From: Diprion similis
Taxonomy: Eukaryota > Arthropoda > Insecta > Hymenoptera > Diprionidae
Reading direction: 5' to 3'
NCBI RefSeq assembly: GCF_021155765.1
Contig: NC_060105.1
Span: 16,401,001-16,465,000, forward strand
DNA length: 64,000 bases
Notes under the pieces: generated by a model
Told to the model about the DNA's origin: nothing
What the model saw: only the letters and a program-made list of their open reading frames with translations
Databases searched by the model: none
Made by a program: the position numbers and the translations under genes
Part shown: in pieces, positions 1 to 64,000 of the stretch
Numbering within the stretch: the stretch's first letter is position 1
Layout of the letters: every line of letters begins with the position of its first letter

Positions 1-592
1 AATCGACATCTTTAATCTGCTCTGGACTTTGAATACAGATTAGAACACACACTCAACTTAAGTGGATATGAACAAACTAAAGCTTGTATCGGATACAGGT
101 GATTTGATAACAATTGGAACAAAATCAAAAGTTTTACAATAGTTATATCAATGCTAATCCGTGAAAGTTGACTAGAATGTCATATACACACAGTCTTCAA
201 CAAATACGTATACTTACAGTATATAGATATACTCACAAGAGTATTACAGCAAATAGTAAACTTAATTCAATATAAAAGAACAAAAACTCGTATCCAAAAC
301 CAGTAGTTTGATAGCAAATGGAACACGATATAAAATAATCATACAATAATCATACAACAATCAGAAAAATCGTTCTTTTACCTACTCTGGACTTGAGTAT
401 AAAAACACAACATACAGTAAACTGTAATAAATCTAGACAAACAAAAACTTTGATTGGATACGAGTGGACAAAGAATGAATCTGAAGGACAAAAATTGTTA
501 GCTTTTATCTTGGGCCCTGGAAAAGGTTCCAATCTAGGCGAAGTGAGTTAATGAAAAGCATTGGTACATTATTTTGAAAGAGAAGACAGATG
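1..592. repeat. Diverged tandem repeats, no gene seen
   Basis: AT-rich sequence without a convincing coding frame. Similar phrases recur in the same orientation: a CTCTGGACTT phrase near 19 and again near 379, and a phrase containing TTTGATA followed by a GGAACA tract near 110 and 310. This suggests two or three strongly diverged units of about 200 bases. Nothing else supportable is visible. Confidence 0.3.
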
Positions 593-774
593 CTATTGAT
601 GGCGTCTTCTAGGCACGTAGGAGTCTCGGGATCGAGCGAGTTTCAACCAGTCTTTCACTGCAGCGGCTATATTTGCTTCCTTCACATCACTTACGAATTC
701 TTTACCATAGAAAGTAGTTTTAACAGCATATAAAAAAAAAACAAAGTCACCAGAACGTAACATGAAAACTTGAA
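593..774 (-). CDS. Last exon of a DUF4806-type gene
   Basis: The minus-strand frame ends with a segment reading KEFVSDVKEANIAAAVKDWL, followed by KLARSRD and a short basic tail before the stop at 593. The alternation of a helix with WLxxAxxR is what I recall for the C-terminal end of the DUF4806 domain of insect nuclear proteins. An acceptor AG fits at 769-770 or 775-776; both give the phase needed by the donor of the exon at 945-1101. Part of the 5' end of this exon is a run of T, so its precise start is uncertain. The protein's function is unknown; DUF4806 proteins are multicopy in insects and often found near transposons. The family call comes from memory of the domain, not from a search. 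Confidence 0.5.
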
Positions 775-944
775 CTGCAATGAATGTCAACATGTATAAA
801 TAAATATGAATTATTAGTGTGTCATTTACACAGTACGTACACTTGGTTTGTACAGGAATGAAAGTTTTTGTTCTATTTTTCTTTGACAGTACCGTATATT
901 TAAAACCGAAAGTTTTAAGAAAAAAAAAAATATTTTTGAATTAC

Positions 945-1101
945 CGTAAATCACTTGCATCACCAGTGTCTTTTGGAAAGCTATTTTATCCCTACCGGCC
1001 CAATTAAACCGCATGGCTAATTTGTTCGTAAGTAAAGACTTCAGAACAGCTAATACACATTGACGGCCACTTGTGCCTCCAATAGAGGATAGTTTTTGTG
1101 T
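945..1101 (-). CDS. Middle exon of a DUF4806-type gene
   Basis: On the minus strand, AG at 1102-1103 opens a frame reading TQKLSSIGG, then a segment with CVLAVLKSLLTNKLAMRFNW and AGRDKIAFQ, ending at a GT donor (943-944). The GG, the LLTN-LA segment and the NWAGRDK-AF segment match the core of the DUF4806 domain as I remember it (small Gly-rich start, then W-x-Gly-x-x-x-K-x-x-F). The exon is 157 bases and its phase joins correctly to the exon at 593-774. It is too short and split to appear as a long ORF. The phase of its 5' side does not match the donor at 6693-6694, so either another small exon is missing or the gene is broken. Confidence 0.5.
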
Positions 1102-2222
1102 CTACAAAGAAACTAAATAGTTACCCATCTCAATCAAGAAGTATCACGATATTATGACATGGCATTTTACACGCTGACAGGGTGTCTAGCCATATCAGAC
1201 TTAAAAATTCCCGCATAATTCCCGTATATTCCCGGTTATTTTTTTCAAAACTCCCGTATATTCGTATTAAATGATTTTTACAGCGTTTCTGCGTTATCAT
1301 GATATAACCAACAATAAACACCGTCATATTCGATGTGTAAAACTGATGAATTCGTGTGAAGTCAAAAATGTAGAAAAACCAGAAAATGAATAGGTTACAA
1401 TATTAAATTTCGAAATACGCGAAAATTTATTTCATAGAATTTCGAAACGTAGAAAGCCGAAGTACGGAAAAGTCAAAACTAAAAGTAAAGTTTAGAAAAT
1501 CATAATATAAAGAACCGTCACAATGGTGTTGTTGGAGTATCGGGATTCCAGGGACCGGGGTATCAAATGAAAGACTTATCTTTTACACACAAACTCTATT
1601 ATTTATTTAATCAACTTTATATATCTATATATATTTTATATATCTAATTATATATCTCCACTATAACTCTGTAATCACAGCTGACAGGTGTTGTATGTAG
1701 TAAAACATTTTTTTATTTTGAATATAATATTCAGTTCAATTCAAACAAATTGTGTAAGTGAATAGATTTTTGTTTTCATTTTTCATCAGCAAAAAACATC
1801 CACGTACATACTTATTTCTCATCAATAATATATTATGAAATTTTATGAAAAAACATGAACATATTATACTTATACACGAAGAGGTAACGTACTTTGAAAA
1901 ATAAAAAACACATGGTAAAACGGCGTAAGTCGGGGACATTCCAACAAAATGTTGAAACCTGTGAGGGTCAAGCGTCCATCAACGAAAAAACTATGCCAAT
2001 AATCTGCATCTGTTCAAGATTGTATGATAAAAATCTGTCGCCATAAAGCGATCAAATAACTATTCTGAGCGAAGTTATTAAATTTACAAAGATCTGTCCC
2101 CAATTCACTCCGTATCCGTTTAGAATGCCTAAACCATGCTTATCGACTATTTATTGCACAGTGTAACATTTCACAGCTTTAATATAGGAACCATAAATAC
2201 CTTCTCAATTAAGAGAGTAACT

Positions 2223-4559
2223 TTAGTGAAGAGACTTCACTTGATTCTCAATTTGTTTGAGTTCAGTTCTTTTATCGTCTATTTCCTCCAAGATTTTTAT
2301 TTTTTTTGCTGAAAGTTCTTTTCTTTCCTGAATGGCCCTCTTCTTTGATTCATTTTTATTTTTCTGGATTTTATCCTCTGTCGCCCTTTGTAACAAGGCT
2401 TCCTTGTATCTAGCGTGAGCATTTTTTACAGCATGGATTAGTGGTGTAGTTGTTGAAACTTTGCGAATGCCACCAGCCGTGGAGACAGCATCATAAACGT
2501 GTCGCTGTGCTATAAGGGATTGCTCACGAAGATTCTCTACTAAACACTCCTTATTGACTGAGAATCCTCTTTCTAGGCTGGCATTTCCATGGGAAATAAT
2601 GAGCAACATTTTAATGAATTGCCTCAAGTTCTCGTTCTCCTTATTATCTCCCAGTATTTTAACCCAGAAATGATCGAGTCTTTCGTCAGTTCGAATATAA
2701 TTCTTCATTGCGTCTTTTACGCTGTCTCGCTCACAAAATACTTTAAACTCTCTTTCAACTTTATCTGCAGTATTTCCAGAGAGACGATTACGTTGCACAA
2801 GGATTTCCAAAGCAGATTTGAAAGGTTTCATGGCACCAGTGGAAGATGCAATTGTTGTAGGATTCAAACATGATAGCGCCATGGTGAAAGGGTACTTTAA
2901 CGGTGACCTCTCTACGATCTTCTCGGCGAAAAGTCGTAGACAGGTCATACAATCTTTCCGAAACCGAAGCACGTCGATATCTTTGATGTTTTTACATTGT
3001 CGAAGAGCATCCCGAGTAGCATACCCTAGGTCAAAATCTTGGGCTCGTTGCAAATTTTCCTTCTTCGTCAAGTCAATTTTTACGAGCGGAATGGTATTTA
3101 ATATTTCGCTTTTTACCAATCTCTCAATAATATTTCTCAGCATAAGAGTTAGGGAATCAGACAAGAACGGTGCCATTGGAGAATCGGTCTGATATTCCCG
3201 AAGAAATGGTTCAACATTTTCGGCGATTGACCGAAAGAAAGCGAGTTTTGCTGGTAAAAGCTTATCCTGCGCAAGTCTTTCAATGACTTCAAAACTCTTG
3301 CATTTCGGCGCACGTTTTTCGGCCCTAATCTTTTCCACATATACCTTCATGTGAGGCAAGATTGACTGTGCACGGGTGGCGGCTTTAGCATTCTCTAACC
3401 ACCTTATCGCACAGAATTTCAGCGGGAATTCAGTGGTATTAGTGATTCGAATGTAATCACCTCGTCGAGAAGGGACATTTTTGAAAAGGTTGTAAATGGC
3501 TCTCAAGAATTCAATAATCTCCCAACCCGTACCTCGCATGCCAGCCTTAAACGCACAACGTGTTGTGTGTATTCCACAGGAACCGATATCAAGTAGCTCT
3601 GGATCATCTTCCTCATTTTTGATGTCTTCTTTGAAAAGTCGCAGAAATTCAAAGTTGACGTTTGGGCCATCCATCGACAACTGTAAAATCTTCTTAAAGT
3701 TGAAACTTTATATTACTTCCTTAAATGCCTTCAACAAATCCTCAGATGTCGTATGTTCCAAAAACACAGACGTCAGATATCTTGTGCTTACTTCGTTCCT
3801 CGTTTTGTCCCAAAATCTCAAAATAACATCCATTTGTTGCTTTTGCGCAACCTTATTAAGACTCTCATCAAACCCGAACACGTAGTAATCACAAGATTTA
3901 GCAATATCATCCAGCTGAATTCTGAAGAAAGGACCGAGAACGTGCACAATTACATATGAAATTTTCGCTCTACTCAGTTCTAGTTGCTGTACTTCATCCA
4001 CCTCATTGAACATATATTTGAACAATGCCACTTTTTCTTGTGAATTACGTAGCGAGTCGTGATTCATTACTGTCCCCATACACCAGATAGCTTCTCTCTT
4101 TGTTGTTGCTTCTTTAATCAGATAGTTGTTCATAACTCGCTCCTGCAGTGTAGGAAAGACAGTATATGATCGCTTTTGTGTGCAGGATGCTGCAGTGCAA
4201 ACCGATTGTCCTGTAGATGAGGCGTAACTTTCTGGCTGATCAGTAGACTCCGCCGATTTGATAGTAGACGCAGATGCGCTGGAGACTTTAGGTTCAGGGT
4301 GTGGGAGATTTTGTTTAAAAAATACTGGGAGAGGTGTTGCGTTGGACGTTGTAGCAAGAAAAATTTCCTTGTGTTTTTTGGACATAGAATGGCTTACGAC
4401 TGCTTGTCTCCCCATGCTGTCTACGGCAAAATTTCTTCCGCACAGTTCACAACGTGTCTGATATGGATCCTTTTCTACCGGCTTCACCCACGGAAATTCA
4501 GTATTCCATGATTGCTGAAACTTCGTTATCCCTCTTTTTGGCATAACTGCAATATGCAA
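2223..4559 (-). pseudogene. hAT-like transposase with one in-frame stop
   Basis: One minus-strand frame of about 778 codons is interrupted by a single TAA at 3708-3710; both sides are in the same frame. The likely start is the second Met (about 4544), directly after an acceptor-like TTGCAG. Near the N terminus a zinc finger of BED type is visible (C37, C40, H57, H63 counting from the first Met). The C-terminal third contains NASLERGFSVNKE, the conserved hAT dimerisation segment, followed by a highly charged coiled-coil tail. In life it would cut and paste its own element via the terminal repeats at 1178 and 6562. The stop falls in the middle of the catalytic region, so only a truncated protein could be made. 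Otherwise the frame is intact, which implies fairly recent loss. Confidence 0.85.
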
Positions 4560-4773
4560 ATAAAACAGAAAAACGACCCATCAGGAGAAACTTTGAACCT
4601 ACAGCATCGATATATTTGAACGGTACGAAAATATTGGTTGTACGGCGCGGTTAAGCTAACTTTTCTTCACCTTCGGAATTGATATATCAGCATTTTTTCG
4701 ATGACAACCATGAATTTTCAGGTAACATAAAAAACTCATGACTTTCTGAATGTACGTCGACGCTTAGACGTAA

Positions 4774-5644
4774 GCATTCGGTATAATATGTGCGGAAATC
4801 GGGAACGTCAGAAGTTCAATTAGGTAAAATTCGAGAACTATTAATTGTATAAAAAGTTGCATATCAAAAAGTTTCAGTTTTGAGTAAAATTCAACGTCAG
4901 AATATGCAAAAAGTTATCGAGGCCGCGGACAGTCCGTAAAAACTCAAAGAATATCAGTTGTTGAGATTTCTCAAAAGTAGCATAATTTTTTTTGACCAAA
5001 ATTTCAGAGAATGTTCCTCTCTCACTGTTCAAAAACTTGTGTTAACTTCATTATGGGCCGGAACCTGTTTTCGAAGCTATGAATTTTTTTTCTAATTTAA
5101 AAAAAAAAAAAAAATTCGGTTTAAGTTTTTTCTCTCTTTCTCATCATCAGCCGGGATTCGGTTTTGAAGCTATGAATTTTTTCCAAATCTTTTTCAAAAA
5201 ATTGAAATTTGTTTTTGGAAATTTTTTTCCCCGGAAATTCGGAACACATGCGTAGCTTCAAAACCAAATTCAGGCCCCTGATGGAAAACGGAAAATAAGG
5301 AAATGTATTTTTTTCAAATTCGGAAAAAAATTCATAACTTCGAAACAAGATCCCGGCCCATGATGAAATTCACACAAGTTTTTGAACAGTAAGAGAGGAA
5401 CAGCCTCTGAAGTTTTGGTCGCAAAAAATTAATCCGATTTTGAGAATTCTCAAAAATTAATATTCTTAGAGTTATTACGGACTGTTAGCGGCATCGATAA
5501 CTTTTTGCATATTTTGACGTTGAAGTTCACTCAAATCTGAAAATTTTTCATATGCAACTTTTTTTTATACAATAAATAGTTTTTCAATTATACTTAATTG
5601 AACTTCGGACGCGTCCGAATTTCCGCACATATTATACCGAATGC
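4774..5644. repeat. Long hairpin (fold-back) element flanked by TAA
   Basis: About 400-base arms are near-perfect inverted copies: the left arm begins GCATTCGGTATAATATGTGC and the right arm ends with its reverse complement. TAA lies immediately outside both ends (4771-4773, 5645-5647), the target duplication expected of PIF/Harbinger-type MITEs. It lies inside hAT element 1 upstream of the transposase gene. The inner part is A/T-homopolymer rich. No coding capacity. Confidence 0.85.
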
Positions 5645-6694
5645 TAACATGAAATTTATCGTACACGCGTACAACGTAAAACAAGGTATTACTGTGACTA
5701 AGTTTTCAATTACCAAATCCGAGAATTTTTCGTGTTTAAGAATAAGGGTGGATTTTTTTTTCAAGAAAGTGACGATATTATGAAGTAAAAGTGTTTTATA
5801 TATATACTCAATTGCATGCACATGCCTATACTAATTCTGGTAGACATATGTCTACCATGATGTCTCTGATGTATCTGAGTGATAAGTGTAATAACAGCGA
5901 TATCATGTGACTTTGGTTATTAATTATCAAATCAAACGTAAAACTTTGAAAATATGTATCCGATATATGATGCCAAATTCGTGCTGGTCTCTCATCAACG
6001 AAGCTTACGACGTTCTGATCAACAACTTGAAATATAACATTATTGCAGTTGATTATCACTTACCTGAAATTGGCAGCACTCTTTAAAACTCACAACACAG
6101 CTTCGCAATACTCTTAATGTGTAGCTCTGAACGTGTATACGACCGTGGTACGTATAATACTGATTCCAAATGTGCGTCTGTCGCTACGCGCTGTGCATTG
6201 AGCGAGTTTATGCATGTTTTTACTCGCAGCCGAGTCTCAGGCGATCGTCTGGCATACAATGTATAAAATCAACAAAATCATGTTCCTTTCCCATCAAAAA
6301 TGTTTTCGAGCAAATCTCGCAGCTTTCATGATGACCTAGGCCAGCTACGTACATTTACTGTTGCTCAGATTGCAATGATATTCTGAAGAAATATTTATTT
6401 AAAAAAATTCGTTTTCAACGGATGAATGTAGAAACGGCAATTTCAGCGCGAATTCCCGGTTGCCAGTAAAAATTCCCGTATAATTCCCGTATTTTCAAGG
6501 GGGCTTTGAAATTCCCGTAGAATTCCCGATTTTCCAGGAATTCCCGGTTGCTAGACACCCTGGCTGAGACACGTAGTAAGATGTACTTCAGATTCTGGAA
6601 TAATGTGCTCACTCAGACTGAATATTTGAATTTATATCCCCATTCATACTAAATTTTCATAACCGTCGATTCTGTAAATATTAGCACTACTCAC

Positions 6695-7403
6695 CAGGTA
6701 TATTCGATGCTCATTCGACTTTCGAGAAGTTCTTCGAGGTTCGCAAATTCTTCCATTGTTTCAATTGGGAGCGTCGGAAAAATCTCTGGCTGCTGTACAG
6801 TGTCGACGTTAGCTGCTTGCTGCCTCGATATTATTTTCTTTAGCATAAGTTGATTTTGGTCTACACAAGATTTTATGTCTTCCAAATACTTTACAGCTCT
6901 ATCGTCGATGGGCCTCAGTGGATTTTGGGATGCAACAACTGTTGCAGCTTCAGCTACCGAATTCGAGGTTTGTTTTGCAAAGTTTGTGACCTTGATAGGT
7001 CGTATTGAGTTATCGACCTTGTCAAACTGTGCGCTGAAGGGCGAACTGTTTTATTTACAGAAACGATAACAGGTGATGCATTTGATATGTTGATATTCTG
7101 TCGTGGATTCGGAGGGGAATGGTGTATTGGTAGACAATTTTCATCAACTGATGAAGTATCGTCTGCAGTATCTGAAGACGTCTCACGTTGACGCTTTACC
7201 TTCTTCTTTTTGCTTTTCTTGGATTTCCTTGTATGTTTATGCTTCTTGGAAACATTTTCATGTACGACAGCTTCATCATTGGCCTCGCCATCTTCATCAT
7301 CGCTCTGCGACTCTCTTTCATAATAGCGCCCTGTGGATTTCTTACTGATGGTGTAAACTGTGCCATCCTCCTCGGATGTACCGTGTTCTATAATGTGCGT
7401 CAT
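6695..7403 (-). CDS. Upstream exon(s) of a DUF4806-type gene, probably frameshifted
   Basis: A minus-strand frame from 7403 (ATG) to 6954 encodes a hydrophilic protein with an acidic patch and a strongly basic KSKKSKKKKVKR stretch that looks like a nuclear localisation signal. A second frame, open from about 7050 to 6691, continues with VAEAATVV, a short coiled segment and LPIETMEEFANLEELLESR, which resembles the start of DUF4806. The frames overlap between 7050 and 6954, so one indel (or a small intron) is needed to join them. The second frame ends at a strong donor, G/GTGAGT, at 6694. The next exons of the same type are at 945-1101 and 593-774, on the far side of the hAT element at 1178-6562, so the transposon appears to sit in an intron of this gene. 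Function unknown. Confidence 0.5.
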
Positions 7404-7494
7404 CGTTTTTTGTAGTGCGTCGAAGCTTTCTGTTCAGGATATATCAGTTAGGAAATTCATTAGTATATAACAATAATTGAGAAATCTCGTCTAA

Positions 7495-7859
7495 AGGAGG
7501 TGCCCGGTTCGATTTCGACGTTGACGCATGTATCGCCAAATATTGAAGTCCATGTAGCTCAAAAACAAAAATGGGCCTGACAACGCCATTCTATACGCAA
7601 TTCTGAACAAAAAGACTCCAACACATTTATAGTTGATGCAGAAACAGAGAAATGGCATGAAAACTACGAAATCGCAACAATAAATTCGTAGTTTTTGTGC
7701 CATTTTTTTATTTATGCATCAAATGGAGATGTGTTGTAGTGTTTTTGTTCAGAATTGCATAAAGAATGACGCTGTAAGCCCTTTTTCGTTTTTGAGATAC
7801 GTGGACTTCTATATTTGGAGATATATACGTCAACGTCGAAATCGACCAGGGCACCCCCT
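7495..7859. repeat. Hairpin MITE flanked by TAA
   Basis: The left arm starts AGGAGGTGCCC, the right arm ends GGGCACCCCCT, and the arms pair almost to the centre (a shared core reads TCGATTTCGACGTTGACG). TAA flanks both ends (7492-7494 and 7860-7862). This fits a non-autonomous Harbinger-type element of 365 bases. It lies just upstream of the DUF4806-type exon at 6695-7403 and could have altered its 5' region. Confidence 0.8.
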
Positions 7860-7862
7860 TAA

Positions 7863-8454
7863 CAACACACCGCAGTGAAGAATATTAACACCAAAAGTGA
7901 TACAAAAGATATGATACGAAATCAATAACTGATGGGTAATTAAAAGTGAGTAAGATACAAAATTGGAATAAACATAATGTTGCTATAGTTGCATGTGCCT
8001 TCAATTATAGATCACACATCACATTCAACAATAGTATATTGTATAACAAGGAGGCAAACACGGTCTTTTTGGGCCAAGCGTAAGTTTGCAATATGAGTCG
8101 TAGGTGAACACGAGTACGAGCCGAAGACGAATATTGCAAATACGCGAAGTGACAAGACCATTGCCCCCACGTTGCACACGATACTTCATATAACAAGAGT
8201 ATGGTACGCGTTTTTTCACGAAGCACGGAATTGAGACTAGGGTCGTGAAATGTCAGATCAGTTCGCTGTGTTTGTCGCGTCAACACATAAAAGCTGTACA
8301 AAAATGACTACTTTTGACACCTAGGAGTCAAAAGCGGTCGTTTAGTATTCCGTGCATGTGCATTCGCAGTTTCACTCTACGGTCATGGAAACGGGTACTC
8401 CGGGAATGGAAAACACCTATGAAAAAACGCGTGAAACATGCTGGCGTAATATAT
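7863..8454. other. Intergenic, no gene seen
   Basis: No coding frame, RNA gene or mobile-element end is convincing here. Small imperfect palindromes occur (for example around TGACACCTAGGAGTCA near 8308). Confidence 0.4.
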
Positions 8455-8732
8455 TGAAACGGACTCGCGTTTCAAATAAAATGTGGGTACGTGAGCTTAG
8501 TTAACGGAATCAATAAAAAGCGTTATGTAAAATATTTGGAGGAAAAATGCTTTAATGGCAATATGTGTTTCTGGTTTGAAGTCTGAAACAGGACTGTTTT
8601 TACAATAATAGCGGTTGACGCATCAACCCTATTCATTTGATGACATAAGAAGACGTAGTTTTCTTGCGTCACATGCCGACTACTTGATCATTAGAAACGG
8701 GGGTAAAACGGGTGATTTCACCCTTTGTAACA
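8455..8732 (-). repeat. 3' LTR of Gypsy A
   Basis: On the plus strand it starts TG at 8455 and can be extended to CA at 8732, where the minus strand has a G-run polypurine tract just outside. The first 120 bases match the 5' LTR copy at 15208-15327. The outer limit at 8732 is inferred from TG..CA and the polypurine tract, because the other LTR is truncated. Confidence 0.65.
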
Positions 8733-10586
8733 CTACTCCCCCCTGAGAAAAAGAGTCGTCCCGACTCGTACAAATTAAAACAATAGTGATACTGATCTAG
8801 CATACGGTGCTCAAAGGTGAGTTGGAGCTGTGGCTCTAAAAATTCAAAGACTCCCTTTCTGCTATCTGGCATTTGCCCACAGTCTCAAGGTAAACCACAG
8901 AAAACCTTGAGCAGATAGTCGAGCATTAAGCGGAATTCAAGATTTTATGTGCCGTGTTTTCACAAAGGTTAGTGTAAAAGTGTGTAGTGTACAGCTTCGT
9001 GTAAAATCCGAAGGAGCGGCCAGTTCCCAAATTCCGAAAATCAGAAAAAACCAAACGAGCCAAAATGATCCGGGAAGAGGACCACGGGGACAGGAGAGGT
9101 TCCGATAGGAGCCTGATTCGACGGTAGCCTTAGGAGGTTTTTGGGGCCTCCTTCTCAACCTTCGTGAACGAGGGAGAGGAAGGAAGGCGAGCCGGTCCCG
9201 AATTCTTTCGGAAACTGCGCACCCTGGATTGGGAGGACAGACGTGAGTAAAGGCAGACCAATCCGAATTCGCTAAGCGAATTTGGGAAAAGCACGGATCG
9301 TATAGATTTTATTTGCATTTGAAAGAAAGAAAATAAACGATCTCATCTGGATTAACGTTGAGTGCTTCTTTAAAATCGGGGCCTTCAGTCATCTTCAGGT
9401 TCCAGGAGAGGGTAGAGGAAATTCGGGTTGTGTTACAAAGCAACCTGAAAAAGTGCTGACAAAAACTGACACATGGGTTAGCAAAATGCGAAAATCAAAG
9501 AATCGCTCGTCGACCATGAAAATAATAATCGTGGCTCCATTCAGACTATGAAGAAATCAGAGCCGGTCCGACACAAAACTCGATTCCGGAAGAAAAATTT
9601 TCTAGAAGGAAACAAAACCAATCATGAAAAACAAAAAAATTTGAAATAACAAATTTCTGGATTCAAACAGCCATTGTGAAAAAAGTTGTCGAAGAAATAT
9701 GAGGTCTAATATCCATGCCTCTCGCAACGCCGGAGTCCTGGCGAGGAGGTTCGGTTTTAATTTCCCCGAACTAAGCCCCGAGGAAGTCCAGCTGAAATTT
9801 GGAAAAGAGTGGGCAAAACTGAGATGTGGCTTCCTCAACGGAACGCACATTAAAGGACAACCAGGCTTTTCATGCTATCGGTGTCACCTCCTAAAGTAAG
9901 TTTTGTTTTCTCTAAGATCTATTCATGATCTTCTTCTAATTTCAATTCTTTTTTGCTATATTCTTTGCGGTTTCTTTTCAAAAACTGGCAGTCCGACTTC
10001 TGAATCTTCAACTTCAAAAGTGTAGTTACACGTTACCACGGGGGAACCGGGACCAAATGGTAGAAAGTGCGGAGGGAGCTTGCTGATTGGTACCACAAAG
10101 GAAACTTCGACATGCTGGAGTTGTGGTAGAGTCAAAAGCGAATTATTAAAGATTACCGAAATTTCTTTTCATCTTAACGGAATCTGACTTAAATTTATTG
10201 TACTTTAATAAAGTTTTGTTTATCTAATAAAATTTAAAGAATTCTGACAAATAAGGCGTATTTCAAACCAACTATCCTTCAAGAACTTCCAGAATAATTC
10301 TGAGCAACTCTACAGTAATCCCAATTTCTTCTTCTCATGTATGGGAACAGATCTAAGTAAAAGAGATTTCTGAGGAAACTCACAAATAAACAACGAGATC
10401 TACTCTGAGTTTAAACGCTTGAACGAGAAGAACAGAGTTCGTTCGTTCAATGAATGAGACTCAAAGTCTCGAAAATTGTCCTAATTTGCAACGAGCTTCA
10501 ATAAAACAATGTCGTTCAAAATCGATCTTTCCATTACTTGACAGGTAGAGAGGTTAAATTCGTCTCGGTCGACAGAAGAAATTCCC
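8733..10586 (-). other. 3' internal region of Gypsy A, no clear env
   Basis: Between the end of integrase and the 3' LTR lie about 1.85 kb with no recognisable minus-strand gene. Part of it, 9000-9320, is GC-rich and purine-rich on the plus strand. A plus-strand exon-like ORF (9699-9899) lies here, antisense to the element. It may be a captured or inserted foreign segment rather than native retroelement sequence. Confidence 0.4.
9699..9899 (+). other. Exon-like ORF of unknown origin
   Basis: The plus-strand frame encodes about 60 residues with balanced, protein-like composition (for example RFGFNFPELSPEEVQLKFG, then KEWAKLRCGFLNG and a CYRCH pair of cysteines). It ends at a consensus splice donor, A/GTAAGT, at 9896-9901. 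There is no stop-free continuation upstream and no convincing acceptor. I do not recognise the protein. It lies antisense in the 3' part of Gypsy A, so it may be an exon fragment of another transposon or of a host gene. Confidence 0.3.
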
Positions 10587-11736
10587 TTAATGTTTAACCT
10601 CATCAGATGTTCCAGCCCTCGGTGAGCTCGATTCAGACTGATGTCCACCTTTGAAAGGAGCTAGCCGGTCTAGGTGAACGACCTTTGCTTTTGTGTGAAG
10701 GCCTCTTCGGATTCTATAAACAACATCGTTTATCCGATTAACCACTTGGTAAGGGCCTTCCCAGTTTCGTTGGAGTTTCGGACATCGTCCTTTCTGTCTT
10801 CTAGGTTGGAAAAGCCAGACAGAATCTCCGGGATTGAATTTTAAATCTCTACCTCGTATGTCGTAGCGAGCTTTTAATTTATCCGAAGCCATAGAAATTC
10901 TTTCCCTTGCAAAATTATGCATTTCTTCTAGGCGCCGTTGTAAATCAGAGGCATAATCTGTCTGGGGTTGTGTTTCCACGGGAACAGGGCCTTCTCTAAA
11001 TCTGACGGGAGTCGAAGATTTCTCCCTGTGGGCATGGAAGCTGGCGTCTGTTTCGTTGTCTCGTGGATTGAAGATCTATAGGATAAGAGAAAAAAGGGGA
11101 TCCAGGTGTCCCAATCTCTCTGATTCTGTTCCACGAAAGACGACAAATATTGGAGTAAAGTCCGATTCAAACGCTCTATCATGCCGTCAGATTGAGGATG
11201 GAGGGGAGTCGTCCGGGTTTTTCTAACCCCTAAAATCTGAGTAACCTCCTTCATTAAGCTTGATCCAAATTTCGGCCTGGGTCAGTATGTACTTCTAGAG
11301 GTACTCCGTGTCTACAGATAAACTCTTTAACGAACGCCTGAGCTACGGTAGAGGTTTCCTGACTGGCGAGTGGAATTACTTCGGGCCGCTTGGTGAAATA
11401 ATCAGCGATGACTGAAGCGTATTTATTCCCACTGTAGGTTATAGGAAGAGGACCGAGGATATCTATTGCTACCCTCTCGAAAGGAGCTCCCACGTTGTAA
11501 ACTTTGAGAGAGCTTTGTCCTTTATCTCGAGGTCCTTTCTTCGACGTGCAGACTTGACATCTCCGACACCAGTCTTCTACGTCAGCACGACAACGTGGCC
11601 AAAAATAACGATCGCGTATCTTGCCTAAAGTATTATTCAAGGCAAAGTGTCCATCTGCAGGAGAATCATGGTAAAAAGCAAGAATCTCTGGAACTCGATT
11701 TCTGGGAACCAAAAGCTGCCACTTGATCTCTTTCAA
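10587..11736 (-). pseudogene. Gypsy A integrase, three broken frames
   Basis: Three consecutive minus-strand frames (11736-11254, 11254-10928, 10979-10587) together give a typical Gypsy integrase. The first has the H-H-C-C zinc-binding domain (a YHDSPADGH pair of histidines and a CRRCQVC pair of cysteines), then the catalytic core with DILGPLP (first Asp) and HTDPGRN (second Asp). The second has the TPLHPQSDGMIERLNRTL block with the catalytic Glu. The third has the C-terminal domain with GDSVWLFQPRR and WEGPYQVV. Two frameshifts separate them. The enzyme would insert element cDNA into the genome, but here it cannot be made in one piece. Confidence 0.9.
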
Positions 11737-11994
11737 GTCGGCTGATTCCCATTTGCGGTATAATATTCCGTCTATTAAAAGGATAGAGTCCCATTGAGCC
11801 CAGTAAATTTTGACGTCAGACTCAGCTGAGGATATTTCTTGCCAGTCTGGGCGAGTTTCCGCTTCTTTCCAAGATTTAACTTGAGACAGAGTAGAATCTT
11901 CTTGTTGAGATATTTTCCAATCTTCGAGGTTTTCTCCAAGAGAAATCTTCCGTATTGTGGGAGGAGGATCTCTGCATTTTTCGAGGCGAGTACA

Positions 11995-13690
11995 TTACCT
12001 ACAATCTGTTGTTTCTTCGCAGGGCCTTCGAGAAAGAGCGTCAGCGTTTCCATGTTGTAAACCTGCTCGATGACGAATTTCGAAATCGTACTGTCCGAGC
12101 CTCTCAATCCACCTAGCTACCTGACCTTCGGGGGATTTAAACGAAAGTAACCACCTCAAAGAAGCATGGTCTGTTCTAATCAAGAATTTCCTCCCGTACA
12201 AGTAATGATGAAAGTGGCCTACGGTTTTAACAACAGCTAAGATATCTCTACGAGTAACACAATAGTTTCTCTCGGTTTTACTAAGGACTCTGCTGTAATA
12301 GCTAATCACTCTCTCTTGACCTTGCTGAATCTGTGACAAGACTCCACCTATTCCTGACAAAGAGGCGTCTGTATCTCAAATAAAAGGAAGTCGACCTCTG
12401 GATAGGCTAAAATCGGGGAAAAAGTAAGGTTTTCTTTTAATTTCTTGAAGGCCTCTTCGCATTCCGGAGTCCAGTCGAATGGAATCTTGATTCCTGTGAG
12501 ACGATGCAGGGGCTTGGCAATCGTGGCGAAACCTTTTACGAATCTTCTGTAATAAGTGCAGAAGCCCAAAAAGCTCTGAACTTGCTCCTTGTTCGTTGGT
12601 GTCGGCCAAGCAGAGACCTTTTCGATCTTGGAGGGATCGGTCTTCACTCCTTCAAAGGAGACTATGTGGCCGAGGAAGCTGACTTCTTTCTGGAACAGAT
12701 GGCATTTCTTTGGACTCTTCTTCAGGCCTGCCTGTTTTAACCTGGAGAAGACTTGTTCGAGGTGGTCCACTTCTTCAAAGTCCTTCCCGAAGACAATTAT
12801 GTCGTCCAAATAAACGAGGCAAATTTTCCATGTGAGTCCTTGGAGAACAGTCCATCATCCGTTCAAAGGTAGTCGGGGCGTTACTCAAGCCAAAAGGCAT
12901 TATCTTGAATTGCCATAATCCTCCTAGTCCCGTGAGAAAGGCTGTCTTTTCCTTGTCCAGGGGATCCATCTCAACCTGCCAGTAACCGCTCTAAAGATCA
13001 ATGGTACTGAACCAGGTTGTGCCAGCAATCAGATCGAGCGTTTCGTCGATTCTGGGGAGAGGATAGGAGTCCTTCTTGGTTATGTCGTTCAGGTTCCTGT
13101 AGTCTATGCAAAATCGCTTGGAGCCGTCCTTTTTGTTGACCAGGACGATCGGAGAAGCCCAGGGGCTGGAAGAAGGCTCGGAGTTTCTTCACCTCCTCCT
13201 CCTCCTCCCTGCCGTTGAGGGTGAGCCTCCGGGGAGCTTGTTTAATTGGAGGATTGCTTCCGACGTCAATCTTGTGTTTTACCGACGTACATCTCCCTTT
13301 GTCTCCGCTGTTAACTGCGAAAGAATCTGCGTACTTAAATAAAACAGATTTAAAGGATTCCTTTTGTTGCAAATCCAGCGTGGCCGACGAACTTTCAAAA
13401 AGATTTTCTAGATGCGAAGGGAGCAGATCTCGATGATTGTCTTCGGAGAGCTCCACTTCTCGTACTCTTGGAGGAGTCCAGCACACTCTTCTTCTCTTCG
13501 AACAGAGAGGGATTTCGCGGCTGTTCGACGTCAGAGAATTCCTCTTGGTGGAAATCACGCAATCCTGTGCTGTGAGGAAATCTAAACCCAAAATACCTTC
13601 ATCCTCGATATCTGCCACAAAAACCTTGTGCAGAGAGTCGATACATCCGGAGAGGTTAATCTGCACGATAACCTCTTCCAAAATCGGAGC
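11995..13690 (-). pseudogene. Gypsy A protease remnant, reverse transcriptase and RNase H
   Basis: Downstream of the zinc knuckle the frame keeps only the end of an aspartic protease (GILGLDFL); the active-site DTG segment is missing. The RT follows in pieces: the segment with FCIDYRNLND and FSTIDL is out of frame with gag, ends at a TAG, and continues as [15 protein letters not shown] (12969-12775), then YLDDIIVFG with the catalytic Asp pair at about 12801-12812. The RNase H domain is at 12360-11995 (TDHASLRW, NADALSRRP). At least four frameshifts or stops break this stretch. The block from 11737 to 11994 holds the linker to integrase without a clean frame. Confidence 0.85.
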
Positions 13691-15144
13691 CTCTGCTTTG
13701 CGTTTTAGCACGAAACAATGATTGGCATCATGGCCTTTTCGTTTACAAAATAAGCAAGTTAGAGCGGACCTATTATCTACACTTTCTTTAGCGTATTCGG
13801 ATTTTCCGCCTTGTTGCTGAGAAGAGCCACGACTATTTTTATTATAAGTTCTAAAATTTTGGTTACTCTTTTGACTACCTTGTCTAGTCTTTCCTGAGCT
13901 TTCTTGTGTCTGTTCGGTCAAGGTATTTTCGATGACTTCAACTTGTCTGACTTTGGCTACACCTAGGTATTGTTTTCCTAAAGCTTCTATTTCAAGAGCT
14001 TTAATTATAGCTTCTCCAAGAGTAGAAACGCCTGAAGTGCTGACAGCTAATTTAACTCCAGGGTCATTTATGGCTTTAACAAAAGCTTCGACTGCTATGA
14101 AATTTCTCAAGGTATCTCCATCTGGGATAGCCGTTCGAGCTAAACTTTCGATATCTTGGCCAAGTGTAGCCAAGGCTTCGTCTCGTCTTTGTCGTCTGTT
14201 TTGTAGTTGGGTTAAATAGAGCTTGTTTAAATGCTCACCACCAAATTTTAACCTGAGAGCTGAGCTCAATTTGTCGTAGTTTAATCTCTTAGAAGGAGAA
14301 AGAGTTGACAAAACTGAAACTGCGGGACCTCGTGAACTGACAGTTAAATTATTTGCTATTACAGTAGAGTCCCAAAGATTATGATTTGCCGCTGCTAAAA
14401 ATTGGTTTTCAAAATAGGTCCAAGAAATTAGACCGTCAAAGGTGGATGGTTTAATTGGAGCAGAAGGCCTAGAAGTCGAGAAATGTGACATTTCTCCAAT
14501 TGGGTTTGGAATAGTCTTGTAATGTTGTCCAGGACCGCTCAGAAAAGAGTCGTCCAAGTTTATTTGTGGGGCTACGAGACGAGGGGAAGGCACAGGCAAA
14601 GTGACTTCCTCTCGAATTCTTGGTCTAGCTATTGGAGATATTTGCGCATCTCTATGAGAAAAATGGACAGACCTTGGTCCCGGGGTAGGTTCTGGAGGTT
14701 CTGGGTGAAGAGAACGTGGGGAAGGAACAGGAGTAGGTCGGGCAGAAGTGGTCGGAGCTCCAGGGCCGTTTGACTGTCTCGCCTCCTGAAGGGTTGAAAC
14801 GGTGGCTCGCAACAGCTTGTGGAACTGTGGTCTGACTGCGCTTTCTGCTCTTGCTGTTCCTGGAGGATTTGGAGAAGTTGCTGATGTTGTTGAGCAGCGG
14901 TTTGTAGTTGTTGAGCAGCGGTTTGTAGTTGTTGAGCAGCAGCTTGTTGTTGTTGGGCAGCAGCCTGTTGGTGAAGAGCGGCAGCCTCTTGCTGCTGATG
15001 AATGATCTTCATCAGATCAGCTTGGGTGACCGGGGTCTCACACGGCGCAGAAGTCGCTTCGGGAGCTCGCGGGGAGTCACTTAGAGGAGGATTGTCTCCG
15101 CAGCTTTCCCGGCGACGATAACGAGTTATTCTGCTGGTACTCAT
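13690..15144 (-). pseudogene. Gypsy A gag with Q-rich N terminus and CCHC knuckle
   Basis: Starts at ATG 15144, about 40 bases inside the primer site. The N-terminal 100 residues contain a repetitive Ala/Gln stretch (residues about 50-95) encoded by short tandem repeats at 14880-14990. One frameshift near 14800 leads into the second frame, which carries the capsid-like region (RPSAPIKPSTFDG, then WTYFENQFLAAA) and a zinc knuckle C-x2-C-x4-H-x4-C at about 13715-13757 (CLFCKRKGHDANHC). Gag would form the particle that packages element RNA. The same second frame runs on into the protease and RT remnants, so a Gag-Pol fusion was probably made without a stop. Confidence 0.85.
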
Positions 15145-15188
15145 TTTATAATCACGCAGTGAATCGATTCACGAAAGAAAAGCTCGTA

Positions 15189-15206
15189 ATCCCGATTCTG
15201 ACACCA
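15189..15206 (-). other. Primer-binding site, tRNA-Leu type
   Basis: One base inside the 5' LTR the minus strand reads TGGTGTCAGAATCGGGAT. It starts with TGG, the complement of the tRNA CCA end, and resembles the 3' end of an insect tRNA-Leu as I remember it (two mismatches). It would prime minus-strand DNA synthesis. Confidence 0.6.
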
Positions 15207-15207
15207 A

Positions 15208-15327
15208 TGAAATGGACTCGCGTTTCAAATAAAATGTGGGTACGTGAGCTTAGTTAACGGAATCAATAAAAGGCGTTATGTAAAATATTTGGAGGAAAAA
15301 TGCTTTAATGGCAATATGTGTTTCTGG
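15208..15327 (-). repeat. 5' LTR of Gypsy A, truncated
   Basis: Only the R-U5-proximal 120 bases remain; they match 8455-8574 at 118 of 120 positions. Beyond 15327 the sequence no longer matches, so the U3 part with its promoter is missing. The low divergence suggests the element inserted not very long ago despite its broken genes. Confidence 0.8.
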
Positions 15328-17045
15328 ATAGCGATTCTGGATCTTTTTGCGCTACTTAACGACTCTGCCTAATGTTAACGCCCCGTTGTCAGGCGCTATC
15401 TCGGTATACGTGAGTTACTGATCTATCGGAATTTCTTTATTCTATGGTGAATCGTGAAATTTTTCAAATAATTTACCGGGTTTCGGAATCAGTTGCAATA
15501 ATTCATAACGACAGGTAAGTAACGAGTTTTTAATTTCGGAATAATTTTTTTTTTTCATGTGCTACACAAACGAACGTTGATATTTTTGGAACGCATTATA
15601 ATAATACGTGTCTACAATTCAACTCTTCGATAATAGTATTAATTGAATAAACGTTGATTATTGATTGTGGCTGGGTAAAAATGTTACAAAAATTCAGGCG
15701 GCTAAGTTTGAAACAAGGCGTCAAACTTACATATATAATATACCATCTTGATAAGGCAAAATCTTTCCCACGTTATAATCTACCATATTAACAAGACAAA
15801 ACCTTCCACAAGTGTCTGACGGAATCAAGGTACATACGTAAATAAATACTATCCAAATTGACGTATGACGGCGTTAACTGCTTAAACACGGTCGCCGAGG
15901 GCGTGCTACGCCGGGCGCTAAAACTGTAGACAGTTAACGCCGAAACAGTATCAAGACGACGTTAAAGGTGTAAAACGTCTCAGCGACAGCGAGTAGGCGC
16001 TCTCTTAAATACGGTCGCCGAGCGCGTGCTACGCCGGGCGCTAAAACTGTAGATAGTTAACGCCGAAACAGTGAGCGACAGCGAGTAGGCGCTCTTGACA
16101 GTTTGTTATACCCAAGCCCAACGTAGCATTTGGCACCAAAACAACCATCGCTCTATATACGCAACCATTGTTTACGATACACGTATATAAAGCTTTCCAA
16201 CGCTCAAACAATTTAAGATAGTGCGATTTACTTAGAAAATTCCTATTTCCAGTGTTAATTGTTATTCCTCATCCACAGCTTAATTCTATTGTCTTGTTTT
16301 GTACTTATCGTAAGATTAGTGTATAATCCATTATTCTATAACGTACTTGTAGTTAGTGTATGAGATCTTTTTCGATATAGCTATCGTCTCTTCGTCATCT
16401 TTAGCGGGGTTCCAGCAGCTGTCTGTTTATTATACGTAGAGAAAGAAATCCACACTAGACGGCGAGGTTCGTGTGCGCATTTACAAATATATTATACATT
16501 TTTTCTTGCTCACAAGGAGTGAGTATCAGGCCTACGGCACATGGATTTTGTCCTTGGAGAGATGCTTTATTTGCCTAAAATATAAGCGGTAGCAGAATGT
16601 TCCCAATGTTAATATTTTAACTTTGAGCTCGCCAAGAGATCAAAGGCTCATTATATTGAACTGTGTATGAGGGCTCGTATCTTTTATAAAAAAAGGACAT
16701 CTAAATCTGAACAAAATCCGTTATCCGGAGGCCTGATAATCTCCCTGACACAATTCAGTTCAACGGTATTGCCCTTAAAATCATTATTTTCATTGTGAAT
16801 TTAATTTATTCATTCAATAATTATTCTTCATATAGTTTGACTTGCAAATTTCAAGAAATATACCAATTTCAACATTTACAAGTAGTTCAATTTTCTCAAG
16901 AGTATCAATTCATGTAGAATGAGATTTATTTTTTACGGATTACACCAGTTTCAATCAAGGTGACTCACCTTTACTCATGTATCTCCGAATTCTGTTGGTC
17001 ATTGAACACGTTAGCTATCGTATTACCCAATAATGATTATATAAA
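15328..17045. other. Intergenic with tandem repeat; possible solo LTR
   Basis: No coding frame is convincing. A GC-rich tandem duplication lies at 15883-16105. Immediately after it, about 16104-16515 starts TGTTATACC, contains a TATA-like TATATAAAG near 16193 and ends GCTCACA, which would be compatible with a solo LTR. There is no matching target duplication and no second copy in the window, so I do not call it. Confidence 0.3.
15883..16105. repeat. Tandem duplication, about 123-bp period
   Basis: Two copies of a GC-rich unit with ACGGTCGCCGAG, GCGTGCTACGCCGGGCGC and AGTTAACGCCGAAACAGT start at about 15888 and 16011. The second copy has lost about 30 bases between the AACAGT and GCGACAGCGAGTAGGCGCTC parts. 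The unit itself contains inverted phrases (GGCGC and GCGCC). Confidence 0.75.
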
Positions 17046-18645
17046 TTGAAGATGGCTATGGGGTGGCTAGCCAACGCCGTATTAGATGCGGAGGAGGTCG
17101 AGGACGCGGTAGCTGAGCTGATGGTGAATCGGAGACAACTGCGGGACGAACAGAACCCGTTTGAACTTCGTGAAGTTCAATTTCAGAAACTGTTCCGGCT
17201 TTCCAGGGAGTTGGCTAGCGATCTAGTCAACCACCTTCGACCGCATCTCGAAAGGGATCGATCCCACGGGTTGTCGGTTGAGTGCCAAGTGAGCATGTCT
17301 TGTTAAACTTTTTTTTCACCAAGTTCAATTTGTACAAAATATGTTTGATCAATTTCGAATTGAAGACACTTGGATTAAAGAATGTGCAGTTTGTTTGTAT
17401 AAACTTGTATTTGATAGGTCCTTTGCGCGGTACGCTTCTATGCTGTTGGTTCATACCAACGTGCTATAGGGCAAGATTTCATGGTGGCGATTAGCCAAAC
17501 TGCGGTTAGTCGCTGCTTGAAATCAGTATCGGCGGCAATCAACGATCACTTGCTGCAGCAATGGATCAAGTTTCGAGGCAACATTGCAGAAGCGAGGGGA
17601 AGCTCGTCACAAATTTGTTCGAGCGCCTCAACCGTTCACTGGAGCGGTTGGTGCTATAGATTGCACGCACATTGCAATTCCATCTCCGCAAGAGCACGAA
17701 GAAGCATATGTAAACCACCACGGCTACCATTCCTTGAATGTTTAGATGGTTAGTTAAAATTAACTCATTGTTCGTCCTGATTATTACTACTAAGGTTCAA
17801 TTTTTGAAATCATGCTCGATTTTAGGTGTGTGATCTAAATCTGCGCATATTGAACGTGAATGTCAGGTTTCCTGACTCGAGTCATGACACTCGAGTCATG
17901 ACGCTGCGATTTGGACGCAATCTCCGGTGAGGACGCTTATAGAAATGTGCTATGAAGATGGAGAACGTGGAACATGGTTGCTAGGTGAATACTCATTATA
18001 TGATGTGACATGATCATTGAATAATTCCTGCCATTGTGCGACATCCTGAATTTTTTAATGTTTTTGAATTTCTACACACCGTAATACTATATGCCTCAAC
18101 TATTCTTACCTCACTCTTTACAGGAGATTCGGGCTATCCCCTAGAGCCATGACTTATGACGCCAATCACCAACACACGAGTAGAGACCGCTGAGTTCGCA
18201 TACACTGCAGCTCGTTGCAAGGCACGTTTTTTCATCGAACGCTGTTTCGGAGTGCTCAAGGTGGTCTGGAGATGCTTATCGCAGGTCGGTTATGTATTTA
18301 TTTGACGACGATTAGTTATAAGCTGCACTATGAACTAAGCAAGATAATTGTGCCAATAATTAACCAATATTTTTGGGACAATGCATAACCAAGTTATATT
18401 TTTTACAACGCGATAGCAACGCGTCCTCATGTACGACCACGAAGCGGCAGGCAACATAGTCAACGCATGTGCAACATTGCACAATATGGTGTTTTGCCGT
18501 TGGATGACGTTCCAGCAGAAGGAGGTGACGCTCCTCCAGCAGAAGTGCCTATGCCTATTCCCGAACTTGTAGAAGCACCAGCAGCACTTCGTGGCGAAGG
18601 TCGGCGTGTACGTGAGCAGATTGTTCACGACCACTACGCTGAGTA
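17046..18645 (+). pseudogene. PIF/Harbinger transposase (HARBI1-like), decayed
   Basis: Exon 1 (17046-17288) encodes an N terminus with NPFELREVQFQKLFRLSREL, typical of HARBI1-type proteins, and ends at a GT donor. A 129-base intron (AG at 17416-17417) leads to exon 2, which keeps the frame (VLCAVRFYAVGSYQRAIG). A frameshift near 17573 then precedes the first catalytic block, GAVGAIDCTHIAIPSPQ. The remaining blocks are recognisable but interrupted: VCDLNLRILNVN near 17830, EDGERGTWLLGE near 17955, GDSGYPLEP near 18127 with a stop after it, and FIERCFGVLK near 18230 with the catalytic Glu. HARBI1-type transposases use a DDE domain and generate TTA/TAA duplications. This copy cannot be active. 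Terminal repeats for it were not found. Confidence 0.85.
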
Positions 18646-19325
18646 AGATGTTCATGTGGTATTTCACCTCGACTGCAGTGTTGCCAACTTAGCGGTTTTA
18701 CCGCTAAATTTGGTGGTTTTGAAAGGCTGTTGGTGGGAATATTTACCTGTTTAGCGGTTGGCGGGAAATTTGGCGATTTTTGACTGTTTTAGTGGTAAAT
18801 TTAGTGATTTTTGGCTGTTTTAGTGGGAAATTTTGTGGTTTTTACCAATACCTCATTTTTAATCGGAAATTTTATGGTCTGATTTTTATAATAATTTTTT
18901 TTCCTCAAAAAATGTTAATGAAAAAAATAGAACAATCACAAATTCAAATACACTATAAATGCACAGTCAGATATAAAACCAAATAAACGAAAACTACAAT
19001 CAGACTACCCAAACCCAAGGAAGGAGTCAAACATGATCTCAAATGAACAAACCCCACATCCAGATATAACCCCAAATAAGCCACATAAAAACTCGAATGC
19101 ACAAAAAATTATTTATGTATTTTACATTTAGGTTTTTCAATTTAATATCAGATATAACATTTCTTATCATAAAACACAAACAAACGAAAAATTATCTCTT
19201 TATTTAATAATGAGTAATTTACTAGTGTTAAGCTGAGTATATAATACACATACTTTTTTATAAAAAAATTATATATATGAGCAGGCAGTCTCCTCCAACT
19301 CAGCCACTTTTTTTTTTATCTTCTC

Positions 19326-20232
19326 TCTCGGATATCTGTTCCATAATTGGTTATATAGTGGTACTACTTAAAGATACTCTCTGAGAATTTTTCAGATTTT
19401 TTAATTTACTCGTTTCGGAAATGGTATTTTTTCAAACCCATATATCATGGAAGATTGAAGTCGGACAAAAAAATGATTGTACAAAAAAGTTTTGTTTTTC
19501 CATGAACTATTTAATGCAATTTATATCATATTTTTGATGGCACCAGAAAGGCTATTTTCAGCGAAAAAAAAATGATTTTTTTTTCTTTCAATGCAACACC
19601 TTGAATTTCGCTGTAAATTTTACAGGGTATTGGACAGTATATAGGAAACGTTTAAAAAAATTGGCATCGTGGAACTCGGCATTCTTGCCGGGTAGAAAAA
19701 ATATTTTACGGAGAAAGAGGCATTAAGGTACATCTGAATTCCTCTTTTCCATGAACTATTTGATGCGATACATGTGTATCTATATGCGTTAAATACATCG
19801 CAATATATGTGGCACTAAATACTTCATGGAAAAGAGGAATTCAGGTGTACCTTAATATGTACCTTTCTCGGTAAAATATTTTTTCTACCCGGCAAGAAAA
19901 CCGAGTTCCGCGATACCAATTTTTTTATTCGTTCCGAATATACTGCCAAATACCCTGTAAAATTGACAGAGAAATTTAAGGTGTCGCATTAGAGAAAAAA
20001 AAAATCTTTTTTTTCACAGAAAAAAGCCTTTTTGATGCCATCAAAAATGATATATTTTGCATTGGTTCATGGAAAAACAAAACTTTCTTGTGCATTAATT
20101 TTTTTTGTTCCGACTTCAATCTTCCATGATATATGGGTTTAAAAAACGAGTAAATTACAAAATCTGAAAAAATTCTCAGAGAGTACCTTTAAGTAGTACT
20201 AACATGTAACTAATTATGGAACAGATCCGAGA
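19326..20232. repeat. Long hairpin element inside hAT 2
   Basis: Arms of roughly 430 bases are inverted copies, from TCTCGGATATCTGTTCCATA on the left to its near reverse complement ending TCCGAGA on the right. Matching phrases continue through the arms, for example a GAATTCCTCTTTTCCATG phrase and a GGTAAAATATTTTTTCTACC-like phrase. It lies just downstream of the transposase gene. No coding capacity. Confidence 0.85.
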
Positions 20233-20270
20233 ATTTTATGTGCCGGGATCGATACTAATAATCCACCTTA

Positions 20271-22385
20271 TCATTCGAAACTAAAATCGATTAGTTCACA
20301 GTCAGTCTGCGTTTGAGGGCACGTCCCGATGCCGGTAGTTTTTTTGTACGATTCGTTAGTACCTATTTTTCGTAAGACCTCTGGTGGCAGAACGTAGTCA
20401 TGGCAGCATTTACCGTTTTTTTTCAACCCAAAACGTACTGTCAAAATTGCGTTTGTCATTTCGATGGACATTTTATTTCGCGTTTTATTTTTTACGAGAT
20501 TTAGCTGGCTAAAAATACGCTCGACTTGTGCGTTGGAGTACGGCAATATCAGCATCGATAGAGCAAAAGTAACCAATTCTTTGAACGGATTACATCCTGA
20601 AGCATCCTTATACCTGTTGACTTCATCCCAAAACGCCATAGTGTCGCTTTTATTTGTCCAATTAAACAAATTAATTTTTGAAAGTTGCGACTCTATTGCG
20701 TCAATATTTCTGGTGTCGTCCAAGTATTCAAGCAATGGTTGAATCGGTTCTTTCATTGCCTTCAATACGTTATCGACTGATAGAAGTGATATTTTTTTCA
20801 ACACCATTACGTTCTCTGGCAATCGTTGCTTAAGTTGCTTGAACAGACTTAATAAGAACGTTTTGCATCTTTCGCGGATGCCTTGCTCGTCATTATTATT
20901 CAACTTTCCATCTTTCCTGAGCTGCTCCACTTTTTTTTTCAAACGAATGTCCCAAGTAAAGCTTCGGATCGAGATAATCATCGATTGCGTTCTGCAGAGG
21001 GTCCACTCTACAAGTTGGGAGTAAGAGTTTTTTCGATATTCCTTGAATGAGGATTGTAAGATCATTCAACAATTTTACATGATCATTTTTCTCGCTCTGG
21101 AATGCTTTATTCACGACTTGTATATCCGACAAGATAGGCTTTAAAAAATACAAGTAAAGCATGTTGCCCTCGTCACAATACATGTTATACAGTATCTCTG
21201 CTGTATAACATTTCTCGCTACGTCGCGCGAAATCGAAATGAGTTTTTAACTCCAACCACTGGTCCAATGTTCTATTGACAGCAGGCTCTATAGATAACCA
21301 CCTAGTGTTAGAGACCTGCAGTATCTTGAGAGGTTCTTCACCACAATTTATCGCGTGGTACAATTGCGTATACTTTAATTGGCGCAAAGCTGACTTTGAA
21401 AACCAATTGTACGTCTCGTGAATTAAAAATTCAAGGTTTCGTGGGAGCGTATCAGTCATCGAATGTGACACAGTGAGTTGCAGAGAGTGACAGAGACATT
21501 TTATCAATATCAACGATGGTACTTCCTCTTTTAATTTGACATAAACGCCGTTGTTCACCCCAACCATCACTGACGCATTGTCGGTACCGATAGCCATTAA
21601 GTTTCTTAAAGACAACCCCATTTCCTCGACTACTTTTTTTACAGCATTAACGATGCTCTGGGCATTACACTCTTCGAGCTTTGTCAACGTTAAAAACGTG
21701 GAGATCACTGTTCCGAATTTTTCGCTGTAGTAAATTATACCTATGCCCAATAGTTTGTTCACAGAGATATCATTCGACTCGTCTAATAACAGACTATATT
21801 TTCTGTCTTGAATATCGCTCAGCAGTTCGTTCTTGAAGTGAGGACTTAGAACATTCTTTATTAACATAGCACATTTCGTTCTGTGCATCTGCAGGTTTTT
21901 TCCTGCCTCGCTATCGTTAAAATTGTTTTTGCACAGCTGACCCAAATGATCGCATGAAGCGATTGCGCTATGTGCACAAACAAACATTGCCATCGTGGCT
22001 TCGGCTGCTGATGTGCTCTGTGATTGTGCGGGAAACGAGAGCTTTGCTTGCCGTTGCGTCGAAAAGGGCTCTGCTGCCTGGACGTGCTTTTTTGTGGTAC
22101 TGTGACTAACTAAGTCCACGTATTTGGCCACCAAAACACATTTGCAAAACTTGCAGTGCACCTTCGCGTCCTCGCCTGGAACCTGTTTTTCATTGCATTT
22201 CATATTTTGAGTTTTAATATATGAGCTTGGATGTAAAATTAAAATTTAGGGAGTACTAATCGCCGGCCTATTCGAGCTAACAAATAAGCCAGTACCTGAA
22301 CGATCCAATCTTTCAACAACTTGTCATTGAGCCAAGCTTGTCGAAATTTTTGCGTATACTTTTTCTCTTTTGGGTCTTTCCCCAT
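20271..22385 (-). pseudogene. hAT transposase, two exons, one frameshift
   Basis: A short exon 1 (22385-22296) encodes 30 residues (MGKDPKEKKYTQKFRQAWLN, then DKLLKDWIVQ) and ends at a GT donor. The 113-base intron ends at AG (22183-22184), and exon 2 starts in phase with VPGEDAKVHCKFCKC, giving a BED-like zinc finger (C-x2-C and H-x4-H). The central region has the LLLDESNDIS block with acidic residues and GTDNASVMVG, typical of this hAT group. The C terminus has LPYSNAQVERIFSQLN, the dimerisation segment. The frame shifts once, at a run of nine T (plus strand 20931-20939) between the two long frames. A single-base slip would explain it, so it could also be an assembly error, which a read check would settle. 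Confidence 0.9.
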
Positions 22386-22619
22386 TTTAAATTCGATTTC
22401 AAAGGATTCGCACCATATAAAACGGAGATACTTTATTTACGTTTAACTCAAATGAAATTGCAAGCGCTGGTAATACTCTAGTCAATACTCGAATTCTCGT
22501 AATGAACAGGTGTTTTATCAATGCAAGCGAAGCTAGTCGTAAGTCGACAATGCGAAGTTCGATTTTCGAGTTTCGATGTCGACCCGGCGCTCGAGTGTTC
22601 ACTCGGTTCGTAAGGGTAA

Positions 22620-22793
22620 AGCTCGGTTTACAATAGACGCATACGTTCCCGTTCCCGTGGAAAGTTGAAGTAAACCCATAGTATCGTCTACAATCGCGTG
22701 CGCGTTTTGTTGTAGACGGTACTATGGGTTTCGTATACAACACTCTCCACGGGAACGGAAACAGGAACGTCTGCATGTATTGTAGACCGAGCT
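22620..22793. repeat. Short hairpin MITE flanked by TAA
   Basis: Arms AGCTCGGTTTACAATAGACG and its near complement CTGCATGTATTGTAGACCGA frame a 174-base palindrome, with CCCATAGTA sequences facing each other at the centre. TAA flanks both sides (22617-22619 and 22794-22796), suggesting a Harbinger-type MITE. Confidence 0.8.
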
Positions 22794-23189
22794 TAAAGGA
22801 CGGTATATAATTACCGTGTAGGGAATTAGAAGGTTTTAAGCGAGACTGAAATTGCGTTTCGATTGATTTGTCGGGTACGGGTTTTTGAAGTTTGGTGTTT
22901 TTTTTGGCGGAAAACGTAGCTAGTTCGGTGATTTTTGGTGGGAAATCGTACAGACGAGTCTAGCGGTTTTTGGCGGAATTTGACAATCACCCTAGCCGGA
23001 TTGCGACAATCCGAGTTGGCAACACTGCTCGACTGAACCCCCTTTTCGGGTCGTGGTCGATTCCTTCAGATATTTTTTCAAATGAATTATGTTTTTGTTT
23101 CGATATTTATCATTTTCAACGATTAATAACCTTCGCGAATAAATTAAAATCAGTTGACCCGAAAAGGGGGTTCAGTTGAAGTGAAATAC

Positions 23190-24188
23190 GCGTTACACAC
23201 TCGCTTCTACGCTCAAAGAGGAATGTTTCAGATATACTACGAAAATAAATTAAGTATTCAACATTCATATTATATTCTTTGATTTAAATTTCATGATCAT
23301 TAAATTTTTATCATTAATCGAAATGGTTTTATTAATAATTTCAATTTTGAAAAATGCCTATCGTTTATTTCACTGTCCCTGCGACGGTTCAACAGTTCAC
23401 GGGTCATCTCGAGTCGCTTGGACTCATTTTGAGCCAAAATCAACATGGGCTCCGACATCATCTGCAGAAAAAATTATACAAATTTAGAATGTGTGAGTTT
23501 AAAACCATGTAACTTTTGAAATATTATATATTTACTGAAATCTAGATTCCAGAATTTCATTTTGTCTTTGTTGCAGAGCAACAAACTGCGACATCCTCTC
23601 TTCGCTAGGACGCTTCTTCGCTGGTGCTCTTCGTTTGCGTGTGTTCGTGGGTGCAGACAGTATGACATGAGGTGCTTGTGTGCATGAGTAATGGCTCTGT
23701 GTGTGTCATGTGTGCAGTTGCTCGTGTAGTGGATGATGATGATGTTTGTTGTGTATGTTGGGTGGTGTCCCTGCGGGTGATGTGGCAGACTGCCTGGCGT
23801 TGGCTTGTGAACTTGAAGCTACATAAAATATATGTGTATGTTTTTATGCAGGCTTGGTGGTCTTTAATGAACTTTGAGTGCTACACGTTTTAGAAATCGT
23901 CAAAAAACTGCTTGATAATTTCACTAACCGAATATAACGTCATGTGCGTCAGCTTGATCAATAAATTCCATTTTGAAATTGTACGCCTCAAATAAACTTT
24001 TATTATGGCGTATATCAATGAAATCCTGGCCATTAATCAGCTTCCTCAAAGACGCCTTGCGTATGTAACAATATATTTTTGGATGTTATTATTCCTACTG
24101 TCACTGTCATATTTAGGTATACTATTATAGTAGGTAGATTAAATTACACTTTGTTTAAGGAAATTTGATGATACTGATAGCGCAATCA
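23190..24188. other. No gene called; possible 3' end of Gypsy B
   Basis: A short plus-strand stretch at 23360-23485 and another ending near 23668 look weakly protein-like but have no family signature. A TG-rich stretch follows at 23650-23800. If the envelope-like fragment at 24189 belongs to Gypsy B, a 3' LTR would be expected here, but I see no copy of the sequence at 38130-38680. Confidence 0.3.
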
Positions 24189-24632
24189 CTAAATTGCAAT
24201 GACCAATTGATTTTTGAAATCATAAGGTACTTTATTTATCGCGTTATTGACGATTTTTGTACTAATTATATATTTACTGTCAGTCATTGTCAATTCGTGT
24301 ATATAAACGCGTCGTCCTGTTCTCACCATGGAATTGTGTGAGTCCATCCCACAATGATAAACTATTCTGTCTATCTCAATTTTACATTGAATGATATCTA
24401 TGTGGTGAAATTCTGCTAGTTGGAGTAGTTGGACATGAATATTTTCAGAAACAGGTTCCCTATCCGGTATATCGCATTTTCCAATACTGACCGTATCGAT
24501 AATCGATGTGTTCCTTGAAGTTCCTCCACAATGATATCCCACCAGTGCCCAAGTTACGGTGGGCATCAATAAAGCGATCATAATAATGACTTTTCTCATT
24601 GTTCCTTTTCTAGAACAGAGTGCTCCACTCAT
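24189..24632 (-). pseudogene. Truncated envelope-like glycoprotein fragment
   Basis: The frame has a signal peptide (KVIIMIALLMPTVTWA, about residues 14-29) followed by a cysteine-containing ectodomain start (GYHCGG, IGKCDIP, VQLLQL, QCKIEI, YHCGMDSH). This cysteine pattern resembles glycoproteins found in insect genomes that are related to those of chuvirus-like negative-strand viruses and of env-bearing LTR elements. That resemblance is from memory. Only about 147 residues remain, so the fusion and membrane-anchor parts are missing and no functional envelope could be made. It follows integrase of Gypsy B on the same strand, where an env gene would lie. Confidence 0.5.
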
Positions 24633-24694
24633 TAATTAATAAAGAAGATATTTGCATAATTTAATAATCTGAAACTATTGAATACAATTGCATT

Positions 24695-25123
24695 TTATCT
24701 TTTTGGTTCACTGTCTGGTTTGATTGGAATTTTAATCAGAGTTTGTTCATTTTCTAATATATGATGTCTTTTATACACTTTCCAATCTTTGACAATTTTC
24801 GTGCAAATGAAATCATTTTCACAATGTATCATAATGAAAGAATTTTCTACATTTCCAATTGTTTCGAAAATGGAATGTATACTTGAGATTTCCACTTCGT
24901 AGTAGAGTAACATAAAATAAGTCCCCGGAATTAATACTTTGTCTTGAATTAGATCGATAATTAGTGATCTTTCGGGTTCAATAATAGGAGCGCCGGTTTC
25001 CACGATCCTCATTTGTGTGTTATTATCAACCCTTATGATCAAGCCGTCTACTGTCGGGTTGAGTATAAATAAAATTTCGAAGGGTGGGTGTACAGGCGGT
25101 ATCTTAATTCTAAAACAATGCAT
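24695..25123 (-). CDS. Unrecognised ORF upstream of the glycoprotein fragment
   Basis: A 142-residue minus-strand frame with protein-like composition, rich in Ile and charged residues, with two cysteines (CENDFIC). Eleven bases into it an acceptor-like TTGTTTTAG (ending 25110) could join it to an upstream leader exon. There is no signal peptide and no family I recognise. It sits 62 bases upstream of the glycoprotein-like frame. It may be the 3' end of a retroelement ORF or part of an accessory gene. Confidence 0.35.
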   Translation of the reverse strand: MHCFRIKIPPVHPPFEILFILNPTVDGLIIRVDNNTQMRIVETGAPIIEPERSLIIDLIQDKVLIPGTYFMLLYYEVEISSIHSIFETIGNVENSFIMIHCENDFICTKIVKDWKVYKRHHILENEQTLIKIPIKPDSEPKR

Positions 25124-25426
25124 TTATATTCAAGTAAGTTAGATTTGTTATATAAGACTATTCATATAAGTTCATCCAAGACTGGGAGTACCATATTATA
25201 GAAATTTTCCTAATACAATGTTTCATCTAATAGCATTTTCAAACGTATTTAATAAATATTATAATTTCCATCTGATACTATTACGAACTATTTAGCTATA
25301 CCTTATACTTCAGGTATATTTGAGGAGGACGCAGTCCCTTAAAGGTATACCTGAATAGGATTTTCCCGAGTTTAGTGGGCTTTGATTTTGGCCACGTGCC
25401 AATGGAGGGGGTATGTAACCCTTGAG

Positions 25427-25433
25427 TATAAAT
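25427..25433 (+). promoter_or_regulatory. TATA box
   Basis: TATAAAT preceded by an A/T-poor stretch and followed about 30 bases later by a pyrimidine-rich start-site-like segment near TTACATTTTCGTTACTC. It would drive the small plus-strand gene candidate. Confidence 0.4.
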
Positions 25434-26101
25434 GAGGGTACCCCTTTACATTTTCGTTACTCTACAATTGTTCTCCAACGAGCGTGGAAGCATCTAGTCC
25501 AGTAAAGTGATATTATTATTACTAAAGTTACTGAAAATGGATTCCAGTAAGTAATTAGATTCTATATAATTTGGATTCTGATTGTGATTTGAATTTTTAT
25601 TTAAAAAAAAAATGTCAATTTCATTTTTCATTTGTTACGAAGACCTTGGTTATGACTGGCATGGTCAGAGATATCCTGACAATAATGAATATATGGCTTG
25701 TGGAATATCCACTAACCGGGAGTGAAAGATGGGAGGAGATGTACCGCTATTTTGCCGACGATGCGTACTGCTTTAAGGAGCAGTATGTCGTTGTCAGAGG
25801 AGGTGAGATATTATGCAGGCGCTGCTATCGTCGCTTCCTCGGCCCATACACATTACACAAGACTCATCGGCTAGTGGAAAAACACAGAATACCAACTTTG
25901 AAAAGGTGTGCGGGTGTGATTCTACAATGGCACGGTTGGAGTCGTGGAAATGTAATGTTTGTCTTGAACACTTCAAATATGTTATGTGTAGAGAGAATCA
26001 AATTATGTACCCTAACGGATCACTTCTAAATCCTCACTAGGATAATATACATTTTCGAAATTTACTTTTTTGACTGTACATATTTTCATTACCTGAATAA
26101 A
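25427..26101 (+). CDS. Small plus-strand gene candidate with its own promoter
   Basis: A TATAAAT box (25427-25433) is followed by a short leader and an ATG at about 25536 whose fourth codon meets a consensus donor, A/GTAAGT. Downstream are two protein-like stretches in different frames: one with GYDWHGQRYPDNNEYMACG (25640-25725), and one at 25813-26040 whose last 50 residues are cysteine-rich (VCGCD, CNVCLEHFKYVMC) and end at a stop at 26040. An AATAAA signal lies at 26096-26101. The exon joins are not resolved; another donor-like GAG/GTGAGA is near 25800. I do not recognise the product. It lies antisense between pol and the glycoprotein fragment of Gypsy B, so it may be a separate insertion, possibly viral or a captured gene. 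Confidence 0.35.
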
Positions 26102-26214
26102 ACTAAGTTCACTTTTTTTTTCATTTGAATATATGTGTTATAAAATTTATTTATATGTAATCCTTTCCTTTTATTAGGCTATTTTATTTAGTTACAGTTA
26201 GTTATAAGAGTGAA

Positions 26215-26939
26215 TTATGCCTTCAACATTTTTAGTCTATTCATATGAACTATCTTAATTTCATTTCCGACTTTAATTTTGACATTCTGATTTTCTAATA
26301 ATTCCTGAATTTCATACGGTCCTGGATATTGATCAGCAGATTTTCCTTTTTTTGGGTTCCTTTAGAAGAAAAACTAGGTCTTCTTTCACCAAGTTTAACG
26401 AATTTAATTTATTATCATAATAATATTTAGATTTTTCTTTAGAATGTATCAGATTTTCTTTAGCCAGATTTTGAATATTACTAATTTTGGTGAAAAGTTC
26501 AACTAGGTATTCTTCGTAAGTTCGATCATTTAATTCCTCAATTATTTCATGTTCAGATGGCAATCTTGCTAATTTGCCAAAGTTCATACGGTGTATATTT
26601 CGTTCCTTCATGGACACTTGTATTATAAGAAAACATTGCCAAATCTAACCATTTATCCCAATTATTATTTTTCGTAACATATTGCTTTAGATATTCAGCT
26701 AGAACATGGTGTGATCTTTCTATAGATCCATTTGATTGGGGATGGAAAGCTGTTGTTTTACATTGTTTGATTTTAAATTTCTTTGCTACTGTTTTCAATG
26801 AACTCGTAAGATTAGCACCTTGATCAGTAAGGATATGCTTAGGAGCTCCAAATTTACAAATAAAATTATTGATCAGGGCTTCTGCCACATCAATTGAGGT
26901 TGTTGAATTTAAGGGGACCAGTACAGCTTGAAATTTCAA
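26215..26939 (-). pseudogene. Gypsy B integrase, core and C-terminal part
   Basis: The frame 26939-26553 continues the catalytic core with LTDQGANL (second Asp) and AFHPQSNGSIERSHHVL (catalytic Glu). A frameshift leads to 26617-26333 with a charged C-terminal domain (KSKYYYDNKL), and a further shift near 26340 leads to YPGPYEIQELL and a stop at 26215-26217. The N-terminal part of the same enzyme is at 29360-29735, beyond the DNA transposon. At the junction only the TTAA target must be counted once for the frame to close. Confidence 0.9.
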
Positions 26940-27601
26940 AACAATCGATTTTTTTTTTTTGCCTTAAACGCTACTTTAGGGTCATGTCTATCTCTAAAAA
27001 TCATCGTTGACGAATTCGATGGAATGACAGCGTAATCATCGAAAACCATTTTTTCATAATCGAATTTTGTCTTGCCTTAACGCTACGTCAGAGTTATATC
27101 CATTTGTGGAAAAAACACCTGTTCGTAGAATCCGAATACCGCGCCTATGTGAACAGCCTCAGCAATCTGGCGCAAGTAGCGCTATTGCTTTGTTTTCATC
27201 ACGCTCACATGTCTTACGAACTGACGTTTGGCGGGCTTCAGAGGCCTGTTGACTGCTGTTGACTATCCGGCGATCTAAAGACGTTCTGAATTTCAAAACG
27301 CAAACAGTACTTTTCAGTGCTAAAAAATCGGCGATTTATTGTGCTAAATATTCACTGTGTCACTGTCATTTTCTTGTGTAAACATCGAGTGATAATGTTT
27401 CAGAATATTCGCAGAATTAAGAAAAATACCTAACCCGAAAGTAAGTACATAAATCGTACTAGTGATACACGAAATAAGCTTCTGCTGACGTGTGTGTGCG
27501 GCGGAAGTTTTTTTGCTTTTTGTTCGCAGATCTTGTATATAAAAAAACTGGTGGACAAAAAATTAAAATATAAAAAAACTGGTTGAAGAAAAAGCGGAAG
27601 T

Positions 27602-28780
27602 ATGAAACGGAAAGAGCGGAGCTACGGCGTAGGCGTAAAAGGCTCAGTTGGCCGTTCAAAGAAGAGGGCAAAGATATTTCATCGACCTGAGCCAAACAAC
27701 GCAGAAGTTGGGTCCACCCCGAAAGCCCCTAATATTGCAACAGCCTCCGATAAGAAAATAACTGGGGCTTATAAAGCTGATAATTCTGCCGGCTATCGAT
27801 TATTCCACATCGAAACCTTGTTCCGGACTCTAAGAGAGAATCTGTGCTGCAAAGAATGTGGCGGGTCGATAGTTATGACCGAGGTGAAGTTGGAAGGCCT
27901 GGGAGGCACGTATGGCATCGCATGCGAGAACTGTGTTCAAATGAAAACTTTTAAGAGTAGCCCAACGATTGACAATACCCGCAATGTGTTTAAAATAAAT
28001 AGACGTGCCGTATTAGCAATGCGTTGTATCGGTCAAGGTTTGGAGAGTTTGACAACATTTTGTGGCGTAATGGACCTTCCATCAGCTGTTAAACGCCCAA
28101 CGTACAATGCGGTTGTCAAGCGTATGGTGGAAGCTACATCCAAAGTGGCCGATGCAGTTTTCCATCAAGCTGTTGAAGAGGAAGTTCAGGCTTTAGCGAC
28201 ACCAGATACTCGAAACATCACGGTACAGTGTGATGGTACATGGCAGAAGCGAGGGTACAAATCACTGAATGGTGTTTGTACGGTAATTGGCAGTGCCATG
28301 GGAAAGGTATTTCATTTCTCTGTCTTTCGTGTTCTGTCTCTTGCTCAAATAGAAATTGGCTGTTCCAGTTGTCCCGTAGCATTCTTCAACTTTAACTTTT
28401 TAGTTATTACTGTCGATTTTACAGGTCTTTTTTCTGAGCGTTAGTTGAGTTTCCATAATTATTTCAGGTAGTGGACCTCGAAGTCTTGTCTTCTTACTGC
28501 AACGCATGTGTTCAGTGGAAGGGAAAACAAAGTGGAGCAGCATGGGAGTCCTGGTATGATAAACACAAGCCAAATTGCCAAGCTAACCATACTGGCTCTT
28601 CCGGAACCATGGAAGTCAACGGTATGGTCAAGATATTCCAGCGGTCTGAAGACAAGCACAGCGGATAGTTCTCACGAAGCTTGAATTGCTATGAGAAGAC
28701 TACGACTTGCTGCCAACGAAGATGCTGTGGCCGGAGAAGGACCATCCTATGCTGCAGGAGCATTTTGAAAATGGTATGTT
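27602..28780 (+). pseudogene. Mutator/Kolobok-type transposase, internally deleted
   Basis: Exon 1 (27602-28306) starts with a basic N terminus (KRKERSYGVGVKGSVGRSKK), then has a Cys4-like pair (CCKEC and CENC) and a segment QCDGTWQKRGYKSLNGV, which contains the probable first catalytic Asp. A 161-base intron (GT 28307, AG 28467) leads in phase to exon 2 (VVDLEVLSSYCNACVQWKG, ending KIFQRSEDKHSG at 28668). After the stop, a frame near 28690-28770 (MRRLRLAANEDAV, then EGPSYAAGAF) looks like the true C terminus. The region between, with the later catalytic residues (the GDGDSS block and beyond, present in the relative at 55622), is missing. The gene is thus a deletion derivative that would need another copy to move. 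Confidence 0.8.
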
Positions 28781-28979
28781 GCAGATATCAAAATAGAGTT
28801 TAAAGAAATCAAAGAAAAATGTTGAAAAAATTTTTGACCTCAAAATTACTGTTCCGTTTCTAATACTAAACAACTTTTGTCTAAAACATTTTTTGATATT
28901 CTAAGGTTTTTCAATGGTAAATTTCGATTTTTTAGTAAAAACTTCAAACTTTTTTTTCTCAAAACTATATTTTTGGCAC

Positions 28980-29278
28980 TGTGTCGTAAGGTTTTGGGAG
29001 CACCGTTGGTCCGATTCAGGTCGTTGAGGGCTCATTTTGTTCAGAAACAAAATCCTCATCATGTGAACGAGGGGATTTTTTTTTTTTTTTTCTTGCCAAA
29101 GTTACTTGTAAATTGTTGACTTAAATTTTAGCACTTTTGAATAATTTGCTGTAACTTTTGACATATTTGTTTTTTTTCAAATCCCCGCGTTCAAAAGATG
29201 TGGAAGGGATATCCGAAGAGAATGATACGTCGAAACTTCGAATCGGACCAGTGGTGTGTCTAAAACCTTACGACACAG
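28980..29278. repeat. Hairpin inside the TTAA-flanked element
   Basis: TGTGTCGTAAGGTTTT with TTGGTCCGATTC on the left and GAATCGGACCA with AAAACCTTACGACACA on the right form arms of about 45 bases around a 200-base loop. It may be a nested MITE or an inner repeat of the element itself. Confidence 0.7.
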
Positions 29279-29359
29279 GTTTTGAAGCATAGTGCTTATT
29301 TCGATGGGAAATAAACTTTGGTTGAAGGGGGGATAGATTTTGGACCGCCAGACATTTTC

Positions 29360-29735
29360 CTAATCAAGCTGTACTGGTCCCCTTAATGGTACTGCTACGG
29401 AATATTTTGTTAATTGATCTTGAATTGTTAAAATATATTCATTATTTGAAGGAGTGATAGGTAAAGGACCTACAATGTCCATAGACATTTTGTCAAAGCT
29501 TGAACCTGGCGTGTCAGTTAACACCATAGGTTGCTTAGTTTTAACTCTTGTTAATTTTTTAAGTTGACATTCCATACATTCTGTAACGTACTGCTGGACT
29601 TGCAGTTTCATATTTGGCCAAAAGAAATTCTGTCTGATTCTATTATATGTCTTTGTAACTCCCTTATGTCCTCCTATTGGTAATGCATGATATTCTCGAA
29701 TTATCTCAGTACGTTCTGTAAGTGATGGGACTCTA
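29360..29735 (-). pseudogene. Gypsy B integrase, N-terminal part
   Basis: Reading from about 29735, the frame has the H-H-C-C zinc domain (histidines in YHALPIGGHKG, cysteines in CMECQLKKL) and the beginning of the catalytic core with MSMDIVGPLPI (first Asp). It stops where the TTAA-flanked element entered (29383-29386). A single-base frameshift separates it from the preceding macro-like segment. Confidence 0.9.
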
Positions 29736-30284
29736 ATTTAAGTTTTTGCAAATTGTTATTCTACATTCATTATCATTAAAAATGGATTCCAACAAAATTC
29801 GAATTTCCTTCCAATTTATTTCGTCTATTTTTCCAGTTTTTGCAATTGATAAACTATTCTTTAATTCCCGAACAACATCCAATAGAGATTTCAACGATTC
29901 TATTAAAATATCACGATCCAAAGGTGTATTTACCGATTCTTTGATTGGTAAAGCGATACATTTCTTGCTTCCCATTGAAGTTACTCGTGCTCTTCTCAAC
30001 ATAGCTTCTGTGATTTTTGGTAATTTATTTATATCTTGCAAATCTTTAGATTCCTCATCTATCGGTATTCCTCGAGTAGTTGTAAAAATGACACAATTAT
30101 CACTTCGCATGGAAAGTCTATCCCTCGTTTCGAAAATTTTTGGATTGGTTTGTAATCCTTCCTGATCCGATTCGCGATGTGCTAGTTCTATGTCATCATT
30201 TGTGGATAATTCTGTATCCTTGTCAGATTCATCATCAGAATATTCAATAGGGCTGTTCATGATTTCCTCCCCTTTCATTTCCAA
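29733..30284 (-). pseudogene. Gypsy B Pol: second, degenerate macro-like segment
   Basis: A 183-residue frame between the macrodomain and integrase. After an acidic linker (residues 1-50), residues about 53-181 follow the same pattern as the macrodomain just upstream: ALPIKES parallels LITKKES; ESLKSLLDVVREL parallels QSLISLKSLCENL; SIAKTGKIDEINWKEI parallels IAMPKIGCGLDRLSWDKV; ESIFNDNECRITIC parallels DTIFTDPFDVLIC. The GCGLD motif is replaced by TGKID, so the catalytic loop has lost its glycines. I infer a duplicated macro fold that has lost enzymatic activity. A frameshift near 30260 separates it from the preceding frame. The comparison is by eye between two segments of this window. Confidence 0.65.
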
Positions 30285-31659
30285 TGGATCTGTGAACCTT
30301 TGTGTTTTGTATGTTATTATTTGTGTTAATAGTTTCTAGAATTTCATCGTTTATTGCATTGTTAGATTGTTCTTGGTTTTCATTGTAGAAAAGATCAGAA
30401 TCGTTTAAAATATCTTCTGCATTGATATGTGTTTTAGATTTTGATTTGCGCGTTTTAAAATTGTCTGTGTATCTGTCTGGTGCTTTTATGGTCTGTCTGT
30501 CTCGAAGTTTACGACCCATATTTTCTATATTCTGAATATTTGGGTTTTCGGAATTTCTATCCTTTCCTACGCTTGGGCCTACTAATACGTCAACGTTTCG
30601 TAACGGACTCCCTTCGCAGTGTGAGTTACTACCTGAAGGTCCTTGACCTTGTAGCCCATATGTTTCAGATGTATCAGGTTTCCCGTTGATACATATAAGA
30701 ACATCGAAAGGATCTGTGAAAATGGTGTCGATCTTTTGTTTTACCTTATCCCATGATAATCTGTCTAAACCACATCCTATCTTGGGCATTGCAATTTTAT
30801 AACAATTTAGATTTTCGCAAAGACTTTTCAGTGATATTAGACTTTGTTCTAGTGATTTTAATTTTGGTTTTCCGTTACTTTCCTTCTTCGTTATTAGGTA
30901 AAATATATATCTATTGACATATTTTAGAAAAGCTACTTCACCAACAGACTTCTTTTGAGATTTCAAGCAACTGATATTTCCGAAACGTTTTTTAAATTTA
31001 AGAGCTATACCTGCACTCATACTGAAATCTTCTGCTACGCAATGAACTAATGAATAGTTTTGGTCTTCTGTGAATAAGTCACCTGATATAATTTTAATAT
31101 TTTCTGTGGACATTCCTATCACATCCTGGATTTGTTGTTTAATTGCCAATATTTGTGTTTCGTTCAACACTGGGTTTCTTGACAATGCGTCAGCATTGGC
31201 GTTTATCTTTCCAGGTTTGTATTCCCAGCTATATTCATATTCCGCAAGTTTTAATCTCCATCGTACGAGTCTCGACATTGGATCTTTGACTGAGTGCAAC
31301 CAAATTAAAGGTCTATGATCTGTGACCAATTTAAATTTCATCCCATATAAATATGGTCTAAAATAATTAACTGCATAAACTATAGCCAATAGTTCTTTCT
31401 CAATTGTTGAATAATTTCTCTCTGCCTGGTTTAACAATCTAGATGTATACGCTATTGGTAAGTCTTTTCCTACTGTACCTTGACTTAATACTCCTCCTAT
31501 CGCGAATCCTGATGCATCTGTTGTTACGATAAATGGTTTGGTAAAATCAGGATATTGCAGTATTGGATTTTCACACAGTTTATCTCGTAATTGATTGAAG
31601 GCTTTTTCTTGTGCGTCTTTCCAGAGAAATTTAACATCTTTTTTCAAAAGTTCCGTCAA
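30244..31659 (-). pseudogene. Gypsy B Pol: RNase H followed by OARD1/TARG1-like macrodomain
   Basis: Residues 1-165 of this 471-residue frame are the end of RT and the RNase H domain (VTTDASGFAIGG, TDHRPLIW, NADALSRNP). Residues about 188-325 (30685-31098) form a macrodomain: GDLFTEDQNYSLVHCVAEDF, SMSAGIALKFKKRFG, GEVAFLK, YIFYLITKKESNGKP and PKIGCGLDRLSW. The GDLF start, the AGIAL loop, the Lys-containing TKK segment and the GCGLD loop are those of OARD1/TARG1-type proteins, which remove ADP-ribose from acidic residues. The residues matching the known catalytic Lys and Asp appear to be present (K258 or K259, and D299). The domain is in the same unbroken frame as RNase H. The remaining 140 residues are low-complexity and charged. 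What a retroelement would use it for is unknown. Confidence 0.85.
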
Positions 31660-33226
31660 AGGTTTTGCTATCTTGGAGAAATTTACTACAAAGCGTCGAT
31701 CGTAACCGATTAGACCTAAAAATTGTTTTATATTTTTCGCATTCTTGGGTTATGAGAATTCTTCAACTGCTACGATTTTCTTTGGATCGGGTTTTACACC
31801 ATCCTCACTGATTATGTAGCCTAAATAGATTACTTCTTTCTTCAGAAACTTGCATTTGTCTGGTTGAAGTTTTAAATTTGCATTTCTTTTAGTTTCGCCC
31901 TTAATAAATTGAATTTATCTTCGTGTTCTTTGAGTGAACTTGAATATATTATACTATGTCATCGAGGTAAACAAATAGTTCTATACCCTGTAAACCCCGT
32001 AAAACGTGATCCAACAACCTTTGAAACGTTGCTGGTGCGTTCTTTAAACCAAACGGCATTCTTTGAAACTGATGGTGGCCATATGGTGTTGAAAATGCTG
32101 TTTTAGCTGCATCTTTTTCCCTCATTTTAATTTGATGAAAACCTGAGGCTAAATCGAATATTGAAAAGTATTTTGCACTACCTAATTGATCTAAAATTTC
32201 CGTTATATTTGGTAACGGGTGGCCGTCTTCTACTGTCTTTTCATTTAAATTTCGATAATCTATAACCATTCTCCAGCGTTCATTACCCTTGGAATCGTCC
32301 TTCTTTGGTACGATCCATAGTGGAGAATTATATGGAGATAATGACGGTTTAATAATGACATTATTTAATAAATCCTTTACCTGCCTATTTATTTCTTCTT
32401 TATGAACTGGCGGGAATCTATATTGTTTAATATTTATTGGTTGTTCGTCGATTGTATTTATTTCATGTTCTATAACATTTGTGGCTCCTAATAACTCACC
32501 GGGAATATGAAACCTGTCTTGGTTTTCATATATTAAACGATGCATACTTTCTTCTTCTTCATTTAAATGTTCGAGTCTTAACAGCTCTAACATTTCGTTA
32601 TAACGTGTTATCGCGTCGATTTTATAAGTTTTTCGAATTTTTTGAAAATTTTCTATGCAATGATCATTTTGGGTGCTCTGATCATTTTGGGTGCTCTGAT
32701 CATTTTGGGTGCTCTTATTATTTTGAATGCGATGATTATTTTGGATGCTCTGATTATTTTGATTGCAATGATCATTTTGGATGCTCTTAATATTTCTTTT
32801 TGAAATTAATTCTGGATTTGAAAACAAACTTTGTTGACCTATTCTATCGTCATTTCCCTGCCCCAAGGAAAGATTTGACTCAGAAATTCCATTTCTCACT
32901 GGAGGATTTGCTAAATCATTCACGCAATTTTCCTGCAAGTCAAGCCTTAAGGTTGAATCGTGCAGCGGTATCGCGCCCTCGCTAGGTAGCAAACTTATGG
33001 TCGGTACAAGCAATTCTATCTCCTCGTCCGTAGAATTAATTATTCGGATACGCGCTTTTCCGTTATCATTTTTAGCTAACGCTTCTCTTAATAATACTCC
33101 TTCTTTTACAGTCAACCTTGGTACGTAACCTTCGTTTACGTCTTTATTTTTTATTTTTATATAAAATGGAGCATTTGAACGTGCGGGAATTGTAACTACC
33201 TCACGCGTATTGAAATAAAATACCAA
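31660..33226 (-). pseudogene. Gypsy B reverse transcriptase
   Basis: The frame 33226-31949 starts with a protease-RT linker containing tandem repeats and goes on to the RT: WIVPKKDDSKG, WRMVIDYRNLNEKT, FSIFDLASGFHQIKM, FGLKNAPATFQRLLD and FVYLDDIV with the catalytic Asp pair near 31955. A frameshift right after YLDDIV leads to the thumb region (31660-31948), which has further stops. RNase H follows. The enzyme would copy element RNA into DNA, but as it stands it is truncated after the active site. Confidence 0.9.
32660..32795 (-). repeat. 18-bp minisatellite inside the RT linker
   Basis: Seven or so units of an 18-base repeat (plus strand TCATTTTGGGTGCTCTGA, the first three nearly identical, later ones diverged) encode a repeated STQNDQ/SIQNNH hexapeptide in frame. 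The array lies in the linker upstream of the RT domain. Confidence 0.85.
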
Positions 33227-33240
33227 GTCGTTTATTTCGA

Positions 33241-33525
33241 CTAATTTTTGAGCATAATTAATTGTTGCTTTTTGAGATTGAAAAAATTTGTTCCCAGAAT
33301 GCCGGCCTGAGGAATTGGGAGATTGTCATTCACAACATGAAAGTAAACGGGCATTCCAGATATTTCAATTTTGACACATCCTAAGGTGTGAACGTAACTG
33401 TCTGGTATTCCTCTCAGTTGCAACACATTATTCATATCAATATTATTTAATGATGAAAGATTTCCTACTTTTAAAAGATTCGGCTTCGATCCCGTATCTA
33501 TCATTACGTCTATTTCATCTATCAA
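33241..33525 (-). pseudogene. Gypsy B aspartic protease
   Basis: A 94-residue frame with the retropepsin active-site triad in VMIDTGSKPNLLK (residues 8-20) and the second conserved hydrophobic-Gly motif in AGILGTNFF. It lies between the zinc knuckles and RT. A stop separates it from the RT frame. It would process the Gag-Pol polyprotein. Confidence 0.85.
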
Positions 33526-33699
33526 GTCTTTGGATTTTATTTTGATTGTGGGTACTTGACCATCGATTTTTAGTTTTATTGTTGCAACGCGGACTCCTGT
33601 ACTTCCTGAGTAATCACGGCAGTTTGGGTATGGTTGACCGCCCGGGATCCGCTTTGTGTTACCGAGGGTCCCTAACCGTTTCCCGAATTCGGATTACTC

Positions 33700-34203
33700 G
33701 AATTTTCTCAAACATTTCTGCGATACTGTAATTTACGACACACATCTATTGTGTAGCCTGTCCTTTTACAATATCTACAAGATGTTCGATTTTCGTTTGT
33801 GGAATTGCCTGCTTGCTTGTTGCTTCGACTACTTTGAGGTTGATTTTGCGTGAAATTTCCACGCCTACTGTTATTTCCGTCATTACTATTGCTTCTGTTA
33901 CTTCCGCAATCACTTCGCGGTTGGTTTTCTCGTCTGAAGCGACAGTTTTCCGTGGCATGGTTGGTTCGCTGACATATTCAGCATTTCATAAATGATTGCG
34001 GATTAGCCTGTTGCAATTGCTGTCTGAAATTTTGTACTACTTTTCCCCTTGCTTTCTCCATCTCGAGTCGTCCACCTAACTCGATGGCTGTATCAAATGC
34101 TTCGGTAAGGGAGGTTGTAACATTGCGTTTTTGACGGATGTTATGGACCGCCACCTCCACCCCAAACTCTATTATCAAACGGTAGCAACGAGAAGTCATG
34201 GCG
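33700..34203 (-). pseudogene. Gypsy B gag, C-terminal part with two knuckles
   Basis: From 34203 the frame continues the capsid region (YRLIIEFGVEVAVHNIRQKR, FDTAIELGGRLEMEKARGK). A second frame then carries two CCHC-type knuckles around 33965-33925 and 33790-33745. In the first a stop codon replaces a residue between the first two cysteines. In the second the histidine position is Tyr. Between them is a Ser/Asn/Arg-rich linker. The upstream part of gag is at 36283-37823, across the insertion at 34209-36277. Confidence 0.8.
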
Positions 34204-34208
34204 TACAA

Positions 34209-36277
34209 TGTGGGCGGAATTAGAATTATACAGAATGTTTTCCTCATTCTGTTTGTTTTAAATATCTTTCCCTATGTCCCGACTACCTCCAATCCCTTCC
34301 CATAAGCGGACGACCCGAGAGCACGTCAAAAAGGAGAACGCCGGCAGAACATGACCTCCCGAACGCTTCTAACAACCTGGGCATGCGAGAATCTCCTTGA
34401 CTTCACCCCGGGCAGGTTCCTCAACGCCTCAGCCAAGTACCTGGGTCTCTACTACCGAACCCCTGCGATATCTCCATGGCTGCCGTCTACCTACGGGACT
34501 GGGTCCATTAACTGAAGGGAAAGAGCATCTCCGAACGACTGCCACCGAGACCGAACGACGTCAAGCCGATCCCGCCAATTCCGATACCGCTAATATTATT
34601 TGGCGTCAAATCGGTGAACCGCAAATTCTTACGGTCCAGCAATGCAGTTCCATCTATATCGAAAAGACGCAAACTCTTCCTCGGCGGGCCGACAACGGCC
34701 CCAACTACCGGCAGTGAACGATATAACCTTCGCTCGACCCCGCTCAACCTGACGGATAGCCGCCTATTGAACCACGAGAGAGACCCGGAGAAACAGTTGA
34801 GAGCCGCGAGCCCTGCCAGGACACCTACCGGCCGCCTTCCCCGGAGACGACGAACCAATGCCATCTCCCGACTGTCTTCTGTTCCTGTTTTGGCAACGCG
34901 GACGAAGCTAGGGAAAGACCGCCATGATAGCGTCACTTCTCGTCCTGCTATCATAGAGACTTGACGTGCTTCTGATTGTCTTGTAGTGAAAATATCTTGT
35001 TACTTCATTTTGTTCAGTGTTCCGAGTATCTTTCCTGTTCTCCAAAGGATAACTAACTCCTGTATTCTGTGAGTAAGCTTCCGTTCCCGCACGACTTCCC
35101 GAGTTATTACCTTGAATCTCTCTTGAATATATCTCTTTCCGATTTAGACGCAACCGATCGAAGCCGCCATTACCGGTACTTCCATCCGTTGCTTTCCTCA
35201 CGGGTTTTCGTGTGCTTATTACCTTTAGATTAACTACCTTTTAATTTATTTACCTGGTGTGTGCTAATATTTTGTTGATATTCTCATCACCATTTCATTT
35301 CTATTGTATTATCACGTGTATCACCTCCCCCCGTGTGAGTGTGTGTATGCATGTGCATGCGATTCTTTATTTGTAATTAGTAGCGTCTCGTCATTATTCC
35401 GCCCATATCTAGTCCATATACTCCGTGTCACAGTATAGTTTGTTACCGAAATCGCGTATAGTCGAACGCAATTGTTAATATAAAATAACAAGGACCGAGA
35501 AAATAGTCAGTATTCCATAAATATTCGCGACAACTACCGAGTGTTGTCCCTTTTGTATAATATCTCCCTGCCTGTTTGTGTTATTCATATCGTTCTAACT
35601 ATTGTGATCTTGTAATATTATATCGAATAAGTCCTAGAGTAGTTAATATTCAATTTCCGCGTTTGTAATTATCGACAAATAATTTGTTGAAATATTGTAT
35701 GTCGAGTTAGGTGTTCTAGTTGAGCCATTTTGTGCCGCTTAGCTTGGCGTCACCGTCCATTAATCGTATCCCTGATATCAATTCTTTTGCTAAAACATTG
35801 TTATTCTCGCCCCCCCCCCCCCCCCCCCCCCGCCGCGTTTCCCGTCGCCTTCCGCGACGCGTCACGGGGACCTATCTGTACTCTGTTTCGCCGACGAAGT
35901 GACATGTTCAAGGTTGAGTAGTTGAGACCTTCCTTATCTACCTCAAATAAATCCCTCTTTTTTTACCTACTAACCTACGGTACTTTGTTTAACGTGTTTT
36001 GTTTCACTCATTGCCCCCACGTTCCCCTCTGCCAAAAACTGACAGCTGAGCATCCCGAGGTCAAGGTCCGCAGCTGAGAGCAGCTGTTTACCTCTTTCGT
36101 TTTTAATTGATCTGCTTTAACTCATTATCGCTATATCGTGGTCATTGCGACCTGGCGCCCAACAGCTTTCTCCTTTCTGATTTCAAGTAAATTTTATAAT
36201 TATTCCTTGTGCACGTTGCGAGCGTTTGCTGGCGATCTAGCTCATCCTTAGATTCCCCGTAAGGTGAGTGTGGCCGT
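34209..36277 (+). mobile_element. LTR-like insertion with primer-site-like sequence, TACAA duplication
   Basis: TACAA at 34204-34208 and at 36278-36282 flanks 2069 bases, and the gag frame of Gypsy B closes when the insertion and one TACAA are ignored. The insert starts TGTGGGCGG. Its layout resembles the long LTR at 51561 (a GC-rich, formerly coding-looking 5' part, a C-run at 35810-35831, then AT-rich sequence). Near its right end TGGCGCCCAACAG (36154 onward) looks like a tRNA-Lys-type primer site. So an LTR of about 1.94 kb plus some 120 bases of leader seems to be present, without a second LTR. The right end (GTGGCCGT) does not follow TG..CA, which is unexplained. Confidence 0.6.
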
Positions 36278-36282
36278 TACAA

Positions 36283-37823
36283 GGTATATCCTTTCAAATG
36301 TAAGCCTATGCTGAATTCTGATGGCAGTCCTTCTATAAAGCCTAATATCTTGAGTGTTTCTGACTCTATGGCTCTTTCAGTTTCTTCATTCACGTGACCG
36401 TTTGTGCTTCGTTCACATTCTAAAATTGCTGTCCTCAAGTCTTTGATTCGACCGATGTATTCTATAATGTGCTCATCAGATCTTTTGAATGCTGTAGCTA
36501 ATTCTCCGCGGTAAAAATTCACTGATCGAGAAGGTGCGAAAACTGTAGATAATTTATCTAGGAACAATTCGAGGGTGTCAAAAGTTTGTTCTTCTACTAC
36601 GATATACGCTTCATCTTTTAGCTTTGTCTTGATATTTCTAACTAGCTGTTTTTCTAATCTAGGTGCAATCACAGCTTTTGCTCGCTTGCAAGCTCGGATA
36701 AATTGAGAAAACGGTAAATTATCCCTGTCGTAAGATGGTATTCGTGCTACAATTGAACCCATCGGAATTGACTGTTCTGTCGTATCGATTTCTACTTCAT
36801 TTTGCGGCCGTTCAGTTCTACCTACATTGATTGATTTTGATATTTCTTTCAAGTCTGCTAATTCGTCTTTTATACTTGCTTCAGAATTTGGAGCGTTTTC
36901 TACTGATGTTACTGAATTTATTTCTCGTTTCGCGATTTCGCGTTTCTCTTCTTTCTCTAGATCTGCAATTAATTTTTTCATTTCCTCTTCTTTCCTTTGG
37001 TATTCTTTCTTACGCTCAGCTAGTAATAACATATGTGATTGATTTTCTCTTGAGTTTCCTGTTTTTGAGCTCTTCAATTTGTTTTTGCATAATCGCTAGT
37101 TCTTTCAAGAATTCTTTTTCACATTCTTTTAACAATATCCGAGGATCTTCTATTGTTTCTAAATCTGCAATAATATTGCTAGGATTTGGGTTAATATCTA
37201 ATTCTGATTGCAAGTGAGGTTCTATACTTTTACCGGTGATTTGAGTTGACTCATTTGATTCCTGGATTTTTGTATGAATCTGAGAATGTTCTACCTCCAT
37301 TTCCTCTACTGTTGTATTAGTACTCGTTACTGATTCTCCAGTTTGTTCATACATATTTGTTTCTACACTAACTTCAGATTCTACTGTTTTCTGTGATGAT
37401 TTTTGATTTTTTCGAGCTTCTTCCAATTGTTTTTTCATTTCTAATTGCTTGACTAGGAATTCCCTGTTCTAATTTCTCTCGTTTCTCACTTTCTGTTAAC
37501 TGTTTGGCTAAAAATTCCTGTTCTAATTTTTCTCGCAGTTCACTTTCTCGTTTCTTGATTTCTTCTTCCGGTTTATTCGATAATTCCGCTGACCGTGACT
37601 CTACTACTTCTTCAGCTTTTCGCACCCTATTTTGCAAGGCATTAATTTGATCAGCGTATTCAGCTTCTGTTTCTTTGGATTGTTTTGATGTATCAGCTAT
37701 TTTTTCACGTTCTACTTGTAGTAACCGTTTTTCTTTATTCACTTGTTCGGTATATGCTAATAATTCTGCCTCTGTAAGAGGAATAACCTTTCCGGTGTCC
37801 TTTACACTTCGCGTTAAAGGCAT
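36283..37823 (-). pseudogene. Gypsy B gag, N-terminal and capsid part
   Basis: Starts with ATG at 37823 (MPLTRSVKDTGK). The first 350 residues, in three frames (37823-37374, 37438-37016, 37077-36277), are a long Glu/Lys-rich coiled coil. The capsid-like domain follows (MGSIVARIPSYDRDNLPFS, then FYRGELATAFKRSDEHI). Two frameshifts (near 37450 and 37060) break it, and the 34209-36277 insertion ends it. The overall design, a long coiled coil followed by capsid, is the same as the gag at 62723, so the two elements are probably related. Confidence 0.85.
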
Positions 37824-37843
37824 GATTTTAAAATAAATAGGCT

Positions 37844-38089
37844 ATGCTGTCACCAATGAGTTTTCACACTCATGAAAAAATAAAAATTGAAGTCGTAATC
37901 AATGGATTACTAATAGAAAAAGAAAAAAAAATCCGGTTTTTGGCTAAATTCGATCCACACCGCTGTGACCACTGTTATGGGCTGGATTGGCTGATGACCA
38001 AACCATTCCAAAAATATAACGCTTGGTTCGAACTAGTTCTCCCGGATGTGAATTATTTGAATTTTGATATCGTTTTCCCTCTTGGTTGA
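37844..38089 (+). other. Antisense ORF in the leader of Gypsy B
   Basis: An 81-residue plus-strand frame whose second half looks protein-like (CDHCYGLDWLMTKPFQKYNA, FELVLPDVNYLNFDIVF). It lies opposite the untranslated leader of Gypsy B. No family recognised. It may be a chance frame. Confidence 0.2.
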
Positions 38090-38117
38090 ACCGACTTTGA
38101 TAATAAAATGGTCACTT

Positions 38118-38680
38118 ACCTTTGGTTGTTGACTGTTGATTCGGGCTGTGTGGGCGACTCTGCGTGTTCGGCCGGTGGTGGGATTGGTATAAAGTTACTG
38201 ATTGTTTCGCTTATATTATGCGTTGAAGGTAATTAATTGTTTAACTCGCGATGTAAGTTGAACACACGGATACTTGTTTATTAAAGTTAGGTTTATGAAA
38301 AAAATGCTTATAATAATTTGATTATAAAAGGTGAAAGGTTTAAATGTAAAAGACACGGAATTCCCTTTTAGCACTTTGGTTTGTTGAATTAAATAAAAAA
38401 GACCTTTTAGGATTTCCAACAGATTCTCTGATCTGATTGACTTGTCTAAGACTGAGAGAATGAGAATTGCTTCTTGTTGACGACTGTTAATAACTGAGAA
38501 ATGAGCGAATGAGAATGAGACCTGAGAATGAAAATTGAGAAATGAGAACGAAAAACGTGAGGCGACCCTTTTTAAAGGTTTACGTACTAATGTTACCTAC
38601 TTCCTGATTGGTTCCCAGCATCTTTGAGAGAGCTACCCAATAAGGAAGTCTTGATAATATTTTGAGTTTTCCATCCGCCC
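38118..38680 (-). promoter_or_regulatory. Probable 5' LTR and leader of Gypsy B with splice donor
   Basis: On the minus strand, upstream of gag, a TTTAAA-type TATA box lies near 38573 and an AATAAA signal near 38275, consistent with U3-R-U5. A consensus donor AAAG/GTAAGT (38118-38121) lies in the leader and could join to a downstream acceptor (for example 25110) to make a spliced mRNA. LTR limits cannot be fixed because no second copy is visible and no clear primer site was found. The right side meets the hairpin at 38683. Confidence 0.45.
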
Positions 38681-38682
38681 TT

Positions 38683-39400
38683 AAGGTGCATATAAAGACC
38701 CGTTGTACACCTCGAAAACGCGGGGATGCAAAACTCCTATACCGCTCAAGCGATCAGATTAGTTATCACTCACAAAAATTGACCAGTTTTTCACAGTTGC
38801 ACTAAATGGATCGACCTATCCGGTAAGATGCCACTCGGCGGTGATGAAACACACATTTTGAGCCCAGTCCCATGAGATTTGATCGTGAAATGACGAAATG
38901 GCAGCTGATCTGGTTTTCGATTACGAAGTACACCGAAATCTCATTTTAGCGACATTAGTTACCGATATTGTGCGCATGCCGGTAATGTATGCGTGGACTG
39001 TCGGTAAGAAATTATCGGCGTGCGTGAAAGGTCGGTAACAAATGTCGCCAAAATGAGATTGCGGTGTTCTTCGTGATTGAAAACCAGATTAGCTGCCATT
39101 TCGTCAATTCACCATCAAATCTCATGGGACTGGGCTCAAAATGTGTGTTTCATCACCGCCGAGTGGCATCATACCGGATAGTTCGATCAATTCAGTGTAA
39201 CTGTGAAAATTTGACCAATTTCTGTGGGTGGTAACTAATCTGTAAATTTTTTTTCAAAATTTTGAAAAAGTAAAAAGACGCTCCACTTTTTGCCAAAATA
39301 AAGCATCAACTGCCCAAGTTTCATCCTGATCGCTTGAGCGGTATAGGAGTTTTGCATCCCCGCGTTTTCGAGGTGTACAACGGGTCTTTATATGCACCTT
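38683..39400. repeat. Long hairpin element
   Basis: Arms of about 340 bases: the left begins AAGGTGCATATAAAGACC and the right ends GGTCTTTATATGCACCTT, with phrases such as AACGCGGGGATGCAAAACTC and CATTTTGAGCCCAGTCCCAT present in both orientations. TTAA-like tetramers lie at the ends (TTAA on the left, TTGA on the right). No coding capacity. It lies immediately upstream of Gypsy B. Confidence 0.9.
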
Positions 39401-39515
39401 GAAGGGGGGGTAAGGGTTTACACTTTTGAAAACTTGATTTTTTTTTTATCTTATTGTTAAACATTTCAAGAATATACTTTCGAAATTTTAAATCGATCTG
39501 AGCAAAACTGTTGAA

Positions 39516-40318
39516 GGGGGGGGGGGGGGGGGGGGGGGGTAAGGGTTTCAGCGTAAAAAAAAAAACACTTTTTTCGTGAATTTTTTTTGAGAATATGGAT
39601 TGAGAAAATTTATTAGAACGTATTGAACATTATTAAGCATACTATTAACAATATTCTGTAATTTTTTGATTCAGAAATATTGCAACACAAGCCGGTGACA
39701 GACCTTTTTTTCTCCACTTTTTTAGCTCAATAAACTTTAAACGCGTTTTTCTCAAAACTACTTTTTCAAAGTCCGTGTTCACTGCCATTTACAAACTACT
39801 TGACCGATTTATTCCAAACTTGGTACACATTTTCAACATATAAGATACCTCCCCCCAACCTTTAGTTAAAATTTTTTTTTTTACAACATTAAGGGGGTTT
39901 CTCACCCACAAAATGGCGGAATTTTTCGTGAAAAATAGCAGTTTACACTTTAGATGGCCACCAAAAATGAAAAAATTTTTTAAATGAAAAAAAAAAAAAA
40001 TAATCGTAGTACGTTGGGGGAAGGATTTGATAATACTTCGACTTAATTTTAATGGATTTTGATTTCAGATAATTTCCGACCGAGATACAGTGAACACCGC
40101 AAATGGTTTTTTTTCTAAGACGTTCTGGGGCAAGCTCTGTCACCAATATTTCTGCAATAGTTTTGCAATATTTCTGCATGAAAAAAATACAGAATACTGT
40201 TAAAAGTATGCTTAATAATGTACAAAAGGTTTCAGTGAATTTGCTCAATCCATAATTTAAAAAAAATGCACAAAAAAAGTGGTTTTTTTTTACGCTAAAC
40301 CCTCCCCCCCCCCCCCCT
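39516..40318. repeat. Long hairpin element with poly-G/poly-C ends
   Basis: The left end is a run of 24 G followed by TAAGGGTTTCAGCGT and an A-run. The right end is the complement (ACGCTAAACCC, then a run of 14 C). Arms with CAGAATACTGTTAA-like and GCAAATATTTCTG-like phrases pair across about 800 bases. A truncated similar end (G7 then TAAGGGTTTACAC) lies at 39405-39425. It abuts the 5' break of Gypsy C at about 40335. Confidence 0.8.
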
Positions 40319-40336
40319 TAATTCCCTCTCGCAGGT

Positions 40337-41072
40337 CTCGACCCGACACTCTCCCGCGTTCCTCAATTTCGGTCGTGAAATGCGCCCCGTTGCGCTGTGG
40401 AAAAAGGCCGAAGAAGATCCGCCGCGAATAGAAATTCAGGATCCGGAAGTGTGGGGAACTCGAGTACGACGTTTGCCGATCATAAGAGAATTAGTCGCCC
40501 AGCATCTTTACGAGGCTTCAGCCCGTCAGGCAAAATATTATAACCGCGGTCGTCGTGATGAAACCTTTCAGTTGGGAGACCGAGTTCTTAAACGGCGACA
40601 CGTCTTATCGTCAGCTTCCGACTATTTTTCCGCGAAATTAGCTCGAAAATTTACCGGTCCCTTCGAGATTACCAAGGTCCACGGACCGCTCACCTATGAT
40701 CACCGGGAGGAATCAGGTCATGAATATTCTCGCATTAACGTTACCGATCTCAAACCGTACCGTTCCGAAGAATTAGAAACTTCCGTAAGTGATGCTGAGG
40801 AGCCAATACCAGGAGAGGGGCCCATTTCGAGTAATCCACCCCCGACTCCGAGTAAATTAGGCCCCCCAGAATACCCTCGAGTCACCATGCCGTTATCCTT
40901 ACAGGTGAACAACGTCGTCGGAGATGAATCGCCGGGAGTTGGAGGAGTGGATCCGGGTCCACTACCCGACCTACGAGGACGAGGCTCTCGGAATGGTTCG
41001 CGGTACCGACCCTTTTGCCCCCTTAACCGCCGAGCAGGTCTCCGATCTGCGGCGAAAGCTGGAGGAGGGTAG
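40337..41072 (+). pseudogene. Gypsy C integrase C-terminal part
   Basis: The frame begins inside the core end (HSPAFLNFGREMRPVALWKK), continues with VAQHLYEASARQAKYYNRGR and FQLGDRVLKRRHVL, and has the GPF/Y-type segment KFTGPFEITKVHGPLTYD, ending with VTDLKPYRSEE. A Pro-rich tail of about 80 residues follows up to the stop at 41072. The catalytic core is not in the window. The frame itself is open from 40337 to 41072. Confidence 0.85.
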
Positions 41073-41801
41073 ACCCCCCACGACCTCTTCGCCGACCCCT
41101 TCCGTTTCCCCGACCCCTATTACCGTGCCGTTCCGTTCCCTAAATTCCCGCCATTACCGTATCCCTACTCGGTCCAAATCCCCTATCCAAGGGGTGAACC
41201 GTATCTTGAAGACTCAAGACGACTACGAAGAGAAAGAAGTAAGGCAGGAGCCTCTACCTACAAGGCCCCAGCCCTTATGGGTGGCGTCCGGAGCTGCCGG
41301 CGTCACCGGGCCCTCACCCCAGTCGCCCTGCTTCCACAAACCACCCCCGACCCGGCTACTTTCCAACTAGATCCCCAACCCGGAGAGTGCGGAAACTGTC
41401 GTCGTCCGGGGCACAACTATTCTTATTGCCCCATCCCCAAGTTACACGAGTTCTGTTTTTCGTGCTTTCGCAAAGAGCGAACTCGCGCTATATGCCTACA
41501 TGCGAACGTTGTCGCGAGGGGTGGGTGAGTGAAATGCGGGCGGCCGTCCCCGAAATCGTTTCGTCCGACCCCCAGCGACACGATAGCGAGCCGGACAAGA
41601 CCGACTCGGCCCCCGGTTTAAATCCCGCCGCACACGACGCTTGTTTCAATGCTGGATTTCCTGCTTGCTTCGTTGCTGGGTTACAAGCGGGCTGTTTTGC
41701 TGGCCGCTGTGATGGGTGCTGTGTGATGTTGGCTGCACACGATGCATGTTGCTGGGCTGGGTTTGTAGATGGCTATGCATATGCAGTGACAGTTTGTTTA
41801 A

Positions 41802-44175
41802 ATGGACGCGATTAAAGTAGAAGTTGTTCGTCGTCGACAATTAGCGATTAGTTTGGTTTTATTATTTGAAAACTCGAGACGAAAAAAAAAAAAATGAGAA
41901 ATACAAGCCTAGGTTGTGGAGTCGCCCGTGGCTCCTACGGCGGGACAACCAACAGAGTGTTTTGAAAATATTATTTGAAGAACTTGCGTACGTATCATAC
42001 ACTGTCAAATATATCTACGCTGAGAAAAGGATTTGTGAGATTTCTACAAACAAAGCTCTTATTCGAATATTAACAAATTAATCGTGCAATTGTATTAATG
42101 AAATAATTATTTAATATGTAATTGCTTCAAGTATAAATTAGAGTTTTGACTGAAAATGAAAGGTCAACTAGATAGGATTTACCAACACAAAATTGACAGC
42201 TTCAATGCATTTGTAGTTCATTCAACTATTGATCAGAAAAAAGAGCATACATATATATATTAGGGTGCTTTTTTTACCGCTATTTTTATTTTTTTGCTCC
42301 CCACTCAAAATCTTGTTGGAAATGTCCCCAAAAAAATTCCCTGAAAATTGAAGCCCTTAATATTAACTCTACGTACTCTCCCAAAGCGTATAAGGATTTC
42401 CCTTTTAAAATATACGTAAACTTTGATTTTTTTTTTAATATCTATATCTCAGCCACATTTTAAGCATTTAGGTCTAAAGGACCTTTTTTTTGTAGGAAAT
42501 CAAATTTCCAACAAAATTTTCTTCTACATTTTTTCGGTCAAGTTGATCGTTTCAGAGATAACAGCGAATTTTGGGCAAGAATCAGCTTTAGTGACCCGTA
42601 CCATCTCACCAGTGGGAGTTGCATTAACGTCATTACAGACAATTTTGAAGATCGTTCAATTCTGCGTAAAAATTGCAACCAAGAACAATGTGATCGCATA
42701 AAATGCGGCTGAGATAGATATTAAAAAAAAATAAAATAAAATAAAAGTTTACGTATACTTTAAACGGGAAATCTTTATACGCTTTGGGAGAGTACTTGAA
42801 GTTAATATTAAGGGCTCCAATTTTCAGGGAATTTTTTTTTTTTTACATTTCCAACAAGATTTTGAGTGAGGAGCAAAAAATAAAAATATTCGTAACAAAA
42901 AAGCACCCTAATATACATCTTTTTAATTTATACAATTTCCTTACATTTTGTAGATATTCATCACAATGTTACGAAAATATTTCTCTTTTAACTATTGAAA
43001 AATCCTTCTCGCAGTGTGCGTATTGTCTTCTTCGAACGTCCCCTTTCAACTATGTATTCTTGGTTTCCTTCAGCCCAGAGGATCCCTCTTCTTTCACAAA
43101 TTACACCCGAATGCAAGAAGATACGTGGAATGAGTTGCTGACATTAGTAGCACCACATATTGTATAGCAGAATACTGTTATGTGCGAAGCTATATCACCA
43201 AGAGATAGACTTTCAGTGACTCTCCGGTTCTTAGCCACAGGCAACACATTCCAAGATCTAAGTTTCTCCACTCGCATCGCTCCTAATACCATTTCTAGTA
43301 TTGTTAATGCAACTTTAGAAGCAATAATTCAAGTCCTTGAAGACAAAGTGCTGACGTTCCCATCAACAGTGGAAGAGTGGATACTTGTTGCCCATAAATT
43401 TGAGACATTATGGAACTTCCCTCATTGCATTGGTTCATTAGATGGCAAACATATAAATTTTCGCCCCCCTCGGAAAGACGGATCCAAATATCGCAACTAC
43501 AAAGGGACAGACAGCGTGGTTTTACTAGCTCTTGTTGATGCGGAATATAAGTTTTTATTTATTGATATCGGACGTAATGGTCGTATGCATGATTCGGCTA
43601 TCTTTCGGGAAAGTCCATTGGGTATTAGAATAAATGCTGGAAATTTGAATTTGCCGCCTTCGTGTGAAATACCAGGATTTAATGAAAAACTTCCGTATGT
43701 GATTGTCGCCGATGATGCCTTTACTTTAAAATCGAACTTGATGAAACCGTATCCAAATCCAGGCTTGACACTAGAAAAGAGAATTTTTAACTATAGGCTG
43801 AGCCGCGCTCGTAGAACGGTTGAGAATGCCTTTGGCATTCTCGCAAATAGGTGGCGAGTTTTACTCATCCCCATGTCCCTTGCCGTTGATAAAGTTGAAA
43901 AAATAACTTACGCATGTGTACTTTTACACAATTATCTTGTAATGAAAAAAAGCTCCAATAGATGGTATCTTCCTCACAATTATAGAATTTCTAACAATTG
44001 TAATGCTAACTCTCAAGAAGCGCTATTATCTGACAGTCAGCAACCTTTGGAGCAACGAGGTAGTAATCGCAGCAGTAATAGTAGTTTAGAGATTCGTGAT
44101 AAATTTTGTGAATATTTTAATACCTCAGGTACTGTACCTTTTCAATATACTGCTGTCGAAACAGGTAATCGGTAG
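41802..44175 (+). pseudogene. Harbinger transposase, nearly intact
   Basis: Exon 1 starts at ATG 41802 (MDAIKVEVVRRRQLAIS). An A-run at about 41881-41893 shifts the frame into KYKPRLWSRPWLLRRDNQQS, and a donor lies at 41992. The main exon begins at about 43074 (PEDPSSFTNYTRM) and runs to 44175. One TAG at 43165-43167 interrupts it where a Lys would be usual. The DDE residues are all present: GSLDGKHI, IVADDAFTL and RRTVENAFGIL. A 1.1 kb intron holds the hairpin at 42261-42910. Phase across the intron does not match exactly with the donor I chose, so exon 1 may end elsewhere. One stop and one homopolymer slip are the only visible faults. Confidence 0.85.
42261..42910. repeat. Long hairpin element in the transposase intron
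   Basis: The ends TAGGGTGCTTTTTT and AAAAAAGCACCCTA are flanked by ATAT on both sides. The arms pair through TCAAAATCTTGTTGGAAATG, CCCTTAATATTAACT and CCAAAGCGTATAAGGATT-like phrases. Length 650 bases, no coding capacity. Confidence 0.9.
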
Positions 44176-44357
44176 CTTCGTTAAGGATATATCTGCAATG
44201 ATAATAGTATTCACCAAGATCGAAATCTATTTTGTGCAAAGAATTTGATGTTTTGTTATGATTTCATTACCTGCCCTTATAAATATTATTAGTATTGAAC
44301 ATGTTTCTTAATAGGATTTATTATCATTTCTTGAACTTATATATCTCGTATATATGG

Positions 44358-44922
44358 GGCATTCCAAGTGAAATCGTGGACGTTGTTCCTTCACCAATGC
44401 GGACCACTACGATTGTATTTTTTTTTCTTGTTTCATTGTGAAAAAGAAGGTGACATATTTTTTTTACACTCCTTCGTTGTTTGGCACGCTGTTTTTGATC
44501 AAAATTCGATGTAAGTCAAAATATACCATTTTGAACGAAAAATTTTTGTACCACAACATTAGGGGTGTAAAATAGTAACGTTTTTTTCATAATAGTATAA
44601 TGGGATTTGTCAGGCTTATAATTATTTTTATCGATTTAAAAACAAAAAAAATTATAAGCATGGCAGATACCATTATGCTATTATGAAAAAAAGTTACTAT
44701 TTTACACTCCCAAATTTATGATATAAAAATTTTTCTATTAAAAATGGTATATTTTGAGTTACGTCTGATTTTGATAAAATATAGCGTGTCAAACCACGAA
44801 GGGGTTGGGAAAAAAAATACGTCGATTTTTTTTTCCCAAAAAAAAAAAAAACAAAAAAAAAATACACTGTAGTGATCCGCATTGGTATGAGGGAAAAACT
44901 CCACGATTTCACTTGGAATGCC
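44358..44922. repeat. Long hairpin element
   Basis: The ends GGCATTCCAAGTGAAATCGT and the complement ending GGAATGCC bound 565 bases. Arms pair through ATGCGGACCACTAC, AATATACCATTTT and TGTAAAATAGTAAC-like phrases. It lies about 180 bases after the transposase stop. Confidence 0.85.
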
Positions 44923-45060
44923 AGGTTATGTCAAGTAAACCACCACATGTTGATCAAGAATTCAATGTTTTATTATGTAATTCATTAAAATTATTTCACT
45001 AATTTTATGGGTAATAAACATGTTTCTTAATACTGATTAAATATTATTCTTTTTCTACTC

Positions 45061-45083
45061 ATATATATATATATATATATATA
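45061..45083. repeat. AT dinucleotide microsatellite
   Basis: An uninterrupted run of AT repeats, about 11 units. Confidence 0.95.
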
Positions 45084-45094
45084 CAGTTTTTTTT

Positions 45095-45600
45095 ATTGGA
45101 GAAACGATACAACAATAAAAAATCTGTATTTCCACGCATTTTAACAACCATAGTCAAAAGTAAACTCTGACAAAAAATGTTAAAAGTTGTCTCCATCGAC
45201 CAAAAATTATATGATGAAATCCCTGCTAGACTTAATTTACCGAAATCCCCTTTCTCGAGGTAAAATTTCACAGTAAAACTGATCAAATCACAGGGTGATA
45301 CGAATAGACTAATAAAAATTAATGTTTCGAGAACAAAACGGAAACAATTTTATTTTTGTTTTGTTTTCAAAATTGTATAAATTATTAGTCTATTCCCTGT
45401 ACCACTTCGTCAGGTCATTTAGATTTATGTGAGATTGCACCTTGTGACAGGGGATTTTGATCAATCAAGTCTAGTTGGTGACTTCATCAATATATGATTT
45501 CGAGTCGACGGAGAACCTTTCAACATTTCTTGTCCCACCTTCGACAAAGCTTCTTACAATGCATGAAAGCAATCATTTTTCAAACGGGAATGGATAAAAG
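45095..45600. repeat. Diverged hairpin element
   Basis: The centre (about 45349) is flanked by GAATAGACTAATAA on the left and TTATTAGTCTATTCCC on the right. Further out, CTAGACTTAATTTACCGAAA and ATCAAGTCTAGTTG, and AAATGTTAAAAGT and CCTTTCAACATTT, face each other. Arms of about 250 bases are more diverged than in the other hairpins, so this copy is older. Confidence 0.65.
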
Positions 45601-46941
45601 TAAGAAATTATTTTTTGGCGCACCCTGATACATACTATATTATATACATACGGACGTAGGAAATTCTCGAATATCCGGGAGACTTCCCTGCGTATGAGTC
45701 ACCGATTTTGATGCCACGCGAGATTTGAATTAAAATATTCGAGAAAATATTGGATATCCAAAAGAAAACGAAGAAAAATAGACGGAAAAAATTAACAAGA
45801 ATAAAAAAAAAAAAAAAACATAAACGGCCTTCGAAAAATTTCAGGGTTTCTTTGGTGCATCAAAATAAACTTGCATTTGAATTTCCATCATGAAAAAAGT
45901 TATCCCTTTGGTCACAGGAAAAAAAAAATTATTTAACGTTTGTGGGTAAAAATAATTTTGAATAAACTCTTTTGAGGACTCTCCTCATTGTGAAGTACTA
46001 TTTTAAATTTTTTTTATGATAATAGAAACCGAAGATACTTAAGCCTAAAGATCACTGGTGCGCTTGAAAACTGTTTTTTTATGTTCTGAAAGTTAAATAA
46101 CTTCTGATCTTCAGTGATACTACTTGATATTAAGGTGTAGGGCTCTAGATTTATTGTACGTGGTTTTCAAAGATCAAAAATTTTGAATGGCAACAAAATC
46201 GATTTTTATATGCGCAGGAAAATATACCGGATGAGCGAGGTTCGAATATCTCATGTGTATTGATATGTGCGTGTACTGGGGTCGATTATCTCGAAATTAA
46301 ATTCTTTTTAGTCTCCTGTCTGAAAACTATAACATAAAAAAATATTTAGAGGCAGATATCTAAAATAAAAACTGCACAAAAATATTACGAATCCAACATT
46401 AATAGTAATATTCATTTGATTTTTTTTTCTTTCCTGTTTACCACCCAACACAGCAATTCCTAATAGTCAGAATAAAATTACATTGAAAGGCCAGGCTACA
46501 AACAACTCATTTCAAAGTGGCTACCAATGGTTATATTTAAATAGAGATCAATTGATTTTTTGAGATTTATGTGGAGATTTTGGTTTTGGATGGATTTCGG
46601 CAGATCGGATGGTTTATATTCACAATAATATTTTTTTCTTGTCTCCCATCAGATTAATTGCTGCAAAATACTTCAGACAAGATTTTTTTGAAAGATGGGT
46701 ATTTACAAAAAATATGAACAGGTTGCTGAAGAATTTTTTAGAAGGATGCAAGATCTTCGGTAGCGGTCATTGAATACTTTTTATGCTCTGCGCTTTAACT
46801 ACAATTTCTTTATGAATTTGGAACACAATTTGAAGTTGGGAGACTAAAAAAAAAACAAGTTTGAATGAGCCACCCTCGTGTGTATGTGTACATACATATA
46901 CCAAATGAAAATCAAACTTTAATTACTAAAAAAGAACATTA
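45601..46941. other. Non-coding part of the Harbinger element
   Basis: AT-rich, with no supportable frame, between the hairpin and the 3' end of the MADF-like gene. Confidence 0.4.
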
Positions 46942-49900
46942 TTATTTTTTTGAACGTTGTAAATCGACTGACTTAGCATTGATGACCATTTGTGACACCT
47001 CACTCATCACTTGCAACTTGAATTCTTCATCATGGAAACTTCGAAAAAGTGATCCAATGAATTCGACAAAAGTGTTGACTGGGTCAAATGATGTAGTGCC
47101 CGATGTGTGAGCAGTGTTTGGGACAGTATTGATTGTGATAGGCTGCTTCATCGATTCAGCAAGCTCATGAATAGCGATAGCATAATCAGCGTCAGATGAA
47201 TCTATCGATGCTCTTTTCCTTTTTACCCTAGGCTGTGATATGCTAGATATACCCGACGATGCGGTTGTCGATCGCGAAGGACTGATAGATCTAGGTGTAT
47301 ATGTAAGCTGAGCTTGTTGAACATCAGAATTTGATGTTGATGGCGATGCAATACTTGAACCTGTCGATGTTGATGGCGATGCACTGTTACAAGATGGCAA
47401 AGTCGATGGTGAGGCACTGACTAGAGATGGCAATTGTGATGGGTTGCTGGCGCTAGGTGGTATAATTGCAAGGTTACTGTGTTGATTGCCGGAAGTGGAT
47501 GGAGACGGAATGAATGAATCGCCGAGTTCTTGAAGATGGTATGAAGGAATAGTTGACAAATTGTCCTGCATATTAAATTGTGAATCGAGGTTTTGCGAAT
47601 CAACGTTTTGTAAAGCGTTGTTTTCTTGGGAAAAAAGCATGTTTATGCTATGACTGTCTTCACCTGTTTGGTTACGTTGAGTATTGTTCTCAATTATAAA
47701 GTCAGCAGCTTCCTGAAAAATTACTAAGGTAAATATTCAACTTGCAAAGTATTTTAAAATGTATTCCAGATTGTGAATGTAAGTACTTGTGGTGAAGCCA
47801 GGTTCCGGTCCATTTTATCCAAAGAATTTCGACTTCTACGGGGTGTTACGTACGTTTCCAAAAATAATGAATTCGGATAATACCATAAGCTTGGTTTGTA
47901 TATCTGAAAATGTGACAGTCCATGAATATTAATATTTTCATGCCGAGGGCACGGTGTGCCGGAACGAACTTTAATTGGTCATGACAAGAGACCTCTAATA
48001 TTTTTTCGATTCCGTTCAAAACTGCTTCAGAAATAAGTTCAAAAACTAATGAGTAAAATTTTCGCAGACATTTGTTATTTTTCCTTTTCTTAATGTCAGG
48101 TTTTCGGGTTTTTTCAAGAAGAAGGATTTATTTTTTAAATAAATGATATTTAATGTACCAAAATAATAATTATTATTGTTTTAAGATGAATGTTGCATTC
48201 AAGGCAGTTGAGAAAAATAATTATGCTCCGAGTTGAAGAACCTTGAGTCAGTCTCAAAAAAAAAAAAGATTTTCAAAGTTCCAATGCTCTATTTCACTAT
48301 TACAAGACGTGCCGATAATTTCTTTCATTGATTTTTTTTTTTTTTTGTGAAATAAGATTTTTTTCGGTTTCTGACCTTGATCTTGTTGAATTGTATGATG
48401 ATTTAATAAAAATCAAACATCCAACAAATAAATCGGTGGTTGAAAATACTTTGAATTTGATTTCGCATGATGGGACATGGCTCCGAAAAAAATTAGAAAA
48501 AATTGCAAACACCCCTTAATAGTCAAATGACGACACCATTGAGCGGTGCCAGAAATTTTTGGAAACTACATTGTTATATTCTGTCATGAAAAATTGAAAA
48601 TGTTTAAGTAAAAAGTATTTTTAATTCCAGATTTATTTGTCCACCATTTAATATTTTTGAATCGTTATAAAATTCAAACAGATCAGGATCTGAAAACAAA
48701 TAAAATCTTATAATAATAAAGCAGAAAAAAAATGGCAAGTCTCAATAGTGAAATAGAGCATTAAAACTTAGGGGGTATTCTTTTTTCGAAATTCACTTAA
48801 GATTTTTCAACTTAGAGCACAAATATTTTTTTGAACAGCCTCGAATACAATATGCATATTGAGAAGAATAATAAATATCATTTTTCTACTGTAAACATAA
48901 TTAATTACGATAATAAATCCTTTTCTCTTAATTTCTCAAAATATCAACGTTAAGATTAGTAAAAATGAAAAACCGCTATATAAATTTTTTGATTTCTTTT
49001 CGGAAGTTATTTATGAAGCATTCTATAACGGTATTTGAAAAAAATCAGAGGTCTCTTGTGACCCCCCCCCCCCCTCAAAGTTCCTTCAGGCATACCGTAA
49101 AGGGCAAAATAACTGGAGATTTGAGTGAAATATTAATCCTGTAAGTTGAAATAATCCAGAATAATTCATTTAATTCAACATAATTCTTTTGATCTAGATT
49201 AATTCATTCTTTTGATTCAATAGTTTCGCGATTATTTTTGATAATTCACTTTCGTTCAAGTAAATATCTGAATATTTTAATTTGTCTCTTTTTGTTTATT
49301 ATACTGATTCAAATTGATTTGTTCAGTTAGGCCTATTTTAACAAATTTGATTTAATTATTTTTTTTAACATTTATAGATAACTTATCCTAATTCATATTG
49401 ATATTTGAAAACTTGATCCACTTTTTTATTAATTGTAAATGAATCCATATTAATTAATTTAAATCAAAAAAATATGTTGACTTCCGAGTATATTTGGTCT
49501 TTTTTATCCGATTTTCCCTTGACCCTCATGCTAGTTCGAGTTTATTTTGAAAATCGCAAGAATGCAATATGCAACTACTGTATATGCAAAAATCGACCAA
49601 GATCTGGTGATGCATCTTGATATTCTGGTTTACAATTTTTAGGCGTTTCTAAAAAGGATTGTGCTAATAAAAAGGTACAATGATTGCGTGCTAAAAAAAT
49701 TTCAGGTCATTCTGTGTTAAGCCAGTGAGTTAGCATTAATTTAAGTGGATTATGAATTTTAATTCATGGAGCACAAATACGTCAATTCAACGAGTGATTT
49801 CCCCCACGTTTCATACGGCTTATGGTTTTATAAATCGTTATTTTCGAAAATAATACTTACATTTTCAGTGCCAGTTCCACTTTTATAAGATGCTCGAACC

Positions 49901-50154
49901 TTAGTATGCTCAATATTGAATTGATTTCGCAAATTATGAAATTTATTGAGACATTCTTTAGGAGTTGTCATCGGCCGTAATTTTGTTACCGTTTCACATA
50001 CTCGAACAAGTGCTTCTGCTCGAAGATGCTTATTATGATAATTTGCTTGATTTGTTGCGTACAAGCAGGTTTCTTCTTTGTACGCATCAATCAACGACAC
50101 AGTTTGTTGTGTCGTCCACTTTCCGACATTTTTGGTTGTTACTTGATTAGCCAT
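46942..50154 (-). CDS. MADF/Myb-like protein of the Harbinger element, two exons
   Basis: Exon 1 (50154-49861) encodes 98 residues, KWTTQQTVSLIDAYKEETCL through RPMTTPKECLNKFHNLRNQF, the trihelical Myb-like/MADF DNA-binding fold with spaced tryptophan/aromatic residues. It ends at a GTAAGT donor in phase 0. Exon 2 (47712-46942) begins after TTTTCAG and continues in frame (EAADFIIENNTQ), with a long Ser/Pro/Thr-rich linker, a basic KRKRASIDSS segment and a C-terminal FIGSLFRSFHDEEFKLQVMS region resembling a BESS-type interaction motif. The joined protein is 354 residues without stops. In Harbinger elements a protein of this kind recruits transposase to the ends and carries it to the nucleus. 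The 2.1 kb intron holds the 1.2 kb hairpin at 47941-49106. This is one of very few genes in the window with no visible fault. Confidence 0.75.
47941..49106. repeat. Very long hairpin element in the MADF-like gene intron
   Basis: Outer ends TGCCGAGGGCACGGTGTGCC and the complement ending ACGGTATGCC/GGCA; the inner arms AATGCTCTATTTCACTATT and AATAGTGAAATAGAGCATT share the same centre (about 48522), so this is one palindrome of nearly 1.2 kb. The right arm contains a run of C (49063-49075) and an AGAGACCTCT phrase shared with the left arm. A 63-residue frame at 48328-48519 occupies the left arm near the centre and is probably chance. Confidence 0.85.
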
Positions 50155-50620
50155 GCCGTTATTTAATTAAAAAACTGTTCTGGAGGTTCATTACACGTGG
50201 AGAAAGAACACTGCAACAGGTTAAACAAATCGGTAGCCATGGTAACCACACGAAACCAGCACGAAAAATAGGACATGATCTATTACGGAATTCCAGCGCG
50301 CGCTCAAGCAAGGGAGCACGCGCTGACGTCATTTTCCATCACGGTAGCCATCAAGGTTGCCATCGCAGCGCCCCGCAAGCAATCCAGCATTTAAACAAGC
50401 GTCGTGTGCGGCGGGCTTAACACAGCCCGAGCAAGCTGTTCCGAAATCGGTGGCCAATTTACAAGCCCAGCCGCGTTGCGAAAGTCCCCCCGCGTTGAGC
50501 TTAATTACCATTCAGGTAGTAGTATCGGGAGATATTCCCCTCCCAGACCTGCACCGCCGGATGGCTAATCTGCCCCGATTGGTGAGAGAGGCTATTATGC
50601 TGCCCCGCGATGCCCTGTAA

Positions 50621-51560
50621 AAGGGCCTTGAAACTCCTACCGTTTCGTTGATAATTCTACCGTTCCGTCTCGTTAATATTTGTTCGGTTCCGTTCCGTTC
50701 CCGTCCTCCCGTACCGTTACCCTCTTTTTATTTTGTTCCGTACCGCTCCCTTCGCGTTATTTTTGGTTCCGTATCATTTTGTTTGATTCCTGTTACTGAT
50801 TTTAGTTCATGTCAATTTTTGTTTCGCGTTTAATGTTTATTTTGTTCAGATCCCGACTTTTCTTATGTTCCGTTTAGTTCAGTTTTGTTTTTGTTTTGTT
50901 GATTTCTTTTCTTTCTGTTCTTTCGTTTTGTACTCCCGTCCCCCTTACCCTTATGCTCGTGCTTTAACGAATTTTCAATTCGTTTCGTTTACCGGAAATA
51001 CTGTCATCATATTTAGTTTCGTTTACCGGAAATACTGTCACATCATATTTCGTTACTACCGGTTCAGATTCCTTTTATTTGTTTCGGTTTCGTTTCGTTA
51101 TTTCCGTTTCGTTAATCGTGTTTTGTTATTTGCGTTTCGTTATTTCCGTTTGGTTTTATTTTGTTTCTTCCCGTGGTACGTTGTAGTATTTCCGTAGGTA
51201 CCGATCAAACCTACCGACAATAACTGTATGTAATTCCGTCCCGTTTTTCTTTTCAAGTATTCCTTTTTCTGTGATGGCTCGTCGAGTGCTTTACGTTAAT
51301 GTTTGTGTACCTTATTTTATCTCTAACCTCATGAACATATCGATGACAATTCATTGCTGCTTAAATTTTATCTTTAATGTCTTGTTTCGTTACAATTATC
51401 TAATTTCGTTACCGTAATTTGATTTTGAATTTTTGTTACTTATCGTTCGAGTGAACCTCACCGTAAACCATACGAACATGCGATTGGAGTAAATCAAAGT
51501 TTGGGGATGTTCGTCGGTTGCGAAACCTCATTTCACCCGCGAGTTTTCGTCTGGGAGGGG
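50621..51560 (+). other. 3' untranslated region of Gypsy C
   Basis: Strongly T-rich with repeated CCGTTCCGTTTCGTT-like phrases; a tandem duplication of about 36 bases (TTTCGTTTACCGGAAATACT twice) lies at 50986-51050. It ends in the polypurine tract GGGAGGGGGG before the LTR. No coding capacity. Confidence 0.6.
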
Positions 51561-53270
51561 GGTTTGTAACACGGTGATTTGCACCGCGTTATTTGACCTT
51601 CGATATCCCCGTTATTGAAAAAAGGCAGCAAGGAATACAGGCAATCGATATGGTCACCTACGTAATTTCGAGTTCTATTACTAATTTCCCTCGATTTTGT
51701 TTCCCTTCTTCCCAACTATCCCGAGCATCAAAGGCGGAGAGAGGAGGGAAATAGAGCAGCTACCGACTTGCCGACACCGAGGGTACATCTACGACGATGA
51801 AACCACCCTGGCAGGTGGCTCAACGCCCCGCAGTCAGTACCCGTGCCCCCCCCCCCCCCCCCCCCCCCCCCCGCCGCATACGTTCCCGAGAGCTACGAGG
51901 CTGCCGCCAGCATCATCTACGGAGCCGAGAAATGCGAGCGAATCTGCTCGCCTAAATAACATGCCCGCTTAATGCTGTTTCGTCGCCCTGGTCCGATGAA
52001 TCTGAAATCGGCCAGGTCAGTTATGAAGGATGTCCATGGCCAGAATGTGATGATTGGAAACAACCTCGGTACATCAAAGAGCCCTCTGCAGGCTCAGTAC
52101 CGCTTCGAGTACCGCCCACGCATTCCGAAGGGGTTAGGTACGGCGAACGCTGGCGAACGCTGCGTGTGCTGCGAGGCCTGCCAGAAATCACGCCCACGAG
52201 GTGCTGCCAACTAACGTGCCGCTTAAGAAGTTCGGCGGGCAACGCCGCTGCAACAACGACGCTGCGCGGAAGAATCCCTGAACGTCTTACTTCTGCATTG
52301 TTCGGCATCTAGACTTGATCCGATCAGGCGTGCTTCTCGTTGTGCTTTGCTGCCTTTATCTTGTCGTGTCGTACCTTTGTTTTATATTTCCTCCTATTGT
52401 TACCGCATTTTACTTTTTATCGTTTCGTGTATCGTGAGTCTGTGTCGAGTTACCAGAACTCTAGTTAGTGTCACGAAGGAGTAAATTCTGCTCTTCTAAC
52501 GTAAGTGAGCTTTCGTTACCACTCGAACCCCCGAGACGCATTAGCTTTCCTTTTGCCTTGGTAACCGTTTGGGTCGTAATTTTACGTATCTCGGGTTTTC
52601 GTGTGGGTTATCAATTTTATTAATGACCATTTCGACGAGCCTGATTAATTATTAACGTCCCTAATTTTGTTCCCGAATTTTTCTGTTAATTTTACCCCGC
52701 ATGGCCTCCTCGCCCCGCGTCCGCGTGGCGATGGCGTCATTCTAGTTTTCTCGTGTTCTCGGGTAATCAACTGTTATATCGTTTTGGAAATATTGTTACG
52801 TTTATCGTTCTCGTTTAATTGAAAATGGTGTCTCGTATAATTGCGCAACGGTCGTGCAATATTGCGCAATAGCGTCGGTTGCGGCCATCTTTGTGGCGCC
52901 TCCGTTTGAATCGTACCCGCACTAACGTCACGCTACCGCGTGGCGCTGTACTCGAGATATCGCAGTAGGTCGAAGCCGTGCCACGCCAGTGAACCTGAGT
53001 TGTAAATCGGACGCTCCCTGAGTGGATACGCCACCGTGCCCTCTCCATTGTGACGTGAGCCGCGCAACTGTACGCTCCTCTTTAAGATAGACTCATGCGT
53101 GCGCTATAAATAGCCTCTCGTCTTGTTCGAAATATTGTTACCGGTTATAATTTAGCGTTAAGACTTTGGCTACCATTATTTTGTAATTGGACGAGTTCTA
53201 GTCTCGCGACAGCTAACGCTTGTATATCGTGTGACGTGGTATTTTATACCCCGTCACATAGTTTCAATAT
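51561..53270 (+). repeat. Long 3' LTR of Gypsy C
   Basis: It starts TGTAACACGGTGATTTGCAC directly after the polypurine tract. About 730 bases (51561-52290) match a second copy at 58734-59425. The first part looks as if it were once coding (a frame with WQVAQR, ESYEAAA and GAEKCER) and holds a run of 27 C (51846-51872). The 3' limit is not fixed by a second full copy; CCGTCACA at about 53258 is a candidate end. An LTR of 1.7 kb or more is long for Gypsy. Confidence 0.65.
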
Positions 53271-54416
53271 CGCACTCCTTATTTTCAGAATGTCGTAAAA
53301 AGTAACGAAAACACGTCTGAGGCTAATACTCCAAAAAGAACAACTAATTAATTTCTAAGTGAGACTTAATTATTAAACCAATTCCTGTCTTCTTTTTTTT
53401 CCTTTGTATCGCACTACGAGAACTATCTTCAACGACACCGCTTCGAGGGAACTGAATATCGCGACGCAGAGGTCACGTACCGGGTCAACAGCCAACTATC
53501 GTCAACTGCAGCAGATCGGATACCGCAGAGTCAACTTCAGATGGATGCCTACCTAGATTGCACACAGGGTCGTGCGTGAAGCACAACGAAGACCTCCGAT
53601 CATTTAGACTTATCTACCAGGAGCCGAACCATCGCTACAACGACACTGCCGCATGGATGCATCGTAGACGGCGTACAGGGCTGTGCGTCAAAAACACAAT
53701 CAAGCCTCCCTTCGCGGTACTCATCAGCTTGGAGCTGAACCAGCATAATACCTACTGTTCCGCCTACTATACTGCAGAATCGTAGCTGTCTACAAACCTA
53801 CGATTATCGAAGGACTGCATCGTAAGGACAAGCCCGAGAAACAGTGGTGGACCACGCCGGACTGATGGTCTTAAGGACGTTGCCTACTCCCGGCGCGGCT
53901 AGCGCTTGCAGACGTTCACGCGATGCAAGTTTTCTCCGTTATTTATGAAGATATCGAAGTTGTTTTGGAAGCATATTGAAGGTGAAAGAGTAATCTGTGC
54001 CGTGTATTTTTCCGAATTTTGAAATTCTTCTTCAGAGTCGTTTAAAACGGTGGCGAAAATGGGTATACTTCCCGTGTTAATACAACGGTGATTAATTTTT
54101 TTTTCGAAATTTCACGAAATACACGACACAGATCCGTCCTTTGCCTTCAATTTGAGCCCAAAACCGAAGAAATCGTACATCAGACCAGCGAGAAAACTTG
54201 CATGAGCGGAAGCACAAAACGGCGATATTTAGCCGCGAAATGCGGTCGCTCGCTAGCGCCACCTTAGGCCGACGCCGCCCGTAGTACGAACTAACGGGGA
54301 AGCAGCAGCGTTCTAAAGTCAACACGTGATTTCACGCGCGGCCAGTGTCAGTTTTCTTTCATTTCACACAGATATTGTCACAAAGTTTAGTTTAGGTTTT
54401 TATTCATCTATTCAGC
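53271..54416. repeat. Non-coding; diverged tandem duplication at 53500-53760
   Basis: Two diverged copies of a unit of about 113 bases, each with CATCGCTACAACGAC-like, ATGGATGC, ACAGGG and GTGCGT phrases followed by an ACAATCAAGCCTCC-like end, start near 53520 and 53630. No supported gene. The stretch 53870-54416 holds only the probable 5' flank of the next gene. Confidence 0.4.
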
Positions 54417-54505
54417 ATGTGTAAGACTAGGCCAGTACTTAGAAAGGTGAAGAAAAAGGGCAAAGGTAGTAAGAATTTGGCTGTTTATCGACAGGAGAGA
54501 TCGAG
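54417..54505 (+). CDS. Probable first exon of the transposase-YqaJ gene
   Basis: ATG 54417 opens 29 codons of a very basic N terminus (MCKTRPVLRKVKKKGKGSKN) and ends at a GT donor, GAG/GTAACT. The related gene at 27602 also starts with a basic nuclear-signal-like N terminus. The intron to the main exon would be about 1.1 kb, with an acceptor such as CCTTCAG at about 55648 or CGTACAG near 55594. The join is inferred. Confidence 0.45.
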
Positions 54506-55621
54506 GTAACTAAAATTGCATGCGGTTTACATGTATCAATTGTTTTGAACGCAGGTCTAGTTACTAACATGCATGCCTTCAAATATTCATACATATTCCT
54601 TCCAATATTGATCTCGATATATCATGATTTCTCGTCTGTTTTTCAATCTATTCCCTACAGTAATCCCGTGTAATCGGTCGTCTAAATACTACTCTCCATG
54701 TATGTAAATACCGTGAACTCTTTCCTCACAATGTCGCATCACCGTGTTTTTTTCATAATAATAATTGAGAATCTGTTTGTCATGATCAACACACGATGCA
54801 CTAACGATTTTTGAATGTCATCTTTTTCAAATCATTGTATCAGAAACTTGCTACAAGCTGTGGCGATAACCTATAAATTCAACTTTTCGACAACTCGTTT
54901 CCCAGAAGCGTTCATCACCACGCTCAATCAAGATTTTTAGTATTTTCAAATGCGAAATGAAAAAATCATTCTTCTAGTTTTCAGCAAAATCATCACAATC
55001 GAATGACGTTTAAATACGAGCCAACCATTCAGCTCTATTTATCCTGATGGTTTTTCTCAAACAGTTTCAATTTCTTGACAAATGGTGAGGCAATCGATGA
55101 TCCCGCAATTACCCAAAAACTGTCCCATTACAGATTTATCGCTTTTTGGACTTCAAGTTTTCATCTTTCATTAGTTTTTCGGAATTTTGGAAAAATAAGA
55201 ATGAGAAAATCAATAATTCCATTTCTAGATGATTAAACTCAGTATTTTTGATTTGGCGTTAAGATCAATACTTCTGATTAGTTAATGTTTTTGAAAAATA
55301 TAATGATCGGTGTGGTGTTTCCTTGACTGGTACCATGTACATGACGAAAAAACAAAGAAATATGCGTAGAGTCGGGTTATATTATCGTTTGAGTTGACTT
55401 TGAATGACTTACATTATGACTGGATTTTTTCAAAATTTGATCGACTAATAATTAGAAAAAAAGTAATTGTGAGATACGATAGTTCTCGACGCCCAGAATC
55501 GTGATAGTAATACATCCGCGTTTCGTACTTTGACTTGGTGACTCTCTTCATTTACTCGTGAATCGTATATCCATGATATGCTTCGTACAGAATTTTTGCG
55601 AGCCAAAGAATCGACGGAGAA
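54506..55621 (+). other. Probable intron, no gene seen
   Basis: AT-rich sequence without a coding frame between the basic first exon and the main exon of the transposase-YqaJ gene. Confidence 0.4.
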
Positions 55622-58234
55622 TTGATTGCGGAAGTGATGCCTTCAGAAGACACGATAACAAATAATGTTTTCGAGTTTGAAGAGGTCAGATCTCCCACAG
55701 AATTTACTGACGTCGATTTGTTTTGCTCGGAGCCAATGCCCGACTCTCCGATTACGATTACGTCCAATGAGGATACGACAGTAGTAGGTACCAGCAGCAA
55801 ATCCGTAAGTATTTCGCCCAAAACCGAACGCGATACGCTAGAAGACCATTGTTTACACATAGAAACGGTTAGCGTAAACGATAAAAATTCAACAGTCGAA
55901 CCAAACCCTCCATTCGAGTTGACTGGCAGAAGAATAGTTGATGTAAATCACTTCCTGAATAGCATTAAAAAAATAGCTTTCCATTCACCATATGATTGTA
56001 CGTTTGCTAACATGGAACCTATATCCGAAAGCCGGACAGGATTCATTACCACCATCACATTTAAATGTAAATTTTGTTGCAAGGTCGAATCAATAGTTTC
56101 AGAAGATTGTCAGTCAGCCTCTTCCTCCCTGAATTCAGCTCTCGTATCTGGAATTGTGTCCACGGGTGGTGGTTTTTCACAACTTACCGAAATTAGCGCC
56201 TATATAAATATGCCCTGTATAGCTAAAAATACTTGGAATAAGTATCATCAAATCGTTAGTGACGCCTATCGTGATATTGCTTTAAAGGAAATGTCCAAGG
56301 CAGGTAAAGAAGAAACGCGCTTGGCTCGTGAGGCAGGTGACGTCGACGAAGACGGGTACCCTTGCGTGTCGGTGGTCGCGGTTGGGTCTTGGGCCAAACG
56401 ATCGTATCGAACTAAATATGATTCACTTGCGGGTATAGCGGCAATAGTGGGGTATAGGACCAAAAAAGTTTTGTTTATTGGGGTTAGAAATAGGTATTGT
56501 TCGATGTGCAGTAGGCACACAAATGAGTCTAAATCAGTGCCCGAACATAAGTGTGCTAAAAATTCGGTGGGTTTTAGTACTTCAATGGAGTCAGATATAA
56601 TTGTAGAGGGGTTCAAATGTAGCTTAGAAATGCACGGGCTAAAATACAATAAATTGATAGGCGATGGGGATAGCAGTGCCCATCGGAAGCTCGTTGATGC
56701 GTTGCCGTATGGACCGGAAGGACTAGTCCAAAAAATTGAATGCCGCAACCATGTTCTCCGAAACTATAGAACTCGATTGCGAGATCTTTGTCTAAACCGT
56801 AAAGTTGGTACGGTGATTCTGAGAAACTCTTTGCGCAAAAACTTGAAACGCTTACGCTATGCCGTAACTTCTGCTATCCGTCACCGAAAAGCACAAGTAG
56901 ATCAGCCACGATACGTACGGGTCGAGGAATTGGATCATCGGTTGTGTAAAGATCGCGGATACTTTTGCAACGGTAATCCGAATCCGGGTGAAGTAAATCT
57001 TGTGCAAGACATGAAAATGACTGGTATCTTCCAAGAGATTCTGTCGGCAATGAATCGACTCACTGAGCTACATGTATCTAGCCTCATATGGGACGTAGAC
57101 AACAATGTAGCCGAGTTGTACAACTCCTACGTTGCCAAGGCTATAGGGGCAAGCGTGTCAACTTCACCCTTCGCGATTCATATGAAGCTGTGCAAATCTG
57201 CCGTAGTGAGGATGAACGCCGGTGGACAATTTCATGCGTTAGTGCAAGAAAAATTAGGAATGGGTGGGCCGGGAAAATTCACAGCTATATACTGTTCGGG
57301 AAAATCGCGATCTCTTCAGTCTCGAAAGCCGGCTTTCAAATCAAAATTAAAATCTTTTGTCGCCCAGTCCGCTGACACCGACTACGGCCCGGACGCTGCA
57401 TGTCCATCGGAACCAGACATGTCCGCGGAGAAGTTGGCTTCGGCTCAAAAAGGTTTCGTGCAGGCCTTGTACTTGCAGGACCCATCGGTAATCGAGAGGC
57501 GAACTAGAGGTCAAAGTACGTCAAATGAATGGTACGACGAATGTAGAAAGCGATTGACTGCTTCGATTTTCGGTGAAATCTGCAAACGGCGGCCACAAAC
57601 ATCATGTGCCAATTAGTCGAAAGAATTCGCTACACCGATTTCCATGGTAACTCGAGTACACGGTGGGGCATAGAAAGAGCCCTTTGCGATCAGTGACTTC
57701 GCATCCGAACATGGAGTTTCGCTGGAAATCAGCGGTCTAGTGGTAGACAAGGAACTACCATTCCTTGCGGCGTCACCTGATGGACTTGTAGGCGAAGACG
57801 CGATTTTAAAAGCAAAATGCCCCGTATCTGCCAAAGAGTTAACTCCAATGGAGGGCATACAGTCTAAAAAAATTAAATTCATGTGTATTGAAAAAGGTAG
57901 AGCTAAATTGATAACTTCACATAATTATTTTTATCAAGTTCAAGGTCTGCTCCACATTACTAAGAGGAAGTGGTGTTATTTTATCGTTTGGACGTCAAAA
58001 GGACTGATCATTGACAAAATACTTCGCGATGACAATTTTTGGAAAACTAAAATGGAAAACAAATTAGCCGACTTTTTTCACTTCTGTCTTTTACCAGAAA
58101 TAGTAGATTCGAGACGTGCTCGACAACTCCCAATTCGCGACCCTCCTCAAATACTTGAAGCTCAGAAAACCGCGTGCAGTAAAAACAAAAAATCTTCGAG
58201 TAAATCGGTTTGTAAGAAAAAGAAAGACGAGTAA
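55622..58234 (+). pseudogene. Mutator/Kolobok-type transposase fused to YqaJ nuclease
   Basis: The main frame, 55622-57616 (664 residues), has after about 100 acidic residues a Cys pair (KCKFCCK), then SVVAVGSWAKRSY, KKVLFIGVRNRYC, LIGDGDSSAHRKL and IECRNHVLRNY, the blocks of the PF20700-type transposase domain. Where the relative at 27602 has CDGTW, this protein has AVGSW (residue 254), so the probable first catalytic Asp is lost. Two frameshifts (near 57600 and 57690) lead into 57740-58234, a YqaJ/lambda-exonuclease-type domain (ELPFLAASPDGLVGED, then ILKAKCPV). The usual E-x-K of that nuclease is here K-A-K, so its catalytic Glu is also lost. A Lys-rich tail ends at 58234. The transposase would cut DNA and the nuclease may trim ends, but in this copy both look inactive. 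No terminal repeats found. Confidence 0.8.
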
Positions 58235-58689
58235 CGATTCCCTGCGCGTAAAGAAAGAACATCGACGAATGACAAATAACAAAACGGACAGACGATACGG
58301 GCTTATGTAATTATATTGTATATTGAAACTTTTATTTATTATAACTATTGTGCAATAATCTTCTGTAAATTTATTCTATGTTTCATTTAACCCATACTTG
58401 CATGCATTGCCATATTTTTGTTTGCGAAATGTTTATTTGTTAGTTCCAGCTCATCCGAAATTTCACGTGGGTCGGAGGTACTTCACTCTATTTATTTCTC
58501 ATAATCCTATACTCGAATACATTCTTAAATACTAGGCATATTCTAGGATATTCGCGTGCTTTCAATGATCAGTAATTTTATTTTCTAACATTAATCGGGA
58601 TAGCTTATTTTTCAATTAGCTCTGTTCCTCAAACGATACCTTGTTACCACGAGAAATAAGTACATGCGATTAAATTCATATATATATAT
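58235..58689. other. Intergenic, no gene seen
   Basis: AT-rich 3' flank of the transposase-YqaJ gene, ending in a TA-dinucleotide stretch (about 58678-58693) at the LTR palindrome. Confidence 0.4.
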
Positions 58690-58785
58690 ATATCGGAGGT
58701 CATATAACGCGGTGCAAATCGCCGTGTTACAATATATATATATATTGTAACACGGCGATTTGCACCGCGTTGTATGACCTCCGAT
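58690..58785. repeat. Head-to-head palindrome of the LTR end
   Basis: About 45 bases are the inverted copy of the LTR start (GGTGCAAATCGCCGTGTTAC), then a short TA run, then the LTR start itself in plus orientation (GTAACACGGCGATTTGCACC). The palindrome extends outward to CGGAGGTCATA and TATGACCTCCG. Confidence 0.85.
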
Positions 58786-59425
58786 ATCCCCGTTATCGTG
58801 AAAAGGCAGCAAGGATTATTGGCAGTCGATATGGTCATATATGTAATTTTAAGTTCTGTTACTAATTTCTTTCGATTTTTTTTTCCTTTCTTCCCACCTA
58901 TCCCGAGATATCCTGAGAGATAAAGGCGGTGAGAGAGAGGAGGACACCAAGGGTACATCTACGAGGATGAAATCATCCTGGCAGGTAGCTCAACGCCTCG
59001 CAGCTAGTACCCGTGCCTCCCCCGCATACGTTCCCGAGAGCTACGAGGCTGCCGCCTACTACATCATCCACGGAGCCGAGAAATGCGAGCGAATCGGCTC
59101 GCTTGAACGCCATACCCACTCAGCTGTTTCGTCACCCTGGTCCGAAGAAATTAAAATTCGGCCAGATCATTCATGAGGGATGTCCACGGCCGTAATGTGA
59201 TGTTTACCAACAACGTCGGGAACGTTAAAGAGCCCTCTACTGGCTCAGTACCGCTGAAAGTACCGCCCACGCATCTTAAAGGGGTTAGGTACGGCGAAAG
59301 CTGCGTGCGCTGCGAGGCCTGCCAGAAGTCATGCCCAGGAGGTGCTGCCAAGCGACGTCCCGCCAAAGAAGTTCGGCAGACAACGCCGTTGCAACAACGA
59401 CGCTGCGCGGAAGAGTCCCCGAACG
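58734..59425 (+). repeat. Second, truncated copy of the Gypsy C LTR
   Basis: Matches 51561-52290 throughout with moderate divergence and without the long C-run. Its frame is open longer (58967-59176), reading WQVAQRLAASTRAS, YVPESYEAAAYYIIHGAEKC, and then VHGRNVM and CVRCEACQKSC in another frame. It stops matching at TTA near 59423, where GGCCGTGCCACGATCAAACG follows. That point may be the left end of the next Harbinger element. Confidence 0.8.
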
Positions 59426-59448
59426 ACTTAAGGCCGTGCCACGATCAA

Positions 59449-59490
59449 ACGCAAACGCGTGCGCAAACGCAAACGCAAACGCAGAAATTT
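59449..59490. repeat. AAACGC hexamer repeats
   Basis: Six or so copies of a GCAAAC/AAACGC hexamer (CGCAAACGCAAACGCAAACG) with one interruption. They lie near the probable left end of the Harbinger element that follows and could be subterminal transposase sites. Confidence 0.7.
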
Positions 59491-59678
59491 TTTCACTGAA
59501 CTCCACTCTATGTCGCATTAACCTCTGTGACTATGGTCGTGAGAGAATTGAGGCTTCAGAGGTTATGTCCAACATACGAGTAAACAAGCAATAACAATTC
59601 AGAGGTTACGTTCGCAGTTTTGGAAGATTACGGTTATTAAGATTAAACTTTGGTGAAGTGAAACATCAAAAATTAACA

Positions 59679-61176
59679 ATGGATTCTGACAATGAAATCG
59701 ATACTTTAATTGTAATATTATCGATTGCGTTGTGGCTTCGCACCAGACCGCGCCAATGGGGTGTTCGTCCGATTTACAGGTTCAGTACAATATTTTAATA
59801 TCCTTTACATACTATATTCTATTTCATTCTCACATAATCCTCTAGAATATCATCTCCTTATTCCATATTACTCATAACACTTCTTCACACTTCTAAATGT
59901 TGAATAGGATTTTTCTACTTTTACAGATTACGAAGAGAACAAGGAGAGTATTGGAACTTGTTTTGTGAAATAAAACGGGGTGATCCTCAACAGTTCTTCA
60001 AATACACCCGCATGGACTGTGCTAAGTTTGATGAACTTCTTGAAATCTTGAAACCTCATCTCAAGGAAAGGTCAATGCGAACGACTCTGATACCAGAAGA
60101 GCGTTTGGCTTTGACGCTTAGGTCAGAAAATTCATTGTATATTCACATTTTGACAGCCTTTAGTTACATGTGTATTAAATTTCATATGTGTACAGATATT
60201 TGGCCACAGGAGACCAGACACATTCAATTGCTTGGGGTTTTCGTGTTGGCCGGAGCACAGCAAGACAGATAATTTTGGAGACATGTGAAGCCATCTGGAT
60301 TGCACTGTCAACTATTTATCTACCGCAAAAAACACCACAGGACTGGTACGAAATAGGGAAAGACTTTTTGGAAATATGGAATTTGCCGAATTGCGTTGGT
60401 GCCATCGACGGCAAACACATTGCAATCCAATCGCCACCAAATAGTGGGTCATTATATTTCAGCTATAAAAAATCACATAGCATAGTACTCATGGCCGCAT
60501 GTGATGCAAAATACAAATTTACGATGGCCAACGTTGGTGCATTAGGGTCGGATAATGACGCTGGAATTTTTGGAAAAACAGAATTTGGTAAAGCATTGCT
60601 TAATGGTCAGCTCAACTTGCCACCAGACACTCAACTTCCTAATAGCAATGTGACATTTCCACATTTTTTTGTGGGCGATGAAGCATTCCCGCTCTATAAA
60701 TCCTTAATGCGACCCTATCCTGGACGACAATTGACGCAAGAAAAATCTATTTTTAATTAGAGACTCTCTCGGGCACGCCGTGTCATTGAAAATACATTCG
60801 GAATATTTGCTTCAAGGTGGAGAGTGTTCCGAAGCCCTTCTTGTCACACCCTGAAATGGTTGACAAGGCGGTATTAGCGTGTGTTTGTTTGCACAATTAT
60901 CTGATGATACACCAAGATAGGTTACTAGCCGCCGAGAGAAGATATTGCCCAGAGCGCTATGTAGATACTGAAAACACAGAAACCCGTGAAATAGAACCTG
61001 GAGATTGGCGTATTAACGGAAGAGCTTTTGAAAACCGACCTTTATTGCATGGTGGTAACCGAACCGCACGTTATTTCCTTGAATTGAGAGATCAGCTAGC
61101 AGAATATTGCACTCATCATGGCGCCGTGTCTTGGCAAGATGAATATGTAAATAGGGGTAGAGTTCCTGTCATATAG
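59679..61176 (+). pseudogene. HARBI1-type transposase, three exons, one stop and one frameshift
   Basis: Exon 1 (59679-59779, MDSDNEIDTLIVILSIALWL), exon 2 (59927-60121, REQGEYWNLFCEIKRGDPQQ through ERLALTLR) and exon 3 (from 60196, YLATGDQTHSIAWGF) join in phase with GT-AG introns. The catalytic blocks are present: CVGAIDGKHIAI, VGDEAFPLYK and RRVIENTFGIFASRWR. A TAG at 60758-60760 precedes RLSRARR, and one base change in length near 60830 shifts the frame into PEMVDKAVLACVCLHNYL, ending at 61176. The nearly intact structure points to recent loss. A left end may lie at 59424 next to TTA; the right end was not found. Confidence 0.9.
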
Positions 61177-61676
61177 AAAACGACTGAATAGTTCAAGATT
61201 TTAGTTATGTTTATTTAGATATTACAAACGGAAAACGTATTCTTTTTTTAATGACAAACCGGATTACAAAAATATTAATGACATACAAGTTTATAGCACA
61301 GTTCACTTCGTCGACCTTACATTACGTTACCTTATCTTTTAATATAGCTTTATTATATTTCTTAATATATATTTTGATATAATCTATTTTAAATTTATAT
61401 ATCATGTATTATAAAAATATTAATGGCATAGAAATTAATGTTATAACGCAAATAATATAATCAGTACGTCGGCCTTACATTGGCAACTAGAATACATTGT
61501 TCTTATGCCTAGATGAAAAAAAATTATTTATCGTATGACTTAATATATCTTCAATATATGTTATTTAGTATATTTTAATGTATGTATATTGTATAGTTTA
61601 AATATACAATATTCCATTGATACATCATAATCTGATTGTTCAGCAATATTAAAAATCTTTTTAGATATGAATCTCT
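61177..61676. other. AT-rich intergenic, no gene seen
   Basis: Extremely AT-rich, with many TATA and ATATAT runs between the transposase pseudogene and the LTR that starts at 61677. No frame or structure supported. Confidence 0.5.
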
Positions 61677-62503
61677 TGTTACCTCGATGCTCCCACACTT
61701 GGTGGGTGGTATTTTACAGCCCTTCGGGTGAGAACGGCGCACTTGAAGATGTCATAAATATTGGGTTGCCTGCACAATCCAGAGTCGGACCGCCGCTTGC
61801 AGAACTGATACTGACCAGACTAAACAATAAATGACTCTGGCGTGACAAAAAGGCCTACATGACTATCGTGGGACAGCAGAGAAAAATCGCGCATGCGCAA
61901 ACACTTCTTGCAATGACCGGAACGGTCAGCGGCGGCGCGGCAAAATTCACTTTTTATCCAACGTTCGACAAGTTCAGTCGCTTGCGAAAAAACTAACTTC
62001 CTATTGTCCGGTTACATTTAAACTTATTTTCTTACTATTACTCTCAACTTTTAGCTTCACCTCAAAAATCAACCTTCAATATAACCTCGACTAGTAGTGA
62101 TAATTATTAGATTTAAAACATTATATTTTAATTGTGTACCTATTACAAAGGATTGTAACAATATATATAGTCATTTTGGTACTGTTAAATCATCAAGTGT
62201 TTGTGAGTTGTGTTCATCCTGAGATCCCCATTCACTGAAATCCGTATTACATCAGGGTCCAGGGAAGGATAAGGATCAAACCCAGCTCACATCGATCAAA
62301 GGTAAGAACTATATCATTTAACATCTCAATCACTCGCGGCACTTGTCAGTCCATTCCTCCATTCAGTACTTGTCCGTAGCGCCCGGGTCCTCTACCAAAA
62401 ATCAGGGCTCCAAACGCGTGTTGCTGATGTTCGGGTGTTGTGCCTTCTGCAAAACACTCTATTTAGTTTGTTTCAACGACCGACGGCATCGGGACGTCAC
62501 AAC
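61677..62503 (+). repeat. Probable 5' LTR of Gypsy D
   Basis: Starts TGTTACCTCG and ends TCACAACA, 15 bases before a primer-binding site; an AT-rich TATA-like ATATATATAG lies near 62162. The limits are inferred from TG..CA and the primer site, since the other LTR is outside the window. Confidence 0.6.
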
Positions 62504-62517
62504 AGGTAAAAAATTTA

Positions 62518-62535
62518 TGGTGGCAGCGGTGGGAT
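62518..62535 (+). other. Primer-binding site, tRNA-Leu type
   Basis: TGGTGGCAGCGGTGGGAT starts with TGG and fits the 3' end of an insect tRNA-Leu as remembered. It lies about 190 bases before the gag start. Confidence 0.65.
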
Positions 62536-62722
62536 TTCGTTAAGTTACCAGTAAACGCTGAGAGAAAAAAAAACAAAAAAAAGATCACGAAAATTCAAAA
62601 TTCAAAATTTGAAAATTTTAAAATAACAGAAAACGAAATTTCGCGGGGACCGAAGATAGCTCGTGACGGTACAAAATACGGACCTCTCAAGTGCCAAGCA
62701 GTGAATTCTATAGTTATTCAAG

Positions 62723-64000
62723 ATGCCTATGGAAACTAGAAATGCTAACAAAAAAGACAGTGAGGGAACTGCGTCAGCTGATTGTGACACACAATTAAAA
62801 TACACAGAGGCTGACGTGGAATTTTTGCGTGAAGAAGTGAAAAATAAAGAGAAAAGACTTAGATTAGAACAGGAAGCGATTGAACAACGAAAATTAGAGC
62901 TAGATAGAAAGTCACAACAAATAAGCGAAAATCTCCGAGCACAAGAAGCGGAGATTGAGCGCAGACAAAAAGAGTTAGAAATCAGAGAAAAAACAATTTT
63001 AAACTCGAATTCAGAAACGCAACAGGAAATACAAGATAAGCCTGCGCGAGATAAAAATCAAAAGGATAAAGAATCAGAATCAAGTATAGAATCAGTTAGC
63101 AAGAAAATGAATTAAATACTTGCTAGGCTAGCAGAACTTGAGACTCGGGAAAAAACAGATTCCAAGTCAATTTTACAAGAGCAGTCGGGAAACAAAGAAA
63201 ACCCGGCATCAGACGTCAATGATCAACAGGTAGAGTCAAAAATAGACATACCAGAAATAAAATCAGGAACTCAAAACCTGAAAAAAGAATCAAAAAAACA
63301 GGGTAACTTAGGATCTAGCGAAGCGACGGACGACACAAAAGAGAGCGAACCGCGGCTAGACCAGGGAAAACCAAAAATCAGCGAATTACGCCAGAAGAAA
63401 ATAGAAATAGATCAGAAGCTAAAGCTTTTAATCGCGAAAAGCTTAGACATTACCGATAAAATCGCGAACGAGTCCCAAATAAGAGCCACAGAAGCCGACA
63501 CAGAGGTAAGTCCCGATCCGGTAATGAATCAATGTAGCGAAGCGATACAGGTAGAAGCGGAGATCATATATCTAAAAAATAAATTGAAGAAAAATAAATC
63601 AGAATTAGAAAAGATTGCGGAAGCATCGAAACCAACGAGTCACACGGAGAAACTTGCCGACGGTCCGAGCGCTAGCGTAACAAAACTTGCCGACGCTCCG
63701 CGCGCGAAACAGATAAACAGCGAAAGTGTAGACTACGATCGCGCTTCAATTATATCAGACACGTCTGTGCAGACTAATGAAGAAAAAATCAATACTAAAG
63801 CCGAAGTTCTTGCGAAGGAACTCATATTTCGTGAAACGGAGAAAGAAATGCGTGCGAAATTGAAAGAATTGCGAGGTGTAGCGACGAGCGGTTCCGACCT
63901 AAAGCCACAAGAGCTAGGCGCACCCGGCGCACCCCAATACCTGGTTTCGGACGATGATTTTGAAATCCGACAACGCGAACGTGAGTTACGACAACGCGAA
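62723..64000 (+). pseudogene. Gypsy D gag N terminus, runs off the window
   Basis: ATG 62723 (MPMETRNANKKDSEGTASAD) opens a Glu/Lys/Arg-rich coiled-coil protein (VEFLREEVKNKEKRLRLEQE and similar heptads). A single TAA at 63113-63115 interrupts it. The same frame is then open without stops to the last base (64000), over 295 further codons, with more coiled coil (LRQKKIEIDQKLKLLI, REKEK-like repeats) and acidic linkers. The design parallels the gag of Gypsy B (37823). The capsid domain should follow outside the window. Confidence 0.85.

What the first reader, a model, noticed from the sequence alone, without database searches (positions are those of the whole stretch)
30685..31098. OARD1/TARG1-like macrodomain inside a Gypsy Pol polyprotein
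Seen in sequence: in an uninterrupted frame directly after RNase H, a segment of about 138 residues carries GDLFTEDQ, AGIALKFKKRFG, LITKKESNGKP and IGCGLDRLSW. Known: this set of blocks, including the Lys and the Asp of GCGLD, is that of OARD1/TARG1-type macrodomains that hydrolyse ADP-ribose from acidic residues. Inference: the retroelement captured a host or viral macrodomain and kept it between RNase H and integrase, perhaps to counter host ADP-ribosylation (PARP) responses or to act on element proteins. I do not know of this arrangement being described for Gypsy elements.
Basis: partly seen in the sequence, partly recalled or inferred. Interest (0 to 1): 0.88.

Follow-up and report, generated by a model that had tools for sequence, protein, structure and literature searches.

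The report
ADP-ribose eraser inside Gypsy polyprotein
A lineage of insect Gypsy retroelements carries, between its RNase H and integrase, a domain that closely resembles the human ADP-ribose-removing enzyme TARG1, kept with its active-site residues in several families, which suggests that these elements must undo ADP-ribose marks to copy or insert themselves.

Summary
Confirmed, on the minus strand. Window 30685-31098 encodes a TARG1/OARD1-type macrodomain (PDB E 3e-35; model pLDDT 92, TM 0.96 to TARG1) in one frame with RNase H of a broken Gypsy copy. The same 269-Mb genome holds Gypsy families A (about 85% identical macro), B (37%) and C (34%) with open frames up to 1,724, 1,841 and 1,802 codons, order RT-RNase H-macro-linker-second macro-like domain-integrase, and LTR pairs 99.1-99.95% identical in three copies tested. 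Of 101 RNase H matches at 54% identity or more, 90 have one or both domains downstream; of 49 at 50% or less, none. The catalytic Lys is kept in 30 of 30 loci examined, the Asp in 27 of 28 that cover it; window versus family A, dN/dS is 0.17. Related elements occur in two named sawflies. Separate macrodomain ORFs are known in fish ERVs; for Gypsy Pol my searches found no description. Most likely it is a hydrolase that strips host ADP-ribose from the element's DNA or integration complex; activity is untested.

The parts
30685..31098 (-). TARG1/OARD1-type macrodomain with catalytic Lys71 and Asp112 (segment numbering)
   Evidence: Pfam PF01661, PDB OARD1 E 3.3e-35, AlphaFold2 pLDDT 92.2, Foldseek TARG1 TM 0.96
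29739..30140 (-). second, decayed macro-like domain before the integrase zinc-binding domain
30141..30684 (-). linker between the two macrodomains, frame broken in this copy
   Evidence: ORF ends at 30244; overlapping ORF 29733-30335 in another frame
31237..31548 (-). RNase H domain (RT_RNaseH)
   Evidence: PF17917 E 2.9e-39, residues 68-171 of the 501-aa frame
31952..32311 (-). reverse transcriptase domain, partial
   Evidence: PF00078 E 4e-25
32648..33578 (-). start of Pol (protease region by position)
   Evidence: 92.6% to a family A copy; no Pfam protease hit in that piece of family A
29555..29719 (-). integrase H2C2 zinc-binding domain
   Evidence: PF17921 E 1.1e-21
26742..26924 (-). integrase core, separated from the zinc finger by an insertion
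   Evidence: PF00665 E 3.1e-5, below the curated cut-off; 95.5% to family A
36282..37841 (-). Gag region by position (two matching pieces, 37841-37498 and 37181-36282)
   Evidence: 89-90% to the first ORF of a family A copy; Pfam names no gag there, but the family B counterpart matches Retrotrans_gag E 3e-5
33579..34115 (-). end of the Gag region after an insertion
   Evidence: 91.6% to family A
37973..38460 (-). remnant of an LTR, with a further scrap at 38597-38678
   Evidence: 87.5% to the 1,248-bp family A LTR
24294..24710 (-). remnant of the region behind Pol
   Evidence: 80% to family A post-pol stretch
27587..28444 (+). Mutator-like transposase inserted in the integrase of the window copy
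   Evidence: PF20700 E 1.9e-26

Best explanation
A lineage of Gypsy elements in sawfly-like Hymenoptera acquired an OARD1/TARG1-type macrodomain between RNase H and integrase; a second copy next to it decayed and now sits just before the integrase zinc finger. Shown: identity, predicted fold, place, retention in several recently mobile families, conserved catalytic residues. Inferred: the first domain is an active ADP-ribosyl hydrolase delivered with Pol. It removes ADP-ribose that host PARPs put on the nucleoprotein complex (on cDNA ends or single-stranded cDNA, and on Asp/Glu of RT, integrase or nearby chromatin proteins), so that second-strand synthesis, integration and gap repair can proceed. 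The decayed domain most likely serves as a docking or ADP-ribose-reading module for integrase.
For: TARG1 is the closest solved sequence and structure, ahead of DarG macrodomains. The Lys is K in 30 of 30 loci and the Asp is D in 27 of 28 loci that cover it (L001-L030), and both persist between families only 34-37% identical, which pure ligand binding would not require of the catalytic Lys. dN/dS 0.17 (30 synonymous, 24 non-synonymous changes; binomial P 3.5e-8). Place between RNase H and integrase, the DNA-handling parts of Pol. TARG1 reverses thymidine-linked ADP-ribose on DNA and depends on K84 (PMC8501950 passages); PARP1 modifies telomeric DNA at unligated lagging-strand fragments and TARG1 removes it (PMC11102865 abstract). 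A similar macrodomain is built into a copepod DNA ligase 3, another DNA-end enzyme.
Against: No activity, expression or particle data. Families E and G keep the macro-like domain without an active macrodomain at this place, so the activity is not required there by every family. The macro tree does not unite families A and B/C (one clade: AU p 0.068), so one origin is not shown. The window copy itself is dead. Protein targets would serve equally well as DNA targets.
Confidence: 0.5

Rival explanations
1. Immune antagonist: as in alphavirus and coronavirus macrodomains (recalled), it removes ADP-ribose from host or element proteins marked by antiviral or silencing ADP-ribosyltransferases, acting in trans rather than on the integration complex.
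For: One copy each of families A and G has Monjiviricetes-type fusion glycoprotein reading frames behind Pol, so the lineage has virus-like gene content; SIRT6 silences L1 by ADP-ribosylating KAP1 in mammals (PMC4695847 passages).
Against: The domain is inside Pol, made in low amounts compared with Gag in most LTR elements (general knowledge), a poor place for a trans-acting factor; insect antiviral ADP-ribosylation was not examined here.
Confidence: 0.22
2. One reading: both macrodomains bind ADP-ribose on chromatin and steer integration, as the chromodomain is thought to do in chromoviruses; hydrolysis is incidental.
For: The macro-like domain is the more widely kept of the two (seen in families A, B, C, E, G), sits directly before integrase, and has lost several active-site features; in P0020 a macrodomain follows an integrase chromodomain.
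Against: The first domain keeps the catalytic Lys and Asp in divergent families.
Confidence: 0.15
3. Passenger: a captured segment without function that persists because it does not harm the element.
For: The stretch between RNase H and integrase varies greatly in this lineage (321-796 aa in nine rows).
Against: Purifying selection, catalytic residues kept at 34-37% identity, presence in Athalia, Neodiprion and an unnamed assembly.
Confidence: 0.03

Closest known systems
Human TARG1/OARD1 (C6orf130)
   Same: Best sequence and structure match; catalytic Lys and Asp with the same spacing
   Different: A host enzyme, not part of a retroelement Pol
Macro-domain ORFs in ray-finned fish endogenous retroviruses (Basta et al. 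2009, cited in PMC4977317)
   Same: A retroelement carrying a macrodomain gene
   Different: Described there as additional open reading frames in Epsilon-like sequences (passages of the review read; the original paper not read); here it is a domain within Gypsy Pol between RNase H and integrase, paired with a decayed copy
Chromoviruses (Gypsy with a chromodomain at the C-terminus of Pol)
   Same: Gypsy Pol with an added domain near integrase (PMC12440569 passages)
   Different: Other domain, other place
Jingchuvirales glycoprotein captures in arthropod LTR elements (PMC10084718)
   Same: Env-like reading frames of PF24664 type behind Pol in a family A and a family G copy; that PF24664 covers the Jingchuvirales glycoprotein is recalled
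   Different: That paper reports no clear evidence of capture by Gypsy and has no occurrence of 'macro' in its main text (passages)
Alphavirus nsP3 macrodomains
   Same: Macro fold in a viral polyprotein
   Different: Far weaker match: 11-17% identity in the alphavirus rows; coronavirus macrodomains are not in the 50 rows shown

Membership tests
OARD1/TARG1-type macrodomain | best match among solved macrodomains | tested here: met
   phmmer E 3.3e-35 against 2e-8 for the next kind, listed as RNase III inhibitor (5m3i, DarG); Foldseek ranks 1-8 are TARG1
OARD1/TARG1-type macrodomain | catalytic Lys (K84) and Asp of GCGLD | tested here: met
   aligned, spacing 41 in both; K84 role: PMC8501950 passages; that the LITK Lys is K84 and that the Asp is D125 is recalled and fits the spacing
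OARD1/TARG1-type macrodomain | ADP-ribose hydrolysis | not testable with these tools
   needs an assay
Gypsy LTR retroelement | LTRs with TG..CA ends and short target duplication | tested here: met
   family A copy: 1,248-bp LTRs 99.2%, TGT..ACA, CTAT on both sides; family C copy: 442-bp LTRs 99.1%, TGT..ACA, CAGA on both sides
Gypsy LTR retroelement | Pol order protease-RT-RNase H-integrase | tested here: met
   RT-RNase H-integrase in L004 and L030; RVP above cut-off in family B, below it in C, no Pfam protease hit in the family A piece
Gypsy LTR retroelement | place in a tree with named Gypsy clades | not tested
   no named reference set was used
Env-bearing, errantivirus-like element | intact env gene | tested here: inconclusive
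   PF24664 in two frames in an A copy, 102-172 and 458-624 of 653, so not intact there; N-terminal part only within the stretch read for G
Chromovirus | chromodomain after integrase | not tested
   the end of integrase of families A-C was not scanned
Fish ERV with separate macro ORF | macrodomain in its own reading frame | tested here: not met
   one frame with RNase H and integrase in L004 and L030

The most novel reading that the evidence does not exclude
Insects defend themselves against reverse transcription by ADP-ribosylating retroelement cDNA (single-stranded bases or ends), and this Gypsy lineage carries a built-in DNA ADP-ribose eraser, a eukaryotic counterpart of the DarT/DarG conflict; the decayed second macrodomain is an ADP-ribose reader joined to integrase.
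Probability: 0.12. Interest if true: 0.93.

Novelty: new variant of a known kind. Interest (0 to 1): 0.75.

Why it matters
An enzyme domain kept inside Pol by several mobile families marks a step in the retroelement cycle at which ADP-ribose may stand in the way. It makes a question testable: whether ADP-ribosylation of cDNA, integration complexes or chromatin restrains retroelements in insects. It also adds macrodomains to the accessory Pol domains, with signs of captures in other retroelement-like proteins at other places.

Full report
What is there. Frame 30244-31749 (501 aa) runs from the end of RT through RNase H (PF17917, E 2.9e-39) into a macrodomain (PF01661, E 3.4e-7, above the curated cut-off). 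By sequence the nearest solved protein is human OARD1/TARG1 (E 3.3e-35 over residues 3-133), then 5m3i (E 2e-8), a DarG macrodomain. A model built on eight related sequences has mean pLDDT 92.2 and matches TARG1 bound to ADP-ribose with TM 0.96, rmsd 1.0, 43% identity; ranks 1-8 are TARG1 and 9-11 DarG.

The window copy. By comparison with pieces of a family A copy the window element runs on the minus strand from an LTR remnant (38460-37973) through a Gag region (37841-36282, then 34115-33579 after an insertion), the start of Pol (33578-32648), RT to the integrase zinc finger (32599-29383) and, after an insertion that includes a Mutator-like transposase (27587-28444), the rest of integrase (26912-26215) and a scrap of the region behind Pol (24710-24294). 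No second LTR was matched in the window. Its Pol lies in several frames: it is dead. From 32599 to 29383 it is 92.2-92.9% identical to the 12 family A loci compared, of which L014 and L017 are one copy and L011 matches in two pieces. Identity drops to 80-84% in the second half of the macrodomain and the linker, and silent divergence there rises too (dS 0.99 in the last 68 codons of the macrodomain against 0.17 in the first 70), so this stretch probably came from a diverged subfamily by recombination; no donor was found.

Not an accident of one copy. A search of the host's own genome with the window macrodomain gave 106 matches (150 of 189 candidates scored; some are host exons, overlapping pieces or macro-like domains). 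They include family A (about 85%, frames to 1,724 codons), B (37%, 1,841 codons) and C (34%, to 1,802 codons). Frames read in part and scanned by Pfam show RT, RNase H, macro, linker, macro-like, integrase for A and C, and RT to macro-like for B, whose integrase follows in the same frame in L056. One copy each of A, B and C has LTR identities of 99.2% (1,248 bp), 99.95% (1,818 bp, one end not reached) and 99.1% (442 bp), with TGT..ACA ends and CTAT and CAGA on both sides in the A and C copies. Ten A loci (L002-L011) are 98.4-100% identical to one another over 3.4 kb. These are recent insertions.

Control against relatives. RNase H of family A found 150 matches, the most that were scored of 495 candidates. 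With distances to the macro and macro-like matches: of the first 99 in the list, 67 have both domains downstream, 18 the macro-like only, 3 the macro only and 11 neither; of the other 51, 49 have neither, one has both and one the macro-like, these two being truncated family C-like pieces with 56 and 62% identity. By identity, 101 matches at 54% or more: 68 both, 19 macro-like only, 3 macro only, 11 neither; 49 at 50% or less: none. Of the 11, three belong to family E, whose macro-like domain I saw on reading (L031, L045, L046); one more lies near an E-type piece (L037); the remaining seven were not read. The RNase H tree of 17 rows splits the 11 rows of this lineage from 6 rows without macro-type domains at 97/97. 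The stretch between RNase H and integrase is 321-796 aa in nine rows of the lineage and 63-107 aa in the six others. Family G (L044, open frame of 1,896 codons) has only the macro-like domain there. A family E copy (L031) has the unusual order RT-RNase H-macro-like-integrase-macro-like-aspartic protease-start of an active macro in one frame of 1,386 codons.

Selection. Window against L004 over the macrodomain: 30 synonymous and 24 non-synonymous changes, dS 0.461, dN 0.077, ratio 0.168; RNase H 0.113; macro-like 0.187. Against the share of silent sites (0.21) the macro counts have P 3.5e-8. Other between-family pairs are near or beyond saturation in dS and were not relied on. Close pairs are uninformative: three family C pairs give 0.28 to 1.13, the L035-L036 pair 0.36, the latter from decayed copies. 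The Lys is K in 30 of 30 loci L001-L030 and the Asp D in 27; in two it is not covered, in one (L015, a duplicated domain) it is R. These 30, the best matches, include the window itself, overlapping loci and a host exon; the other 76 matches were not examined for this.

Elsewhere. Protein searches gave Athalia rosae LOC125501328 (P0003, 59-63%, RNase H end-macro-macro-like-integrase), an unnamed assembly's 1,709-aa Pol (P0018, 60%), and Neodiprion virginianus LOC124301349 (P0030, 56% to family C, RT-RNase H-macro, integrase not in the record). Both named species are Tenthredinoidea; the unnamed host is probably a sawfly too (inference; three macro exons of its host gene are 65-78% identical to their best matches in an Athalia protein). 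OARD1-type domains also sit at other places in retroelement-like proteins: after an integrase chromodomain and before a glycoprotein-like part (P0020), before an aspartic protease (P0008, P0011). The macro tree groups A-type rows (98/96) and B/C rows (95/90), but neither firmly with a host donor nor with each other; one clade is not rejected (p 0.068).

How it probably works. Shown: a predicted TARG1-like fold with its catalytic pair, kept in mobile families within Pol. Known: TARG1 takes ADP-ribose off Asp/Glu and off DNA, the latter needing K84 (PMC8501950 passages; PMC11102865 abstract and introduction), and PARP1 marks single-stranded DNA at unligated fragments of telomeres (same abstract). 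Inferred: made with RT and integrase, the domain clears ADP-ribose from cDNA or from the integration complex. Whether DNA or protein is the target is not decided by any result here.

Novelty. Fish ERVs with macro-domain ORFs are on record (PMC4977317 passages). Searches gave no description of a macrodomain in Gypsy Pol. I file it as a new variant of a known kind: a Gypsy element with a captured accessory domain.

Noticed in passing
L031 (G000:C14:3854000-3861500), 3087-7244 minus: One open frame of 1,386 codons with RT-RNase H-macro-like-integrase-second macro-like-aspartic protease-start of an active macrodomain; a protease behind integrase is unusual.
   Followed up: partly
L060 1209-2133; L044 3929-4501: Env-like frames behind Pol in a family A and a family G copy match the Monjiviricetes fusion glycoprotein (PF24664, best E 1.7e-55 and 6e-49); PMC10084718 found no clear capture by Gypsy.
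   Followed up: partly
P0033, P0031, P0032, P0034: DNA ligase 3 of the copepod Lepeophtheirus salmonis and unnamed ligases carry an OARD1-like macrodomain, in P0033 between ligase and BRCT domains; there GCGLD reads GCRLD.
   Followed up: no
P0026, P0027: Cloeon dipterum proteins with DEAD helicase and Tudor domains (P0026 also CS) carry an OARD1-like macrodomain; the layout recalls TDRD12 of the piRNA pathway (recalled).
   Followed up: no
L033 (G000:C2:13507000-13515000) and P0001: Host gene with alternating macro and macro-like exons, matched by Athalia LOC105684241; similar pairs in a spittlebug protein and unnamed proteins.
   Followed up: partly
P0020: Integrase-chromodomain-macrodomain followed by a weak rhabdovirus-glycoprotein match (E 0.0019, below cut-off): a macrodomain at another place in another Gypsy-like element.
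   Followed up: partly
P0009, P0014: Macrodomain with a GDSL-hydrolase-like part, in P0009 behind a PHD-like finger (both matches below Pfam's cut-offs); recalls LINE ORF1 layouts (recalled, not tested; P0014 judged by eye).
   Followed up: no
P0028: Alphavirus-like replicase with an OARD1-type macrodomain, 44% identical to family A.
   Followed up: no
window 30420-30900, minus: Second half of the macrodomain and the linker of the window copy are far more diverged from family A than the flanks, silent sites included: mosaic of two subfamilies, donor not found.
   Followed up: partly
window 32624-32795: 18-base tandem repeat in Pol before RT, encoding a repeated six-residue unit; family A matches it at several overlapping places.
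   Followed up: no
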